64,000 nucleotides of DNA from Adhaeribacter pallidiroseus (GTDB lineage Bacteria; Bacteroidota; Bacteroidia; Cytophagales; Hymenobacteraceae): NCBI RefSeq assembly GCF_003340495.1, contig NZ_QASA01000001.1:1736001-1800000 (forward strand). Reading direction: 5' to 3'. The notes beneath the pieces were generated by a model. That model made no database searches and was not told the DNA's origin. It worked only from the letters and a program-made list of their open reading frames with translations. Below, one piece after another: positions 1 through 64,000 of the stretch. The translations under genes and the position numbers were made by a program. Position 1 is the first letter of the stretch. Each line of letters starts with the position of its first letter.

Positions 1-259
1 GTAATCCATGTTTATGGATAGACTATTTTGTTTCCGTAATTTATTAAATACTAATTGAAATATAAAGGCTTTTTTTAAATTATAGAAATAGCTACCGCAC
101 TTTCAAAAAAAATTATCAAAAGTATTTTATAAGTAAGTTTGTTCTTTATCTCTTTTTACCGTGAAGCACCCATCATAAAATTCACCTTAATGCTAGTAAA
201 TATTTAGGTAAAGAGGACTAATGGAAACTGGTATTTAGTGTAAAATCATTATCCTGGAA

Positions 260-313
260 TTAAAAATCCCGGATTTTACGAGGTATAGAACCTGTAAAAT
301 CCGGGATTTTTAA
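260..313. terminator. Perfect 20-bp hairpin, bidirectional terminator
   Basis: A perfect 20-base inverted repeat (260-279 with 294-313, 14-base loop) carries A/T runs at both outer ends, so it can terminate in both directions. It lies about 100 bases beyond the stop of the minus-strand dehydrogenase gene that ends at 416. The rest of 1-415 is A/T-rich and I see no gene in it. Confidence 0.7.
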
Positions 314-415
314 TAAGAGCTTTGATCCTGTATAATTGGTACTTGAATCTTTATAATGATGATAATATTTTAAAAATTTACTTGTATTTAATTTGATCCA
401 TACGATTATAAACCA

Positions 416-1927
416 TTACTCCGGTTTCACAAACTCGGTCATTTTAACTTTTGCATCTTTAGGTAAAGTTATTTTCCAAAGGTTGCCTGGGTTGCGCCCG
501 CTGTATTCAATCACATAAACTTCGTTACCCACCAGCACGGCATCCGTGGCTTCTTTAAAGCCATCTACCAGGCGAGTGGTTTTTACGTAGTAATTATCCG
601 CCGCTTTGTTGTAAGTCAGATCTAAATGTAATAAATCGGCTCCTTCTTCGGTAAAAGGCTTCATTAACACCGAACGGGCTCCCAAGGTGTAGCGGATTAC
701 AAAGCCTTCGCCTTTTAAATCCTTAGCTAAAACATTCTTCTTGTCGAAAAATAAACCTAAAGGCGAAGCGTGGGGCGTGAACGTGCTAATGGTTACGGCG
801 GTTTGATCGCCATCCACTACTTTGCCGGCATTGGTACGGTACTCGTTGGCAGCCGGACCCACATTTTGGATTCCCGGCGAGAACTTTACCCCGGTGGGTC
901 TTGGGGGAAATTCCGGGTCGTTGTGAAAATACCGCACCTGCCAGGCGTGGGCAAATTTATTGATGAACGGATCGGTTTCCGGACTGGGTTGCCAATCGGG
1001 GTATTGCTGCGGGTTTTCGATACCGCCCATGACCCAGGGAAATCCGTAATGGTGGCCTTCCCGGAGCCAGAACATGTCTTCGGGCATATCGTAATCCGCG
1101 GAATTGGAAACCCCGAATAAATTACCCGTACCATCAAAAGCTAGGTCGAAGGCGTTGCGAATGCCTTCCGCGTAAAGGTAGCCTGCGGCTTTTAATTGCT
1201 CTAAGTCGTTGGGCAAAAGCAGGTTTTTAGCTGTAACCGGAAAACGAAAAATGTTGGCGGTTAAAGCACCGTTGCGGGCATTCGGGTAAAAGCCGTCGTT
1301 ATCCTGTACTTCGCCGTGGTCGGTGCGGGCTCCGCTGTTTACGTAAATATATTTTTCATCCGGGCTAATTTCCAGAGCATTCCAACCATGGTCGAAAACA
1401 GTTTTGTTAGTACCGTATTCCACTGTATTAAACACCTCGGTGAGAATGGGTTTTCCGGAGGCCGGAATATCGAACCGCACCAGACGGCCGGTAGTACCTT
1501 TACCGTTGTTAGCCGTAGTATTGCCGCACAAAAATAAGCTGTTTTTTAAAAAAATGGCACCCTGCAACCGGGGAATGCCATGGTCCTGGGCCGTGAAAAT
1601 TTTTTGACTGGTGGGGTTATCTCCCTTGTTGTTTTTAATCCGGTACACGTCCCCATCGAAGGTAGTGTACCACAAGCTGCCGGTAGAAGCCTGGTACAGC
1701 AGCCGCACGGCTTTGGGTTCCACCAACATCCAATGTTTAATCTGGATATCGGGCCGCAAAGCACGTAATGGTTTTACAGCCGGAGTTGGGGCATCTTGTA
1801 TATTCGGGGTAATTTTTTCGGGATTGGGAGTCGGTGGTTTACTATCCTGGGCAGAAGCTAAAAAAGGGGTAATTTCCATCACCCCTAAAAAATACATAGT
1901 AACTAATACAGAACGAAAAACAGGCAT
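416..1927 (-). CDS. Exported PQQ-dependent sugar (glucose/sorbosone) dehydrogenase-like protein
   Basis: This 503-residue protein begins with a hydrophobic signal peptide ending near AQDSK (about residue 27) and a Pro-rich linker, then a beta-propeller-like body. Phrases such as GWNALEISPDEKYIYVNSG, the following R-x-x-H-G-E segment and a late GNLWKI segment resemble the soluble glucose/sorbosone dehydrogenase family, whose members oxidise sugars in the periplasm with PQQ. I did not verify every PQQ or calcium ligand, so the substrate is unknown and a non-catalytic propeller is possible. It is the last gene of a minus-strand run of exported proteins behind SusC/SusD. The gap to the amidohydrolase upstream is about 250 bases and a hairpin follows its stop. 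Confidence 0.7.
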   Translation of the reverse strand: MPVFRSVLVTMYFLGVMEITPFLASAQDSKPPTPNPEKITPNIQDAPTPAVKPLRALRPDIQIKHWMLVEPKAVRLLYQASTGSLWYTTFDGDVYRIKNNKGDNPTSQKIFTAQDHGIPRLQGAIFLKNSLFLCGNTTANNGKGTTGRLVRFDIPASGKPILTEVFNTVEYGTNKTVFDHGWNALEISPDEKYIYVNSGARTDHGEVQDNDGFYPNARNGALTANIFRFPVTAKNLLLPNDLEQLKAAGYLYAEGIRNAFDLAFDGTGNLFGVSNSADYDMPEDMFWLREGHHYGFPWVMGGIENPQQYPDWQPSPETDPFINKFAHAWQVRYFHNDPEFPPRPTGVKFSPGIQNVGPAANEYRTNAGKVVDGDQTAVTISTFTPHASPLGLFFDKKNVLAKDLKGEGFVIRYTLGARSVLMKPFTEEGADLLHLDLTYNKAADNYYVKTTRLVDGFKEATDAVLVGNEVYVIEYSGRNPGNLWKITLPKDAKVKMTEFVKPE

Positions 1928-2178
1928 GGAGTTTTTCCGGTTATTTTTTTGACGATGTGGGTAAATCTATTATGCTGCCCCTGAAAAGGATGTTTTTTTA
2001 AAATTTTAACCTCGACCCAACCTTTTTGCTTGGTCTATAAACTAGAAAATGAAGCAGCATTGGGGTACAAACTCCAGATGGAAACACAAACTCTATAAAA
2101 TAGTACGAATGATTCTTTTTAAACTAAACTCAGATCAGTAGGCGCCGCTACCAAACTGGATTAGTTAAACTATTTTAT

Positions 2179-3470
2179 TTAATGCGTGGCACCTTGCGCC
2201 GCCGCCCGGGGAGCACTCGGGGTGCGCGGTAAAACCACCGGCGTAGTAATGCCATTTAAGTTGTATACCACTTTACCGTCGCGGATGGTTAATTCGCATT
2301 CCAGTCTTTTATCGGTATCGATTTTATACCCGGTATAATCAAAAAGCCGAACTTACCTTTGCGAACGTTTAAAACGGCCACATCGGCCGGAGCACCCACC
2401 GATAAATGGCCCAGTTCTTCGTGTCTAATTACCTGCGCGGGAGTCCAGGAACTAGCCTTGATTACGCTTTGTAAATCCATGCCCATGGCCAGAAATTTAG
2501 ACATAGTGGTGAGCATGTCTTTCATCGACTCGTTCATGGAACCAATGTGAATATCGGTACTGATGGTGTTGGGATAAAACTTATCGGCCAGCGCCGGTAC
2601 GGCCTGCGAAAATGCAAAACTGATGCCGCCGTAACCCACGTCAAACACGATTCCGCGTTTTTGGGCTTCCCGTACAAACGGTTTTACTTTTTTGGTATTT
2701 AAATCCACAATGTATTCGCGGCTGGCCAGTTGGCCAAAAGCGTGCGTGAAGATATCGCCGGGGCGAAGGTGTTTGGTAAATAACTCTTCGATGGAAAGGG
2801 GAGGGTTGCTGCCGCCAAAGTCAATCATGACGGGTAGGCCACCGGCCAGTTTTCCCGCTTCCACCGCGCGGTCAACGGGTGTCCAATCCGGACCTTCGTA
2901 ATGCGCCACTTTAAAGCCTACCACATAATCCCGGTACTGACGGGCGGTATTGGCCGACAACTTGGAGTCCATGTCGTTGGTATTTTGCTCGTAATTGCCG
3001 CCGCGCATGCCTTCGCCCGAAATATTTAAAAAAGCGAGTACCCGGGTTTTAGAAGCATCAATGGTTTGCTTTTTATACGTCGGAAAAGTGCGCCAACCGG
3101 GACTACCGGCATCTACCACAGTAGTTACGCCATTCCGGAGAGTAAAACCATCGGGCGGAAAAGCATTGGGGCCATTCATGTAGGTTTGATCCATGTTGGT
3201 ACCGTAGAAGTGGTGCGTATGAATATCGATTAAACCGGGTGTCACATACAACCCTTTCGCGTCTACTACTTGGATGCCTTGTTTCGGGTCGATGTTTTTA
3301 GCCACCAAAGCTATTTTGCCTTCTTTGATAGCCACATCCATTGGGCCATCGATGTTATTCTTCGGATCTATGACGTGCCCGCCTTTGATAACAATATTGT
3401 ATGGCTGAGTCTGGGCAAATACAAGCGCGTACGGCAGCAGGCATAAAGCAGTAAATAAAGTTTTTAGCAT
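2179..3470 (-). CDS. Exported amidohydrolase/deacetylase metallohydrolase, frameshifted near the C-terminus
   Basis: The open frame runs 3470 to 2289 (393 residues): signal peptide (cut near AQTQP), then an amidohydrolase barrel with the metal motif HTH at H84/H86, a candidate carbamylated Lys in GFKVAHYEG, the GDIFTHAFG histidine and the STDIH aspartate. This resembles the dihydroorotase-like EF_0837 deacetylase group. The last residues of the open frame do not fit the family. Shifting by one base at the T5 run (plus-strand A5 at 2341-2345) continues as DYTGYKIDTDKRLECELTI and runs to a stop at 2179, which is a typical amidohydrolase tail. One base therefore seems missing, through sequencing error, mutation or slippage. 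The barrel itself is intact. Its neighbours (RidA, SusCD) suggest work on an amide or imine compound in the periplasm. Confidence 0.8.
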
Positions 3471-4099
3471 TGCTTATAAATTATATTGTAAACAATAATC
3501 AACCAACCTTTATAAAATTTCGGGCGGCATGATGGGTAAAAGTTTAGTAGTTTAATCTGTTTGATAAATGAGTTATTCAGGAAAAAATGTTTAAAAAATT
3601 TAATACTTATCCTTTATAATATGCACTTCTAAAAGGTGCAGGATTAATATTTAATTTTGTATTTGCTTACTATTAACTTTTGCTGCTGCGTAGCAAAATA
3701 GGTTCCTTCTGAATGACATCGATAAGAGTAACATCAAGCATAACATTTTAAAATTTAAAATTTTGCAACCTGCTATGCAAATAACAACCTAAGCCAAGTG
3801 CAAGTATTGGCGCTAAACTGTTCGAGCGTTCAGCGAGTTTTTAGCGTCTTGATTTTTTTGGTTCTTTTTGTATCAAGACAAAAAGAACAGAACCTAAGCA
3901 ATGAAACAACTTCACTCCGAAATCAGAAGTAATGCAGAATCGATACAAAAATGAATTTAAAAATTTTATATTGGAAGACACAGAAGTAAATCCGCGGTAA
4001 AGTAAAACTCGGTAAACAAATTTATTTTTCTGGTGCAAAAGCTTCCCTGCGGCAAAAATCAGCCACAGAAAAAGCTCTAAGCACCAGAAAAATTAAAAA
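3471..4099. repeat. Gene-free A/T-rich spacer with an 11-bp perfect hairpin
   Basis: No credible gene is present; a 65-codon frame here has low-complexity content. The clearest structure is a perfect 11-base inverted repeat, GTTCTTTTTGT at 3861-3871 with ACAAAAAGAAC at 3878-3888. Such poly-T/GTTC hairpins are common as dispersed intergenic repeats in this phylum. It may also end transcription of the RidA gene upstream. Confidence 0.5.
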
Positions 4100-4561
4100 T
4101 TACACGTAAGCAATACAATCCATTTCCACGAGCGAGTTACCCGGTACTCCACCATAAGTAGCCACGGTAGTCCGTACCGGCGGTTTGCTACCGAATTTGC
4201 CTTTGTACACTTCGTTCATGGCTTTGTAATCGTTCAGGTCGGCCAGGTACACGTTTACTTTTAACACTTTTTGCATCGACGAGCCCGCTTTAATTAATTC
4301 GGCTTCGAGTTCTTTTAAAACATGTTCGGCGTGGGCTTTTACGTCCCCTTCAAAATGCGCTCCTTTTCCCGCCACAAAAACTAAATTGCCGTGTTTGGTA
4401 GAACCCGAGAACAAGGGTACATCCTGAAACGTGGTAATGTTAAAGGCTTCTTTTTCATTGCCTTCCAGTTCTTTGGCTTTGGCTACTAAACTAAATCCGC
4501 CGAGACCGGCTACCGAAGCAAGTAATTTTTTTAAGATGGATCTTCTGGGAGTTGTGTTCAT
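4100..4561 (-). CDS. RidA/YjgF-family protein with an export signal
   Basis: This 153-residue protein starts with a twin-arginine-like leader (RRSILKKLLAS at residues 6-16, hydrophobic to about 28). The remainder is a full RidA/YjgF/UK114 domain. R130 (in PPVRTTV) and E146 (in LVEMDCIAYV) match the conserved substrate-binding Arg and the late Glu of imine/enamine deaminases. RidA proteins hydrolyse reactive 2-aminoacrylate-type imines, normally in the cytosol, so a leader is unusual. The gene lies between SusD and the exported amidohydrolase, all on the minus strand, suggesting a periplasmic step on an amino or imino compound. Confidence 0.85.
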   Translation of the reverse strand: MNTTPRRSILKKLLASVAGLGGFSLVAKAKELEGNEKEAFNITTFQDVPLFSGSTKHGNLVFVAGKGAHFEGDVKAHAEHVLKELEAELIKAGSSMQKVLKVNVYLADLNDYKAMNEVYKGKFGSKPPVRTTVATYGGVPGNSLVEMDCIAYV

Positions 4562-4651
4562 AGTGAATAATTTTTAGTCAGTTTATATCTGAAATGTACT
4601 AAATCCTTTTTTAATTAAGTAAGTAGGTTAAATTAGACTATCAAACTTCTT

Positions 4652-4792
4652 TGTCATTCTGGAAGAATCTTGTGCGTAGAAAGTTCTAGCAGAAGTTAAA
4701 ATCAGCAATAAATTAATGGTAAACAGGTAATAAAATTATTCCGGTTTCTACTATTTACGGCTCTGTTTTCAGAAGATTCTTCCAGAATGACA
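4652..4792. repeat. Palindromic element: 19-bp inverted repeats of the TCATTCTGGAAGAATC family
   Basis: TGTCATTCTGGAAGAATCT at 4652-4670 is exactly inverted at 4774-4792. The same core recurs, also inverted, at 26189-26249. It fills the gap between SusD and RidA and looks like a non-coding dispersed repeat (REP or MITE-like) that could fold as a long hairpin. Confidence 0.7.
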
Positions 4793-4821
4793 ATCCTATT
4801 ATTTAGCTTATTTCTGACTAC

Positions 4822-6351
4822 TTACTTATCCCACCAAATACGGGTTAAAAAAGTATTACCACCCAATCGGGTCACGGCTTCCTGTAAGTTTTGGGCATTT
4901 AAGCTTTCTTCGATGGTAGGGTATAACATGCGCCGGAAAATAGTGGCGTTGGTAGCGTTACCCGGAACATTGTTGGGTACTAATACAGGATAACCGGTGC
5001 GGCGCCAGTTGGCAAATACTTCCTGCGAATCCGGGAAAAGCGAAGCCCAGAACTGCGTGTGAATCTGCGTTAATTGCTCCTCGGTGGAACCAGTCGGATT
5101 ATACGGATGAGCGGCTAAATACACGTTGATGCGGGAGTCGGAAATTACGCCGGCCCCGCCCCAGAAGCCCCATTGTTTCATAGCGGAAATCACGCCGTTA
5201 TTGTATAAAGTTGCCGGCGTTTCGCCGGTGTACCAGCCGCGCAAAGCCGCTTCGGCGAGCAGGAAATTAATCTCGGCGCTGGTCATTAACAATACTGGAG
5301 TATCTAAACGCAGCAAGGTGGCCGGGTTCGGTTCGGAATAAGTTACAAAATCGGCGGGTTTGGTCTGGAAGTTTTGCGGCATGCCTTTTTGAATGGCCGC
5401 GGTGGTATCGGCTTTGCCGTTTTGCCACACTACCGACAGTACACCCAGGCGCGGATCGTTGTTATATTTTAAAAAATCGATGAAGGTATTGGCATATTTA
5501 CCGCCTTCGCGGTTGGTGCTGCCGTTCGCCGAAGAATAATCGCTAGATAGGTAAGCGTTGGCCAAGGGATTCTGGTTAATCGCCTGTCCGCCCGCAACGA
5601 ACATAATCTGGGCAATATCGGTATTGCTGGTAATAACGCCCCCCGCAATGGCTTTTCTCACCCAGGCTTCAGCCAGGGCCGCATCCACTTTGGTCAGGCG
5701 CATGCCTAAACGCAGCATTAAAGAATACCCGAATTTTTTCCATTTATCTACGTTGCCGCCGTAAATAACATCGGCGGTGCCAAAGGTAGGTTTGGCGGCA
5801 TCAAACTGGGCAGTAGCTTCTTCCAGCTCTTTCAGCATGTCTTTGTAAATAGCTTCCTGGGGGTCGTACTTCGGTTGCAGAATGCCTTCGCGGTAACCCA
5901 GACCGGCTTGCGAATACGGAATATCGCCGTATAAATCAGTAACGCGATGGAAACAGTAAGCGCGCCAAATGCGTGCCGCAGCCAGTTTATTTACATTATT
6001 CGGATCGTCTTTCACGCTCAAAATAACATCGGTAATTTCCTGAATTTCGTTGGTATAGGCACTGGTAAAAACGCCGTAGGGCGCGGAGCCTTGCAAAAAA
6101 ATGTATTTCGAGCCAAATCCGGCCACTTCGTTAAAACTGGTGGTGTACTGCATGGCGCCGTCGGCCCCACCTAAGCGGTTACGGGCCCCGTCGTACAAAG
6201 CCTTGCTGAACATAAACTCCGGCACAACCTGTTCGTAGGCGTTGGGGTTCACGTTCATTTCCTCAAAACCATCGTCGCAGGAAGTGACTGTTAAAAGCGT
6301 GGTGCAAAGTGTTAAACCCGATAAAAATTTAAAAAAATGATATGTTTTCAT
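4822..6351 (-). CDS. SusD/RagB-family nutrient-binding outer-membrane lipoprotein
   Basis: The 509-residue product has a lipoprotein signal with the lipobox cysteine at C25 (TVTSCDDGFEEMNVNPN), the usual SusD N-terminus. Alpha-helical TPR-like segments follow (for example AARIWRAYCFHRVTDLYGDIPY near residue 125), and the C-terminus is rich in tyrosine and tryptophan. SusD proteins sit on the cell surface as the lid over their SusC partner and capture the ligand. The gene starts 14 bases after the SusC stop, so the two are co-transcribed. No residue shows whether the ligand is a glycan, a peptide or a small molecule. The neighbouring amidohydrolase and RidA point away from a classical polysaccharide locus. 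Confidence 0.93.
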   Translation of the reverse strand: MKTYHFFKFLSGLTLCTTLLTVTSCDDGFEEMNVNPNAYEQVVPEFMFSKALYDGARNRLGGADGAMQYTTSFNEVAGFGSKYIFLQGSAPYGVFTSAYTNEIQEITDVILSVKDDPNNVNKLAAARIWRAYCFHRVTDLYGDIPYSQAGLGYREGILQPKYDPQEAIYKDMLKELEEATAQFDAAKPTFGTADVIYGGNVDKWKKFGYSLMLRLGMRLTKVDAALAEAWVRKAIAGGVITSNTDIAQIMFVAGGQAINQNPLANAYLSSDYSSANGSTNREGGKYANTFIDFLKYNNDPRLGVLSVVWQNGKADTTAAIQKGMPQNFQTKPADFVTYSEPNPATLLRLDTPVLLMTSAEINFLLAEAALRGWYTGETPATLYNNGVISAMKQWGFWGGAGVISDSRINVYLAAHPYNPTGSTEEQLTQIHTQFWASLFPDSQEVFANWRRTGYPVLVPNNVPGNATNATIFRRMLYPTIEESLNAQNLQEAVTRLGGNTFLTRIWWDK

Positions 6352-6365
6352 GATGGAGGTGCTGG

Positions 6366-9300
6366 TTAAAATTTAAGCATAAAATTTAGGCCCATGGTGC
6401 GGGTGCGGGGCAAACCAAACGATTCGAAACCTTGGGCATTGCCGTTGGTAAAGCTCGATTCCGGATCGAAGTTGTCGGTTTTGCGGTACAGGATGGCCAG
6501 GTTACGGGCCACGAATGAGATGGAAGCGCCTTGTAATTTCAGCAGGGGTATTTTGTTGGCCGGAATGTTATAGGTAAAAATCACCTGGCGCAGTTTTACA
6601 AAACTGCCATCGTGCAAGAACACGTCGGAGTAGTTTTTGTAGTTATCGTACCATACCCGCAAGTCCTTCACGGCTACTGTGCGCGAATAAGGGGCGCCTT
6701 CCGGCGTAACGCCGTTTACTTCCAAGCCATTTTCCCGGCCTGGTAAAGTCATTTTTAATAAACCCATCCGGATGCCGTATACTTCCATCATGGAAAATAC
6801 TTTGTTGCCGAATTTTCCGTCGAGCAATACGTTTAAGGAAAAGTTTTTATAGGTAAACTCGTTGGTTAAGCCCATGGTAAGCGGGGCCACGCCATTGCCT
6901 AATTGCTGCAACGGTGACCGTACCGGGAACCCGGATTTGGGATCGTAAATAACATTGCCGCTGGCATCTTTCGCCATGGTATAACCAGTAATAACGCCAT
7001 AAGGCTGGCCCACCGTGCTGTTTACGTTGGCGTAATTATTTACCGTGGTTGCCATTTGGATGGTATTTAAACCTTCGGCTAAGCTTACTACCCGGTTTTT
7101 GTTATAGGCAAAATTGTAGCTGGTGTTCCAGGTAAAATTCCCTTTTTGCACCGGTGTGCCGGTAATCAAGGTCTCGATGCCTTTGTTGTACATTTCACCC
7201 ACGTTCAGAATAATATTTTCGAAGCCGGAAGTAGGAGTGATGGCGGTAGATACAATATCGTTGGTGGTGGTGCGGTTATAAAGCGTTAAATCTAAACCCA
7301 GACGGCGGTTGAAAAATTGTAAATCCATGCCTACCTCGGTGGTGGTGGAGGTTAAGGGACCTAATTCGGGGTTAGAAATGGTAGTGCTGGTTACGTCCTG
7401 CAAAGGCACGGTACTGCTGGGAACCATGCTGTACGATAAATTAATCTGGTAGGGATTTGGTCCGCCGCCGCCCACCTGCGCCCACGAGGCCCGGAACTTA
7501 GCCAAGCTAATAGCTTTGGGTAATTGCAGGGCCTGCGACAAGATAAAACTACCACCCACCGATGGATAAAAAATGCTGTTATTCTTTGGGCTTAAAGTGG
7601 AGAACCAATCGTTGCGGCCGGTAAAAGTTAAGTAAGCAAAACCTTTGTAATCCAAATCTACGGAACCAAAAACCGAGTTGGTTTGCGTTTCGGAGAAGCT
7701 TTGCGATTGGGTAGTGTTGGTTAGATTAGAGAACGTGTAGAAAAACGGAATAATAAACTGGTTACCCGCCAGGTTATAACTCCTAATATAGTTGTTGCGG
7801 CGGTTTCCACCTGCTAAAACGTTCAAGCCAAAATTTTCGCTCAGGTTGGTGTTGTAGTTGGCCGTAAGCATGGCGTTGGTTTCGCTGGATTCATTGGTGA
7901 ACAGGCTCATTTCGCCTTTGCTGCCGGTCGTGTAAATGGTACCGGTCGGGATAACCGACTCGAAGTTGTAATTGCTGAAATCGCGGGCTACCTGGCCTTT
8001 CAGGTATAAATTATCGAGCAGATTAAACTGGATGCTGGCCTGCCCGATAAACCGGTTTTTAGTATCGTCGTTTTTAAATTTATTCACCACAAAGTACGCG
8101 TTGGTAGCTACGCCGGCATCGTTCCAGGGCGTTTCCATGCCCGCTGCATTGTAACCCGGACTTACCCAGCGCATGTCCACGGTATTGGCAATCATGTAGG
8201 GAGTCCAATTAGGGTTACCGGTGGCATCGCCGGCGCTCGGGCGATTGTGGGCTTGCTCGTTATTGTACTGGGCTAAAACTTCAATATTTATTCTTTTGCC
8301 AATTTTACTGTTCAGGCTTAAAGTAGCGTTTTTGCGGTCGTAAGTAGAGTTGGGCAGAATGGCTTTACTATCTAAATCGGATAAAGAAAACCGGAAATTC
8401 AAGGCTTCGGTGCCGCCGTTAAAAGCCAGGGTGTTGGTGAAGGTATTCCCGGTTTGGTAGAAATTTTTAATGTTATTCTTTTGCGCCACGTACGGATGCG
8501 TTTTACCATCGGCCGCGATAAACTCGGAGCCATCTATTTTAGCACCCCACGACCAACGCCCAGTTTGAATAGCTTGCGAAGCATCGGCCGGTTTGCGACC
8601 TTCCAGCCCTTGCCCGTACTCGTATTGCCAATCCGGCACAATGGCCACGTTTTCTAAAGTATAAGTAGAATTATATTGTACGCCAATGCCTTTTTGCGCT
8701 TTCCCCGATTTGGTAGTGATTAAAATAACGCCGTTGGCGGCGCGTGAACCGTACAAAGCCGCGGCGGTACCGCCTTTTAAAACCGAAATACTTTCGATAT
8801 CGTCGGGGTTAATGCCGGCAATGCCATCGCCGCGGTCTACGTTAGTGCCTCCGCCGTTGGTGGTGGCACTTCCGCCCGGAGTGGTATTATCCAGGGGCAT
8901 GCCGTTGATCACGTACAAAGGCGTGTTGGAACCAGCCAAGGAACCATTACCCCGGATAATTACCCGGCTGGAGCCGCCCGGACCGGTAGACAAACCAGTG
9001 GCATTTACCCCGGCAATTTTACCGGTTAACGCATTGGCAATGTTGTTTTCGCGGGCCTGGGTAAATTCATCGCCTTTCACTTCCGATACCGAGTAAGCCA
9101 AAGCTTTCTTTTCCCGCGAAATACCTAAAGCGGTTACCACTACTTCGTTCAACATTTTTTCATCGGCCACCAAGGTAATCGTGATTTCGGGACGACCGTT
9201 TAACGGCACCGTTTGGTTGGCGTAACCAATGTAGGAAAATATTAAGCTGGCGTTTTCCGGCGCGTTGAGCGTAAAAGTGCCACTCGCATCGGTAACGGTA

Positions 9301-9773
9301 CCTTGGGTCGTGCCGCTGATCTGGATGCTCACGCCCGGCAACGGCTCGCCTTTATCGTCCTGTACTTTGCCTTTTACATCAATGTTCAGCAATGCTTCCT
9401 TAACAGGGGCGGCTTTGGCCCGGATGATAATGGTTTTATCCAGCAAGGTGTAGGTAAGGGGCTGACCTTCCAGAATCAGGTTTAAGGCTTTTTCCAGAGA
9501 AACAGCTTTTAAATTTAAACTTACCGGTTTAGCGGTTTTTAACAGTTCGTTGTTGTAAATAAATAAGTAGCCACTTTGCTGGTGAATAATTTCAAATACT
9601 TTTTCCAGGGAGGTGTTTTTCTCCGTAATGGAAATACTTTGGGAGGAAGCTTTGGCACTTACTTGCAAAAATGCCACGGTGAGGAGCATGATCATCAGTT
9701 TCATAAGAAGAAGCTTTTTGAAAGAGTGCACATAGGGGATTGGTCTGCGTTTGCAGGGTAATTTTACTTTCAT
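6366..9773 (-). CDS. SusC/RagA-family TonB-linked outer-membrane transporter with STN domain
   Basis: This 1135-residue protein has, in order: a signal peptide (through about residue 45, ending SAKASSQ), an STN signalling domain (about 50-115), a carboxypeptidase-like regulatory Ig domain (GKVQDDKGEPLPGVSIQISG, about 130-210), a TonB plug (VVVTALGISREKKALAYSV, about 211-355), and a 22-strand-type barrel ending in GLNFMLKF with the terminal aromatic residue. It imports SusD-captured ligand using TonB energy. The STN domain is the version that signals to a FecR anti-sigma factor, which fits the FecR gene directly upstream (its stop lies 216 bases before this start). Length is normal for the family. 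Confidence 0.95.
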   Translation of the reverse strand: MKVKLPCKRRPIPYVHSFKKLLLMKLMIMLLTVAFLQVSAKASSQSISITEKNTSLEKVFEIIHQQSGYLFIYNNELLKTAKPVSLNLKAVSLEKALNLILEGQPLTYTLLDKTIIIRAKAAPVKEALLNIDVKGKVQDDKGEPLPGVSIQISGTTQGTVTDASGTFTLNAPENASLIFSYIGYANQTVPLNGRPEITITLVADEKMLNEVVVTALGISREKKALAYSVSEVKGDEFTQARENNIANALTGKIAGVNATGLSTGPGGSSRVIIRGNGSLAGSNTPLYVINGMPLDNTTPGGSATTNGGGTNVDRGDGIAGINPDDIESISVLKGGTAAALYGSRAANGVILITTKSGKAQKGIGVQYNSTYTLENVAIVPDWQYEYGQGLEGRKPADASQAIQTGRWSWGAKIDGSEFIAADGKTHPYVAQKNNIKNFYQTGNTFTNTLAFNGGTEALNFRFSLSDLDSKAILPNSTYDRKNATLSLNSKIGKRINIEVLAQYNNEQAHNRPSAGDATGNPNWTPYMIANTVDMRWVSPGYNAAGMETPWNDAGVATNAYFVVNKFKNDDTKNRFIGQASIQFNLLDNLYLKGQVARDFSNYNFESVIPTGTIYTTGSKGEMSLFTNESSETNAMLTANYNTNLSENFGLNVLAGGNRRNNYIRSYNLAGNQFIIPFFYTFSNLTNTTQSQSFSETQTNSVFGSVDLDYKGFAYLTFTGRNDWFSTLSPKNNSIFYPSVGGSFILSQALQLPKAISLAKFRASWAQVGGGGPNPYQINLSYSMVPSSTVPLQDVTSTTISNPELGPLTSTTTEVGMDLQFFNRRLGLDLTLYNRTTTNDIVSTAITPTSGFENIILNVGEMYNKGIETLITGTPVQKGNFTWNTSYNFAYNKNRVVSLAEGLNTIQMATTVNNYANVNSTVGQPYGVITGYTMAKDASGNVIYDPKSGFPVRSPLQQLGNGVAPLTMGLTNEFTYKNFSLNVLLDGKFGNKVFSMMEVYGIRMGLLKMTLPGRENGLEVNGVTPEGAPYSRTVAVKDLRVWYDNYKNYSDVFLHDGSFVKLRQVIFTYNIPANKIPLLKLQGASISFVARNLAILYRKTDNFDPESSFTNGNAQGFESFGLPRTRTMGLNFMLKF

Positions 9774-9842
9774 AAATTTGCTTTAAGGATGAAAAGATTT
9801 AGTACTGGGAATTATTAAGTCAACAAATTAGTCCTTGTTTAC

Positions 9843-9876
9843 ACCAGTAGCGCGCCAACGCTACTGGTCTTTTTTT
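9843..9876 (+). terminator. 10-bp GC hairpin with T run, plus-oriented, in the SusC leader
   Basis: ACCAGTAGCG (9843-9852) pairs with CGCTACTGGT (9859-9868) and is followed by T at 9870-9876. As an intrinsic terminator it works only for plus-strand transcription, yet no plus gene lies to its left. On the minus strand the same hairpin, without a U tract, sits about 70-100 bases upstream of the SusC start. Confidence 0.5.
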
Positions 9877-9965
9877 AGAGCTAATCTTCTTTATTTTTTA
9901 AATTTTAGATCACCTGAAAGCCGAAAATTCCAATTCAGGAGAAGGCCGGAACCTGATTTTTTTAA

Positions 9966-9988
9966 AAAAGCCTGTAAAATAAAGGCTT
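9966..9988 (-). terminator. Small intrinsic terminator after FecR
   Basis: Read on the minus strand, AAGCCT and AGGCTT form a 6-7 bp stem followed by a run of T. It lies directly beyond the FecR stop codon. It may attenuate read-through into SusC. Confidence 0.45.
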
Positions 9989-9989
9989 C

Positions 9990-11228
9990 TTACTTATCTG
10001 ATTGAATAATGACTTTTTGGCCTTCGGTCTGAAAGCGCATGTCGCCGGACAATTCGAGCATTTTTAAAATTTTAGCAATCTCGGTTTGCCGCGATATAAT
10101 GCCGGTAAAATGCTGATTCCGCAACTGCTTCCTATTTACAAAGTCAACCCCGTACCATCTTTCCAGTTGCCGCATGATAACTTCCAGTTCAGTATTCTGG
10201 AAATGAAATAAGCCATTCTTCCAGGCGACCGCGGCATTTACGTTTACTTTTTCTACCGCAATGGATTTACCTACTTTGGCCTGGTACCCGGGTTTTATAA
10301 TCCGGTGCTGGTTATCGTGGCTTATTTTAACCGAACCTTCCAGTAAGGTGGTGTTCACGGATAATTCTTCGGGGTAAGCCATTACGTTAAAATGGGTGCC
10401 CAGCACTTCTACCCGCGAGTTTTGCGCCTGAACCACAAAAGGTTTGTTTTTATCTTTGGCTACTTCCAGATAAGCTTCGCCGGTTAATAGTACTTCCCGG
10501 TTTTTACTTTGGTAATTATTTGCAAAACTTAAACTCGAGGCCGCATTCAACCAAACCTGGCTACCATCGGGTAAGGTAATTTTGTATTGCCTACCTGTCG
10601 GGACGGTTAAAGAATGCCGGCCCGTATTTTTCGCGATATTTGTTTCCGGGTTTGAAATAAAAGTGATTTCCTGATCGTGCTTCGTAATCCGGATTCCGTT
10701 TTTATTCCAGATAATGCCATTAGTTAGGTTGTCCAGGTTAATAAGGGTGCCATTTGCTAAAGCAAGCTGCACCTGGTTGCTAATCGCGGGTACTTTCTTT
10801 ACCGGCAACGCTTTTGTATTATTCTGAACTACTTCTACAGGAGATCGGGGTGCTGATCCCTGGTACTTGTAAACCAGTGATCCCGTGAGGCACAGCACCA
10901 GAATAACGGCCGCGTATTTCAGGTAAGGTGCATTTTGCCAAAAATTAGGTTTCGGTTTATCTATTTGGCCCGCTACTTTTTGCCAGGCTACTTCTGAGTC
11001 AATGGAAGAAAAAAAGTCGAGTTGATCTTGCAGGAAAACTTCGTCTTGCAGCTTTTCGGCAAATTGTTGATTAGACACATCTTCGGCCAACCATTGTTCC
11101 AGTTGTTCGCTCTCCTCCGCATTTAACTCACCACGGTAATACCGCAATATAAGATCGGCCTTGCTAAAAATGGGCTGATCCCGGGGTGTTCCTTGTTTTC
11201 CATAATGCATCTTCTGGAGTAAAGACAC
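9990..11228 (-). CDS. FecR-family anti-sigma factor (FecR + DUF4974)
   Basis: The 412-residue protein has an N-terminal cytoplasmic helical region that would hold a sigma factor (residues 20-95, FSKADLILRYYRGELN). One transmembrane helix follows (about 103-121). Next comes a periplasmic FecR domain with the diagnostic LPDGSQVWLNAASSLSF, VLLTGEAYLEV and VEVLGTHFNVMAY blocks, then a C-terminal DUF4974 domain (FQNTELEVIMRQLERWYGVDF). Such proteins receive a signal from the STN domain of a SusC transporter and release an ECF sigma factor. The usual sigma gene just upstream is absent: the next gene, at 11445, is a divergent hydrolase. The partner sigma must be encoded elsewhere, possibly but without proof the one at 27883. 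Confidence 0.92.
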   Translation of the reverse strand: MSLLQKMHYGKQGTPRDQPIFSKADLILRYYRGELNAEESEQLEQWLAEDVSNQQFAEKLQDEVFLQDQLDFFSSIDSEVAWQKVAGQIDKPKPNFWQNAPYLKYAAVILVLCLTGSLVYKYQGSAPRSPVEVVQNNTKALPVKKVPAISNQVQLALANGTLINLDNLTNGIIWNKNGIRITKHDQEITFISNPETNIAKNTGRHSLTVPTGRQYKITLPDGSQVWLNAASSLSFANNYQSKNREVLLTGEAYLEVAKDKNKPFVVQAQNSRVEVLGTHFNVMAYPEELSVNTTLLEGSVKISHDNQHRIIKPGYQAKVGKSIAVEKVNVNAAVAWKNGLFHFQNTELEVIMRQLERWYGVDFVNRKQLRNQHFTGIISRQTEIAKILKMLELSGDMRFQTEGQKVIIQSDK

Positions 11229-11444
11229 GCCTTACCTGGGTTGGGGTGAACAGAAAACTAATTTTTTTAAATTTTAGGGTAAGACCCGGGCCAAAAATTT
11301 AAAAAATCAGCTACCTGGGCTTTCATCTTGCGAATGATGACTTATAGGGCTTAGGTTAGCGGTTATTTTTTAATAACCAGAATTCGAGATAATTTACCGT
11401 AATTATCCCAGCCACTTATAGTTAACCTTGATGTGATAAATCTC

Positions 11445-12401
11445 ATGAATAGAAGTTTGCGGTTTACCCTAATTTTAAGTTTTCTGCTGATTCCTGTGTT
11501 TAGTGTTTCGGCCCAGCCTATGGCGCCAAACGTGCAGCGTGTTGTATTTTTAGGCAATAGCATTACCTATGCCGGCAATTACGTGAACAATGTAGCGGCT
11601 TACGTGATGGCCCAAAATCCAGCCAGGAACCTGGAATTTATAAACGTGGGCTTACCCAGCGAAACGGTATCGGGATTGTCGGAGGAAGGGCACGCCGGCG
11701 GAAGTTTTCCGCGGCCCGATTTGCACGAAAGGCTCAGCCGGGTACTCGAAAAAATTAAACCCGACCAGGTATTTGCTTGCTACGGCATGAACGACGGCAT
11801 TTATTTACCTTTCGACGAAGCCCGCTTTGCCAAGTTTAAAGAAGGAATTACCTGGTTGCACGAGCAGGTAGTAAAAAGTGGTGCCCGCATTATTCACGTA
11901 ACCCCACCGGACTACGACGAATATAAAGGAAAACAAACCGGCTACGCAGCGGTACTGGATAAATACGCCGATTGGTTAATGAGTCAACGAAAATCTGGCA
12001 AATGGGAAGTGGTGGATATTCATTATCCGATGCAGAAGTACTTGCGGGCGCACCGCCTGGTAGATGCGCAATTTAAAATAGATGGCTTTGCCTTGGCTCC
12101 GGACGGCGTACATCCGGGCGAAACCGGCCACTGGATTATGAGCCGCGAAGTTTTAAAATACATTGGTTTTAAGGAAGCCGCTACAGCACCAAGCATCGCC
12201 GAAAGTTTAAAGCAAATTCCGGAAGCCACCCAGTACTTAAAACTAGTAACGGAACGCCAAAATTTACTGCGCGACGCCTGGCTCAGCGATACCCAGCACC
12301 AACGCCCTGGCTTGCCGGCGGGTTTACCTCTCTCGGAAGCGCAAACCAAAGCCGCCGAACTTAAAAAGCAACTGCAAACTTTATTAGCCAGTAAAAAATA
12401 A
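11445..12401 (+). CDS. Exported SGNH/GDSL hydrolase
   Basis: I place the start at the ATG at 11445 rather than the in-frame GTG 12 bases upstream, because MNRSLRFTLI then begins a clean signal peptide ending near SAQPM. The four SGNH blocks are visible: FLGNSIT (nucleophile S39), GLPSET (Gly), YGMND (Asn) and APDGVHPGETGH (catalytic Asp and His). These enzymes deacetylate or de-esterify carbohydrates and lipids. Export suggests periplasmic ester removal. A C-terminal helical tail of about 60 residues follows the catalytic domain. It is divergent from FecR and 200 bases ahead of the DUF1080 gene. Confidence 0.88.
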   Translation: MNRSLRFTLILSFLLIPVFSVSAQPMAPNVQRVVFLGNSITYAGNYVNNVAAYVMAQNPARNLEFINVGLPSETVSGLSEEGHAGGSFPRPDLHERLSRVLEKIKPDQVFACYGMNDGIYLPFDEARFAKFKEGITWLHEQVVKSGARIIHVTPPDYDEYKGKQTGYAAVLDKYADWLMSQRKSGKWEVVDIHYPMQKYLRAHRLVDAQFKIDGFALAPDGVHPGETGHWIMSREVLKYIGFKEAATAPSIAESLKQIPEATQYLKLVTERQNLLRDAWLSDTQHQRPGLPAGLPLSEAQTKAAELKKQLQTLLASKK

Positions 12402-12603
12402 TTTTTTTGATTTTCTGCAGATGCTAGTCTATGCTTTTAACTAAAGGCATTCGGGTGTAAAAAGTACTTCTTTTACGATACAAACTACTGGCCTGCATTC
12501 GCCCGAGAAAAGGATTAGCAATAAGTAATTCGCGTAAAATCAAGATCTATCTCGTAAATTGCTTCCTTGTAAGATTGTAAGAGCGTTCTAGCACCATTTA
12601 AAA

Positions 12604-13299
12604 ATGAAAAAATTTAAATTTTACTTCCTGGCCTTGTTTATTCTGGTCAACTTTAAAACAACCGCGCAAAAAGCCGGGAAATGGATTTACTTATTCGACG
12701 GAAAATCGGCAGCTCCTTTGCGCGGATACATGCTGGATGGTTTCCCGACGGAAGCCTGGAAAATAGAAGATAATGCCTTGGTAGCCCAAACCGGAGTACC
12801 CAACATTGACCTGGTGACGAAAGAAAATTTTAAAAATTTTGAATTAGTACTGGATTGGAAAGTATCGGAAGCCGGCAACAGTGGCGTATTTTTTCACGTG
12901 CAGGAAGATTCGCGCCACGAATCGGGGAATGGCAACAGCCCCAACTGGCTGGATAATTTTGAAATGCAACTGCTGGATGACATCAACTTTAATGATAAAG
13001 CCCCAATTCGTTCGGCGGGTTCGCTTTACGATTTGATAGTGCCGGTAAACAAAAAGTTAAAGCCAGTAGGAGAATACAATCAATCCCGGTTAATCGTGAA
13101 CAACAAGCACGTGGAGCATTGGCTGAATGGCGCCAAAGTGGTGGAGTACGAAATAGATTCTCCGGAAATGAATAAATTAATCAGTAGCAGCAAGTTCAAA
13201 GACAACCCGAAGTTTGCGAAAACAACCAGCGGCCGCATCATGCTGCAGCATCACGGGCAAAAAGTTTGGCTGAAGAATATTAAAGTACGAACCTTGTAA
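12604..13299 (+). CDS. Secreted DUF1080 (3-keto-disaccharide hydrolase-like) protein
   Basis: The 231-residue protein has a signal peptide (to about residue 22, FKTTAQ) and a single concanavalin-like DUF1080 domain. The hallmarks are WIYLFDGKS near the start, FELVLDWKVSEAGNSGVFFHV (about residues 80-100) and GRIMLQHHGQKVWLKNIKVR at the end. DUF1080 proteins are glycoside-binding jelly rolls, some shown to hydrolyse 3-keto-glycosides. The family assignment is firm, the substrate is not known. It shares orientation with the SGNH hydrolase and ends at a strong terminator, so the two may form a transcription unit. Confidence 0.88.
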   Translation: MKKFKFYFLALFILVNFKTTAQKAGKWIYLFDGKSAAPLRGYMLDGFPTEAWKIEDNALVAQTGVPNIDLVTKENFKNFELVLDWKVSEAGNSGVFFHVQEDSRHESGNGNSPNWLDNFEMQLLDDINFNDKAPIRSAGSLYDLIVPVNKKLKPVGEYNQSRLIVNNKHVEHWLNGAKVVEYEIDSPEMNKLISSSKFKDNPKFAKTTSGRIMLQHHGQKVWLKNIKVRTL

Positions 13300-13379
13300 G
13301 ATCCTGTAGGTCGCTTCATAAACTTATGTTTCTGCAACTTCCGAATCATAGGAAATAAGAAGATTTTGATTAACTCCAA

Positions 13380-13422
13380 CCACAAAAAAGCCCGTAGATC
13401 TAAATTACGGGCTTTTTTGTGG
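13380..13422. terminator. 17-bp bidirectional intrinsic terminator
   Basis: CCACAAAAAAGCCCGTA at 13380-13396 is perfectly inverted at 13406-13422, giving a G/C stem core with T6/A6 arms. It closes the DUF1080 transcript 80 bases after its stop. Confidence 0.85.
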
Positions 13423-14055
13423 TTATAAAAAATTAAAAATTTAAAAAAATAGCCTTGAATTTAAATAAACCGGCATTTTATTTTGATTAAATCTAATGAA
13501 AACAAAGTACTTGGCCAGTAGAAAATGAAGTTTTACGTATTGTTTATTCCGCAGAAATTAGTTGATAAATCGTTTTTTACAAACCCGTTTTCTACGAGTA
13601 ATAGATTTTAGCACACAACTTTGTTTTAGTTTAATTTTGTTGATTAAATTACTTTTAAATCTCCTAACTAAAAACTACTTGCGTTTTAAAATTAAAATGA
13701 CAATCGGGCCGATTACCCGAAGCATTTAGACCACAACTTAAAGTAATTTACTTGAATAAAAAAGCAGCGTGTTGGTGTCGTCAGCTTTAACTTAAAACAG
13801 GTGCATACTAACCTTTTTAAATCACTAACCAAATGAACAGAAATGTAAAAATTATTTCAAAGAAGACAGAATAAAGCAGGGTATTACCTGTAAAAAGTGC
13901 CGTGGTACCAACGGCCAGTGGCTTACCGCTATAAGATTAAGAGTAGTTTGCGGGCATAAACACTTCGGGTCGGTTTAGAACCACCTTAATAAGCGGTACG
14001 GTGCTGGCAGGACCAAATGCAAGAAGAAATATTAGATATTATTAATATAGTATTT
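13423..14055. other. Gene-free A/T-rich flank left of the cassette array
   Basis: No frame of useful length is present on either strand, and no integrase gene is visible. Around 13879-13980 one frame reads GITCKKCRGT and then SLR-like residues, broken by stops. This faintly recalls the zinc-ribbon part of an IS1595-type transposase and could be a decayed remnant. Confidence 0.4.
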
Positions 14056-14063
14056 TATATTTG
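14056..14063 (+). promoter_or_regulatory. Candidate Bacteroidota -7 box (TATATTTG) ahead of the cassettes
   Basis: TATATTTG fits the Bacteroidota -7 consensus TAnnTTTG and points into the array 70 bases before the first cassette junction, where an integron cassette promoter would be expected. I see no clear TTTG box at the -33 spacing, so this is weak. Confidence 0.3.
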
Positions 14064-14069
14064 TTCAGC

Positions 14070-14136
14070 TAGGTGCGTTTATACCGCTATATTGGTGTAC
14101 TAAACGCACCAATGTCGTTTAGCAGTAAGTTATGCC
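14070..14136 (+). other. Left boundary of the cassette array: attI-like or truncated attC
   Basis: The core G^TTATGCC (G at 14129) opens cassette 1. To its left are three related 7-mers, GCGTTTA (about 14074), TAAACGC (about 14101) and CGTTTAG (about 14116). They form overlapping inverted repeats (CTAAACG with CGTTTAG, and GGTGCGTTTA with TAAACGCACC). I find no matching inverse core (RYYYAAC), so this is not a complete attC. It could be an attI with integrase-binding repeats, or an eroded attC. Confidence 0.4.
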
Positions 14137-14444
14137 TCATTATAGAATAAAAATTCAATGATAGAACTTAGAGTAGCAAGGGGATGGGCAGTTTTCATAT
14201 ATCTAACTGCTCCACTACTTATCTTTCTTTTCGGATGGCTTTTATTTATGCCTTTCCTGCCTAATGCAAAAGGGAATTCTAACAATTTAATTTGGTTTCT
14301 TACTCCGGTTTCATTGGGAATGATTGGGCTAATGGTAATTGGATTACTAGATACAATATTTGGAAAAGTAGTAATTGAAGCAGACAGAATTTATTCTAAA
14401 AGCATCTTATCAAACAGGGAGTTATTGTTTAATGAAATAAGTAC

Positions 14445-15053
14445 TCAATCAAAATTAAGTATAGGAAAAAGGGATAAGTCAAGTTGTTTGAAATCCAGGG
14501 TAAAAGAGGTACCAAAACCAGTAATGATGCGCTCTAGAGCTTGTTTCAAATGGGTTAAAGAAAGATAGTCCGCCGCTTTGAGCCAATGATGTTTGATTTG
14601 CTTCCAAAGTTGTTCGATCCGGTTTAAGTGGGGGCTATACTTAGGTAAAAAAAAGAGGTAAAGGCCTTTGCTTTCCCACTCGGCTTGTTTAGCGCGAAAG
14701 GTAGTACTGGTATGTAAAGGGGCATTATCTAAAACAATCACCGTCATTTGGGATATAGTTGGGCAAAAATCTTCCAGGCATTCTATAATAAAATCAGCAG
14801 TAAGGCTTTCTTGTTTCTGGTAAGCCGTGAGCTGATTAGTAGTCGACAATAAGCCAAACACATTCACCCGGGCACTGCGTTGCGCTAAGAGGCAAGCTTG
14901 CTTGCCTTTTTTAATCCAACCATAAGGAACAGTCGGCATCAGCGAAAAACCACTCTCATCCCCAAAGCACAGGTCGATGTATCCAGCTTGGGCCAAGAAC
15001 AGTAAAGTAAATAAGGTAGTGCGTTTTTGTTCATATTCTTTTTCGTCCTGCAA
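14445..15053 (-). CDS. IS630 transposase, DDE catalytic half (orfB)
   Basis: This frame holds the DDE_3 nuclease domain: first Asp in LCFGDESGFSLMP, second in MTVIVLDNAPLHTS, and the Glu in SPHLNRIEQLWKQIK. Its stop codon lies within the left terminal inverted repeat. The frame stays open upstream of the ATG at 15053 back into orfA (residues IGYRWKRFRQWVKPLQ). The natural product is therefore a fusion with orfA, of about 345 residues, made by a -1 shift at the A7 run at 15095-15101. Confidence 0.88.
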   Translation of the reverse strand: MQDEKEYEQKRTTLFTLLFLAQAGYIDLCFGDESGFSLMPTVPYGWIKKGKQACLLAQRSARVNVFGLLSTTNQLTAYQKQESLTADFIIECLEDFCPTISQMTVIVLDNAPLHTSTTFRAKQAEWESKGLYLFFLPKYSPHLNRIEQLWKQIKHHWLKAADYLSLTHLKQALERIITGFGTSFTLDFKQLDLSLFPILNFD

Positions 15054-15058
15054 GGGCT

Positions 15059-15490
15059 TTACCCACTGGCGGAAGCGTTTCCAGCGGTAACCAATTTTTT
15101 TAAAAACCGCTTGAGCGTACTTTCACTCAGGGACTGACCCAGTTGCTGCTCGATTTGGGCTTTTGCTAGTTTCAAGCGCTTGTTTTCCTTTTCAAGCTGC
15201 TCTTCGACTACTTGCACATGGGCCTGGTTCTGTAGCTTCAACAAGGGCTTTCTGCCTTGGCCGGATTGGTTTTGCAAGCCGGTTACTCCCCTCGCTTCAA
15301 AGCGATTGAACCACTGATAAATACTGAGATCAGCTACTTGGAACATGGCCGCTAACTCTTGAACCGAGTAGCCGGCAGCAGACAACAGAATGGCCTGACA
15401 GCGGTTGCGGAACCGGTAGCTTTTCCCCATTTTATGACCTTGCTCTAAAGCGTGTTTTTGTTCTGGAGTAAGTCCTTTGATATAGCGCAT
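15059..15490 (-). CDS. IS630 transposase, helix-turn-helix half (orfA)
   Basis: The 143-residue frame contains the winged helix-turn-helix pair used to bind the terminal repeats (AILLSAAGYSVQELAAMFQV, then IYQWFNRFEARGVTGL). A basic linker and coiled coil follow. Near its end, the coding strand reads TTA AAA AAA TTG (A7 at 15101 down to 15095), a classical -1 slippery site. Past it the zero frame gives only a short unrelated tail (TAGNASASG), while the -1 frame continues into the DDE domain. It may be programmed frameshifting, as in many IS630 members, or a missing A. Confidence 0.85.
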   Translation of the reverse strand: MRYIKGLTPEQKHALEQGHKMGKSYRFRNRCQAILLSAAGYSVQELAAMFQVADLSIYQWFNRFEARGVTGLQNQSGQGRKPLLKLQNQAHVQVVEEQLEKENKRLKLAKAQIEQQLGQSLSESTLKRFLKKLVTAGNASASG

Positions 15491-16449
15491 AGCGCAAAGT
15501 TACTATTTACTATTTTCTTATGCTTAATTTTGAATCAGTACTTACTTGGGTTCAGAATTAATGAAAACGATATAATAATTGAACCAAATAAACCTGACAA
15601 AAAGAGAATTAAAATCAGTACCTACTTTAGCAGAACAAATGAATTAGTTGAATGGTTAGCATCTCAGTACCCGAACTTAGACTCATTAAATGCCGCACAG
15701 GAAGAGCTTGAAATTGTTTTCGACCAATCTTTAGGAAAGACTCCCAAACAAAGAGAAGAAAGATTTTCAAAGGCCCGAGGAACAGCTAAAATTATAAATT
15801 GGATTGGAGGTATAGTTGGAATATGGACGTGGTTCTGGACAAACCCATATGAATTTGCTATTATTGCCTCAATTGCAGTTCCTATAATTGCTATAATTGC
15901 CTTAAAACTTTCAAAAGGACTTATTAAGATTGATGAGAGAAACAACTCTGCTTATCCAACAATTTGTTATGGTTTCATTATCCCTAGTTTAGGATTGTTT
16001 ATGCGGACTCTATTAGACTTTAACATTTTTAATTATGATAAGGTCTGGATTTCAACTAGTGCAATTACAATTATAATTATGGTTGTTTTATTAGTAAGCA
16101 ACAAAGAATTTAAAATTAAAAGAGTTAATGATTGGATTGCTGTTATTAGTTTGTCTTTAATAACTTTCGCTTACGGATTTGGTGTCATAATAATTTTAAA
16201 TTGCCTATATGACAAATCTGAACCGGAACTATTTAATCCAAAAGTATTGGAAAAGAGAATAAGCGCTGGCAGTTCAACGGATTACTATTTGCAACTAACT
16301 GCTTGGGGGCAACAGAAGGAGGAGGAAGAAGTATCCGTATCAAAAGAATTTTATAACCAAGTAAACAAGAATGATGTCGTAAAACTTTATTTTAAGAAAG
16401 GACTTTTGGAAATCCCGTGGTTTACACTAGGAAGATAAAAAATAACAAA

Positions 16450-16517
16450 GGCATAACGTTTAGTATATACATAATCCTCACTTCGTTGCGGACTTTGCAT
16501 ATACTAAACGTTATGCC
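16450..16517 (+). other. attC-like site 1 (closing cassette 1)
   Basis: GGCATAAC (16450-16457) begins a stem that continues as GTTTAGTATAT and is inverted at 16497-16517, ending G^TTATGCC with the cut after 16510. About 20 of 21 positions pair around a 26-base loop. The stem is more perfect than classical attC sites. Confidence 0.7.
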
Positions 16518-16529
16518 ACATTCAAAGAC

Positions 16530-16994
16530 ATGAGATTAAATAAAGCAATAAGGACAGTATTACCACCAATTGCAGGCTATTTAACATTCTTACTTTTTGA
16601 CGGACTTTTTGAAAAGCTATTTCCTCTAGAGCCTTATGATGAGCCTTCAGCACCAGGAATAGTTTTTGTGTTTTGGAAACTTGGTGATCTAGCAATGATC
16701 GCACTAGGTTTCACATTTCAATACAAAGTAATTGTTCCAAAGACAAACAATAGCACAAAAAAAGTAATTATTCGAGCAGCTTTATTCGGAATTATACTTG
16801 GGGTGATTTTATCTTTTATAGATTCATTTTACAGAGCTAGTATAAAAGATGTATTAATAGAATTTGTAAGGTTCCTTGTTGATTATGAAAGCTTTGTAAT
16901 GAGAAACTTAGCGCTTCTAACGGTTTTTAACTTTATTGAAAATAAGAAAAAGGTAAATAGTGGTTTAAGGAGCAAAATAATTAACGAGGCATAA
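16530..16994 (+). CDS. Cassette 2 gene: small membrane protein of unknown function
   Basis: The 154-residue protein has about four predicted membrane helices (roughly 10-30, 48-66, 83-103 and 125-142), separated by short polar loops, and a basic C-terminus (ENKKKVNSGLRSK). I do not recognise a family. Its stop codon (GCA TAA) lies inside the inverse core GGCATAAC of the closing attC-like site, a tight packing typical of integron cassettes. The start is 19 bases into the cassette, leaving almost no leader. Confidence 0.7.
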   Translation: MRLNKAIRTVLPPIAGYLTFLLFDGLFEKLFPLEPYDEPSAPGIVFVFWKLGDLAMIALGFTFQYKVIVPKTNNSTKKVIIRAALFGIILGVILSFIDSFYRASIKDVLIEFVRFLVDYESFVMRNLALLTVFNFIENKKKVNSGLRSKIINEA

Positions 16995-17042
16995 CAAAAC
17001 CTAAAGCGCATTAAGAACGCGCCATAGCCAATCCGTTGTGTG
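16988..17042 (+). other. attC-like site 2 (closing cassette 2)
   Basis: The inverse core GGCATAAC is at 16988-16995 and the cut is after G17035 before TTGTGTG. The two cores do not complement each other, as expected when neighbouring cassettes come from different circles. The interior is short (about 40 bases) with only a weak GCGC-centred stem. Confidence 0.65.
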
Positions 17043-17052
17043 TAATATTGAC

Positions 17053-17601
17053 ATGAAAGAAACAAGCCGTCAGGAAAGAATAGGATATTTAAGACAGCAG
17101 CAAGAACGCAGGCATTTTCTTGGTGACTTTCTTATGGCTTTGTCTAAAATCATTGGAAAGGAGATTCCTGAGGCTGCCGTTTTGAAGCTTGAAGAAACAA
17201 ATGCAGCAACGGACAAGCTACATCAAAGAGAATCTCAGGCACCGACATTAAGATTTACATTCCCGTTCACTCAGGTTGAGAAATTTAGAGAAATATTCTC
17301 TTCCCTAAAACCAGACCTAAGCGACCCTGATTCCTATTTTGCAACGGCAAGATTCTTCAACTCATTTTTCCTGCGATTAGACAGCTCTTTTGCCGTAGAT
17401 AAACTGGAAGAGATAATAGAACTGGATAGTAATACATTCTATATATTCCACAAGGATTTCAAGAACGGACTCTCAGTTGACAGCAATGAGGAGAAATGGA
17501 CTGAAAACGGTAAGACTGAATATGTTTGGACTTATGAATTGAGTGTGTGGGGTAAAGAATGGGTAAATAAAATTCATTTAGCTTACAATAAGCATACATA
17601 A
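17053..17601 (+). CDS. Cassette 3 gene: soluble protein of unknown function
   Basis: The start is taken at the ATG at 17053 (MKETSRQERIGYLRQQQERR); an upstream GTG lies within the attC core and is unlikely. The 182-residue product is soluble and charged, with an N-terminal amphipathic helix rich in Arg and Gln and a C-terminal beta-rich part (NTFYIFHKDFKNGL, YVWTYELSVWGKEWVNKI). No signal peptide or membrane segment is seen and I do not recognise a family. It is the only array gene besides cassette 5 that looks cytosolic. Confidence 0.7.
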   Translation: MKETSRQERIGYLRQQQERRHFLGDFLMALSKIIGKEIPEAAVLKLEETNAATDKLHQRESQAPTLRFTFPFTQVEKFREIFSSLKPDLSDPDSYFATARFFNSFFLRLDSSFAVDKLEEIIELDSNTFYIFHKDFKNGLSVDSNEEKWTENGKTEYVWTYELSVWGKEWVNKIHLAYNKHT

Positions 17602-17609
17602 AAATACTA

Positions 17610-17681
17610 CACACAACGGTCTCGTGTAAACGGCAGCTACGGCCGACGGCCTTGCCGCCGTTTACACGAGACCGTTGTGCG
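17610..17681 (+). other. attC-like site 3 (closing cassette 3)
   Basis: The inverse core CACACAAC (17610-17617) matches this cassette's own start over 10 bases. CACAACGGTCTCGTGTAAAC plus GGC forms a perfect 23-bp stem with its complement ending G^TTGTG (cut after 17674), around a GC-rich loop that can itself fold. This is the most stable hairpin of the array. Confidence 0.72.
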
Positions 17682-17711
17682 TCATGTAATAGAGTTAATT
17701 GAAAGTATAAA

Positions 17712-18026
17712 GTGAAAAAGGAAATTAAATATTCCGCATTTGGCTCGTTAGGAATAACTATTTTTTATTTCGCAATATCGTTTTTTTATTTTTATGGAGC
17801 CCATTTCGATCCTTCAACAAACTCTCCTTTTCGTAAAGCATTTGAAAAAATAATTATTTCTCCCGCATTCATAACCTTTGGATTTCGATATGCAGGTGAA
17901 GAAGGATTAGCGTGGGTTATAGGTGTGGTAATTTTTGGAATCACCTGGATAATAGGCTTTTATTTAATCAAGACGATTGTCAAAGCATATAAATTAAAAA
18001 AAGCACGCTCGCACAACAATGGCTAA
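17712..18026 (+). CDS. Cassette 4 gene: two-helix membrane protein of unknown function
   Basis: The 104-residue product starts at a GTG (17712), the only start that keeps the N-terminal basic residues (MKKEIKYS) before the first helix. Two membrane helices are clear (about 9-30 and 66-90), with a loop containing FRKAFEKIIISPAFITFGF and a lysine-rich tail. The stop falls within the attC-like site, so the last codons (ARSHNNG) are encoded by the recombination site itself. No family is recognised. Confidence 0.62.
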   Translation: MKKEIKYSAFGSLGITIFYFAISFFYFYGAHFDPSTNSPFRKAFEKIIISPAFITFGFRYAGEEGLAWVIGVVIFGITWIIGFYLIKTIVKAYKLKKARSHNNG

Positions 18027-18138
18027 AAATAATCGGGCGGGTAAATGTAATGAAATTACAATTAGACCATTACTTTTGTCGAATGGCCAAGGCCGTAACA
18101 CTTTAAGCCCGATAGCTTTTAGCCTGAAACGTTAGGCA
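18010..18138 (+). other. attC-like site 4 (closing cassette 4), long form
   Basis: The layout is closest to a textbook attC: CGCACAAC (18010-18017), spacer AAT, arm GGCTAAAA, bulge, TCGGGC, a long variable middle, GCCCGA, bulge, TTTTAGCC, spacer TGAAAC, then G^TTAGGCA (cut after 18131). The outer cores differ because the next cassette begins with TTAGGCA. Confidence 0.75.
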
Positions 18139-18158
18139 ACATTCATAAGAAATATAAT

Positions 18159-18488
18159 TTGGAAGATTTAAAACAGGTCTATTATCTTTTAAAGAGCAAA
18201 TGGAATGTTAAATCCTTTGAGTTTCTTCAAACTGGATATTGGGATACGGATAGAAAAATAAAATCCATCGATTTAACTGACATAAGACTAGAGGATGAAA
18301 ACAGTGAAAAAGAAGAAGGCTATCTCTATTTAATTGAAATATATAATACGGTTAAAATTGAAGTTTTTAATAAAAGTTCTTTCTATCTAATTGAAAGTCT
18401 ACATCAAAATACCTTAACATTATCCTGCTATTCTGAATACCAGCAGAAAGAAGCTTATAAGGTATTCACCTTTAAATTAGAAAAATAA
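18159..18488 (+). CDS. Cassette 5 gene: small soluble protein of unknown function
   Basis: The frame of 109 residues begins at a TTG (18159) and carries no membrane segment or signal. It is acidic and beta-rich (KSIDLTDIRLED, EGYLYLIEIYNTVKIEVFNK, YKVFTFKLEK), like a small ligand-binding or immunity-type fold, but I recognise no family. Its stop is 5 bases before the inverse core TGCCTAAC. It starts 27 bases into its cassette. The TTG start is uncertain but no ATG fits upstream. Confidence 0.6.
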   Translation: MEDLKQVYYLLKSKWNVKSFEFLQTGYWDTDRKIKSIDLTDIRLEDENSEKEEGYLYLIEIYNTVKIEVFNKSSFYLIESLHQNTLTLSCYSEYQQKEAYKVFTFKLEK

Positions 18489-18492
18489 ACAA

Positions 18493-18548
18493 TGCCTAAC
18501 CACACCTTTACGGTAGCTGCTCCAACGCAAAGCCCAGTATGTTAGGAG
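18493..18548 (+). other. attC-like site 5 (right end of the array)
   Basis: TGCCTAAC (18493-18500) complements this cassette's own start GTTAGGCA. The right core is G^TTAGGAG (cut after 18541). No further cassette follows: the molybdenum oxidoreductase gene ends at 18610 on the other strand. Confidence 0.62.
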
Positions 18549-18609
18549 CCATTCTTTAAAATTGAATAAAAAATTATTGGATAAACAAACAGATAACCCT
18601 AAAAATGAA

Positions 18610-20826
18610 TCACAACAGCTTATCCAGGGTAATGGGCAAGTCGCGGACGCGTTTACCGGTAGCATGGTAAATCGCGTTAGCAATAGCCGCGGCCGTGCCC
18701 ACAATCCCAATCTCGCCTAATCCTTTCGCGCCAATCGGGTTTACGATAGCGTCGTGTTCTTCCACAAAAATTACGTCCAGGTCGTGAATATCGGCATTTA
18801 CGGGTACGTGGTATTCCGCTAAGTCATGGTTCATAAACCGGCCAAAGTTATGGTCCATTACGGATTCTTCTTCTAAAGCCATACCAATTCCCCAGACAAT
18901 GCCTCCAATAATTTGACTTTCAGCAGTTTTGGGATTAAGCACCCGGCCACCCGCAATGGCACTCACTACCCGAGTAACGCGAACCGTACCAAAATCTTCG
19001 TCTACTTTTACCTCCACAAACACCGCGGAATGCGTGAACATGGAATATTTTTTTTGTTTCGACTCGGGTTTAGCGGTGGCTTCCGCTTCTACACTATGCA
19101 GGTCGCTTTGCCGCATTATATCAATTATGGAAAGCGCTTGGGAGGCACTGTTTTTTAAATGCATTTGCCCGTTGGCGAACGTAACATCGGTAAACTTAGC
19201 GTTGGCAAAAGGAGAGTCCGGTAATTGACGGGACTGAGAAAATAACATCTCGCCTACTTTTTCGCAAACCGCTTTTACCGCCGAACCTACCGAAGGAGCC
19301 GTCCAGGAGCCACCTTGCAGCGGCGCTTCGGGCAAAGAAGAATCGCCTAATTTAAAATCTACTTTTTCCAGCGGTAACCCCAAAGTTTCGGCTGCAATTT
19401 GGGTCATGATGGTATAGGTGCCCGTACCAATGTCGGAAGTGGCGCTGCTTACCGTAAGTTTCCCATCCAGCGACAATACTGCTTTAGCACTGGCTTTTTG
19501 TTGCTCTACTTCCCAAGCTCCGGTGGCTAAGCCCCAACCAATTAAGTTATGACCATCGCGCATGGAACGCGGAGTGGGGTGGCGCTGGGCCCAGCCAAAG
19601 CGTTCCGCTCCTTGTTGGTAACAAGCGCGGAGTTCTTTACTCGAAAAAGGGTTGTTTTTACTTAAATCAATATCGGTATAGTTCTTCAGGCGCAATTCCA
19701 GCGGGTCCATGTGTAGTTGATAGGCCAGTTCGTCCATAGCGCTTTCTAAGGCGTATACACCCGATGCTCCCCCGGGGCCCCGCATGTCCAGGGGCGTGTA
19801 TACATCCAGGGCTACCACTTTATGTGCCAGTTGCACATCGTGGCAGCGGTACAGCATGGCCGACCAATTAACTAAATTTTCGGTGTAATCTTCAAATTGC
19901 GAGGTTTCGGCAAAGGCTTCGTGAATAATAGCTTGCAGTTCCCCATCCGGAGCAGCGCCTAGTTCTACTTGCTGCACGGTAGCCGGGCGATGACCAAAAG
20001 AAAACATTTGCTGGCGCGTGAGCACTACCCGCACCGATCGTTTTAATTCCTGAGCAGCCAGAACCGCTAGAAACAATTGGTATTGCGGCCGCAATCCCGA
20101 ACCAAAAGCGCCCCCTACGAAAGGCGAAATTACATGCGCTTCGGCTTTGGATAAGCCAAAAATGTTGGTGATGTATTTCTGGCTGTTTTGCACACCTTGG
20201 GTTTTGTCGTAAACCAGCAAAGTGCCATCGGGTTGGTATACCACCGTGGAGGCATGCATCTCCAGGGGGTTATGGTGTTCTCCCGGATGCATGTATTCAG
20301 CTTTTATTCTGACTTCGGCTTGGGTAATGGCTTCGGCGGCATTGCCCCGCGGGCTTGGTTCCGCGCCTTTGTATTTTTTAGGTTTGTAGGCTTTCTCCCG
20401 ATTTGCTTCTAAATCGGATTGGTGAGATTCTGATTTGTATTCTACGTGCACCAGCGAGGCGGCGTACCGGGCCAGTTCAAACGACTCGGCTACTACCAAG
20501 GCAATAGGCTGCATGCTAAATAAGATTTTTTCGTCGTACAAGGGCCGGAAAGGAGCCCCCGGCGGCGAATCTTCATCTTGGTAGCTGCGGTCGAACCAAG
20601 CCAAATTAGGCCGGTTTTCGTGCGTGAAAACCTGTACAACTCCTTCCAGGGCTAAGGCCGCACGGGTATCCAACCGCATGATTTTACCTTTCGCGATTGC
20701 ACTGGAAACTACCACCCCGTGCAGAAAATCCGGAACATTGAATTCGGCCGCGTATTTGGCTTCGCCGGTTACTTTTGCTGCCCCATCTACCCGGTTGGCG
20801 GGCTTGCCTATATAATCTGTTTTCAT
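18610..20826 (-). CDS. paoC: Aldehyde/xanthine oxidoreductase, molybdenum-cofactor subunit (PaoC-like)
   Basis: The 738-residue large subunit binds the molybdopterin cytosine dinucleotide cofactor and oxidises aldehydes or N-heterocycles. N-terminal KPANRVDGAAKVTGEAKYAAE, the central FVGGAFGSG and DMRGPGGASGVYALES blocks, and the late GAKGLGEIGIVGTAAAIANA with the catalytic Glu (E705) define the family. Its size fits the compact bacterial three-subunit form rather than fused eukaryotic enzymes. It overlaps the FAD-subunit gene by four bases (ATGA), so the subunits are translationally coupled. No cofactor-insertion chaperone gene lies in the window. The exact substrate cannot be read, and PaoC-type aldehyde oxidation is the best guess. 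Confidence 0.9.
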   Translation of the reverse strand: MKTDYIGKPANRVDGAAKVTGEAKYAAEFNVPDFLHGVVVSSAIAKGKIMRLDTRAALALEGVVQVFTHENRPNLAWFDRSYQDEDSPPGAPFRPLYDEKILFSMQPIALVVAESFELARYAASLVHVEYKSESHQSDLEANREKAYKPKKYKGAEPSPRGNAAEAITQAEVRIKAEYMHPGEHHNPLEMHASTVVYQPDGTLLVYDKTQGVQNSQKYITNIFGLSKAEAHVISPFVGGAFGSGLRPQYQLFLAVLAAQELKRSVRVVLTRQQMFSFGHRPATVQQVELGAAPDGELQAIIHEAFAETSQFEDYTENLVNWSAMLYRCHDVQLAHKVVALDVYTPLDMRGPGGASGVYALESAMDELAYQLHMDPLELRLKNYTDIDLSKNNPFSSKELRACYQQGAERFGWAQRHPTPRSMRDGHNLIGWGLATGAWEVEQQKASAKAVLSLDGKLTVSSATSDIGTGTYTIMTQIAAETLGLPLEKVDFKLGDSSLPEAPLQGGSWTAPSVGSAVKAVCEKVGEMLFSQSRQLPDSPFANAKFTDVTFANGQMHLKNSASQALSIIDIMRQSDLHSVEAEATAKPESKQKKYSMFTHSAVFVEVKVDEDFGTVRVTRVVSAIAGGRVLNPKTAESQIIGGIVWGIGMALEEESVMDHNFGRFMNHDLAEYHVPVNADIHDLDVIFVEEHDAIVNPIGAKGLGEIGIVGTAAAIANAIYHATGKRVRDLPITLDKLL

Positions 20827-21818
20827 GGGTTTGCTTTCGTTTGCGAGGCTTGCTCCAGAGCCCTGACGATGGCTTGTTTGGCTAGTTCTATTTTAAAAGT
20901 ATTATGCTGGTAACCCTGCGCTCTTTGTAAATACGCTTCTGCCAATAAGGTAAAGTTTTCGCGGGTGGGGGTTTTTCCGGTTAACAAAGCTTCGGCTTCC
21001 GGAACTCGCCAGGGTTTGTGGGCTACTCCGCCTAAAGCTACCCGGGCTGTAATAATGCTACCGCTTTCTATTGCCAATCCCACGGCTACCGAAACCAAGG
21101 CAAAAGCGTACGATTCCCGGTCCCGGATTTTTAAATACGTATAGTGCTGGGCAAAGCCTTGCGCAGGTAAATCGTAGCCGGTTATTATTTCGTCGGGTGC
21201 CAGGTTGGTATCCTGCTCGGGCGTGTTGCCGGGTAAGCGGTGCAAATCCGCGAAATTTAAAGTGCGTTCTCCCTTTTTTCCCGAAACCAGCACCTGAGCC
21301 TCTAAGGCCGCTAAAGCCACCGCCATGTCCGAAGGATGCGTAGCAATACAAGATTCGCTAGTGCCCAAGATAGCGTGAATGCGGTTAAAGCCATTTATGG
21401 CCGAGCAGCCGCTGCCGGGTTCGCGCTTGTTGCAGGGCGTGGCGGTATCGTAAAAGTAATAGCAACGGGTTCGTTGCAAAGGGTTGCCTCCGTTGGTAGC
21501 CATGTTACGCAGTTGCGCCGAAGCGCCCGCTAAAATGGTTTTGGATAGCAAAGGATAACGTTTTTTTACTTCCGGATGATAAGCCGTATCGGCGTTGGTT
21601 ACTAAGGCGCCCAGGCGTAAACCACCCGTAGCATTTTCTTCTATCTTGTCTAAATCCAGGTGGGTTATGTCTACCAGATGGGAGGGCCGCATAACATTTA
21701 CCTTCATCAAATCGAGCAAGTTGGTACCGCCAGCAATAAATTTAGCTCGGGAGTGGCTGCTAATTTCGTCTACCGCTTTAGCCACGTTTTCGGCTTTGGT
21801 GTATGTAAAAGGATTCAT
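20823..21818 (-). CDS. paoB: Aldehyde/xanthine oxidoreductase, FAD and [4Fe-4S] subunit (PaoB-like)
   Basis: The 331-residue subunit shows the FAD site FIAGGTNLLDLMK (about residues 27-39) and the NMATNGGNPLQRTRC block. Four cysteines (C119, C129, C138, C157) within the segment including CNKREPGSGCSA and the following NGFNRIHAI match the extra [4Fe-4S] cluster of PaoB-type proteins, which ordinary xanthine dehydrogenase FAD subunits lack. It carries electrons from the iron-sulfur subunit to FAD. Four-base overlaps with both neighbours (20823-20826 and 21815-21818) show a tight three-gene operon in the order 2Fe-2S, FAD, Mo. Confidence 0.92.
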   Translation of the reverse strand: MNPFTYTKAENVAKAVDEISSHSRAKFIAGGTNLLDLMKVNVMRPSHLVDITHLDLDKIEENATGGLRLGALVTNADTAYHPEVKKRYPLLSKTILAGASAQLRNMATNGGNPLQRTRCYYFYDTATPCNKREPGSGCSAINGFNRIHAILGTSESCIATHPSDMAVALAALEAQVLVSGKKGERTLNFADLHRLPGNTPEQDTNLAPDEIITGYDLPAQGFAQHYTYLKIRDRESYAFALVSVAVGLAIESGSIITARVALGGVAHKPWRVPEAEALLTGKTPTRENFTLLAEAYLQRAQGYQHNTFKIELAKQAIVRALEQASQTKANP

Positions 21819-22354
21819 TTTTTTAAATTTAAGGCGGTCAACTGGCTTTTTGCGGCTTCAATGGCTTTTACAATATTGGGGTAAGCGCCGCACCGGCAAA
21901 TGTTACCGCTCATTAAATCCCGGATCTCATCGGTGGTATTTGCCTGACCTTCGTTTAGTAAGCCAACGGCGGAACAAATCTGGCCGGGGGTACAATACCC
22001 GCATTGAAAAGCATCGTGCTCGATAAAAGCTTGCTGCACCGGATGCAAGCCCGTGTGGGTAGCCACGCCTTCAATGGTAGTAATGTCGGCCCCATCTTGC
22101 ATTACCGCCAAAGTCAGGCAGGAATTTATACGTTTGTTGTTTATCAGTACGGTACAAGCGCCGCATTGGCCATGGTCGCAGCCTTTCTTAGTGCCGGTTA
22201 AATCTAATTCGTGCCGGAGCAAATCGAGCAAAGTAGTCCAGGTAGCTACTTCCAGCTTTTTTTCCACGCCATTTATGATTAGAGTAATAGCGTGTTTTGG
22301 AGGCAGGGGGCTCGGAATTACTGTCCGGGTTGCCTGTTCGGTTCTGATTTCCAT
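21815..22354 (-). CDS. paoA: Aldehyde/xanthine oxidoreductase, [2Fe-2S] subunit (PaoA-like)
   Basis: The 179-residue protein has the plant-ferredoxin cluster (C59, C64, C67, C79, in CDHGQCGACTVL) and the second helical cluster (C118, C121, C153, C155, in QCGYCTPGQICSA and NICRCGAY). It relays electrons from the Mo site to FAD. E. coli PaoA has a twin-arginine signal. Here the N-terminal 20 residues are polar without an RR motif or hydrophobic core, so this enzyme is probably cytoplasmic. It is the first gene of the operon. Confidence 0.92.
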   Translation of the reverse strand: MEIRTEQATRTVIPSPLPPKHAITLIINGVEKKLEVATWTTLLDLLRHELDLTGTKKGCDHGQCGACTVLINNKRINSCLTLAVMQDGADITTIEGVATHTGLHPVQQAFIEHDAFQCGYCTPGQICSAVGLLNEGQANTTDEIRDLMSGNICRCGAYPNIVKAIEAAKSQLTALNLKK

Positions 22355-22936
22355 ATAAAATAGTTAAAAAAATTTCTGGTATCGCGCCTGGGTAATGCTG
22401 GTGAACGGAGGCAAAAACAGTAACTATTGCCGGACGTTACGGATTATGTTTGCAGATACGCAGCCAGCAGGCGAGAGTTGGTAAATTAACCGGAATCTCT
22501 GTTTTAAATGCAGAAATGGGAGTAGGTGAGTTTCCGAAAAATCAAATTACCGGAAAAGAACTTCGGGCCAAGCAAAAATTTAAAAAATACTTTTTTTAGG
22601 AATGGTCTTTACACAGGGCGGGCCTTTGGTTTTGTAAGGTAAGGATAAATGCTGGTAAGCGCTTGTTGCTCGAACCTGCCACCATTTTCAAAAATAATAC
22701 GGGTTGGAAGCCTTCCTGTAGGTTTTTAAGTTTAGGATAGGTAGGCGTATCTGTATCTGCTTTATAGGCTATTGATCATTCATAAGAAAACTACGAAAGT
22801 CTATTTGTCCTACGGATTATGCTTTAAAAGCTTACCATAATTACAGCAAGCACGCCTGAACAATAGAAAAATTTAAAAAAACCGATAATAAAACCAGATT
22901 TTTGTTGGCCCCAGGTTTACCAGTAAATCTTTAAAC
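22355..22936. other. Gene-free spacer, about 580 bases
   Basis: The stretch holds the promoter side of the PaoABC operon and the downstream end of the bestrophin gene. AAAAATTTAAAAAA-type motifs occur near 22575 and 22868. I see no gene, RNA or strong hairpin. Confidence 0.4.
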
Positions 22937-23896
22937 TTATAAAACAATACCGTGGGTAGCATCTTTTTTGGCCGGAAACCGCGGATCGCCCCATTGCTCT
23001 TTCAAGTTAGTTTCGATGGTTAAGCTGATGGCCGTGAGCGGTACGTCTTCCAGGCGGTTTTCAAACGGGTCTTCGGAACGTTCGCCAATTAAATCGAGGC
23101 ATAAAAATACAAATGAAATAATAACGGACAAAGGAATACTGGCCCAGCCGAGCTCTTCTACAAATACAAAGGGCAGCAGGGAAGCGTGAATAAACACAAA
23201 CACCCGGGAGAAAAAGCTGTACTGCCGCGGGAAAGGCGTGTTTTTGATGCGCTCGCTCCGGCCTTGCACGTTGTTAAATTCTACTAACGTTTCTTCTAGT
23301 TTTATTAACCGGTAATCCGATAACCAGCCGTTATCTAAAGCAATGCGCATATCTTTGCCTTGCTGTTCCAGTAAAAAATTAGGTGGATTATTTTTTTGCG
23401 TAAAAATCTCGTATTCGTCCGAAGATAGAAAAGCTTGTGTATCGGAGTATTCGTTTGGTTCTTCGTAAATTTCTTCTTGCCCTTGTTGGTTGTATTGGTG
23501 TTTTTTGCGCAAAAATACCCGCAGCGCGTGCACGTACCCCATATGCCGGTAAACCATACGATGCTGTAATTCCCGGACAGCCGAATTTTGGTGCGGATTT
23601 TCCGCTTTAACCAAGGTAATTACCTGCCGGGCCCAGGCGCGGCTATAATTAACCAGCGATCCCCAGATTTGGCGCGCCTCCCACCATCTTTCGTACGCAT
23701 TACTGGTTTTAAAACCCAGAAAAATGGCTAAAGCGGTGCTAAGAGCCGATATGGCGGTAAAAGGCACGTGTAACTCTAAAAGACTAAAATAATCGTGCAA
23801 CAGAAAAACTACGAAAGCCAGTATTAAATAATACAGCATACTTTTCCAGGTGTAAAATAAAATTACGCTCCATTTTAAGTTTCGGTATATCAGCAT
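22937..23896 (-). CDS. Bestrophin-family (UPF0187) ion channel
   Basis: The 319-residue membrane protein starts with MLIYRNLKWSVILFYTWKSM, the typical bacterial bestrophin opening. The AIFLGFKTSNAYERWWEARQIWG block at about residues 58-80 is the family signature. A second hydrophobic pair lies near 225-265 (LLPFVFVEELGWASIPLSVI), followed by the conserved DLIGERSEDPFENRLEDVP loop. Bacterial homologues form pentameric channels, for anions in animals and cations in KpnBest. A separate gene with no operon partner. Confidence 0.9.
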   Translation of the reverse strand: MLIYRNLKWSVILFYTWKSMLYYLILAFVVFLLHDYFSLLELHVPFTAISALSTALAIFLGFKTSNAYERWWEARQIWGSLVNYSRAWARQVITLVKAENPHQNSAVRELQHRMVYRHMGYVHALRVFLRKKHQYNQQGQEEIYEEPNEYSDTQAFLSSDEYEIFTQKNNPPNFLLEQQGKDMRIALDNGWLSDYRLIKLEETLVEFNNVQGRSERIKNTPFPRQYSFFSRVFVFIHASLLPFVFVEELGWASIPLSVIISFVFLCLDLIGERSEDPFENRLEDVPLTAISLTIETNLKEQWGDPRFPAKKDATHGIVL

Positions 23897-24126
23897 AGTT
23901 TTAAAGTATATAATGCCTCTTACCGATTAGATAGCTTTTGGTTTTAAAAAAATACGTAAGGGCATCCGTAGTTAAAAAGGCTTACCGGTACTTTTCGGGC
24001 AGAATTGCTTATTTTTTGTTTTTCGGCAGCAAGCCTTGATTTTAAAAAAAACGGCTTGTCCCTGATGACCGTACTGGTTTAACGGCCAGATAATCCCGGA
24101 TAGATTAACGAAACTATTAACAACAG

Positions 24127-25596
24127 ATGCCAGAAAATAAGCCTACCGCTCCCGATACAGCAATCAGGTTAACATCGCCAAACCACACGCCGGTTAGCTT
24201 TAGCGTGCTTGTGCAAGAATCGCTTCATCAAAGCCCCGCAGGTTATACTTTTGAAGTTACCAGCCCAGATTTATTGTCGGGAGTAGGGAAAACATGTTTC
24301 TATTATTTAAACGGGAACGATCATTTGGCGTATTTAAATTTATTTGCAAAACTAGCCCGGGATTTTAACATGCGGCTTCCGCAAAACCGGCAGGAAAAAC
24401 AAATAAAACCAACTTTTAAAGCACCGCTGCGAGCCGTTCTAAAAACCGCCGTGCATCCGGAAATTTTGTACGGTTACGGCGATCCGGCCGTGATCCGGGT
24501 AGATACAGCCGGCAGTTCCTGTTATTATGTAGTGGCTACCTCTAATGATGCCCCCAATGCTTTTCCATTGTTGCGATCGCGCAACTTGCAAGATTGGGAG
24601 TTTGTCAAATTTATTTTCCCGGCGGGTAAAACTCCCGAGTGGGCCACGGCCGGACCTTTAATCAGCGATTACTGGGCCCCCGAAATGCACCTGATCCAGA
24701 ACCAGTATCATATTTATTTTGTAGCCCGCGACAAAAATACCCACGAGCTTTGTATTGGTAAAGCGCAATCTGACAATCCGGAAGGTCCATTTGTGCCGGA
24801 TAAAAAGCCTGTTTTACGAGGAAACGTGATTGATCCGCACGTGTATGTACAGGATGCCGAAACCGCCTATTTGTATTGGAAAGAAGATAACAATGCCATC
24901 TGGCCGGGCCTGTTATTGGATGTGCTTTATCATCACCCAGATTTAATAGCAACATTATTCAACGAAGGTCCGGATCAGATAACTACGGCCTTTATTTGCA
25001 CCTTGTGGCCTTGGGCCAAAGACCGGGAACCCATGGAGCGTTTTTTAATTACCCAAATAGTTATAGAGGCAGTAACAGAAAGGTATCTATTATTTTACGA
25101 GCAACTAGCAGCTTTAAGTCAATACCAAACTCCGGCTTTACAAACCCAAATCCGGGAAGTGTTACGCTTCATGAAAACTCCGGTGTACGCCCAGCAATTA
25201 GCACCGGACGGAAAAAGTTTGGTGGGGGAACGATTTAAAATTATTCAAAACGATTTGGCCTGGGAAGCGCATTTGGTGGAAGGCGTTTGGGTTACGAAAC
25301 AAGGTACGCACTATTACTTGTTTTACGCGGGTAACGATTTCTCAACAGATCAATATGGCATTGGAGTAGCCATCGCCGATTTGCCGATTGGGCCTTACCG
25401 GAAAATGGCGGTTCCGGTGCTCCAATCTACCGCGGAGTGGTGGGCACCCGGTCACCCGTCGGTAGTAAAAGATCCGGCAGGTAAACCAGTTTTGATTTTA
25501 CACGCTTATTATCCGGAGCAGGCCGGTTATAAAGAATTCCGGGCAATGTTAGCGGTAAATCTAATATTTAACCCCGATCACGTTTTATTGGCTTAA
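24127..25596 (+). CDS. GH43-like glycoside hydrolase, non-secreted
   Basis: This 489-residue protein lacks a signal peptide. After a 110-residue N-terminal region of unknown type comes a five-bladed propeller with the three acids expected of GH43 and related families: D119 in YGYGDPAVIR, D236 in VIDPHVYV and E385 in AHLVEGVWV. A helical stretch of about 100 residues (about 255-355) interrupts the propeller between the second Asp and the Glu, which is unusual. GH43-type enzymes remove arabinose or xylose side chains. A cytosolic one would act on imported oligosaccharides. The ATG at 24127 is the only good start. Substrate unknown. Confidence 0.72.
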   Translation: MPENKPTAPDTAIRLTSPNHTPVSFSVLVQESLHQSPAGYTFEVTSPDLLSGVGKTCFYYLNGNDHLAYLNLFAKLARDFNMRLPQNRQEKQIKPTFKAPLRAVLKTAVHPEILYGYGDPAVIRVDTAGSSCYYVVATSNDAPNAFPLLRSRNLQDWEFVKFIFPAGKTPEWATAGPLISDYWAPEMHLIQNQYHIYFVARDKNTHELCIGKAQSDNPEGPFVPDKKPVLRGNVIDPHVYVQDAETAYLYWKEDNNAIWPGLLLDVLYHHPDLIATLFNEGPDQITTAFICTLWPWAKDREPMERFLITQIVIEAVTERYLLFYEQLAALSQYQTPALQTQIREVLRFMKTPVYAQQLAPDGKSLVGERFKIIQNDLAWEAHLVEGVWVTKQGTHYYLFYAGNDFSTDQYGIGVAIADLPIGPYRKMAVPVLQSTAEWWAPGHPSVVKDPAGKPVLILHAYYPEQAGYKEFRAMLAVNLIFNPDHVLLA

Positions 25597-25662
25597 AACT
25601 TTCGATTAACTTCTTAAAAAATGTAAAAATTTAAAAAAATCAAGAAGCAGGCCAGTGGCGTA

Positions 25663-26061
25663 ATGATCAAGTATTACAAAATGAATGATTTCATCTACCT
25701 GAAATTTAATGCCCCCGCTTCCCAATCTAATCAAATAATTGCGCGACCGGTTAAGACGCTTGTATGGAACGCACTTATAAAAGTATTAACCACCATCCTC
25801 CCAAAAGCAAATCCGGACTTTGAAGAATTAATCGAAAAAGTAGCGTTTTGGAAAATTGAGTTCATCAAAGAAGAAAGCGCGGTATACCGAGAAATTAAAT
25901 TTAATAGAAATGGGAAAGCTATTGTAGCCATGCCGCTGGACGAAAATTATTGTTATTTTACAGATAATAGTTTACTGCTGCTTGATTACCAAAAATTTAA
26001 ATCCACTCTAATTGAAGCAAAGGAGTTTGAGCAGGATTGGTGGGAGTTTATTAAAAATTAA
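25663..26061 (+). CDS. Hypothetical soluble protein
   Basis: The 132-residue product may start at 25663 or at the second ATG (25681, MNDFIYLKFN). It is mixed alpha/beta without signal peptide or membrane helix. The C-terminal part (YCYFTDNSLLLLDYQKFK, then EQDWWEFIKN) has an even spread of aromatic residues, as in small immunity-type proteins. No family is recognised. It follows the GH43-like gene in the same direction with a 66-base gap and ends before a long palindromic element. Confidence 0.6.
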   Translation: MIKYYKMNDFIYLKFNAPASQSNQIIARPVKTLVWNALIKVLTTILPKANPDFEELIEKVAFWKIEFIKEESAVYREIKFNRNGKAIVAMPLDENYCYFTDNSLLLLDYQKFKSTLIEAKEFEQDWWEFIKN

Positions 26062-26107
26062 CAAGGACTAACCTAAACGTTGTAAAAAGTATATGTATGT
26101 TACGTGG

Positions 26108-26298
26108 GTTCGAGCTAAGCCCTTAACAACAAAAGAACATGCCTGTATTAGTCAAAATGATTAAAACGAGCGTGTTTCCCGTCTATTTAGAGTCATTCTG
26201 GAAGAATCTAACCGGTTACTTACGGGTTACATTCTTCCAGAATGACTCTAATAAAGAAGATTAGCTTATATTTCAAGTAGGCTTTGCTTAGCTCGAAC
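26108..26298. repeat. 191-bp nested palindromic element
   Basis: Outer arms GTTCGAGCTAAGC (26108-26120) and GCTTAGCTCGAAC (26286-26298) enclose inner arms AGAGTCATTCTGGAAGAATC (26189 on) and their inverse ending at 26249. The inner arm belongs to the same family as the repeat at 4652-4792. No ORF lies inside. It resembles a MITE or REP-type dispersed element. Confidence 0.65.
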
Positions 26299-26641
26299 GC
26301 ACGTTCAGTAAGTACTTGAATTAAAATAAACAAAAGACTACGTTGTGCTGATTGATTTTCAGTGCTTTATGAAATGAACAACTAGCAACTACTTAGTTGC
26401 TAGTTTTTTATGATAACATAGCCATTAACTGATTTTCCAAGACCAACATCTGCAACACATAACTCTCCAAACCACGATTTAACAAATACAATAGATCCCG
26501 GGTAAAGAACGCTCACGCGAACTCTACTCGGAATGGCATCTTTTATAAGGTATCTTTATTCAATTAGATACAATAAATTTTTAGTTTAAAAAAGCCGCTA
26601 TAATATTTGCCGGATCGCCTTTTTTTAAATTTTTTTATTTT

Positions 26642-27487
26642 TCAAGCTTCCCCCATCATTAAACCTTCAATGGTATGGGCCTGGTAGATCGGTTCCAGTT
26701 TATCTACCAAGCGGTAGGTGAGGTGTTTCTTTAACGCGTCGGGCAGTGTTTCGAAGTACGCGCGGGTAATCTGGAGATCGTGGCGCTCGGCGTTGTTGGC
26801 AGTAGGGGCATCTACGCCCAGCACCAGCGCCGGCCGCGGTTTATCAGAATAATTGGCCGTACCCCGGTGAATCGTGAGCGCCGACCGCGCGGAAATATCG
26901 CCCATTTGGGGCATTTTACGCTGGGCCCGTTCTTGGTATCGTGCGTAGCTTTCTTTAGCCGGAAACATGCCGTGGTCAAATCCCTCGGGTAAATCCCACT
27001 GGGTGCCGGGCGCAATTTCAAATGGACCCATATCTTCTAATACATCCACGGTAGTCAGGTTAAAAGCCAGCGAATTTAACCGACGACCCAAAATCGTGTC
27101 TTCCGGGGCCGGAAAATCCCGGTGCCAAGGCTGATCTACCGCGCCCGGATTCGGCACATCAAACCCGATTTCTACAATTTTGTAATTAAGACCCAGTACG
27201 GCGGTGCAAACGGCCGTTACCCACGGGTGTGTCGCTAATTCTACAAACCCCCGAATATTTTCCGGGTGAATTTCGACGTAGTGGCGTTTGGGGCCGCGAC
27301 CAACGGCCCCACCGGGGCGTTTTAAGGCGTCTTGGTACAATACCCAAATATCTTCGTCGAGTTGCTGTACCCATTCCCGGCTAAAAGCACTCTTCAGCGC
27401 AATAATTCCATCGCCGTACAAACCGCCTATAATCTGGGCTACATCATAGGTAGCCAGAGCTATTTTTTTAAATTTTTCTTCCACCAT
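26642..27487 (-). CDS. Phytanoyl-CoA dioxygenase (PhyH) family oxygenase
   Basis: The 281-residue protein has the Fe(II)/2-oxoglutarate facial triad: H122 and D124 in QPWHRDFPAPE and H207 in ALTIHRGTANYS. The 2-oxoglutarate-binding arginine follows (R218 in KPRPALVLG). N-terminal VAQIIGGLYGDGIIALKSAF is the usual PhyH opening. Members hydroxylate varied small molecules, and the substrate cannot be read here. It is a single gene on the minus strand with no operon partner, and it starts 395 bases from the divergent sigma factor gene. Confidence 0.88.
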   Translation of the reverse strand: MVEEKFKKIALATYDVAQIIGGLYGDGIIALKSAFSREWVQQLDEDIWVLYQDALKRPGGAVGRGPKRHYVEIHPENIRGFVELATHPWVTAVCTAVLGLNYKIVEIGFDVPNPGAVDQPWHRDFPAPEDTILGRRLNSLAFNLTTVDVLEDMGPFEIAPGTQWDLPEGFDHGMFPAKESYARYQERAQRKMPQMGDISARSALTIHRGTANYSDKPRPALVLGVDAPTANNAERHDLQITRAYFETLPDALKKHLTYRLVDKLEPIYQAHTIEGLMMGEA

Positions 27488-27882
27488 AACCTGCTTTACT
27501 TACAAATGAAACCGATTCCCTTACATACCCCAAAAACAGCGGTACCGTTACGACAGCTACCTACTTAAATTTATGCGAAATGTAAATGATGCGGTAGTCT
27601 TATAATCTTTCTTTTAATAATACAGTAAAAATGTAATTGGGTGCTTACTAGCTTATTGAGTCTTTCTTGAAAAACTTTTATAAATTAGAAGAAGCAATTT
27701 ACAGCCGGAGCAAGGAAGTAATAACTACAAATTTTAAAAACTCACGCTTTATGGCTAAATAATATTTTAAAAGTAAAACAAAAACTGGATAAACGAGTTT
27801 GAATACATAATTTTCAGATTAATTCATTATGTTTGAAGAGGTTTAACTAATCTCTAGTAAATCCAAAACTAATTTTTCAGAA
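27488..27882. other. Divergent intergenic region, nothing recognised
   Basis: Between the PhyH gene and the sigma factor gene the sequence is A/T-rich. I see no convincing hairpin, RNA gene or paired promoter boxes. Confidence 0.35.
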
Positions 27883-28431
27883 TTGTCACCAAATCAGCCG
27901 ATAGCCATTTCAGAAGAAGAACTAGTAGCACGTCTTCGGGTGCCGGAAAATGCCGCTGTAACGCAATTGTACGACATGTATTCGGCGGCTTTGTACGGGG
28001 TAATTTTACGGATTGTAAAAGATACCGAAATAGCCGAAGATGTGCTGCAAGAGTGTTTTGTAAAAATTTGGTTGTCTTTTTCTTCTTACGATTCATCCAA
28101 AGGAAAATTATTTACTTGGCTTATAAATATTGCCCGAAATTTGGCAATTGATAAAATCCGTTCGCGACAATACCGCGTAGGTTCTAAAACACAAGCGTTA
28201 GAAAAAAGCCAGGTACAATACACCGCCGATACAAGTAGCTTTCGCCCGGAACATATTGGTTTAAAGGAGTTAACCGAGAAACTTAATCCGGAACAAAAGA
28301 AAGTAATTGATATGATGTATTTTGATGGATTTACGCAGAGTGAAGTGGCCGAGGAATTAGCTATTCCGCTGGGTACGGTTAAAACCCGGGCCAGAGCCGC
28401 CATTAAAGCATTAGGAAAATTTTTGAAATAA
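27883..28431 (+). CDS. ECF RNA polymerase sigma factor (sigma-70 family)
   Basis: The 182-residue factor has region 2 (about 30-95: LYDMYSAALYGVILRIVK, then DVLQECFVKIW and FTWLINIARNLAIDKIRSRQ) and region 4 (about 125-175: FDGFTQSEVAEELAIPLGTVKTRARAAI). The start is a TTG at 27883; no in-frame ATG precedes it. The next gene, 12 bases on, is an RskA-like anti-sigma factor, so this is a SigK/RskA-type pair, regulated by release of the sigma factor from the membrane. Targets are unknown. It is also the only sigma factor in the window that could serve the orphan FecR, but its own anti-sigma makes that unlikely. Confidence 0.92.
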   Translation: MSPNQPIAISEEELVARLRVPENAAVTQLYDMYSAALYGVILRIVKDTEIAEDVLQECFVKIWLSFSSYDSSKGKLFTWLINIARNLAIDKIRSRQYRVGSKTQALEKSQVQYTADTSSFRPEHIGLKELTEKLNPEQKKVIDMMYFDGFTQSEVAEELAIPLGTVKTRARAAIKALGKFLK

Positions 28432-28443
28432 GTAATAAATAAA

Positions 28444-29307
28444 TTGGATATTCAGGAATACATAGCATCCGGAGTATTAGAGTTGTACGCCACCGGACTT
28501 CTAACACCGCCCGAAAAGGCCGAAGTGGAACGTATGGTCGCACTTTACCCGGAAATTAAAGCAGAGTTGGATGCTATATCTGAAACACTAGATACCTACG
28601 CCCAGTTACATGCCGTTGAACCACCAGCTCATTTAAAAGAAAATATTTTAAGCAGAATAAATGCAAACCCAGGGTTGCCCGAGTATTCCGCAACAGATTC
28701 TGGGGAAAGTAATTTTAAGCAAATTCCTTTCTCGCCAGACCTGGATAATCCTGGTTTTGTTTCCCCGGTGCCGGTACGCTCGGTTAATAGTTGGTGGGCC
28801 ATGGCGGCTACAGTTTTGCTATTAATAAGTGCCGGATTAAATTTTTATTTTTATCGTAACTGGCAAACTACCGAAAACCGCTACCAGGTAGCTTTAGCTA
28901 CGCAGGAGAGCTATGCCCAGCAATTGCAACAAGTTAATCAGAAATACCAGGTAACCGCGGATGAACTGGCGGTAATAACCCACCGTCTTACGCAAAAGGT
29001 TAAGTTAAAAGGTGTTCCTAAATCGCCGTCTTCCTTAGCGGTGGTTTATTGGAATACCGAAACCAAAGATGTATTTGTAAAAGTGGCGGATTTGCCTAAG
29101 CCCCCGGCTAACCGGCAATATCAATTGTGGGCCTTAGAAAACGGCAAACCCATAGATGCCGGCATGTTAAGCGATCGTTCCGATTCTACGGCAGTTCAGC
29201 GCATGAAAGCCGTTAATCAGGCCCAAGCTTTTGCCATTACTCTGGAGCCGAAAGGCGGCAGCGTTAATCCTACTATGGCTGATATGTACGTAATGGGTCA
29301 GATTTAA
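28444..29307 (+). CDS. Membrane anti-sigma factor, RskA-type
   Basis: The 287-residue protein starts at a TTG (28444), 12 bases after the sigma factor stop. Its N-terminus (YIASGVLELYATGLLTPPEKAEVERMV) is the helical anti-sigma domain of the RskA class without a zinc motif. One transmembrane helix (about 119-137, WWAMAATVLLLISAGLNFYF) and a coiled coil follow. The periplasmic RskA C-domain (YQLWALENGKPIDAGML, FAITLEPKGGS) ends the protein. It should hold the sigma factor at the membrane until a signal, often proteolysis, frees it. Confidence 0.88.
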   Translation: MDIQEYIASGVLELYATGLLTPPEKAEVERMVALYPEIKAELDAISETLDTYAQLHAVEPPAHLKENILSRINANPGLPEYSATDSGESNFKQIPFSPDLDNPGFVSPVPVRSVNSWWAMAATVLLLISAGLNFYFYRNWQTTENRYQVALATQESYAQQLQQVNQKYQVTADELAVITHRLTQKVKLKGVPKSPSSLAVVYWNTETKDVFVKVADLPKPPANRQYQLWALENGKPIDAGMLSDRSDSTAVQRMKAVNQAQAFAITLEPKGGSVNPTMADMYVMGQI

Positions 29308-29356
29308 ATCCGACAAAAGAGCTGGTGGCTTCATTGCCACGTGGTATATTTGGGGC

Positions 29357-30253
29357 ATGTTCCGGAAGTTTTTTTCTAACCTGTTTTTGCCTGATCAATC
29401 GTACCTGCTTATGCTGCTTGCTTTAGGTGTTTTTACCGGTGGGGTACTTTCCTGCTCTAACCCCTCGGACACCTTTGGCCAAGCCGATTATGGTCAAAAT
29501 TTTAAATCGGCGTGGGCGCAAGATAAATTCTGGGACGACGGCTTAGCCGAAGTGGCTATTTACGAGGCACAACGCGTGGTATATAATAAATCGCGGCAGT
29601 TTGAATATACTTTAATTACGGTTAAAGAAGATTTTAACAAAGCTTTTAACGTTAAAACGGATGATTATCAACGGAAAGATCTGTTCCCGGTGATGAAAGT
29701 AAACGAATTTGCCCGCATACCCACCGATAATTACCCGTACCATTATCTAACCTCTTTATTTTTTAAAAGAGAAAATCCTTTAATACTTTATAAACTAACG
29801 AGTTCGTCGCAGGAATGGTGCGGCACTACTTTTAAGGCCATTAACCAAATAGGCAACTTTTTTAATTATCAATTTAATTCGTACTGGGATAACCAAGGAA
29901 CCGGCGAGCTAAAATTAAAAAAACTGGCTTTATTCGAAGATCAACTGCCTTACACATTGCGGAGCCTTAAATTTGCCGAAAATTTAAAATTTTCGGCACC
30001 GGTTTACGAATTACAGCAAACGTCTAAAGCTACTCCACCACAGCTATACCAAGCGCAGTTTAAAGTTAGTCGCAGCTCCGATTCTAAATTTGCATCTGGT
30101 GCCTGGCTCGTTACCGTTCAATTAAATCCCGATAAACAAAGCCAATACTGGTTCGATACCCAGTACCCACACGCCTTATTGCGCCAAAAATCTTACGATG
30201 GCCGTACTTTAGAGTTAAAATCTATCCGGCGGTATGCTTACTGGCAGCATTAG
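29357..30253 (+). CDS. Conserved lipoprotein of unknown function
   Basis: The 298-residue product has a lipoprotein signal with C33 (GGVLSCSNPSD). The mature part holds FWDDGLAEVAIYEAQRVVY, FEYTLITVKEDFNKAFNVKT, ARIPTDNYPYHYLTSLFF and LTSSSQEWCGTTFK. I recognise these as a recurrent uncharacterised Bacteroidota family. Some database entries label it as a septum-formation or Maf-type protein, which the sequence does not support. It starts 50 bases after the anti-sigma gene in the same direction and may belong to the sigma-factor operon. Confidence 0.7.
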   Translation: MFRKFFSNLFLPDQSYLLMLLALGVFTGGVLSCSNPSDTFGQADYGQNFKSAWAQDKFWDDGLAEVAIYEAQRVVYNKSRQFEYTLITVKEDFNKAFNVKTDDYQRKDLFPVMKVNEFARIPTDNYPYHYLTSLFFKRENPLILYKLTSSSQEWCGTTFKAINQIGNFFNYQFNSYWDNQGTGELKLKKLALFEDQLPYTLRSLKFAENLKFSAPVYELQQTSKATPPQLYQAQFKVSRSSDSKFASGAWLVTVQLNPDKQSQYWFDTQYPHALLRQKSYDGRTLELKSIRRYAYWQH

Positions 30254-30254
30254 A

Positions 30255-30418
30255 GTTACAAGTTGCAGGTTGCAGGCTGCAAGTTTAACCATTAGAAATA
30301 ATGAAATAATAGAATCTAAGAATATAGCGCATCAACTTTAAAATAGATTCTTAACTTTCCAATTTTTAGTAAAAGCAAAACCTTTTAATTTAACAAGTTG
30401 CAATTTGTAACTTGTAAC
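30255..30418. repeat. Inverted repeat pair around a short A/T spacer
   Basis: GTTACAAGTTGCAGGTTGCA (30255-30274) is imperfectly inverted at 30399-30418 (TGCAATTTGTAACTTGTAAC), flanking about 125 bases without a gene. It could fold into a long hairpin between the lipoprotein and the DUF2461 gene and looks like a dispersed repeat. Confidence 0.5.
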
Positions 30419-30437
30419 CTTACAACTTTTCAACTAA

Positions 30438-31127
30438 ATGAACACGCATTTCCAACCAGATACCTTAAAATTTATTTCGGATTTAAAAAGTAACAATGAC
30501 CGCCATTGGTTTCAGGAAAATAAGGTTCGCTACGATCAAGCGCGCGAAGATTTTTTGCAGTTTGTTACCGAGTGGATGAAAGGTATTGGTGCGTTTGATG
30601 CCAGTGTAAGCGACCAGCACGCAAAGGATATTGTTTTTCGGATTTATCGCGATGTGCGATTTTCCAATGATAAGCGTCCGTACAAAGATCATTTTGGCGC
30701 ATACTTGGCACCGGGCGGTCGCAAATCGGTGTATCCAGGTTATTATTTTCATTTGAGTCCGGGTAACCAATCTTTTATGGGTGGGGGCTTGTGGATGCCC
30801 CCGGCCAATCACCTGAAAGCGGTACGGCAAGAAATAGACTATAATTTTTCGGTGTTTGCCAGTATCGTGCAGAATCCTGATTTTACGGGTTGTTTCGGCC
30901 GGGAGCTGGCCGGTGAAAAATTAAAAACAAACCCCAAAGGCTACGAAGCTACCAACCCAGCTATAAATTACCTGAAACATCGGAGTTGGGTAGCTACTCA
31001 CTCTTTAACAGATAAGCAACTCGTTCAGCCAGATCTCTTAAGTCAATGCCTTACCATTGCTAAGACTTTATTGCCATTAAAAGATTTTTTACATCACCCC
31101 ATGCTGGAAGTGAGTACCAAGGAATAA
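30438..31127 (+). CDS. DUF2461 family protein
   Basis: The 229-residue protein shows the TIGR02453/DUF2461 signature: TLKFISDLKSNNDRHWFQENK (about residues 9-29), FRIYRDVRFSNDKRPYKDHFGAYLAPGG (about 73-100) and YYFHLSPGNQSFMGGGLWMP. The function is not established. The family is widespread and always occurs as a single cytosolic domain. A complete-length member with a normal ATG start, and separate from its neighbours. Confidence 0.9.
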   Translation: MNTHFQPDTLKFISDLKSNNDRHWFQENKVRYDQAREDFLQFVTEWMKGIGAFDASVSDQHAKDIVFRIYRDVRFSNDKRPYKDHFGAYLAPGGRKSVYPGYYFHLSPGNQSFMGGGLWMPPANHLKAVRQEIDYNFSVFASIVQNPDFTGCFGRELAGEKLKTNPKGYEATNPAINYLKHRSWVATHSLTDKQLVQPDLLSQCLTIAKTLLPLKDFLHHPMLEVSTKE

Positions 31128-31132
31128 TAGAT

Positions 31133-32466
31133 TTAGGAGAGCAAAGCGGGAAACGCCTCTTTTTTTAAATTTTTTTGTTTTTTGTACTCGTAAATCAACC
31201 AACCAAATACCAAACTGTATTCCAAAGCGGTTAAATACAAGTTTTCGTGATAGCTGGCTGTTTGATAAGTAGCATACGACAATACCGCTAAACCCGACCA
31301 CACGAGCGCATATCGGTAAAAGGTTAAAACGGACAATGCTACCAACGTAGTTAAATACCAGGGATGCACGGTGGTAGCTAAAAAAAGTATAAGCTAAAGG
31401 CGCCAAGCCAATAATCTGGCTGTTTTTCCGGAAGATTTTTCCGGCCTTTAAAAGCTACAATGCTTATTAACACTGCGGTAAGCAGCGATAAACTTGGTCC
31501 TAGAATAGCAATCGGATTGTAACCTGCCATTAAGCTGCCCAACCATCGGAAAAGGTAATAGATACTGGCATTAAACTCGAATTTTTGAAAATATAAGTTG
31601 ATGCTTTGCCCAATGTTTAAAAGGATAGTCGGGGAGAAGAAAGGTACAAACAAAGCTACAAAACTGAACCCGGCCGCACTGCCAAATACCACAAACTTGC
31701 GCCAGCCCAGTTGCGCCAGAATTAGGGGCATTACTAGTAAAGGCACCAGTTTTACACTTACAGCCAAACCAAACAAAATGCCGGCAAAAAGTAGTTTTTG
31801 TTGCGTCATGAAATACCAACTACTTAGTAAAAAAAATAGCAGTAAAGCCTCAAAATGTAAATTTCCGGTAAGCTCCACTATTACCAATGGGTTTAAGGCA
31901 TACCAGAGTACCTGTTTAGCGGTCTTATTATAATATTGAAGTAACTTTAATAAAATTCGGATGTTTCCTACTTCTGCTATCAGGATAGTTAAACGCATAA
32001 TAACTACCAAAACCCAATTACTCTCGGGCGCTAACCAGGCGCTGGCTGCAAATATAAACTGGCACACTGGCGGGTAAACGGAATAATATTGCGGTGAATT
32101 TAGCTGATGGTACAATTGCGGATTAATGCCCGGAATTTGTTCCGGTAACTTCAGATAATAGGAAGGTAGTTGTTCAAATGGATTAATACCAGCCGCTAGT
32201 AAACGGCCATCCCAAATAAAACGAAAATAATCATCGGATAAGGTTGGCCAGGAAAACAAGAACAAAAAGCGAAAAAAGAAGGCCGTTAATAATGCAATTT
32301 TTAAAAAAAAATACTTATTAGTACCAAATTTAACGTAAGCTCCAAAAGCCAGCGCAAATAAAAATAGCACATGGGAGAAGTGGGTCCGTTCTGTAACATA
32401 CCCGAGACTTACGTAAGCCGCAACTGATACGAGTACCAGAAAAATAGCAGATGTTGTGCGCGCCAT
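31133..32466 (-). CDS. Polytopic GT87/mannosyltransferase-like membrane glycosyltransferase, frameshifted
   Basis: The main open frame (32466 to 31378, 362 residues) has about ten membrane helices and the GT-C style loop SDDYFRFIWDGRLLAAGINPF (aspartates at about residues 77-78) followed by YPPVCQFIF. It stops in ...AFSLYFF. A second frame continues in register with FLATTVHPWYLTTLVALS and runs to 31133, the conserved TVHPWY end region of this family. One T is missing from a T7 run (plus-strand A7 at 31380-31386). Lipid-linked sugar transfer is the likely job. It ends a three-gene glycosyltransferase set, 5 bases after the GT2 gene upstream. Confidence 0.8.
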
Positions 32467-32471
32467 AGTGT

Positions 32472-33953
32472 TTAGCGGCTGTGTTTAACAGTCAGGAAAA
32501 ATACTCCACCAAAGCCCAGCGTAAGCATGCTATGAAAAGGCAGCAATCCATAGCGCTGCAAGTAAAAACCAAACAAGATTCCGGCTAAGAAATACAAGGC
32601 CAAAATACCTTCCAGCAGCATCAGAAAGTTGATAGAAGCGGTACGGTACAAATTATTTCGCCAGGGATCGGAAGCTTTTTGGATGTTAAATTTAGGAGTC
32701 CGGATAAAAGGAGTTTTTTTGCCGGCATAGCCCTCCAGCACGGCAACAGTATTGTGCAACGATAAACCCATGGAGAAACACAAAAACCAGAAAAAACGCG
32801 GGCAAAATTGCAACCAGGAAGCTGCTTGGTTAGGACTAGAACAGCGGAAAGAAGTCCAGTAAAATGCAATTAAACTCGCCAGACTAATTAAAAAAAGTTC
32901 TTGCGATAAGAAATAAGCTTGTAAATGCGGATAATAATCCGGAATAAATAAGATGGGTACACTCAGTAAAGCCAGCAGGAACACACAAACAAAAACACTG
33001 CTGTTACCTAAGTGAAATAAGGCGTGTATTTTCGTTGACCAGGGTTTATTGGATTGGAAAACCGGGCCTAAGTTTTTACGGGCATTTTCCGCCGCGCCTT
33101 TGGTCCAGCGGTACTGCTGCGATTTGATTGCCGGCATGGTAACTGGTAACTCCGCGGGAGCAATAATGGGTTCCAGGTACCGGAACTCCCAGTGGCGTAA
33201 CTGCGCCCGGTAACTTAAATCCAGGTCTTCGGTGAGCGTATCGGTCTGCCAGCCACCGGCATCCAGGATGCAGGTTTTTCGCCAAACGCCGCCCGTACCG
33301 TTAAAATTTATAAAATAATGCCCGCAACTGCGCCCGGTTTGTTCCACCGTAAAATGGGCATTTAAGCCAAAGGCTTGTAGTTTCGTGAGTAAAGAATAAT
33401 TGCTGTTTACATGACCCCACCGGGTTTGTACTAATCCTACTTCTGGATTTTTAAATTTTATAAGGGTTTGCTTCAAAAAACTAGGCGCTGGTAAAAAATC
33501 AGCATCAAAAATAGCGATAAATTCTCCAGTGGCCAGATTTAAGCCGTACTCCAAAGCACCCGCTTTATATCCCGTGCGTTCCGGCCGGAGTACTTGCGTT
33601 ATATCAAATCCTTGCGCTTGGTAAAAAGCAACCTTGGCAGCTACCAGATCACGCGTAATATCATTTGAATCGTCCAGTACTTGAATTTGTAATTTTTCTA
33701 AAGGATAGTCTAAAGCCGTAATGGCATCAATGAGCCTTTCAACTACATACTGCTCGTTATAAACCGGTAATTGCACGGTAACAAAGGGCAAAGTATTTGG
33801 TAAATAAAGCGGAAAATCCGGAAAATCTTTTTTCTTATTTGCGCACCGATAGTACAAAAAGGTTAAATGTAACTGAATTAAGCTGTAGCAAAATACTAAA
33901 ATCAGGCACAAACCATACACTACTACCAGAAGCAAAGCCAAAGTACTCATCAC
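32472..33953 (-). CDS. Processive GT2 glycosyltransferase, cellulose synthase/CslA-like
   Basis: The 493-residue enzyme has one N-terminal helix, a GT-A catalytic domain and four to five C-terminal helices. The catalytic set is complete: VLDDSND (D94/D95), FDADF (D150, D152), TEDLD (241-245) and the processivity motif QQYRW (279-283). This resembles bacterial CslA/BcsA-like synthases that make beta-linked polysaccharide and export it through their own channel. No BcsB, BcsC or PilZ domain is seen nearby. It abuts the GT2 gene upstream (stop and start adjacent) and the GT87-like gene downstream, so a joint role in a surface glycan is likely. Confidence 0.9.
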   Translation of the reverse strand: MMSTLALLLVVVYGLCLILVFCYSLIQLHLTFLYYRCANKKKDFPDFPLYLPNTLPFVTVQLPVYNEQYVVERLIDAITALDYPLEKLQIQVLDDSNDITRDLVAAKVAFYQAQGFDITQVLRPERTGYKAGALEYGLNLATGEFIAIFDADFLPAPSFLKQTLIKFKNPEVGLVQTRWGHVNSNYSLLTKLQAFGLNAHFTVEQTGRSCGHYFINFNGTGGVWRKTCILDAGGWQTDTLTEDLDLSYRAQLRHWEFRYLEPIIAPAELPVTMPAIKSQQYRWTKGAAENARKNLGPVFQSNKPWSTKIHALFHLGNSSVFVCVFLLALLSVPILFIPDYYPHLQAYFLSQELFLISLASLIAFYWTSFRCSSPNQAASWLQFCPRFFWFLCFSMGLSLHNTVAVLEGYAGKKTPFIRTPKFNIQKASDPWRNNLYRTASINFLMLLEGILALYFLAGILFGFYLQRYGLLPFHSMLTLGFGGVFFLTVKHSR

Positions 33954-34646
33954 TTATAAATATCGGAAAATAGTGGTGATTATTTTGTAGCCGGCCAAAA
34001 AGGTGCCTTTAACAGTACCCGAAATTTTAGAAAAGCCAATTCTTTTGCGGTAAGTTACCGGCACTTCTACGCAGCGTAATTTTAATTTAGCGGCTTTTAA
34101 CTGCATTTCTACCGTCCAGCCGTAGGTGCGGTCCTGCATGTTTAGTTGTACCAAAGCATTGGTCCGAATAGCCCGGAAAGGTCCTAAGTCGGTAAAGGCG
34201 GCTCCGTAGAATAGTTTTAACAAATTGGTAGCTAACCAATTGCCAAAAATTTGCTGCGGCAACATGGCGCCTTTTTCCCGGTGACCCAAAGCGCGGGAGC
34301 CGATTACTAAATCAGCCCGATTATCCAAAATAGGTTGTACCAACAAAGGCATTTCTTCCGGATAATCCGAAAAATCACCGTCTACAAAAACAATAATGTG
34401 GGGCCTAGCCTGTTCCGGCTTGGCTAAACAGTATTGGATGCCGGATAAACAAGCATTTCCGTATCCCGGCTTAGGTTCAAACAAAACGGTAGCACCGGCG
34501 GCTTGGGCTACCAGGGCAGTCTGGTCCGTAGAATTATTATTGACCACAATTATTTCGGTTACTAGTTCCTGCGGAATAGCTGTAATTACTTGTTTTATAG
34601 ATTTTTCTTCGTTGTAAGCCGGAATAATAACGTGAATAAGCCGCAT
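33954..34646 (-). CDS. GT2 family glycosyltransferase, dolichyl-phosphate-mannose synthase type
   Basis: The reading frame opens at 34739, but the family's N-terminus fits the ATG at 34646 (MRLIHVIIPAYNEEKSIKQV), giving 230 residues; the upstream 31 residues look like read-through of the promoter. Motifs are the nucleotide-binding IIVVNNNSTDQTA, FVDGDFSDYPEEM (catalytic Asp pair) and VIGSRALG. A conserved late segment (TYGWTVEMQLKAAKLKLRCVE) also fits. It lacks membrane helices and would charge a polyprenyl carrier with a sugar. It is the first gene of the glycosyltransferase operon. Confidence 0.88.
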   Translation of the reverse strand: MRLIHVIIPAYNEEKSIKQVITAIPQELVTEIIVVNNNSTDQTALVAQAAGATVLFEPKPGYGNACLSGIQYCLAKPEQARPHIIVFVDGDFSDYPEEMPLLVQPILDNRADLVIGSRALGHREKGAMLPQQIFGNWLATNLLKLFYGAAFTDLGPFRAIRTNALVQLNMQDRTYGWTVEMQLKAAKLKLRCVEVPVTYRKRIGFSKISGTVKGTFLAGYKIITTIFRYL

Positions 34647-34786
34647 GCCAACAAAGGTAAGACAATGTACAGAAGAATAAATAATAGTAATTCCGAAACC
34701 AGATCTCAGAATAACGGTTACATAATTGTTAAAAGGCAATAATGCATAATTTTATTAGCACCCAACAGGCACATACCCTCAAAAAT

Positions 34787-35248
34787 ATGTTACAAACCGG
34801 AATTTCTGCTCCTGATTTTGAATTACTAACTGCGAAAAAGGAAGTATTTCGTTTAAGCAGTTTACAAAATAAAAAAAGTGTAGTGCTATATTTTTATCCG
34901 AAAAATGACACCCGGGGTTGTACGGCCGAAGCGTGTTCTTTCCGGGATCAATACGAGATTTTCCAGGAGCAAGGTGCTGAAGTAGTAGGCGTTTCTTCGG
35001 ATAATCTGGACTCTCACCAAAATTTTTCGGCGAAGTATCAGCTTCCTTTTATTTTACTTAGCGATCCGGGGGGTAAAGTGCGTAAATTATATGAAGTGCC
35101 TAAAACCCTAGGTTTAATTCCGGGACGGGCGACCTATGTAATTGATATAAAAGGAATAATCCGGTACTCTTTTAACGCGCAGTTAAAGCCACTGGAACAC
35201 GTACAAAATGCCTTGCAAATACTTAAAACCTTAACTACGGAAGCGTAA
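34787..35248 (+). CDS. bcp: Peroxiredoxin, BCP/PrxQ-type thiol peroxidase
   Basis: I prefer the ATG at 34787 (MLQTGISAPDFELL) to the frame's first ATG at 34742, because it gives the normal 153-residue length. The peroxidatic cysteine is C45 with the resolving C50 five residues on, in TRGCTAEACSFRD, the PrxQ arrangement. The usual TPGCT is TRGCT here. It reduces hydroperoxides with thioredoxin in the cytosol. It is divergent from the glycosyltransferase operon and stands alone. Confidence 0.9.
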   Translation: MLQTGISAPDFELLTAKKEVFRLSSLQNKKSVVLYFYPKNDTRGCTAEACSFRDQYEIFQEQGAEVVGVSSDNLDSHQNFSAKYQLPFILLSDPGGKVRKLYEVPKTLGLIPGRATYVIDIKGIIRYSFNAQLKPLEHVQNALQILKTLTTEA

Positions 35249-35458
35249 GTTGTACAGGATTAATTGTTTGCAGGTATAAATAATAATTTACTGATTTGAT
35301 GCCTTATGAGGCTAAATAAAGAGATTGTTCGTAAAATTTAAAAAGCCGCACATTAATTCCAATAAAACTACACTAACTTACATGTTGTATTTGCAACAAT
35401 TAAGAAGCATTTTTTTAAATTTTCAAAAAAAGAAAGCTTAACTGAATAGACCTATCCA

Positions 35459-36487
35459 ATGATTATACAACCTATAATCCAACGGCGGAAGCTACTATTA
35501 CTACTAACTATAGTGTTTGTTTTTTTACCACGTTTCGGCATTTCTCAAAATACCGAAATACCGGAAGTACTGGATGCTGAACTGTCGGCTTATACTTATC
35601 CGTACCCGGTGCACTACATTCATTTAAAAATGGAGAATAAAGCCTGCCAGATGGCTTATATGGATGTGGCACCTACACAAAACAATTCGCTGAAACCGAC
35701 AGTTGTGCTGTTGCACGGAAAAAATTTTATGGGAGCTTACTGGCAGCAAACCATCAAGTATCTTTCCGGGTTAGGTTATCGGGTAATTGTACCGGATCAG
35801 ATCGGCTTCGGAAAATCATCGAAACCTTCTTTACATTATAGTTTTCATCAGTTAGCCTGCAATACGCGCCAATTACTAGACACTTTGGGAGTAAATAAAG
35901 CAGTTATCGTGGGCCATTCCATGGGAGGAATGTTGGCTACCCGGTTTGCTTTAATGTACCCGGAAGTAGTCATTAAGTTAGTATTGGAAAATCCAATTGG
36001 CCTGGAAGATTATCGGATGATTGTACCTTATTCTACGCTGGATGCTTCTTACCAACGAGAACTTAAAACCACCGAAGAATCCATCAGCAATTATTTTAAA
36101 ACTTACTTTCCGGAGTGGTTGCCCGAATACGAAGAGTGGGTAAAAGTGCCGGCAGCGCAAACCCGCAGCAAAGATTACGCAACGGTGGCCTTAACTTCGG
36201 CGCAAACCTACGAAATGATTTACCAACAGCCGGTTATCTACGAACTGGAACAATTGCAAATGCCTACGCTACTCATTATTGGGCAAGCCGATCGAACGGT
36301 AGTGGGCAAAGCCGCTATAAAAGATAAAGCAGTATTAGCCCGGGCTGGCAATTATCCGGCACTGGGCAGAAAAGCCGTTAATCAAATTAGATCGAGTAAG
36401 TTGGTGGGCTTACCGGGAGTAGGACACATTCCGCATTTGCAAGCCCCCGAAGCTTTTTACAAAGCACTCACCAACTTCATAAAATAG
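35459..36487 (+). CDS. Exported alpha/beta hydrolase
   Basis: The 342-residue protein carries an N-terminal signal segment (residues 11-30, ending ISQN). The alpha/beta-hydrolase fold follows: the oxyanion loop VVLLHGKNFMG (about 82-92), nucleophile elbow VGHSMGG (S154), Asp in IIGQADRTVVG and His in GVGHIPH. It hydrolyses an ester, epoxide or lactone outside the cytoplasm. An insertion or cap domain lies at about 180-240. It converges with the iron-sulfur gene, the two stops being only a base apart, so each must share or lack a terminator. Confidence 0.85.
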   Translation: MIIQPIIQRRKLLLLLTIVFVFLPRFGISQNTEIPEVLDAELSAYTYPYPVHYIHLKMENKACQMAYMDVAPTQNNSLKPTVVLLHGKNFMGAYWQQTIKYLSGLGYRVIVPDQIGFGKSSKPSLHYSFHQLACNTRQLLDTLGVNKAVIVGHSMGGMLATRFALMYPEVVIKLVLENPIGLEDYRMIVPYSTLDASYQRELKTTEESISNYFKTYFPEWLPEYEEWVKVPAAQTRSKDYATVALTSAQTYEMIYQQPVIYELEQLQMPTLLIIGQADRTVVGKAAIKDKAVLARAGNYPALGRKAVNQIRSSKLVGLPGVGHIPHLQAPEAFYKALTNFIK

Positions 36488-36488
36488 T

Positions 36489-37837
36489 TTAACTTAAAAT
36501 CCGAACATTTTCCGGCGAGATAAACGCGCTGGGTTGATAGCGGCCTGGTAGGGGGCCATTTTCCAAATTTAAAACTCCCCGTGGGCAAACCGTAGCGCAC
36601 ATGCCACAGCCCACGCACGACGACCGAATAATGGGCTGACCTTGCTGGGCGTACCAACGTACATCTATACCCATTTCGCAATAGTTAGAGCAATTGCCGC
36701 AAGAAATGCATTGGCCGCCATTGGTAGTAATCCGGAAACGGGAGAAATGCTTTTGCAGAATACCTAAATAGGCGGCCATGGGGCACCCAAACCGGCACCA
36801 AACCCTAGAACCCATTATCGGGTAAAAACCAACGCCAATAACTCCCGAAAAAATAGAACCAATAAAAAAGCCGTAGGCCTGCGAAAAACCATTGGATAAG
36901 CCACCAAGAATACCTCCACCAGTAATGGCGTTTACCCACAGCAATACGGTAGTAAGGACAATAAAACCCAATATAGGGTAGATAATGGCTACTTCCCATT
37001 GCCAAGCTTTCCGGGATTTATCGGATAAATGCCGGTAAGGGTCACCGGCCGTTTCGGCTAATCCCCCGCAGCCGCACACCCAACTGCAATACCAGCGTTT
37101 TCCGAAAAAATAAGTTAATACCGGTACGCCAACTAAAGATATCACGGCCGTCCAGAAAACAAAAAATACTCCTAATGCTCCCGGCGATTTAATTAAATAA
37201 TCAACCGTACCCGGAAATAAATAGTCATATTTGAGCGGCCAGAAATAAGATAAGTAAAACTCCGGTTGATTAAATAAAATTAAAAAATATGGAATTAAGT
37301 AAGCCAGAACTAACTGGAAAAACATAACCGAAAGCGTACGAATAATTTGGTAAGGACTGTGGCGGTATTTTAGTAAGGCCCGCACGCCCATTATTAAAAC
37401 AGCCAGGGTGTAAAATGTGCCGTATAAAAACCACCGGTCAGCTTCTATTCCGCGCAGCAGTTTACTTAAAGGATCTATACTACGAATTAAACCAGTCATT
37501 AAGTCGGGCCACCAGTATAAAACTACGTAAAAACCAGTTAAAAAACACCGGTAACCCAAGCAATTAAACCCCGGCTGGTAGCGCTCCGATGCCAAATGCC
37601 ATTGATCCGGACTCCTGGAGGAGTTTTATAATAGGTGCGTAAAAAATAAAAGAGCAAAGCTACTACTGCGAGGGCTATTCCTGTGAACATAATGGTACGG
37701 GAACCAGATGCCTGAAAACCACTGATAAAAACAAAAAGCAAGCCTATACTAAATACACCTAAAGCTGTATTTTGCAGCCAATCCATTTTATCCGGATAAT
37801 TAGAACCAACCAGTGATCCAGTAGCGAGTGTTGTCAT
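36489..37837 (-). CDS. Membrane polyferredoxin (4Fe-4S, NapH/FixG-like), frameshifted
   Basis: Two overlapping frames make one protein of about 449 residues. The first (37837 to 37538) has three helices and stops in ...AWVTGVF. The second resumes exactly in register (FLTGFYVVLYWWPDLMTG) once a T is added to the T6 run (plus-strand A6 at 37540-37545). The rest has further helices, a Cys-rich loop WYCSWVCGCGGLAETAGDP, CRFGCPM, and two ferredoxin-like sets, CISCGNCSNYCEMGID and CVGCGMCATVCPRG, for two [4Fe-4S] clusters. This is a membrane electron carrier. The donor and acceptor are unknown. Confidence 0.82.
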
Positions 37838-37858
37838 GCGGTTATAATATTTTAAAAA

Positions 37859-38089
37859 TTAATGATGGTGATGGTGCCCATGGGGGTCGTGCGGTTTCGT
37901 ATTATAATTTATGATGGCACCGATAACAAATACACCCACCCAACAAGCATATAAAGCGTTAAAACTAGAAATATGTTTATCCGTGAGAACCAAAATTCCG
38001 TGGGCCACCAAGGTCATTACCAAGCCTACCACCGCGATAAATTGGTAAGAATTCATTTCTTTAAAGTTATATAATTTACTGGTTTTCAT
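37859..38089 (-). CDS. Small two-helix membrane protein with a His-rich tail
   Basis: The 76-residue protein (possibly beginning at the second Met, MNSYQFIAVVGLVM) has two membrane helices (about 15-35 and 45-62) and ends HDPHGHHHHH, a probable metal-binding tail. It starts the transcript that reads on, after 21 bases, into the polyferredoxin gene, which suggests a role in metal or redox handling at the membrane. No known family is recognised. Confidence 0.7.
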   Translation of the reverse strand: MKTSKLYNFKEMNSYQFIAVVGLVMTLVAHGILVLTDKHISSFNALYACWVGVFVIGAIINYNTKPHDPHGHHHHH

Positions 38090-38323
38090 AAATTTAAAAT
38101 TTAATCCGTTTTTTTAAATTTTTCTTTAATTAGTAAAGAAAAAAGACCGGTGCCTTACGCTTATTAATGCTTTTAAAACGGGTATACGCGAGTGCTTCAT
38201 AATCCGGTGTAAATGAATACTGGAACAAAAGCTTGGATGAAGTAAGAAGAAAACAGGTTAGACCAGTAGAGTATCAACCATTAAAGATAATATAAATTAA
38301 AATTAAAAATTCTTTCATTATGC

Positions 38324-38360
38324 CCAAATAAAAAGGCCGCTGTTTTCAAGAGCGGCCTTT
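38324..38360 (-). terminator. Intrinsic terminator after the 137-residue secreted protein
   Basis: AAAGGCCGCT (38332-38341) pairs with AGCGGCCTTT (38351-38360), and on the minus strand it is followed by a T-rich tract. It lies 20 bases beyond the stop at 38381. Confidence 0.8.
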
Positions 38361-38380
38361 CAGGAGTGGGAATAGTTCCT

Positions 38381-38794
38381 TTATTTTAATTTTTTGTCTT
38401 TTAAAGCTGCATTTGCTTTATCTACTTTTTCGACCTGCGCCGCAGTAAGCTTAGTTTCTTCGGTAGTTTGTTTGTAATTAGTGTAAGCTGCTTGTTGCAC
38501 CGGGTTTAAGATAGCCGTAAACTGCTTATCGAAATTATCTTCCACCTCTTTAAGTTTAGTTGCTACTACAGCAGCATCAGAACCGTAGAGAACAGCAATC
38601 TCGTCTGATTTTAAAATTCTTTCGCGATTCAATGATCGTAATTTAATAAATTCAGCCTCATTTAACTGAAGCTCGGTAGCCATTACCCGGGTGAGTAAAT
38701 TTATTCTTTTGTCGGCTGAAGCTGGAACATCTTGCGCTTGAGCCACGCAACTAAAAAAAGCAACTATTATAAAGCTTAGAAATAATTTCTTCAT
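38381..38794 (-). CDS. Small exported helical protein, Spy/CpxP-like
   Basis: The 137-residue product has a signal peptide (to about residue 21, QAQDV). The mature part is helical and charged, with a repeated heptad (LQLNEAEFIKLRSLNRERI, ILNPVQQAAYTNYKQTTEE) resembling the LTxxQ pattern of Spy/CpxP-type periplasmic chaperones. The protein at 42250 shares the layout (signal peptide, then ILTPEQYTKY). Similarity is loose, so function is uncertain. It ends at a strong terminator and stands alone. Confidence 0.65.
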   Translation of the reverse strand: MKKLFLSFIIVAFFSCVAQAQDVPASADKRINLLTRVMATELQLNEAEFIKLRSLNRERILKSDEIAVLYGSDAAVVATKLKEVEDNFDKQFTAILNPVQQAAYTNYKQTTEETKLTAAQVEKVDKANAALKDKKLK

Positions 38795-39245
38795 AGATAT
38801 AAATTTAAAAAACTCCGGGGTAAATAAAAAGAATTAAAGTTATTTTTTGAATAGTTATAATGTTATATATGCAAATGTAAATATTTAACGTTAAAAATGA
38901 AAAAAAGTTATACTGTTTTTAAGCTATGGATAAAAATAAATTTTAATACAAGTCTTAAGTTAAACCTAATAGATTGCTTTTTTGAGTGTACCAGATAGTG
39001 GAGATTAGCGCTGCGGTTGCTCAAATCTAAACAACCGCGGCGCTAAAACTAATTTAATGAGCAACAGCATAAATAAGCGGTACATTTACAATTAAAAAAG
39101 TTAAAATGTCAAAAGTAGCGGGTGGAAGGTTGATAAATTGTTAGAAAGGTTTTTAAAATTGTTTTAAGTAAAAACTTGATTCTTAAAAGTTTAAGGGTAT
39201 ATTTAAAGTGTTTATTTAGGGAATTACTCTTTTATCCGGAAAGCT
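38795..39245. other. Gene-free A/T-rich divergent region
   Basis: About 450 bases between divergent genes. I see no RNA gene or strong hairpin; a run resembling a start region for the 61-residue protein occurs at its right edge. Confidence 0.35.
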
Positions 39246-39431
39246 ATGAAACATGAAATTTTACTTAATAAATCTGAATGGAAAGTTTGTGCAAAGTGTG
39301 GTCATCAGTATGCCGCTAACCAACACGAATGCGACCATTGCGCTTTGCCCCAAAGTAAACCTGAATTTATAGCGGGTATCATTACCACCTTCATCGGCAT
39401 TATAGCTTTGTATTTCATTTTTCAGCTTTAA
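39246..39431 (+). CDS. 61-residue zinc-ribbon protein with a C-terminal membrane anchor
   Basis: Two CxxC pairs (C17/C20 in VCAKCGHQY and C29/C32 in CDHCALPQ) form a plausible zinc ribbon, followed by a single membrane helix (about residues 42-60, EFIAGIITTFIGIIALYFIF). The stop is right at a long hairpin. No known family, but the layout matches the small ribbon-anchor proteins often seen in bacteria. Confidence 0.65.
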   Translation: MKHEILLNKSEWKVCAKCGHQYAANQHECDHCALPQSKPEFIAGIITTFIGIIALYFIFQL

Positions 39432-39485
39432 GGTACATTTAATTTTAAATCCTGGCGGTTTAAAATTAAATGTACCTTAAAAAAA
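39429..39485 (+). terminator. 20-bp hairpin terminator
   Basis: AAGGTACATTTAATTTTAAA is perfectly inverted around a 9-base loop (about 39430-39478) and followed by A/T. It closes the zinc-ribbon gene. The arm is A/T-rich, so its strength as a terminator is uncertain. Confidence 0.6.
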
Positions 39486-39585
39486 TAGCAAAAATATAGT
39501 CTGCTTCGTTAGAGGCTAGATATATTTTGCTTACTGAAGTATAAAATTATTAATTTGAGTTTTAGTAATAGCCAAATTTCAACAA

Positions 39586-39840
39586 TTGATGGTAGGTGTT
39601 TCAGATTTCGAGTTAATGTCTTTATCAGAAAAAATGCAATTTATTCGCCAAGAGGGCCACTACTTGCATTATCGGATAAAAGGTTGGTGCAAAATTAATA
39701 TTTACTGGCTAGGTAGTTTTTACGCCGAAGTTTGGTTTTTGTATAATTTAAAAGATATTGGATTAATCAGAACTTACACCAAAGCCACCTGCCTAGACCC
39801 TTACCTAAATGATTTGCAAGTCCCTATGCTTTTTGAGTAA
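39586..39840 (+). CDS. Hypothetical 84-residue protein
   Basis: A short frame with the start ATG at 39586 or 39589. It is aromatic-rich (HYLHYRIKGWCKINIYWLGSFYAEVWFLYN), resembling small conserved Bacteroidota proteins of unknown function. No signal or membrane segment. A gene of about this size is supported by normal codon use, but I recognise no family. Confidence 0.55.
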   Translation: MMVGVSDFELMSLSEKMQFIRQEGHYLHYRIKGWCKINIYWLGSFYAEVWFLYNLKDIGLIRTYTKATCLDPYLNDLQVPMLFE

Positions 39841-40078
39841 TTTTTGCGGGTAAGCCCTTTTACAAATTAGATTATACGCAGATAACGCTAGATAAAATAG
39901 GGTTATCTCGATTTATTTCAAGAAAATAATCGGCATCTCGGAATTATAAAATTAAATTAAGCCTTTATCGAAGATATTATAGTCTGATGAATATGCTGGG
40001 CCAGAGTGGCTTGGCAAACGTTCTAAAACTGTATGCAGCTTCTTTATAAAATTAAATTTAAAAATATAATTTTAGTGC

Positions 40079-42118
40079 ATGAACCCGCTTCTAGAAGATT
40101 TTAATACTTTATTTGATACAGCACCTTTTCATTCAATCCGGCACTCGCACTATTTGCCCGCTATTCAAAAAGCGCTGCATATAGGCAAATCAGAAATAAA
40201 CCAAATAACTTCTAATCCGGCACCGCCAACTTTCGAGAATACCATTCTGGCTTTAGAACAAAGTGGTCAGCTACTAGACCGGATTTCCAGTATTTTTTTT
40301 AATCTAAACGCGGCTGAAACTGATCTGGAGCTACAGCATTTAGCGAAAGAAATTTCGCCATTATTAACAGCCTACGCCAACGATATTATGTTGGACGAGG
40401 TACTTTTCAAACGAATCAACCAGGTATATCAAGTCAGATCCGAGCTTATTTTAACCGTTGAAGACGTAACCTTGCTTGAAAAAACTTATAAAAGCTTTAT
40501 CCGGAACGGCGCTAATTTAAGTGAAACAGATAAAGTACGTTTACGCGAGTTAGATAATCAATTATCGCAGTTATCGTTAACCTTTGGCGAAAATGTGCTG
40601 CACGAAACTAACGATTATTCGCTGGAAATTAAAAATACCGCCGATTTAGCCGGTTTACCGGAATCATTGGTGGAAGCGGCGGCTCAAACAGCTAAAGAAA
40701 CAGGAAAAGAAAATTCCTGGCTGTTTACTTTGCACTTACCCAGTTATATTCCTTTTATGACTTATGCCGATAACCGGGAGCTTCGGCAGCAGTTGTACTG
40801 GGCTTATGCCACCCGGGCTTGCCAGGATAATACTTATAACAATGAAGCAGTGGTTTTAAAAATTGTGCAATTGCGACTAGAGCGCGCGCAATTGTTAGGT
40901 TTTAAAACCCACGCGGATTTTGTGCTGCAAGAAAGAATGGCTCAAACTCCCGGCAAGGTGCAACTATTTCTGGAAGATTTATTAATACATGCCAAGCCCG
41001 TAGCACAAACAGAATGGCAAAGTTTAACGGATTACGCGCAGCAAATAAATGGCCCGGAACAATTACAACGTTGGGATTTGTCGTATTACGCCGAGAAATG
41101 GAAGAAAGAAAAATTCGCCATTGACGACGAAATATTAAAACCGTATTTTCAGTTAGAAAAAGTAATGGAGGGGGTTTTTGCGGTATCTCACAAATTATAT
41201 GGTTTGGTTTATAAAGAAAATACCACTATCCAAACATACCACCCCGATGTAAAAGTATACGAAGTAGAAGACGAAAACGGGCAGCATATTGGAATTTTTT
41301 ACTGCGATTTTTTCCCGCGACCCGGCAAACGTAACGGCGCCTGGATGACTTCTTACCGGTCGCAGAAAAAAGAAAAAGAAAAGGACCAAAGGCCCCACGT
41401 GGCTATTGTCTGTAACTTTACCAAGCCCACACCCACCAAACCAGCTCTGCTCACCTTTAACGAAGTACGGACCTTATTTCACGAGTTTGGGCATGCTTTA
41501 CATGGTTTACTTGCTAATGGTACTTATGCCAGCTTGTCTGGCACGCACGTGTACTGGGACTTTGTAGAATTACCTTCGCAGGTTTTTGAAAACTGGACCA
41601 CCGAGAAGGAAAGCTTGGATTTATTCGCGCGGCACTACCAAACCGGTGAAGTTATTCCGGATGAACTCATTCAGCGGATTAAACAAAGTACCAATTTTAT
41701 GGCTGGTTACGCTACCTTGCGGCAAATTGGCTTAGCGCGCTTGGATTTAGCGTGGCACAATATCGAATCAGTGGAGTTAATTCCGGATGTATTTACTTTT
41801 GAAAAAAATGTTTTAGTTGAAACCGAAATTTTACCCCTGGTACCCGGTACCAATACCAGTTGTTCCTTTTCCCATATTTTTCAAGGCGGGTATTCTTCGG
41901 GTTATTATAGTTATAAGTGGGCCGAAGTGCTGGATGCCGACGCTTTTGAGTTTTTCCAGGAGAAAGGTGTATTTAACAAGCAAACGGCCAATTTATTTAA
42001 AAAACATATCTTATCAGCCGGCGGCAGCGAACCACCTATGATTCTTTATAAACGTTTCCGGGGGCAGGAGCCTTCGCCAAAAGCCTTATTGAAGCGAACG
42101 GGTTTACTAAAAGATTAA
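40079..42118 (+). CDS. M3-family zinc metallopeptidase (oligopeptidase A/Dcp-like)
   Basis: The 679-residue enzyme has the thermolysin-like zinc motif HEFGH (H468, E469, H472) in FHEFGHALHGLL. The M3 extensions follow, including the third ligand region in YWDFVELPSQVFENW and the substrate loop HIFQGGYSSGYYSYKWAEV. N-terminal helices (about 1-180) are the usual closed bowl. No signal peptide, so it cleaves short peptides in the cytosol. The exact class (oligopeptidase A or dipeptidyl carboxypeptidase) cannot be fixed by eye. Confidence 0.93.
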   Translation: MNPLLEDFNTLFDTAPFHSIRHSHYLPAIQKALHIGKSEINQITSNPAPPTFENTILALEQSGQLLDRISSIFFNLNAAETDLELQHLAKEISPLLTAYANDIMLDEVLFKRINQVYQVRSELILTVEDVTLLEKTYKSFIRNGANLSETDKVRLRELDNQLSQLSLTFGENVLHETNDYSLEIKNTADLAGLPESLVEAAAQTAKETGKENSWLFTLHLPSYIPFMTYADNRELRQQLYWAYATRACQDNTYNNEAVVLKIVQLRLERAQLLGFKTHADFVLQERMAQTPGKVQLFLEDLLIHAKPVAQTEWQSLTDYAQQINGPEQLQRWDLSYYAEKWKKEKFAIDDEILKPYFQLEKVMEGVFAVSHKLYGLVYKENTTIQTYHPDVKVYEVEDENGQHIGIFYCDFFPRPGKRNGAWMTSYRSQKKEKEKDQRPHVAIVCNFTKPTPTKPALLTFNEVRTLFHEFGHALHGLLANGTYASLSGTHVYWDFVELPSQVFENWTTEKESLDLFARHYQTGEVIPDELIQRIKQSTNFMAGYATLRQIGLARLDLAWHNIESVELIPDVFTFEKNVLVETEILPLVPGTNTSCSFSHIFQGGYSSGYYSYKWAEVLDADAFEFFQEKGVFNKQTANLFKKHILSAGGSEPPMILYKRFRGQEPSPKALLKRTGLLKD

Positions 42119-42181
42119 AATTTAAAAATATATTACAAAGCAGCTGTAAGTGAATAAGAATACTTCCGATAATAAAGCCGG

Positions 42182-42220
42182 AAACAAAAAATGCAAGCCC
42201 TATGCTTGCATTTTTTGTTT
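42182..42220. terminator. Bidirectional terminator between convergent genes
   Basis: AAACAAAAAATGCAAGC (42182-42198) is inverted at 42204-42220. A and T runs lie on both sides, so it ends both the M3 peptidase and the small helical protein transcripts. Confidence 0.85.
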
Positions 42221-42249
42221 TTCATTGATTGCTATTAAGAAATAGCCTA

Positions 42250-42666
42250 TTAAGACCGTTTCCGGGAGCCATTCATGCGGGAGCGTTTTCCCCGCATTTC
42301 TCCTTGTTGGGCTTCGTATTTCGTATATTGTTCCGGAGTAAGAATAGATTTGAGTTCTATATTCCAGTTGTCCCGGATTGTTTTGGCTTGGTTGCGGTCT
42401 ACGTTTGCTTGTGTTTCTTTGCTTTCCCGTAAAGCATCTATTTGCGTTAAGCGTTTTAAATTCAAAGCTTTAACTTTAGCTTCCTGATCCGCGGAAAGGC
42501 CTAAAGTACTTGCCATCATTTTGGTTTGGCGATCAGCCCGTTCTTCGGGGGTAGCTCTTTGGCGAGCTTCCTGATTGGGAGCTGTATTAGTTTGATTTCC
42601 GGTTTGAGCATAGGTAGTAGTAATTGTTACTAACCCCAAGGCAATTGCAAAAAAAGTACTTTTCAT
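42250..42666 (-). CDS. Small exported helical protein, Spy/CpxP-like
   Basis: The 138-residue protein has a signal peptide (to about residue 20, TTYAQTG). A helical, charged body follows with ATPEERADRQTKMMAST and LTPEQYTKYEAQQ, two typical LTxxQ-like heptads. The C-terminus is strongly basic (MRGKRSRMNGSRKRS). It is similar in layout, and loosely in sequence, to the protein at 38381. Such proteins respond to envelope stress in other bacteria. Here this is inference. Confidence 0.68.
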   Translation of the reverse strand: MKSTFFAIALGLVTITTTYAQTGNQTNTAPNQEARQRATPEERADRQTKMMASTLGLSADQEAKVKALNLKRLTQIDALRESKETQANVDRNQAKTIRDNWNIELKSILTPEQYTKYEAQQGEMRGKRSRMNGSRKRS

Positions 42667-42863
42667 ATCGGTATAAATTTTATTTAATTCTTAGAGTAGC
42701 GGAACAACCAAAAGTTTAATCGAGTGGTTAAAAAATTTCCTTTAATAAGCTACATTCTAGTAATAGTTTCTGAGCTACTTTTTTAAATAATGATTCAATC
42801 CAGTATGGCACTTGAAAGGTAAAATAGCAAGTAGCGCTTTCTGAGAGCAAAAATTTTAAAAAA

Positions 42864-43925
42864 TTAAAACAAGCCTAACTGTTTTCCCGCTTTGGAGCAA
42901 AACAAATGATAGTTATATGGTTTCATGTGCCGACCTTTCATGTATTTTTCTTTGGTTACCCGAAATAAACTGCCTATGGTTTGTGCCCATTGTCCTTCCC
43001 CGGTCATGCGCCGCCCAAAAGTACTGTCATTGATCTGCCCGCCGTGGCAAGCCGCAATTTGGTTTAATACCTTTTCGGCCCGGTCAGGATAATTGGTATG
43101 TATCCAATCGCGGAATATTTCGCCAATAGAACCGTTTAAACGCACAATGTTATAGGCTGCCGAGCTTGCTCCGTGCGCCGCCGCTTGTTGTATTAGCGCC
43201 GGAATTTCGTGGTCGTTCAAGCCCGGAATAATGGGCGCCAACATTACATTTACCGATATGCCCGCTTCGCTAAGTTTTTTTATGACTGCTAAGCGTTTAG
43301 TGGCAGCAGACGTGCGCGGCTCTAATTTGGTTCGTAACTCCTCGTTCAAAGTGGTAAGCGAAATATTTACATGCAATAAGTTTAGTTTATCTAACTGACA
43401 TAATATATCTAAATCGCGCAGGATTAATGCATTTTTAGTGATAATACTTACCGGATGGCGGTATTGTAATAACACCTGGAGTAACCGGCGAGTGAGCTGC
43501 TTTTTTTGCTCAATGGGTTGGTAACAATCCGTATTACCGGCCAGCATCAAAGGCATAACCTGCCAATTGGGATTTTCCAGCTGAGCGGCTAACTTTTCCG
43601 GGGCATTTTCTTTAATGATTATTTTTCTTTCAAAATCTAAACCGGCGCTGTAGCCCCAATATTCGTGCGTATTGCGGGCATAACAATAAATGCAACCATG
43701 TTCACAACCCTGGTACGGGTTCATAGAATAAGAAAGGCCAATATCTGGGCTTTCTACTTTGTTGATTATTTTTTTAGGATTTTCGGTAAAGTACTCTGTT
43801 TTAGAATTTTCCAGTAAAGGTTCGTCCAAGCCTTCCGGGTGCTCCGTTACATATTCATTTTTCCGGTAACGGTTTACTGGGTTAAGTTGGGCACCCCGGC
43901 CCTTTAAGTACAGTGGCTCTTCCAT
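42864..43925 (-). CDS. PA0069-family radical SAM protein
   Basis: The 353-residue protein has the radical-SAM iron-sulfur motif C74, C78, C81 in GCEHGCIYCYARNTHEYW. The TIM-barrel segments that follow (LMLAGNTDCYQPIE, VSIITKNALILRD, VNVMLAPIIPGLND) match the PA0069 group, related to spore photoproduct lyase. The N-terminus (GRGAQLNPVNRY) is also typical. It is not known what DNA or RNA step it does. It is a single gene on the minus strand. Confidence 0.9.
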   Translation of the reverse strand: MEEPLYLKGRGAQLNPVNRYRKNEYVTEHPEGLDEPLLENSKTEYFTENPKKIINKVESPDIGLSYSMNPYQGCEHGCIYCYARNTHEYWGYSAGLDFERKIIIKENAPEKLAAQLENPNWQVMPLMLAGNTDCYQPIEQKKQLTRRLLQVLLQYRHPVSIITKNALILRDLDILCQLDKLNLLHVNISLTTLNEELRTKLEPRTSAATKRLAVIKKLSEAGISVNVMLAPIIPGLNDHEIPALIQQAAAHGASSAAYNIVRLNGSIGEIFRDWIHTNYPDRAEKVLNQIAACHGGQINDSTFGRRMTGEGQWAQTIGSLFRVTKEKYMKGRHMKPYNYHLFCSKAGKQLGLF

Positions 43926-44333
43926 GGAGCTAAGTTAATTATTTTAGCAATTACGCCCTTTAATTAGCTAAAAAATATAGCAAAATTTTTAATAATAAAG
44001 TTTTACTTCATTAAGCGAAAGTAACTATGAAGAAAACCCTACTAACTTGAAGAATTAAGTGTTTAGCTAGGGTAAGTATTTACTGTCAAACTTTATCTTG
44101 GCAAAGAAATGAGCTTAACCTTAAATAGATTTATAGAAGAGGGTTAAAGAACTGATTTTAATGTAAATAGAAGGAGTATTTTAATAAAGAAGTTGCACTA
44201 TACGTAAAGTACTCTTAATAGTTGTTTGCATTGATAATTATTTTTTTAAATTAGCATTGTCTAATTAACAGTATTAAGAACTGCTGACTTAGATCTATAG
44301 ATCGTACTTCGTTATTTATCCTATTTTTGACCT
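43926..44333. other. Gene-free A/T-rich spacer
   Basis: About 410 bases between divergent genes, with no coding frame, tRNA-like fold or strong hairpin that I can see. Confidence 0.35.
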
Positions 44334-44582
44334 ATGTTGCAGTTAATCAATTTCATCGCTTTTTCCATTGGCTTTAATTTACTGTTTTTCATGTATGCCG
44401 CCACCAAAATGGAAAAACAACTTAATCCTCTTGGTACTACTTTATTTTCTATTTTATTTAGTGTTCCCTTAAGCATATTACTGGCTGGCGTTTATACCGT
44501 AATGTTAGTTTACGGCTTTATAACCGGAGCCAATGAAGAAGCCATGTGGGCTTATTTAGAAGAACGCGAGATTATAGAATAA
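44334..44582 (+). CDS. 82-residue two-helix membrane protein
   Basis: Two hydrophobic helices (about 6-24 and 36-65, interrupted by NPLGTTLF) and an acidic tail (NEEAMWAYLEEREIIE) are seen. No family is recognised. It is flanked by a bidirectional terminator on its 3' side. A short but plausible gene with an ATG and normal codon use. Confidence 0.6.
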   Translation: MLQLINFIAFSIGFNLLFFMYAATKMEKQLNPLGTTLFSILFSVPLSILLAGVYTVMLVYGFITGANEEAMWAYLEEREIIE

Positions 44583-44593
44583 GCTTACTTGGT

Positions 44594-44654
44594 ACTGCCA
44601 AAAAACAAAAAAGGTCGCTTTGCTTTAAAGTGACCTTTTTTGTTTTTTAGCAGT
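44594..44654. terminator. Bidirectional terminator between convergent genes
   Basis: ACTGC-AAAAAACAAAAAAGGTC is inverted across GACCTTTTTTGTTTTTT-GCAGT (44594-44654) around a short loop. It ends both the 82-residue membrane protein transcript and the CheB-CheR kinase transcript. Confidence 0.85.
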
Positions 44655-44659
44655 ACATT

Positions 44660-47600
44660 CTAATTATTTTTTAAAAATACTTTAAACGTGGTGCCTTCAT
44701 TTAGGATACTATTTACTTCTATTCTACCACCGGCATTTTCTACAATTTTATTTACAATGTATAAACCAATGCCAGAGCCATCTACGTGGTTATGAAAACG
44801 TTTAAACATGCTAAAGAGCTTAGCCCGATGCGACTCTTCAATGCCTAAACCATTGTCTTCTACTACGAGCACCGAATACTCCGGCGTTTTTTCGGTAGTT
44901 ATTTTAATTTTAACCGGCCGGTAAAAATCGCGGTATTTAATAGAGTTACTTACCAGGTTATACAAAATACTTCTTAAATTTTTGCGCGAAAATTTAATTT
45001 TAGGGCTTTGTTCACATTCTAAGTTTATTTCGGCGCCGGAGTCTTCAATCAAATTATTAATGCTGAGTTTTATATCCTCGAGCAGCTCTTTTATATCCAC
45101 GTCGGTAAAGTCATCTTCTTGCAATTTTCCAACTTTGGTGATCTCCGTCAGATCTTTAATGGTAGCCTTAAACCGATCTACGGATTTTTTGATATGACTT
45201 AAGATCTCTAAAATGTGGTCATCTGCCTCCGCTAACTCTAATTCTAAGTGATATAACAGGCCTTCAATGTTAGATATCGGCGATTTTAAATCGTGTGAAG
45301 CCGTGTAAACAAAGTTATCCAGGTCGTTGTTGATGCGAGTTAAGTCGGCGTTGGTTTTGCTTAATTCTTCCTGAGCCAGTTTTAAATTGGTTAAATCAAT
45401 TAAGGAGCCCAGCATGCGGTAAGCAATACCGTTTTCGTCCAGAATAATAAACGCCCGATTAAATACATGCGCGTACGTATGATCCGCTTTCCGGAACCGG
45501 TACTCCGCCGACCATTGTTCTTGGCTTTGGTTAATGGCTTCGTTTACACTGGCTGTTACCCGTTCTTTGTCGTCGGGGTGAATGCGTTTAAACCACGACT
45601 CTACCCCGGGTTCTATTTGCTCGTTGGTGTAAGCAAACATAATTTTAAAACCTTCGTTCCACCACAACTTATTGTCTATTAAGGTCCAGTCCCAGATGGC
45701 ATCGTTGGTGGCTAAGGAGATGAGCCGGAACCGTTCTTCGCTGGCCGACAATTCGCGGGTACGGTCCAGAATGCGTTCTTCTAGTTGAAGATTAAGTTTT
45801 TTTAAATTTTCTTCCACTACCTGTATTTCCTGGTAAGCGGTCAGTAAATTCTGGCTGGCTACTTTTTTCTCCGTTATATCGGCAAAGGTTACGGTTAAGC
45901 CATCCTCTACTTTCGCAGCTACCGTCTGGAACCAGGTTTCCAGACCATCGTAGTTATAAAAATGTTCAAAATCCAGCAGCTCACCCGTAGCTACTACTTG
46001 TACCAAACGGTTAAATAACCGGCTTTTTTTCATGCCCGGCAATTCTTCCAAGAAACTTTTTCCGATTAAAGCAGCAGGATCTTTTTTAAATAAGCGGCCG
46101 GTTGCTTCATTGGCCATCGACCATTCAAAATCCATAATTTGGTTAACTGGGTTGCGAATGGCTTTTAAGGCGATAATGCCATTAATGGAGCTGTTTAATA
46201 TTCCTTCTAGGGTGTTGTTTAGTTTTTTTAGCAGGGTAACATCAACAAAAGTAATTACCACCCCATCTAATTTGTTGTTTTGTTTTAAATAAGGTACCAA
46301 CCGCATCAAAAAATAGCTGCCCGACCGTAATTGAATTTCTTTTTCGATCCGAGCTCCGGTTTCAATTACTTCCTGAATATCTTCCAGCAGATGATCGTAC
46401 TTGAGGTTATTCGAGAAATGCGCCAATGGCCGGCCAATATCGTTCGGAATTAAATTTATTTGATTAATAACGGCCGGGGTAAATTTGCGGATGGTTAGCT
46501 GTTGATCCACGAACATTTGCCCAATATCGGCATTCCGGAAATAATTGTCCATGTCTTCGTTAAGCTCCAGCAATTCTTTAATCTTTTGCTGATGTTCGGT
46601 ATTTACCGTGTGCAGCTCTTCGTTCAGCGACTGGAGTTCTTCGTTGGTACTTTGTAATTCTTCGTTGGCCGATAACAGTTCTTCGTTATTAGACTGAAGT
46701 TCTTCGTTCGATACTTCCAGCTCTTCGAAAGTAGTGTATAAATTTTCTTTGGTTTCGTTTAATTCTTGTTCTAAGGCGTTTAGTTGATCCTGGTGATTGG
46801 TATTATTGCTATAGTATGCTTCTTCCTGATTTTTGGAACGGGTAGCTTCACTAAATAAAATAAACAAAAAACGTTCGCTGTATTCGCCGGTTAAAAAAGG
46901 TTTAATAACAATATCAATGAACCGGGTGGTGCCATTACGGCTTAGCTTTACGTTACGCAGAACGGTTTTTTGTTTACTTTTAGCTACTTTCCGCACGGAT
47001 GCTCCCAAGGTTACGGCCAACTCCTCGGGCACCATTTTAGTTAAACTAAAATGCAATTGCCAATCTGGCATATCGAGATATTTTTTATAATCACCAATAG
47101 CATGCAATAACTGATAATTCTCGTCGATGCAAACTCCCGCATAATTAAATTCTTCTACTAAAGCCGCGTTAAAAATAGCACCAATCTGGTGCTGCAAATT
47201 TTGCTTGGTATTTTTAATCCGGATGGTTTCGGGGGGGCGCGAATCAATCTGCAATTTACGTACGCTAATATGCGGCGGTAATTGTTTTCGGGAAACCTCC
47301 AGGTTGCGGTAGATTTTCCATTTGCGGCTAATTTCTGAGAAAAAGTCTTTTACCGAACCTAAATTTTCGCTGGGGCCTAAAAACAAAAAGCCCCCTAGGC
47401 TCAGGGCAAAGTGAAAAGAGTTCAGCACTTTTTGCTGCAACGGACCATCCATGTAGATAAGCATGTTGCGGCAGCTTACTAAGTCTACTTTACTAAACGG
47501 AGCATCTTTAGCCACATCGTGGTGGGCAAAAATAATCATCTTGCGGATGTGCTCGCACACCGAGTAATCCTCGCCGCGGCGAATAAAGTACTTAGCCAGC

Positions 47601-48781
47601 ATAGCCGAAGGCAGTACCTGCGTTATAATACTGGGGTAAGATCCTCGGGAGGCTACATGCAAGGCTTCTTTGTCAACATCGGTGGCAAATATTTTTACCG
47701 GAATATGAAGCTGGAGCTTATTTAAATGCGTATCCAGCAACATAGCCAGCGAGTAAGGTTCTTCGCCGGTACTGCAACCGGCTACCCATATTTTTATGGC
47801 ATCATCGTGCTTTTTAATTTTTACTATTTCGGGAATTACTTTTTCTTCCAGAATGGCAAAAGCCCGCTCATCGCGGAAAAATCGGGTAACGTTAATTAAA
47901 AATTCGCCGCAAAGCTGCTGCACTTCTGCGGGGGTTTCTTTTAAATAAGTAAAGTATTTTTCAAAGGATTCAAAATTAGTTTCCAGCATGCGTTTAGCTA
48001 CCCGTCGGAAAAGCGTAGGCCGTTTATACGACGTGAAATCTAATCCACAGGCTTGTTTGGCATATTCCAGAATTTCTTCTACCACCGCATTATTACTCGG
48101 CAGCAAATTAGGTTGCACGCCGTCGGAATATAGATCGTAATTGTTGATGTAATTAATCAGGTAAGCCGACATGCTTTTGGGCGGCAATATGGCATCGGCT
48201 AAACCAGTAGCAATGGCACTGTTGGGCATGCCATCAAAATGGGCCGAAGTAGGCTCCTGCACAATAATCTGACCGCCGGCTGCTTTCACCGCTTCTAAAC
48301 CCCTGCTGCCATCACTGCCGGTACCGGATAAGATTATAGCGATACTCTTATTTTTTTTATCCGTTGCCAGCGATTGCATAAAAATATCTATGGCTAAATT
48401 GGGTACCTGAGCTGTACTTTTTAGAGAAAGCCGTAATTTACCTAACTGTATAGTTAAGATAGATTTATTCGGAATCAGGTAAATGCAATTGGGTTGTAAG
48501 GTTATTCCTTCACTTGCCTCACTAATGGGCATGCTGGTGTGTTTAGCCAACAACTCGGGCATTAAGCTTTTGTGGGTAGGCGAAAGGTGCTGTATAATTA
48601 CAAACGCCGCGTTGGTAGTGGAAGGTAAATGATCAAAAAATTCGTTTATAGCTTCTAAACCACCTGCCGAGGCACCAATAGCTACCACGAAAATATCTGA
48701 ATTTGGCACCTTAAACTTCCGTTGATCGGGTTGGTACACGGATGCGGAAGTCATATTTATGTTCGTTGATTTGGGATCCAT
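44660..48781 (-). CDS. CheB-CheR-PAS-histidine kinase fusion protein
   Basis: This 1373-residue cytosolic protein has, in order: a CheB methylesterase domain (to about 215; S38 in GASAGG, H65, D157 in SGTGSDG), a CheR methyltransferase domain (about 230-500; NVTRFFRDE, VAGCSTGEEPYS), and a long coiled coil with repeated NEEL units (about 690-780). Three or four PAS domains follow, then a histidine kinase with H1163 in YTASHDLKSPI and an ATPase domain (N-box NLVSNSIKYRD, DNGLGI, GSGIGL). There is no receiver domain or CheA part, so it is not classical chemotaxis. It probably integrates methylation-style sensing with phosphotransfer. It follows a lone phytochrome gene in the same direction. Confidence 0.93.
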   Translation of the reverse strand: MDPKSTNINMTSASVYQPDQRKFKVPNSDIFVVAIGASAGGLEAINEFFDHLPSTTNAAFVIIQHLSPTHKSLMPELLAKHTSMPISEASEGITLQPNCIYLIPNKSILTIQLGKLRLSLKSTAQVPNLAIDIFMQSLATDKKNKSIAIILSGTGSDGSRGLEAVKAAGGQIIVQEPTSAHFDGMPNSAIATGLADAILPPKSMSAYLINYINNYDLYSDGVQPNLLPSNNAVVEEILEYAKQACGLDFTSYKRPTLFRRVAKRMLETNFESFEKYFTYLKETPAEVQQLCGEFLINVTRFFRDERAFAILEEKVIPEIVKIKKHDDAIKIWVAGCSTGEEPYSLAMLLDTHLNKLQLHIPVKIFATDVDKEALHVASRGSYPSIITQVLPSAMLAKYFIRRGEDYSVCEHIRKMIIFAHHDVAKDAPFSKVDLVSCRNMLIYMDGPLQQKVLNSFHFALSLGGFLFLGPSENLGSVKDFFSEISRKWKIYRNLEVSRKQLPPHISVRKLQIDSRPPETIRIKNTKQNLQHQIGAIFNAALVEEFNYAGVCIDENYQLLHAIGDYKKYLDMPDWQLHFSLTKMVPEELAVTLGASVRKVAKSKQKTVLRNVKLSRNGTTRFIDIVIKPFLTGEYSERFLFILFSEATRSKNQEEAYYSNNTNHQDQLNALEQELNETKENLYTTFEELEVSNEELQSNNEELLSANEELQSTNEELQSLNEELHTVNTEHQQKIKELLELNEDMDNYFRNADIGQMFVDQQLTIRKFTPAVINQINLIPNDIGRPLAHFSNNLKYDHLLEDIQEVIETGARIEKEIQLRSGSYFLMRLVPYLKQNNKLDGVVITFVDVTLLKKLNNTLEGILNSSINGIIALKAIRNPVNQIMDFEWSMANEATGRLFKKDPAALIGKSFLEELPGMKKSRLFNRLVQVVATGELLDFEHFYNYDGLETWFQTVAAKVEDGLTVTFADITEKKVASQNLLTAYQEIQVVEENLKKLNLQLEERILDRTRELSASEERFRLISLATNDAIWDWTLIDNKLWWNEGFKIMFAYTNEQIEPGVESWFKRIHPDDKERVTASVNEAINQSQEQWSAEYRFRKADHTYAHVFNRAFIILDENGIAYRMLGSLIDLTNLKLAQEELSKTNADLTRINNDLDNFVYTASHDLKSPISNIEGLLYHLELELAEADDHILEILSHIKKSVDRFKATIKDLTEITKVGKLQEDDFTDVDIKELLEDIKLSINNLIEDSGAEINLECEQSPKIKFSRKNLRSILYNLVSNSIKYRDFYRPVKIKITTEKTPEYSVLVVEDNGLGIEESHRAKLFSMFKRFHNHVDGSGIGLYIVNKIVENAGGRIEVNSILNEGTTFKVFLKNN

Positions 48782-49148
48782 TTTAATGTGCCGTAGCCGT
48801 AAAACTTAAATCATAAATCAACTAAAATAAAGATGTAATCGGAGGCGTGTTTCTTTTGGTGCAGAAGCAATGCCAATCGTATTATTTTAAAAATTTAAGC
48901 TGATTTCGGGGTATATGTATAAATACGGATAATGTATGCGCTAAAGACGTGTATTCCGGGTTAAGGTTTAAACAAGTTTAAAATTAAGAACAATAAATGA
49001 ATAAGGATATGACTTTTGCAAAAAGACACGAAAGCCGTTTGTGAATCCACATACAACGGCAATGCGCTTTAGCAGTACCCAAACAGTCACCTTTTCGAAA
49101 ATTTAAAATAACCTGCACTGTTAAAGTAAATCATTTTGGTTATTATTA
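48782..49148. other. Gene-free spacer between phytochrome and CheB-CheR kinase genes
   Basis: About 370 bases without a gene. The length suggests separate transcription of the two genes, though they share orientation. Confidence 0.35.
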
Positions 49149-50687
49149 TTAGTGGGTATCTTTTACAATACGTTCCAGAACGGCAATCCGCAGTTGTTCC
49201 GCTATGTGAATGTCCTGCTCCGACCAAGGTAAAGAAGTATTTTTAACTTGTTCCTGCCAGATGGTAAAAGAATTGCGGGGATGGTAAGTTTTTCCATCCG
49301 GCTCCATGGTAATGGCTTCGTTCGGGTTGCCTCCCCACGCTATGGTTTGCACTAATTCGCCGCGAAAACCTAAAATATAATCCCCTCGCTCTAACGCAAT
49401 AGGTAAAGCAATTAAACCACTGGCCCTGTTCTTAAAAGTATTAGCTGTTTCGAGTTGATGGGGTAAGTTCTCGGTAGTATGAATTTTATTTACCCGGTTG
49501 CGCTGCAACCATTGTACAATAATTTTAATTTCTGCTGTTTTAGGCGTTTCTCCTACTTTTTTTATTTCGCCATCCAGTACTACGGCTGCGCCGGAACTCC
49601 GAAATAAATCGGTTAAGGTATACGGGCCTTGTACCAAGCCTTGCCCAAAATCCAGCTGGTTATACATTTGCGCCAGCAATTTGGTAAACACTTCGTTTAG
49701 CTCATTAATCTGGCCTAAGCTGTGTTCATTTTCCTTAGCCACTACCTGCGACGAAATAATAGAAGATAAAAGCACGAAAGCAGAACGCATTTCGAACGAT
49801 AAGTTTTTAGGCGTTTTATGATGGCAGGATATTAATCCCCAAAGCGTGTTGTCTTTAATAATAGGCGTAGACATAGAGGCTTGCACTCCCATATTTTTTA
49901 AATATTGCAGGTGCACGTTGGCCACACTCCGTAAATTGCAATCCGATAAATCGGTGAAGTTAGAGGAGATAGGATTTAGAACCGGCATCAGCCGGGCCGG
50001 AGTATATTCCCGATTAGGAATCAAGCGAAACGAATTTTTTAAATATAACTCGCGGGCATTGCGGGGTACATCCGAAGCCGGAAAACACAAATTCATATAC
50101 GGTTGCAAGTCTTCTGCAAGAGCTTCCGCAATCACGGTGCCGTTCCAGTTTTTATCAAACCTGTAAATCATAACCCGATCAAAGCCGGATAATTTTTTAA
50201 TTTCGGTAACCGCAATCTGGCATAATTTCTCGATGTTATCGGCCTTCTTAAAAGCAGCCAGAATAAACATAATTTCCTGGTAAATGTGCACAAAATCGAG
50301 TTCGCCGGCCGCCGGGGTTAAGCTGGGTTCCAGTTCCAGTAATATATAGTTTTCTTTAGAGTGAATGACTACACTAAACTTTTTTTCGGTATCATGTACC
50401 CGAAAAGTAAGATCTTCCGGAATCCGGTCGTTGATGTTCCACTGCTGGGTTTTGTGCCGGATAACTTCTAAATCCTCGGGCAACACGTACTGGGCTAATT
50501 CCTGGTTCAGTAACTCACTCGCTCCAACTCCTAACAATTCTCCGGCGTTTTCGCTTATTTGCCGGATTATAAACGTTTCTTTTTGCACAACCATTACCAT
50601 ACCGTGCGGTTGTACCATGTTTATAAAATGTAAAGGCAAACTGCCGCAGAATTCAGAATCGTAGTTTTTAGTGGTGGGTATATTCAT
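49149..50687 (-). CDS. Bacteriophytochrome photosensory module without a kinase domain
   Basis: The 512-residue protein is a PAS-GAF-PHY set. The biliverdin-anchoring Cys of bacteriophytochromes is present near the N-terminus (C14, before LPLHFINMVQPHG). The GAF pocket shows ASDVPRNARELY, in place of the usual DIP motif, and MGVQASMSTPI plus SCHH. The PHY tongue has the PRxSF motif in HPRNSFTIWQ. The protein ends straight after PHY (IAVLERIVKDTH), where a histidine kinase usually follows. The heme oxygenase gene lies 99 bases upstream. It may signal through the separate CheB-CheR kinase. Confidence 0.9.
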   Translation of the reverse strand: MNIPTTKNYDSEFCGSLPLHFINMVQPHGMVMVVQKETFIIRQISENAGELLGVGASELLNQELAQYVLPEDLEVIRHKTQQWNINDRIPEDLTFRVHDTEKKFSVVIHSKENYILLELEPSLTPAAGELDFVHIYQEIMFILAAFKKADNIEKLCQIAVTEIKKLSGFDRVMIYRFDKNWNGTVIAEALAEDLQPYMNLCFPASDVPRNARELYLKNSFRLIPNREYTPARLMPVLNPISSNFTDLSDCNLRSVANVHLQYLKNMGVQASMSTPIIKDNTLWGLISCHHKTPKNLSFEMRSAFVLLSSIISSQVVAKENEHSLGQINELNEVFTKLLAQMYNQLDFGQGLVQGPYTLTDLFRSSGAAVVLDGEIKKVGETPKTAEIKIIVQWLQRNRVNKIHTTENLPHQLETANTFKNRASGLIALPIALERGDYILGFRGELVQTIAWGGNPNEAITMEPDGKTYHPRNSFTIWQEQVKNTSLPWSEQDIHIAEQLRIAVLERIVKDTH

Positions 50688-50786
50688 GTAATGAGTTGTT
50701 CGTTAAAGGTTATTGGTTAGCAGAACCGAATTTTTAAAATTAGAAAATTGTAGTAAGGATAATTTTAACTCATTTAGGCGGTAGTT

Positions 50787-51377
50787 CTAAGCTATTAATG
50801 AACTATGAAACCAATTTTCTAATTTTTGAAAAGTACGGATGGCTGCTTGCACCACTTCTTCTTCTTGGCTGGGAGTTGCAGCAAACCGTACTAAGGCTTC
50901 TTGAAAAGCTTTCCATTTAGGGCCGGTTTGCGTACCGTAGCCATTAAAAAAAGAAATGCCGTGTTCGGGCGTATAGCCCAACGTTTCGTACACAATTTTA
51001 GAAATTACTTTGCCTCCCAGCGTAGAACCTTCCATCACGTACAAAGCTCCAAACCCATCGCTTACCTGCGTTATAAGAGGCACCTCAGGACACAGCGGAA
51101 TGGCAGTAAGCGCCATGTTTTCCTGGTGAATAGCCCGTAAATCCTGCAAAATACTACCGGACTTCCGGCGTGTACCTAAATCGGGCAAATAATGCTCTAA
51201 TGTGGGTAATTGATGAATGGCATTTTCTAGAGGTTGAAAAAAACCGTAAAATTTCCGCAGAATATGGGTGTAATTTTGCGGAGTAAGCGTGCGGGAAGCA
51301 ATTGGCTGCATTAACGGACTGGCTTCTACATGACGGTGGCTAGCGGCAGTTTTCGTCTTTAATGCGTCTAAAATCAT
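50787..51377 (-). CDS. bphO: Biliverdin-producing heme oxygenase (BphO)
   Basis: The 196-residue enzyme has the proximal heme histidine in KTAASHRHVEASP (H14 by alignment to the family). The distal helix GALYVMEGSTLGGKVISKI (about 112-130) has the conserved Gly-rich kink. It opens heme to biliverdin, the chromophore for the phytochrome encoded next on the same strand. The tight arrangement fits a bphO-bphP operon. Confidence 0.93.
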   Translation of the reverse strand: MILDALKTKTAASHRHVEASPLMQPIASRTLTPQNYTHILRKFYGFFQPLENAIHQLPTLEHYLPDLGTRRKSGSILQDLRAIHQENMALTAIPLCPEVPLITQVSDGFGALYVMEGSTLGGKVISKIVYETLGYTPEHGISFFNGYGTQTGPKWKAFQEALVRFAATPSQEEEVVQAAIRTFQKLENWFHSSLIA

Positions 51378-51965
51378 AAAATAATAAAGGCTATTCCGGA
51401 ATCAAAATAAAAGCTTCCGTAATACACCGAAGGCTTATTGGTATTAATACGTAAATTAGGCTAATCTATTTGCCCTAAATTTAATTTTATTTTTTCTATC
51501 TGTAAATAGCCCTTGATGTTAGGCAGCAATCACTACCTGCTGGTGTTCCGGACTTAGTTTACCCAGCTTTATTACGTTTTCAGCTCTTTAGCCAAAATGT
51601 TTAGTCAGACTAATTACTTCGCGTTCGTCTAAATTTAGGTTATGAAGATTCTTGCAACACTGGGCAAAAAGGCGAAGATAAGCATTATTTTCTGAAGTTG
51701 TGTTTTATCCGCAAGAATCATAATCCAGGATAAAGTGTACAACTGAACTCTGACTGCTGTTATCACCTAACTAATCTAAAAATTTAAAAAACAGAAAATT
51801 AGGGAATTAACTTTCCTGCGCGGTTTAAAAATTTAAAAATATGCACTATTTTTTACTACCTCTGTAGTATAACTTTAATAAAAGTTGGCAGTGAGGACAC
51901 TGCCAAGAGGAGGCGCCGTGGTTTGTGTTTTTAAAAAAATCTGGCATTGGCTTGTTGCAAAAATA
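51378..51965. other. Spacer with a decayed gene fragment
   Basis: No intact gene. On the minus strand, 51715 to 51519 can be read as NNAYLRLFAQCCKNLHN, LNLDEREVISLTKHFG, stop, RAENVIKLGKLSPEHQQ and VVIAA before a stop, protein-like in codon use and helix pattern. A TAA interrupts it where a lysine codon may once have stood. The rest, toward 51965, holds two AAAAATTTAAAAA-type motifs. Confidence 0.35.
51519..51715 (-). pseudogene. Fragment of a decayed gene, family unknown
   Basis: An amphipathic-helical C-terminal piece of about 60 residues with one internal stop (between KHFG and RAENV) and no visible start. I do not recognise a family. It could be chance, but length, residue mix and leucine spacing suggest a former gene. 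Confidence 0.3.
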
Positions 51966-53750
51966 TTAAATACCTAAAGCTCCTTCCAGTGCCACTACTT
52001 GGTAAGCCTTAAGTGTAATCTGCTGACCAGGTAAGTAATCGGCGTAAATTTTTGAACCCGTATCTTCACCGATCAAGGTGTGGGTGTGAACCGTAAAATG
52101 AGCAGGTAAAGTAATTGCTTGCAAATCGGGGGAATGATTGGCCAGGAGTAAACAGCTGCCGGTTGCATTTAAGAGCAGGAGGGGGGTTACTTCCAGCGGT
52201 TTAGTGTAGGTAGTTGGTACAATATATTGCGGTTGGTATTGTTGAAGAAATTGAAAAAGATAACCCGTTGGGAAAAGTTTACCAGAATGATAGATACCTT
52301 TCGGGCCGGTGGTTTCGAAGTAAGTAATGGCAGTTGCGCCAGCTTCGCCTAAATATTTTAAACTCGCTAAAGTCCAGCCAGCAATCAAACTACTTGGCTG
52401 CCGTGGATCAGGTGGAGTATTATAAGATTGGCCAGACGTGGCTACTTCATGCAAGCGGGGTTTTAAAGTAACCGGCGATACATGCACCGGCAGGTGGCCC
52501 GCTAAGTGTTGGGCACTTTTTACGGTATCGGCTTGCGCGGCAGCGTTTTCAATTAAAGTTAAATCATCAAAAGCGTGCACCTGCGGATTAACCGGATACG
52601 ACACAAAATCCACGAAAGAAAAAGTAAAGGGATTTCGGTTTAATTCTGTAAAATTCGTATTGCTGCCGCCACCCAAGGGTATTCCGGGAAAAGCGGTACG
52701 CAAAACCGGAACTATGGTTTGCAGTAAAGTATCTGTGGTAAATTGGCGGGCGGCCTCCAGTAACACTAAGCTTTTTATTGGCAGTCGTTGCTCTTGCAGG
52801 TAATGCACAAAATTACCCACTTCTACAGCGGGTTCTTTGCCGAAAAATAATACCAACTCTAAGGCAGCGTTTAATTGTTCGCTTTGGAGGCCAGCTTGTT
52901 CTAACTGTTCTTTCCAACCTGATTCATTCAAGAAAATATCGGCGCGCAAGTGTTTACTACCTACTGATCTCAAACTTATTGCTTCTTCGGGAGTGATATA
53001 CGCCCCAGAGGTATTCAGGCCGAAACCAATTTCAGGAAAAGCAATTTTATCTTTTTCAATTAGCAGGAGTAAAGCGGTCGGTGAAGGAGTTACCGAAATG
53101 GGGAAAGGCTTCACTATTTTAAAAATTACCTGTTGCTTAATCTGGTCGCCGGCGTTTACCGGGGCCGGAAAAGGTTGACTCAACGGTGTGCAGTAAGTTT
53201 TAAAAGAAGCGTCGGACCAATTCCGTTGATCTTCCGTTTCAAAAATATCGCCGCTAAATTCCAGACGAAAAAGGCCTTGTTCTGCTACGGGCCATTCCAT
53301 GGCCTTTATATTTAAAAAAGGCTGGTGCGGGCTGATGTAAGTAGGGAATTGGCCGTAACTCGCACTCCCATCCGGGTGTTCTAAGCGGCAGGAATGCCCC
53401 GAAATTCCGGCTATGGGGTGCAGCACGCAGAAGCCCGCCCGATTTTTTAAAAAATTGCTTTGCGCTGTGCCTTCAATATCAAATGTAATAGTACCATCGG
53501 CCCGCCCCGATATACTTACCTGCCATTCCATTTGTATAGCATCCTGGTTGATGTGGGAGGTATAGCTAATCGAAAAAGTATCCGGGGTAGTTTGAATGTG
53601 CTCGCCTCTAATAGAGCCTGCCATGGTTTGCCAATCCTGGTCGCGGACGGCAAAGTAAATCATCCGTACTATTTCGTGGTCAGCAATTTGAATGTATCGC
53701 AAAAAACCGCGGTCGTAGAGAGCCTGCACAGGTCCGGCGTGTAGTAGCAT
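51966..53750 (-). CDS. apnL: D-apionate lactonase-like protein (ApnL family)
   Basis: The 594-residue cytosolic protein begins with RGFLRYIQIADHEIVRMIYFAVRDQDW, a pattern I associate with D-apionate lactonase. A beta-sandwich part (to about 250) is followed by a TIM-barrel-like part (YITPEEAISLRSVGSKHLRAD, LGGGSNTNFTELNRN, TAITYFETTGPKG). In the D-apiose pathway it opens D-apionolactone to D-apionate. The ABC transporter, Gfo/Idh/MocA dehydrogenase and ApnO/OiaC-like genes around it strengthen the call. The identification comes from memory of the family, with no alignment possible here. Confidence 0.7.
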   Translation of the reverse strand: MLLHAGPVQALYDRGFLRYIQIADHEIVRMIYFAVRDQDWQTMAGSIRGEHIQTTPDTFSISYTSHINQDAIQMEWQVSISGRADGTITFDIEGTAQSNFLKNRAGFCVLHPIAGISGHSCRLEHPDGSASYGQFPTYISPHQPFLNIKAMEWPVAEQGLFRLEFSGDIFETEDQRNWSDASFKTYCTPLSQPFPAPVNAGDQIKQQVIFKIVKPFPISVTPSPTALLLLIEKDKIAFPEIGFGLNTSGAYITPEEAISLRSVGSKHLRADIFLNESGWKEQLEQAGLQSEQLNAALELVLFFGKEPAVEVGNFVHYLQEQRLPIKSLVLLEAARQFTTDTLLQTIVPVLRTAFPGIPLGGGSNTNFTELNRNPFTFSFVDFVSYPVNPQVHAFDDLTLIENAAAQADTVKSAQHLAGHLPVHVSPVTLKPRLHEVATSGQSYNTPPDPRQPSSLIAGWTLASLKYLGEAGATAITYFETTGPKGIYHSGKLFPTGYLFQFLQQYQPQYIVPTTYTKPLEVTPLLLLNATGSCLLLANHSPDLQAITLPAHFTVHTHTLIGEDTGSKIYADYLPGQQITLKAYQVVALEGALGI

Positions 53751-54055
53751 GTATTTAGTTATAATTGGTTACCAGCTTGAAATTACCCTAATTTCGGTTT
53801 AAGTAGCACGAAATAAGTAAATTTTAAAATAGTTTGATTTTCTGGAAAAATCCATCCTGCTCTTAAACTTACTTTTGTGGCTAAGTGGACGGTATGATTG
53901 CTAGTAGATGGTAGATAGCAGTTTAACTAGAAGATTATTCATTAAGACTAATGTATGAAGCCAAGTCCTCTCAACTGGCTGGCGCGATACCTTATTGGAA
54001 AGAACTGAGTTGGCCTCTTAGCGAATCTCTAATTCAATAATTTAAATGAAAGCCA
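53751..54055. other. Gene-free spacer in the apiose cluster
   Basis: 305 bases between the lactonase and the binding-protein genes, with no RNA or hairpin that I can see. The gap may hold a promoter for the lactonase gene. Confidence 0.3.
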
Positions 54056-55084
54056 CTACTTTTTTAAAAATTGATCGACATTTTCCTTTGTAATGCGGAG
54101 CAGACCGGTGTTAATGGTGGTGGGCACATTGGTAATACCGGAAGCGGCATCGTTGCTGGACAGGCGGTTGGTACGGTGCACCATATCGAATAAAAACTGG
54201 GCGCCGTACCAGGTAAATAATTCGCGTTTTTGACCGGCTAGCATTTGTATAACGCCATCTTTTACCAGTTGTAAATGTTCCGGCTCCCAATCGACGGTGG
54301 TAATTTTTACTTTGCCTGCTTTACCCGCTTCTTTTACCGCTAATGCTATACCGGGACCAGAATTGGAGTCGAAGCCGCAAATACCGGCTAAGTCCGGGTG
54401 AGCAGCTAGTACATCCGACGTGATTTTGGCAGCCAGCTCCACGTTGGCTTTATCGTCGTATTTGCCCACCACTTGCATTTTGGGATATTTTTTTAACACA
54501 TCCAGTAATCCCTGAAAACCCGCTTCCATGTTAGTAAGGCCCAGAATACCCATGTAAGCAATTTTACCTTGGCCTCCGGTTAAACGCACCATTTCTTCGC
54601 CTTGCATTAAACCAATCTGGTACCAATCGGTGCCCAAAAAAGCGTGGCGTTTGGAGTTAGGTACATCCGAATCGTATACTACCGTAGGAATGCCCGCGGC
54701 TACGGCTTTGTTAATAGCCTGGGCAATGCCCGGATCGGTGCCGTTGATGAGCAAGCCGGCCGGCCGGGAAGCAATGACTTGTTCGATGGTTTCAATCTGG
54801 GCCGGTACATCCCACTCCGACGGACCCAGAATAGCGGTTTTAACTCCCATTTTTTGTCCCCAGCGCTTAAAAGCCGCCTGATCGTGGTTCACGTACATGG
54901 GCATGCTAATAGCCGTGGTAACCATTACGTATTCTTCGTCGGGTCTTATCTGGTCGTTTTCAACAGTGGTCAGAATGGTGCCTTCCGGCGTTGCGGCTTT
55001 TTGCCGGGGCGGTAACTCGCAGCTAACCACCGTTAAAGTTAATATCCCAACTAGCAGATCCCGTAAAGCTATTTGTAATTGCAT
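54056..55084 (-). CDS. Sugar ABC transporter substrate-binding lipoprotein, RbsB-type
   Basis: The 342-residue protein has a lipoprotein signal with C22 (TLTVVSCELPP). The mature part is a type-I periplasmic-binding fold (Peripla_BP_4): NGTDPGIAQAINKAVAAGIP, PTVVYDSDVPNSKRHAFLGTD (split here by family convention) and VRLTGGQGKIAYMG. The fold binds a monosaccharide between two lobes. By context the sugar is D-apiose. The gene follows the permease and ATPase genes in the same operon (32-base gap to the permease). Confidence 0.9.
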   Translation of the reverse strand: MQLQIALRDLLVGILTLTVVSCELPPRQKAATPEGTILTTVENDQIRPDEEYVMVTTAISMPMYVNHDQAAFKRWGQKMGVKTAILGPSEWDVPAQIETIEQVIASRPAGLLINGTDPGIAQAINKAVAAGIPTVVYDSDVPNSKRHAFLGTDWYQIGLMQGEEMVRLTGGQGKIAYMGILGLTNMEAGFQGLLDVLKKYPKMQVVGKYDDKANVELAAKITSDVLAAHPDLAGICGFDSNSGPGIALAVKEAGKAGKVKITTVDWEPEHLQLVKDGVIQMLAGQKRELFTWYGAQFLFDMVHRTNRLSSNDAASGITNVPTTINTGLLRITKENVDQFLKK

Positions 55085-55116
55085 CAGGTTATAGATTAAT
55101 TTTTAAAAAACGTATT

Positions 55117-56070
55117 TTAAATTTTTGAATTTCCCCGACTTTGTTTTTGCAGATATAAGTCGAGCCAAACCGCTGCAATTAAAATAATACCCAGAATTAT
55201 ATCTTGCCATAAACCCGAAATGCGGGCAATAATCATGATATTGGCGACCAACCCCATAAATAAAGCTCCCAATAAAGCCCCCGGAATTTTACCTACACCG
55301 CCTTGTAAACTGGCACCTCCCAGAATAACCGCCGTAATTACCCGTAGCTCTAAGCCCCGGCCCAAAGTAGACATGGCCGCTCCTAAACGAGAAGCCAGTA
55401 AAATGCCCGCAATACCCGCCAGGGTAGCCGATAAAACAAAAGCGTATAATTTCATGCGTTTCACCAGAATCCCCGACAACTCGGCCGCTTTCTCGTTGCC
55501 CCCAATGTAATAATAACGGCGAAAGAAAACAGTTCTGTTAACCAGCACCGAAAATACAGCTACCGTTAGCAGCATGTACCACACCGGCATTTGAATGCCC
55601 AGTAACCGAGCTTGCCCAATGGCATTAAACCAATAAGGCAAGTTCTGGATGTTAGCCCCGGCTACCAGTAAGGCTCCTCCGCGTACAATACCCAACATAG
55701 CTAACGTTTGAATCATGGGGTTAACTCCTTGGTAAGCAATTAAGTACCCGTTCACCCAACCAATTAGGATTGCGCTGAGTAAACCTGCCAAAATAGCCAC
55801 TGGCACTGGTACCTGGTGGAAGAACATGAGATTAGCCGCTAAGCCCCCGGAAAAAGCCACCACCGAACCCACCGACAAATCAAACATTCCGGCAATTAAT
55901 AAGAGCATCATGCCCACGGCCACAATGGTATCAATGGATAAGTTCAGCAATACCTGGCTCAAATTCTCAAAAGTGGGAAAGTTCTTCGGGAAAATAAGGC
56001 TCGCCAGAAGGCAAATCAGCAAAATGGTAATACTGAGAGAAGTAACTCGGTCTTGAAAAAGTTTTCTCAT
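55117..56070 (-). CDS. Sugar ABC transporter permease, RbsC/BPD_transp_2 family
   Basis: The 317-residue inner-membrane protein has about nine helices and the RbsC-type opening (IDTIVAVGMMLLLIAGMFDLSVGSVVAFSGG, the conserved block of this family, at about residues 50-80). The LGGASLQGGVGKIPGALLGALF motif at about 250 is also typical. It forms the sugar channel of the apiose-type ABC importer with the ATPase at 56301-57773. An ABC monosaccharide importer is unusual in Bacteroidota. Confidence 0.92.
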   Translation of the reverse strand: MRKLFQDRVTSLSITILLICLLASLIFPKNFPTFENLSQVLLNLSIDTIVAVGMMLLLIAGMFDLSVGSVVAFSGGLAANLMFFHQVPVPVAILAGLLSAILIGWVNGYLIAYQGVNPMIQTLAMLGIVRGGALLVAGANIQNLPYWFNAIGQARLLGIQMPVWYMLLTVAVFSVLVNRTVFFRRYYYIGGNEKAAELSGILVKRMKLYAFVLSATLAGIAGILLASRLGAAMSTLGRGLELRVITAVILGGASLQGGVGKIPGALLGALFMGLVANIMIIARISGLWQDIILGIILIAAVWLDLYLQKQSRGNSKI

Positions 56071-56300
56071 GGATTAGCGGTAGTCAGCACTGGTTAGAGT
56101 CAATTTTTTAAATTTTTTATATTCCGGAAAGAATGCGCAGCCAAATGTTAGATACTGGATAATAGATTTTAGATGTTCGACTTTTGCTTATTTATAGGCA
56201 GAACTTTAAGGTTATTAAACAGTAGTTAAAATTAAGTTTGTTCGGTTATGCAAAAGGGTCTTCTAACTTAATATTAGCTCTAGAGCATTTGCTTGATTTC

Positions 56301-57773
56301 TTACCAACTAGCCAAAGCCATAATTTCTTCTTCGGTGGTTTGGCAACCGGGTAGTTCGCCCCGTATTGTTCCTTGCCTGATTACCAAAATGCGATCCGCT
56401 AAAGCTAATAGCTCGGGTAGTTCGCTGGATATGAGCAAAATACCTTTACCTGCAGTCGCTAATTGGCGGAGGAGTTGGTAAATTTCGGACTTAGCTCCCA
56501 CATCGATGCCGTGTGTTGGCTCATCTACCAGTAACACCTCCGGGTTGGTGAGTAACCATTTGGCCAGTACTACTTTTTGCTGATTTCCGCCGCTTAAATT
56601 ACGCACTACTTGCTGCACGTGGGGCGTGGCTATTTGTAGCTTTTCTTTATATTCCAGCGCTAAAGTTTGGGCTATTCTAAAATCAAAATAACCAGATGGA
56701 GCCGCAGCAGCTAAATTCGCAGCCACTACATTTTCCGTAATCGTACGATCTAAGAACAAACCTTGCGATTTTCGTTCTTCCGGTACATATCCCATTCCGG
56801 CCGCAATAGCCTCTGCCGGGTGATGGATGAAAACTTCTTGGCCATTTATAAAAACCTGTCCTTGCTGCCGGGGTAAATAACCAAATAAGGTTTGTGCCAT
56901 TTCAGAGCGACCGGCTCCTATTAAACCCGCTAAACCTAGTATCTCGCCTTTATGTAAGGTAAAGTTTAAGTTAGCAAAACCAGGTCCCGCTAAGTTTACT
57001 ACCCGTAAAAGTTCCTGGTTAGTGGCCCCGGAAGCCTGATCATGCCCTAATAAATCGCGGCCTACCATTAAGCGAATCAGATTTTCGGGCGTAACGGCTG
57101 CTATTGGTTGCGTGCCCTGGTAGTGCCCGTCTTTTAAAACCGACACCCTATCGGCTATTTCAAAAATTTCGGGTAGCCGGTGCGAAATGTAAATAATGGA
57201 TTTGCCTTCTTTTTTTAAATTTTTTATTAACGTAAATAAGGTTTTTGTTTCGCGGGCGGTAATCGAGGCTGTTGGTTCATCGAGGAGTAATATTCGGGGC
57301 TTTTTGGCTAAGGCTTTCGCAATTTCTACCATTTGTTTTTCGGCTGGCGATAAATCCGCTACTAATTGCTTCGGCTGAATGTAATCTATTTGCAAGTCCT
57401 GTAACAAAGCCCGGGTTTGGCCATATAATTTCGCATACTGAATAAAGCCCCAGGCATTACGCGGTTGTTGGTTCGCAAAAATATTTTCGGCTACCGAAAG
57501 CGCATCGGTTAAACTGAGCTGCTGATACACAATGGCAATGCCCAGCTCCGCGGCGTGGGCCGGACCGTTGATCCGCGTGGGTTGCCCATGTAGCAGGATG
57601 GTGCCGGCATCGGGTTGCAGGTTGCCGGTTAAAATATTCATTAAGGTGCTTTTACCGGCGCCGTTTTCGCCGCATAAGGCATGCACTTCGCCGGGCTGTA
57701 AATCGAAAGAAACAGCTTCTAAGGCTTTTACTCCCGGAAAATACTTAGAAATTTCTTGTAGTTGCAGCACCAT
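56301..57773 (-). CDS. Sugar ABC transporter ATP-binding protein, RbsA-type (two ATPase domains)
   Basis: The frame opens at 57824 but the family start is the ATG at 57773 (MVLQLQEISKYFPGVKALEA), 4 bases after the dehydrogenase stop, giving 490 residues. Domain 1 has Walker A GENGAGKST, signature LSPAEKQMVEIAKALA and Walker B ILLLDEPTA. Domain 2 has the degenerate Walker A GLIGAGRSE, signature NLSGGNQQKVVLAKWLL and VLLVDEPTHGIDVGAK. This asymmetric pair is the RbsA/XylG pattern. It powers the importer with the two following genes. Confidence 0.92.
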   Translation of the reverse strand: MVLQLQEISKYFPGVKALEAVSFDLQPGEVHALCGENGAGKSTLMNILTGNLQPDAGTILLHGQPTRINGPAHAAELGIAIVYQQLSLTDALSVAENIFANQQPRNAWGFIQYAKLYGQTRALLQDLQIDYIQPKQLVADLSPAEKQMVEIAKALAKKPRILLLDEPTASITARETKTLFTLIKNLKKEGKSIIYISHRLPEIFEIADRVSVLKDGHYQGTQPIAAVTPENLIRLMVGRDLLGHDQASGATNQELLRVVNLAGPGFANLNFTLHKGEILGLAGLIGAGRSEMAQTLFGYLPRQQGQVFINGQEVFIHHPAEAIAAGMGYVPEERKSQGLFLDRTITENVVAANLAAAAPSGYFDFRIAQTLALEYKEKLQIATPHVQQVVRNLSGGNQQKVVLAKWLLTNPEVLLVDEPTHGIDVGAKSEIYQLLRQLATAGKGILLISSELPELLALADRILVIRQGTIRGELPGCQTTEEEIMALASW

Positions 57774-57777
57774 TTTT

Positions 57778-58803
57778 TTAAAAATTAATAACCTTGTTCT
57801 GCCGCGCCGATTCGTAAGCGGCATGTACTAAACGCACCGTTTCAAAATTATCTTCCCCGGTAGTTTCGGCGGTAGTGTTATCCCTTAAATCTTCCAGAAT
57901 ATTGCGGTTACAATCTACAATCGACGAATGCACCACGGCATACGCCGGATCAACCCAGCTATACATTTTAGGTTCTGCTGAATAAGCAGTGGTACCTTGT
58001 CGGGTAGTAACTTTTATCTGAAAATCGTGACTCAAGACCAATGAGCCGAGTTCGCCTTCTACCTGCACCAGGGTTTGCGGAAAAGCTTCTTTTTCCAGAA
58101 TAGAGGCGTACGACATTTCGGCAAAGCAGGAAATTCCGTTTTGCATCCGCAGCAGCACATTGGCCACATCTTCGCCTTTTATACTGGGGTTTACCCGGTT
58201 AATCTGGCAGTACAGCGATTGGGCTTCGCCGAAAAGAAAGCGGCAAATATCCAGTATATGCGACCCAATATCGGTTAAAATAAATTCTTCTAATTCGGCC
58301 AGAAAAGGCTGGTTCTGAAAAACCGGGAAAGCCGAAATAAAGGTAACCCGGGCCCGGAACACCTTACCTAATACTCCGGACTTTAAAATAGACTTTACTT
58401 TCCGGATAGGCGCTTGCCACCGGAAATTTTCGTGGATGTAAAATTTAACGCCGGCGTTTTTACAAGCCGCTACCATCTGGCGGGCCGTTTCCAAAGTAGG
58501 CGCCATGGGTTTCTGACAAATAACGGGTAAACCATATTCAACAGCCTTTTGCGTGAAAAGCGCGTGGGTGTCTACATCCGTAATAATATCGATAAAAGCT
58601 AGTTCGGCAGCGTGTTTTTGCAAAAGCTCTTCTGGGTCGTCGTACACGTGCGGTACGTTAAACGTGCGGGCAATTTCTTCGGCCCGGCTGCGCGTGCGGT
58701 TATACAAAGCAATGGGTTCCACGCCCTTTAGTTCCTGCCACCCGGATAGTTGATAGAACGACCAAAATCCAGTACCAAAAACCGCAAATTTTAAATTTTT
58801 CAT
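57778..58803 (-). CDS. apsD: Gfo/Idh/MocA oxidoreductase, probable D-apiose dehydrogenase (ApsD)
   Basis: The 341-residue protein has an N-terminal Rossmann fold (FAVFGTGFWSFYQLSG, residues 5-20) and the family motif VICQKPMAPTLETARQM (catalytic Lys in EKP-like QKP at about residue 96). A C-terminal alpha/beta domain follows (HENFRWQAPIRKVKSIL, then LTDIGSHILDICRF). In D-apiose catabolism a Gfo/Idh/MocA enzyme oxidises D-apiose to the lactone, which ApnL then hydrolyses. The role rests on context: this gene heads the transporter operon and ApnL lies at its far end. Another sugar is possible. Confidence 0.72.
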   Translation of the reverse strand: MKNLKFAVFGTGFWSFYQLSGWQELKGVEPIALYNRTRSRAEEIARTFNVPHVYDDPEELLQKHAAELAFIDIITDVDTHALFTQKAVEYGLPVICQKPMAPTLETARQMVAACKNAGVKFYIHENFRWQAPIRKVKSILKSGVLGKVFRARVTFISAFPVFQNQPFLAELEEFILTDIGSHILDICRFLFGEAQSLYCQINRVNPSIKGEDVANVLLRMQNGISCFAEMSYASILEKEAFPQTLVQVEGELGSLVLSHDFQIKVTTRQGTTAYSAEPKMYSWVDPAYAVVHSSIVDCNRNILEDLRDNTTAETTGEDNFETVRLVHAAYESARQNKVINF

Positions 58804-58977
58804 GCTTTGTAGGGTAATTTTTAAAAAAATAGTACCTTCGTCTTAACTCTACTGTACTCTACTGGTTGGCTAAACAAATATAATTAGATTCTGGAGTATT
58901 CAAAATTTTAAACCAGAAGATAATTTTTAAAAAATAATATTTTAATCCCGCTAGGATGGAGCTTTAAATACCTGGAA
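58804..58977. promoter_or_regulatory. Divergent promoter region of the apiose cluster
   Basis: 174 bases separate the ApsD-like operon (minus) from the GntR regulator (plus), so the two transcripts begin here. The GntR protein is the likely binder. I could not find a clear palindromic operator or a complete promoter pair. Confidence 0.45.
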
Positions 58978-59985
58978 ATGCTGATTCCCGTTGATACTAC
59001 TTCTAATCGTCCGAAATACCAGCAAATTATGGATGGTATTCTGATGTCCATTGAAAAAGGAGGTTTAGCGCATGGCCAGCAACTGCCTTCGATTAATGAA
59101 CTGGCCCAACAACAAAGTTTAGCGAAAGTTACGGTAGCCAAAGCCTACGAAGAGCTACGGCAACGCGGCATTATTCGGGGGCAACAGGGTAAAGGATTTT
59201 ACGTGGTATCTACCGAAGTAAGCAGTCCTTTAAATATTTTTTTACTTTTCGATACGCTAAACGCGTACAAAGAAACGCTCTTCTATGCTTTAAAGGCCGT
59301 TTTGCCGGCAAACGCGCGATTAAACCTGTTTTTTCATCACTACGACCGCGACTTGTTTCAAAGTTTAATCCAGAATAACCGGGGCAATTACCAGTATTAC
59401 GTAATCATGCCGCACTTTAACGAAGATGTTTCCACGATTGTAAAGCAAATTCCGCAGGAGAAACTAGTAGTTCTGGATAAATCCATTAACAAACTAAAAG
59501 GTAATTATGCCGCCGTTTACCAAAGTTTTGAGCAAGATATTTTAAATGCGTTGCAATCCGCGGAAGATTTACTGGCCAAATACTCTTGTTTAACCCTGGT
59601 GTTATCCCGGGATCAGTTTCAGTTTGTGCCGGAAGGAATTCTGGCGGGTTTTGCGGCCTTTAAACAAAAACATAAAATACCGTGCGTGGTGGTAGATACT
59701 TTTACGCCGGCCTTAGTAAAACCCGGCGAAGCTTATCTTTTATTCTCCGACCGGGATCTAATCTCTTTTGTAAAGCACGTGCACCAAACAAAGCTAAAAC
59801 TGGGCCGCAACATTGGCTTGATTTCGTACGATGATACGCCCATGAAAGAAATTCTGGAAGGAGGCATAACGGTAATTTCTACGAATTTCGAAGCAATGGG
59901 CCGGACTACTGGTCGGCTTATTTTGGAAAAGCGGCCGGAACAAATAGCCAATCCAACCCGGTTAATCCGGCGAAAGTCCCTCTGA
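58978..59985 (+). CDS. GntR-family regulator with a LacI-like sugar-binding domain
   Basis: The 335-residue protein has a GntR winged helix (about 8-75: YQQIMDGILMSIEKG, HGQQLPSINELAQQQSLAKV, then TVAKAYEELRQRGII). A type-I binding-protein-like effector domain follows (about 85-330), with late segments NIGLISYDDTPMKEIL and GGITVISTNFEAMGRTTG. This GntR-LacI hybrid form is frequent in Bacteroidota sugar loci. It starts the plus half of the cluster and probably senses apiose or an intermediate. Confidence 0.88.
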   Translation: MLIPVDTTSNRPKYQQIMDGILMSIEKGGLAHGQQLPSINELAQQQSLAKVTVAKAYEELRQRGIIRGQQGKGFYVVSTEVSSPLNIFLLFDTLNAYKETLFYALKAVLPANARLNLFFHHYDRDLFQSLIQNNRGNYQYYVIMPHFNEDVSTIVKQIPQEKLVVLDKSINKLKGNYAAVYQSFEQDILNALQSAEDLLAKYSCLTLVLSRDQFQFVPEGILAGFAAFKQKHKIPCVVVDTFTPALVKPGEAYLLFSDRDLISFVKHVHQTKLKLGRNIGLISYDDTPMKEILEGGITVISTNFEAMGRTTGRLILEKRPEQIANPTRLIRRKSL

Positions 59986-60086
59986 TTAAAAAAGGTTTGC
60001 CCGCTATTAAATTTTTAAAAATTTAACCTTCTAAACCGCAATTATTCTTTAAAAATCATTTTACCTGAGAATACCTAAAATTAAAC

Positions 60087-60899
60087 ATGCAACTGGGAAT
60101 TAGTACTTACACGTATGGCTGGGCGGTAGGCGTTCCGGGCAATTTGCCGCTCAAACCAATCACCGAGCTCGATTTAATCCGGAAAGCGCAGGCTTTTGGG
60201 TTACGGTTAGTGCAGATTGGTGATAATTTACCTTTGCATACTTTGCCGGAGCAGCGTTTGCAAGCTCTACTGGAACAAGCCGGTACTGCCGGGATTACTC
60301 TGGAAATAGGAGCCCGCGGTTTAACCAGTAACCATTTGCACCACTATCTGGGTTTAACCAAAAAGTTAAACGCCCGTTTGCTGCGGTTTGTGATTGATGG
60401 TCCGGGCTACGAACCAGAAATTTCTCAGGTTATCCAAATAATTAAAAAAGAAGTTTCTTTTTTAGAAGCTAACCAAATAACCATAGGTCTGGAAAACCAT
60501 GATCGCCTGAAAGCCCGGGAATTTGCCCAGATTATTGAGGGAGTAAATAGTGCCTACGTGGGTATTTGCCTGGATTCGGTTAACTCCATGGGAGCTGGGG
60601 AAGGATTAGAAGAGATTGTGGAGCAGTTAGCCCCCTTTACCGTTAATCTGCACATAAAAGATTTTGGCATTCAGCGCTTGCCTCATTTAATGGGCTTTCA
60701 GATAGATGGCCGGCCGGCCGGGCAGGGGATGTTAAACTTGCCTTGGCTACTACATAAATTAGCGGTGTACAACCGGTGCCAAACCGCGGTGTTGGAACAA
60801 TGGGTAGTACCGGAGGCCAGCATGCAAGTAACATTGCAGAAAGAAGAAGTTTGGGCCGAGGAAAGTCTGGCGTATCTGCAGTCATTTTTTAAATCCTAA
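60087..60899 (+). CDS. oiaC: Sugar-phosphate-isomerase-fold protein, probable 3-oxo-isoapionate decarboxylase (OiaC)
   Basis: The 270-residue TIM-barrel protein opens LGISTYTYGWAVGVPG and has VQIGDNLPLHTLP near residue 45. The metal-site-type motifs of this fold are IGLENHDRL (E near 135), ICLDSVNSMG (D near 165), NLHIKDFGIQ (H near 190) and a late VLEQW Glu. OiaC proteins of the D-apionate pathway belong to this fold and convert 3-oxo-isoapionate to L-erythrulose and CO2. Family and opening residues fit, but this is context plus memory, and a generic sugar isomerase is the alternative. Confidence 0.65.
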   Translation: MQLGISTYTYGWAVGVPGNLPLKPITELDLIRKAQAFGLRLVQIGDNLPLHTLPEQRLQALLEQAGTAGITLEIGARGLTSNHLHHYLGLTKKLNARLLRFVIDGPGYEPEISQVIQIIKKEVSFLEANQITIGLENHDRLKAREFAQIIEGVNSAYVGICLDSVNSMGAGEGLEEIVEQLAPFTVNLHIKDFGIQRLPHLMGFQIDGRPAGQGMLNLPWLLHKLAVYNRCQTAVLEQWVVPEASMQVTLQKEEVWAEESLAYLQSFFKS

Positions 60900-61010
60900 A
60901 GCAATGGAAGAATTCAAATACGAATAAATTTAAAAATTTACTAGCTATCGGGCATTCGCGCATTTATTACCGAACAATTAATAACGAACAACTCTTTAAA
61001 TAAGAAAACA

Positions 61011-61844
61011 ATGGCTAAAATTACACTTGTAGGGGCTGGTGGTAAAATGGGTTGCCGGCTCACCGATAACTTTCAAAATTGTTCCCAATATTTGCTGGAT
61101 TACCTGGAAGTTAGTCCGCAGGGTATCGAAAATTTAAAAAAACGCGGCGTTACCGTGAGCACCCAAGAAAAATCTGTTCCGGAAGCTGATGTGGTTATTC
61201 TGGCGGTTCCGGATGTAGCCATCGGGGCAATTTCGGAGGAAATTATTCCGCAGATGAAACCTGGCGCCTTAGTGATGACCCTTGACCCGGCGGCACCATT
61301 GGATGGCGTGATTTACCACCGCGACGATTTAGGTTACGTGATTGCGCACCCTTGTCATCCGAGTGTTTTTAACTGGGAACCTACCGAAGAAGCTTTCCGT
61401 GATTTTTACGGTGGAATTACGGCAAAACAGTCGATAGTAGTGGCTTTAATGCACGGTTCCGAAGCGCATTACCAGCTTGGTGAAAAAGTGGCGCAGGATA
61501 TGTACCAACCTATCAAAGATACCCACCGGATTACCCTGGAACAAATGGCCATACTGGAGCCCGCCATGGTAGAAACCCTGGCTCAAACTTGTATGGAAGT
61601 AGTAAAAGAAGGCTACGACCGCATTGTGCAATTAGGCGTGCCGGAACCAGCGGCCCGCGATTTTGTGCTGGGTCATTTACGCATTCAAATTGCCGTATTG
61701 TTTAAAGAAGTAAACGGTACCTTTTCGGATGCCGCTTATAAGATCAGCAAGCGCGCTAAACCTATTTTGTTCCGGGATAATTGGCAAAATATTTTCGAGA
61801 TGGATGATATCCGGGAACAGGTAAAAGATATTACCACGAAGTAA
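61011..61844 (+). CDS. apnO: D-apionate oxidoisomerase-like dehydrogenase (ApnO)
   Basis: The 277-residue protein has an N-terminal NAD-binding fold (ITLVGAGGKMGCRLTDNF, residues 3-20) and the segment VVILAVPDVAIGAISEEI. The rest holds HPCHPSVFN (about 122-130), FYGGITAKQSIV and RITLEQMAILEPAMVETL. This is the phosphogluconate-dehydrogenase-C-terminal-like family that contains D-apionate oxidoisomerase, which makes 3-oxo-isoapionate. It follows the OiaC-like gene after 111 bases in the same direction. ApnL, ApnO and OiaC together would run D-apionolactone to L-erythrulose. Confidence 0.75.
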   Translation: MAKITLVGAGGKMGCRLTDNFQNCSQYLLDYLEVSPQGIENLKKRGVTVSTQEKSVPEADVVILAVPDVAIGAISEEIIPQMKPGALVMTLDPAAPLDGVIYHRDDLGYVIAHPCHPSVFNWEPTEEAFRDFYGGITAKQSIVVALMHGSEAHYQLGEKVAQDMYQPIKDTHRITLEQMAILEPAMVETLAQTCMEVVKEGYDRIVQLGVPEPAARDFVLGHLRIQIAVLFKEVNGTFSDAAYKISKRAKPILFRDNWQNIFEMDDIREQVKDITTK

Positions 61845-61902
61845 AATCATCTTACTACCAATAACCCTATTTGCTTGCTAGCCATAAGTCTGGATGAATG
61901 AC

Positions 61903-61936
61903 AATAAACCTCTATCCTGGGCAATAGAGGTTTATT
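61903..61936. terminator. 13-bp bidirectional hairpin after the ApnO-like gene
   Basis: AATAAACCTCTAT (61903-61915) is perfectly inverted at 61924-61936 around an 8-base loop. It lies 60 bases after the stop at 61844 and closes the plus half of the apiose cluster. Confidence 0.7.
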
Positions 61937-62253
61937 ATCTTACATCTTACCAAAAAATAAAATTCGGTAGTTTAGCTGCTTTACTGAATGTTTTATAGGT
62001 TAGCGTACTCGACCGTATCTCGGCCCTTAATTATTTTAGCTAACCGGAGAAAAAAATCCGGGATAAATACGTATAATCCAATTTATAAAAAAAGGCTTTG
62101 CTGGTAAATAATAAAGAAAATCAATTCTGTTATCCGGATAAATACGGAAAACAGAATCTTAAACTGAAACCTGGATCATAAACTTTACCGCGTTAACGAC
62201 GTTTAGGAAATCATCATTTTGTTCTAATTTTCTAACCCGTTAACTGTTAAACT
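61937..62253. other. Gene-free leader of the manganese catalase gene
   Basis: About 320 bases, A/T-rich, with a direct repeat ATCCGG(G)ATAAATACG near 62057 and 62142 that might be a regulator site. No gene or stable fold is seen. Confidence 0.35.
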
Positions 62254-63156
62254 ATGATCTTAAAAATGGACCGGCTGCCTATTGAGCTGCCTACCCCCAA
62301 CAATCCCTCGCCCAATGATGCAGCGGCGGTACAAGAATTACTCGGTGGCAAATTTGGCGAAATGTCAACGTTAATGAATTACACTTTCCAATCGTTTAAT
62401 TTCCGGGGCCGGAAACGCCTGCGTCCATTTTACGATTTAATTTGCAGCATTGCCGGCGAAGAGTACGGACATATTGAAGCCGTTAGTTATGCCATCAACT
62501 TGTTATTAACCGGTACTACTAAAAGAGGATTCGATCCGGAACCCGGCCCCCTGAAAAATGCTACGGACGCCCGCAATACCTATCATTTTATAGCCAGTGG
62601 TCAGTCTTCATTACCGGTGGATTCGATGGGTAATTTCTGGACCGGACAAAATGTTTTTAGCAGCGGAAATCTAAGATTAGATTTACTCCATAACTTTTTC
62701 TTGGAGTGTGGCGCTCGGGCTAACAAAATGCGCGTGTACGAAATGGTAACGGACCCAACGGCCCGCGAAATGGTAGGATACTTATTGGTTCGGGGTGGAT
62801 TACACGTGGTGGCTTATGCCCGGGCATTGGAGCACTTAACTGGCTCCGATGTAACTAAATTAATTCCGGTACCCGAGCTTAGTAATAAAGCCTTCCCGGA
62901 AACCCGCAAATACGAAGCAAACGGCGTACACCGGATCTTATATACTTTCAGCCAGGAAGATTACCAAAAAGCCGGATTGGTATTTAATGGTCCGCACCCC
63001 GAAGATGGCCAGCCATTAGAGGTACGGTTTGGTGCGCCAGAAGGTGCTCCAGCCCCGGATTTAGATGAAGAGCCGCAATTAAACGCACCGGGCGCCGATG
63101 ATTTCGACCCTGATATGTTTAAAGACATAGCTAAAAAAATGGGCATAAAATCCTAA
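62254..63156 (+). CDS. Manganese catalase (non-heme)
   Basis: The 300-residue enzyme has the five ligands of the dimanganese site: E36 (GKFGEMSTLMNY), E70 and H73 (AGEEYGHIE), E151 (FFLECGARAN) and H184 (LVRGGLHVVAYA), in the spacing of the Lactobacillus plantarum enzyme. The C-terminal tail is acidic and Pro-rich (DLDEEPQLNAPGADDFDPD). It dismutates hydrogen peroxide in the cytosol without heme. The start could also be the second Met (MDRLPIELP). It is a single gene closed by a terminator. Confidence 0.95.
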   Translation: MILKMDRLPIELPTPNNPSPNDAAAVQELLGGKFGEMSTLMNYTFQSFNFRGRKRLRPFYDLICSIAGEEYGHIEAVSYAINLLLTGTTKRGFDPEPGPLKNATDARNTYHFIASGQSSLPVDSMGNFWTGQNVFSSGNLRLDLLHNFFLECGARANKMRVYEMVTDPTAREMVGYLLVRGGLHVVAYARALEHLTGSDVTKLIPVPELSNKAFPETRKYEANGVHRILYTFSQEDYQKAGLVFNGPHPEDGQPLEVRFGAPEGAPAPDLDEEPQLNAPGADDFDPDMFKDIAKKMGIKS

Positions 63157-63182
63157 TAGCGACATTTTCTTCATACTAAAGG

Positions 63183-63213
63183 CACTATCATTAAACTTGG
63201 TAGTGTTTTTTTT
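63183..63213 (+). terminator. Intrinsic terminator after the manganese catalase
   Basis: CACTATCA (63183-63190) pairs with TGGTAGTG (63198-63205, one G-U pair) and is followed by eight T at 63206-63213. It sits 27 bases beyond the catalase stop. Confidence 0.8.
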
Positions 63214-64000
63214 ATGTTTGAAAGTGTAAAATTAAGATTAGCGTTTTCACAGGTTATCAAGAAAATGGATGATCCTCTAATAAAAAACATGACCGAAAGT
63301 TGAATTTCGGTCATGTTTATGCTAAAGTCGTGGAGGGTTTTTGAACTATCACCTTAGGGAGGAATTAAGAATAAGTTTAAAGTTTTCATAAGAATGATTT
63401 TAGATGGTAAATGTTTGATTCGATAATTTTTTATTCTTTTTAACTTTATTTGGTACTAACCCAAATAGCACTAAAATTATATTAAGCTAATCTATACGCG
63501 ATTATAAATTGTAAAAATTTAATATACAAATATTAAAACCTTTTATTTTGAAAAAATTAAACATAAATCTTTCTATTTTATCAATGTATGCTCAAAAAAA
63601 TCTAATTAAAGCCAGAAATTAACCTACGTTTTTGTTTATAGACAAAGCTTAATATTAGAAGAAAACCGAAGGGTTCTAAGGTCTTATAAAGCAATTATTT
63701 GATTCTGGTCTGGTGAATATTTATTAGAAATATTCAATAATTTAAAATTTTGTTTACTAAGGTGTATTTCTATTAACTCAACCAGTTTTATTTTTTTGAC
63801 CTGAAGGTTTAGCAGCAACACCAAAAAAATTAGCTAATCCAGGATCATTATGTAGGACCGAAGTATATGGCAAGAATGTTTAGTACCTAGTTCTAAAGAA
63901 ACTAATTACAAAAACTTAATTTTTGTATAAAATTTTTTCAGAAACAAGGTTCCATTAGTTTAAACAAGGTTTTAAAGTAGGACATGTCAGGTAATTTATA
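63214..64000. other. Gene-free A/T-rich right end with one hairpin
   Basis: A perfect 14-base hairpin (AAACATGACCGAAA at 63285-63298 with its inverse at 63305-63318) lies here and could end transcription from a gene to the right. I see no coding frame, tRNA or repeat of note in the rest up to 64000. Confidence 0.45.

Follow-up and report, generated by a model that had tools for sequence, protein, structure and literature searches.

Which enzyme could have assembled a run of integron-type gene cassettes in a Bacteroidota chromosome where no integrase lies nearby? The question is raised by five tandem units between positions 14129 and 18539 of the window, the 64,000-nucleotide stretch of DNA analysed here, which a sequence-only reading had described as cassettes. 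We read this array as one of many cassette platforms scattered over the chromosome and probably served in trans by one patchless tyrosine recombinase, and put the probability of this joint reading at about 80%. It draws on cassette anatomy, attI and attC sites, their phyletic co-occurrence and cassette copies that end at the cut, all directly observed.

Results

The sequence at the cassette start, GTTNNNNN, is the exact reverse complement of the cassette's own end in five of five units, just as had been claimed. Cassette 1 (14129..16509, plus strand) opens with GTTATGCC at 14129 and has its own match, GGCATAAC, at 16450. Its ORF is in pieces (14158.. and ..16438), and inverted repeats and Pfam domains reveal an IS630-like insertion within it on the minus strand (14435..15547, limits set by the inverted repeats). 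The transposase lies in two frames, 14445-15053 and 15059-15490 (DDE_3, E 3.7e-32; HTH_32, E 1.2e-10). The other four cassettes are likewise on the plus strand. Cassette 2 (16510..17034; GTTATGCC at 16510, GGCATAAC at 16988) carries a 154-aa ORF (16530-16994) that found no match in a Pfam search. It is followed by cassette 3 (17035..17673; GTTGTGTG at 17035, CACACAAC at 17610) with an ORF of 182 aa (17053-17601), cassette 4 (17674..18130; GTTGTGCG at 17674, CGCACAAC at 18010) with one of 104 aa (17712-18026) and cassette 5 (18131..18539; GTTAGGCA at 18131, TGCCTAAC at 18493) with one of 109 aa (18159-18488). The attCs that end at 17035 and 18131 have mismatched sides, again as described. An Rfam search of the window returned no matches.

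Four of the five window attC sites, all on the plus strand, were recovered by the attC model R1, whose training set includes the sites at 16988, 18010 and 18493 and excludes those at 16450 and 17610. The training sites of cassettes 2 (16988-17043) and 5 (18493-18549) scored 40.7 and 45.4 bits, and that of cassette 4 (18010-18138), which is long (116 nt), was missed. The attC of cassette 1 (16450..16517; 19.1 bits, E 0.026; DNA fold z -9.1, 13 of 14 inner positions paired) and that of cassette 3 (17610-17682; 16.7 bits, E 0.091) are near-perfect palindromes, the only two among 182 measured sites. Read with R1 and not with IntegronFinder, 16450-18549 forms a CALIN, with at least two attC within 4 kb and no integrase nearby.

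For the site tests 192 of 211 R1 matches were taken in, 19 weak, lone or opposite-strand double matches being left out; ten of the 192 had no readable AAC or GTT, leaving the 182. The arrays show the R''/L''...L'/R' structure and circular-cassette signature of integrons. The integron core GTTRRRY was found in only 24 of 182 R boxes; GTT, itself required when sites were read, is followed by A or G at 180 of the 182. In 163 of 167 stem-bearing sites the right spacer exceeds the left by 2-4 nt, which is compatible with recombination of attC as a folded bottom strand. Stem covariation is largely circular because a stem filter had been used to choose 20 of the 23 sites on which R1 was trained. When consecutive R1 sites from beyond the three training sources were compared, agreement at all five variable bases exceeded chance: it held for 80 of 112 own pairs, for 1 of 157 comparisons across an attC and for 360 of 20,000 random pairs. 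Throughout, related genomes and arrays cannot be counted as independent, and cassettes recur between some arrays. By their own matches the five window units are genuine integron-type cassettes, in a Bacteroidota chromosome as proposed, and the attC model recovers comparable arrays elsewhere in the genome and in the genus.

An attI-like site (14097..14131, plus strand) ends at the G^TT cut of cassette 1, with dyad arms at 14098-14107 and 14115-14124 (dyad p 0.028). Its match to the attI model R3 is weak (11.3 bits, E 0.19; the window is outside the R3 training set), and it is similar to the attI adjoining the host recombinase described below. Such sites are scattered at 12-15 per genome in four near-complete genomes, 54 in total, rather than single as in an integron; each of these genomes has at most one close relative of the host recombinase. 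A same-strand attC lies within 5 kb downstream at 41 of the 54 sites and upstream at one, compared with 0.7% of random positions. In genome G003 an attI match was seen ~20 kb from its IntI-type gene.

The window is a cassette platform without its own integrase: tblastn with the host recombinase as query gave only chance-level matches there (E 4.3 and 8.1). The claimed lack of an integrase is borne out within the window, but the genome probably has one. An intact tyrosine recombinase gene lies 0.41 Mb away (G000:C1:1339522-1340535), adjoined by an attI-like site and a same-strand array, and this candidate is probably the integrase missing from the window. As in integrons, the attI beside the recombinase has cassettes inserted at G^TT, and recombinase, attI and array share one orientation. 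At 17 of the 24 loci examined the first cassette starts 123-167 nt past the recombinase match, and at six it starts further off; one has no match. A conserved zinc-ribbon gene is often found divergent and upstream of the recombinase, and its product may be an accessory factor. The sequence-only reading had reported neither the insertion, the palindromic attCs and the attI-like dyad in the window nor, beyond it, the scattered attI sites, the recombinase class and the zinc-ribbon gene.

The host recombinase is not IntI. It is ~42 residues shorter than IntI at the IntI-specific patch, which it lacks, and scores 204 bits against TIGR02249 (cut-off 265) with positions ~180-241 unmatched; similar recombinases from Rufibacter and F. 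enshiense reach 208 and 212 bits. The gap from KGxK to HxLRH is 62-69 aa, mostly 64-65, versus 106-107 in three true IntI, and the IntI structure 2a3v has 63 residues where the host recombinase has 20. Residues R194, K222, H283, R286, H309 and Y318, which we take to be catalytic, are invariant in the recombinase alignment (A2, 29 rows). In a tree of 101 rows, with the root unplaced and the XerD control loci and L002 absent, four IntI rows form one clade (100/99) and array-positive rows are spread among the patchless ones. The branches of L079 and L146 are long, and five rows labelled Xer have a 71-aa gap, their Xer identity not being established (L136 scores over no cut-off).

Arrays in other Bacteroidota are preceded by the same recombinase type. 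The broader attC model R2 was insensitive (7 matches over 52 loci including known arrays; matches in 14 of 296 phylum genomes), and an own-match chain test was therefore used in its place. A looser version gave doubtful positives, such as L194, and the stricter one was relied on, with shuffles of 12-base blocks throughout. Of 76 recombinase loci followed by 5 kb or more of sequence, 38 had chains of at least three own matches, above all 100 shuffles: 12 of 17 loci within the family and 26 of 59 beyond it. None of five XerD loci or two IntI loci had one. The array beside the host recombinase reaches a chain of three only. No chain was found at the other 38, several of which, within the family, do have R1 matches; arrays may accompany only part of the recombinase family, or the chain test may be weak.

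Sites and recombinase occur together. Both attC (R1) and attI (R3) were found in 23 of 37 sampled family genomes, namely all 23 of four genera, and in none of the 14 of two other genera. Twenty of the 23 have the recombinase at E<1e-80; among the 14 there is no complete one, and G010 carries a 133-aa fragment. A second homologue, 38% identical and with a stop, is present in G006. The recombinase type occurs in 94 of 296 sampled Bacteroidota genomes, with arrays at part of the examined loci only. One study (PMC9024848) reports a single complete integron from Bacteroidetes proper, that of Salinibacter ruber M1.

The first cassette of the array beside the host recombinase is a 90% copy of window cassette 3, matching from exactly the GTT cut, and a Rufibacter array holds a 91% copy; the cassette shared by the window (17035), L025 and Rufibacter L085 starts at the cut. 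None of what the sequence-only reading had named as evidence against itself was encountered across the arrays and genera compared: attC matches are present, and both elsewhere in the genome and in Rufibacter a copy of a cassette begins precisely at the GTT cut. Equal attC scores on G000:C3 had hinted at a window cassette copied to a plasmid, a suspicion that was rejected. The longest ORF is on the cassette strand in 142 of 146 cassettes. For 30 cassette ORFs from three arrays, Pfam gave no match at E<=0.001 for 23 and none over its own cut-off for 24, and PADLOC gave none at E<=0.01 for ten cassette proteins (five from the window).

Discussion

We propose that the window is one of about a dozen platforms, each an attI-like site with a short attC array, in a member of the Hymenobacteraceae (Cytophagales), the family of Adhaeribacter terrigena. 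One tyrosine recombinase, kin to Xer and IntI and without the IntI-specific patch, probably acts on them in trans. It would bind double-stranded attI, with the dyad a few bp before the crossover, join circular cassettes at G^TT and excise cassettes at folded attC hairpins, presumably acting on a single strand.

The alternative that survives best, though we consider it unlikely, is that the cassettes and attI sites are frozen fossils, dispersed in the distant past and no longer moving. The near-perfect palindromes and insertion sequence of the window array would suit this, as would G003 and G004, which retain attI and attC without the recombinase, and L038, where the zinc gene and attI are present with no recombinase between them. 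Against it, two arrays within G006 (L036 and L037) hold a cassette that is 99.9% identical between them and ends at the cut on either side, and the recombinase frames are stop-free in the host and most relatives listed.

We hold it improbable that these are remnants of classical integrons, whose cassettes were placed by a patch-bearing IntI now lost or elsewhere, with the patchless recombinase a roleless neighbour. IntI-type genes over the TIGR02249 cut-off do exist in G003 and G006, and the former has the distant attI match noted above. However, no R1 attC match falls in the 60 kb around each of these two genes (L011-L016). In L002 a tyrosine takes the place of the first histidine of HxxRH, and the L001 frame is broken by a stop at that point. 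Nothing over the cut-off turned up in the remaining 57 of the 59 relatives, among them 21 of the 23 attC-bearing family genomes.

Still less credible is movement by host XerCD, as in Xer-exploiting mobile elements. The recombinase is Xer-like and the attI dyads look dif-like to us, but a Xer-like gene is still present in each of the 14 family genomes that lack attC and attI (family label confirmed only at five other loci), the five XerD loci have no arrays, and it is the recombinase that adjoins attI in 17 of the 24 loci examined. Dispersed REP-like hairpin repeats merely flanking genes can be set aside: the attC-like sites are numerous and those seen are intergenic, but the own-match rule strongly disfavours such repeats, cassette copies end at the cut and the sites lie in one orientation downstream of attI.

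Platforms served in trans by a patchless recombinase would resemble sedentary chromosomal integrons with IntI in having attI beside the recombinase, tandem same-strand cassettes, a G^TT cut, the attC anatomy R''-L''...L'-R' and small genes mostly of no known function. They differ in the patchless recombinase, an R box that is seldom GTTRRRY and the zinc-ribbon gene beside many recombinases. Like a CALIN, the window array has no integrase nearby; unlike one, it has its own attI-like site, albeit a weak match, and a candidate recombinase in trans. In Treponema, as PMC3607928 describes, the integrase is likewise transcribed towards attI, in the cassette direction, but the genes there are named intI, whereas the patch is absent here. 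Insertion-less members of the integron-like tyrosine recombinase subgroup are not tied to cassette arrays in the parts of Smyshlyaev 2021 (PMC8138268) covered here; the present recombinases may belong to that subgroup. Cassettes at scattered chromosomal places recall attG insertion sites (Loot 2024, as cited in PMC12901181 and PMC11023631); unlike attG, most places here have a conserved ~41-49 bp site like the recombinase-side attI.

The system appears to work like an integron but falls outside IntI membership. We lean towards a separate, widespread Bacteroidota class of cassette capture, with a patchless Xer-like recombinase, often a zinc-ribbon partner and many attI platforms in trans, either of an integron-ancestor kind or an independent invention. 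In the literature covered, which lay outside bioRxiv and most subscription journals, we recognised no paper that links Bacteroidota attC arrays with patchless recombinases or with multiple attI sites. Integron integrases are described as needing the patch for activity (Messier and Roy 2001, cited in e.g. PMC3053210), search tools call integrons by it (PMC9668308), and its gain is proposed to have let an ancestor recombine single-stranded sites (Escudero 2016, PMC4792948).

With a naturally patchless system that has attI, attC and many cassettes, this patch-gain idea can be tested directly. If our reading is true, the IntI patch would be dispensable for attC hairpin recombination, the picture of one integron with one attI would change, and these genomes would hold a large and hitherto overlooked reservoir of unknown mobile genes.

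Results and discussion

Five cassette-type units at window positions 14129–18540 had been described by the sequence-only reading, and re-examination bore this out, own start and own end agreeing in 5/5. The unit start GTTNNNNN is the reverse complement of the unit's own end NNNNNAAC, with all five variable bases matched in every window unit. This pattern is a prediction of circular cassettes joined at G^TT. The attC covariance model used to extend the comparison was built from 23 sites, drawn from the window (3), the host's second, recombinase-borne array L025 (5) and the related array L036 (15); its stem covariation is largely circular because a stem filter had selected 20 of these sites. It gave 211 matches in fetched loci, of which 192 entered the test and 182 were readable, and the variable bases of neighbouring sites spaced 180–1600 nt apart were compared. 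Own start and own end agreed at 5/5 bases in 80 of 112 pairs from outside the training sources, pairs that are not fully independent because some arrays have cassettes in common. Such agreement was seen in 1/157 comparisons across one attC and in 360/20,000 random pairs.

Two window attC sites (16450–16517 and 17610–17682) are near-perfect palindromes, the only two among the 182 sites measured. We suspect quasi-palindrome correction, which would wipe out site asymmetry. Cassette 1 also contains an IS630-like element (14435–15547) with its transposase split over two frames.

Cassettes recur between arrays. In one genome, the recombinase-borne array L036 and a distant array, L037, have a cassette in common (99.9% over 739 bp) with both ends at the G^TT cut. 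A Rufibacter array carries a copy of window cassette 3 (91% identical to the window, 93% to L025) that starts at the cut and has its far end inside a weak attC match. The 146 delimited cassettes had a median length of 535 bp, and the longest ORF lay on the cassette strand in 142. No Pfam match at E≤0.001 was found for 23 of 30 cassette proteins tested.

A tyrosine recombinase of the host's type (patchless in the host) was detected at E<1e-60 in 94 of 296 evenly sampled Bacteroidota genomes. Downstream sequence of 5 kb or more was available at 83 loci; removal of the XerD controls and IntI left 76 recombinase loci, with the patch gap measured in part of them. Own-matched chains of at least three sites, above all 100 shuffles, followed 38/76 (12/17 within the host's family, 26/59 outside), including loci of Rufibacter, Algibacter onchidii, Flavobacterium enshiense and Winogradskyella ursingii. 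Chains were absent from control loci (0/5 XerD, each scoring best as XerD; 0/2 IntI) and from all loci tested outside Bacteroidota. Upstream stretches, where at least 2 kb was available, gave chains of 3 at most, mostly 0 or 1. Recombinase loci with no detectable array are a main doubt about the integron-like reading.

The first cassette with a modelled attC site was traced in 24 recombinase loci. It started 123–167 nt past the recombinase match in 17 and farther away in 6; the remaining locus gave no match. A dyad upstream of the cut (p<0.05) was present in 11/16 family loci and in 9 of the 12 other-family loci that yielded a site (19 tried), with significant dyads spaced 4–7 nt, once 9, from the GTT. 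Two loci (L211 and L213) carry tandem attI dyads immediately before the point where the cassettes begin; in L211 the spacing between them is about 40 bp.

Among 59 related genomes, attC was found in 25: all 23 of four family genera and two genomes of the order outside the family (5 matches and 1 match). None was found in 14 genomes of two other family genera, one of which (G010) has a 133-aa recombinase fragment. An attI model trained on 15 sites, window excluded, matched 23/59 genomes, identical to the 23 attC-bearing family genomes. The recombinase was present at E<1e-80 in 20 of these 23, counting one copy interrupted by a contig end (G014) and one with a stop (G033); G005 has fragments, and G003 and G004 have none.

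Matches to the attI model also lie far from any recombinase. Among the matches listed for four near-complete genomes there are 54 attI sites (13 in the host, 14 in G003, 12 in G004, 15 in G006), a tally that leaves out reverse-strand palindrome echoes and weaker matches and keeps a few partial ones. Of these listed sites, 41/54 have an attC within 5 kb downstream on the same strand, versus 0.7% of random positions; one other has an attC upstream and two on the opposite strand. A recombinase close to the query occurs once in the host, once in G006, which has a second homologue (38%, with a stop), and not in G003 or G004. Flank homology of the host's own fetched attI sites is confined to about 30–50 bp at the site in most, with 93–174 bp in common in a few pairs; some sites of related genomes reach about 475 bp. 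The window's attI-like site ends exactly at the predicted cut, has a dyad (p 0.028) and resembles the attI adjoining the host's recombinase; its model score is weak (11.3 bits, E 0.19).

Upstream of the recombinase and divergent from it, 31/92 loci encode a zinc-ribbon protein of 128 aa, for example at L036 733–1116 (−); its nearest Pfam family is DUF2116 (26.6 bits, slightly below the 26.8 cut-off). In many of the other loci the upstream sequence was too short. The 31 comprise 21 from the host's family, 3 named Hymenobacteraceae loci, one of which coincides with a family locus, and 7 more, including three from named Flavobacteriaceae. The protein is perhaps an accessory or regulatory factor. 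In G004 (L038, 7375–8116) the zinc gene stands 319 nt from an attI with its array present and no recombinase between; this seems to be a platform that lost its integrase.

Orphan IntI-type genes with the patch occur in G006 (C1:1659408) and G003 (C2:4434734), with similar neighbour genes and the HxxRH motif changed or interrupted; no attC was found in the 60 kb around each. The host's 66-kb contig C3 has attC-like matches at two places, in stretches 35 kb apart and 99.7% identical over 14.7 kb, and may therefore be a duplicated or concatenated plasmid. By the patch test the recombinase of the system described here is not IntI, and the system probably works like an integron.
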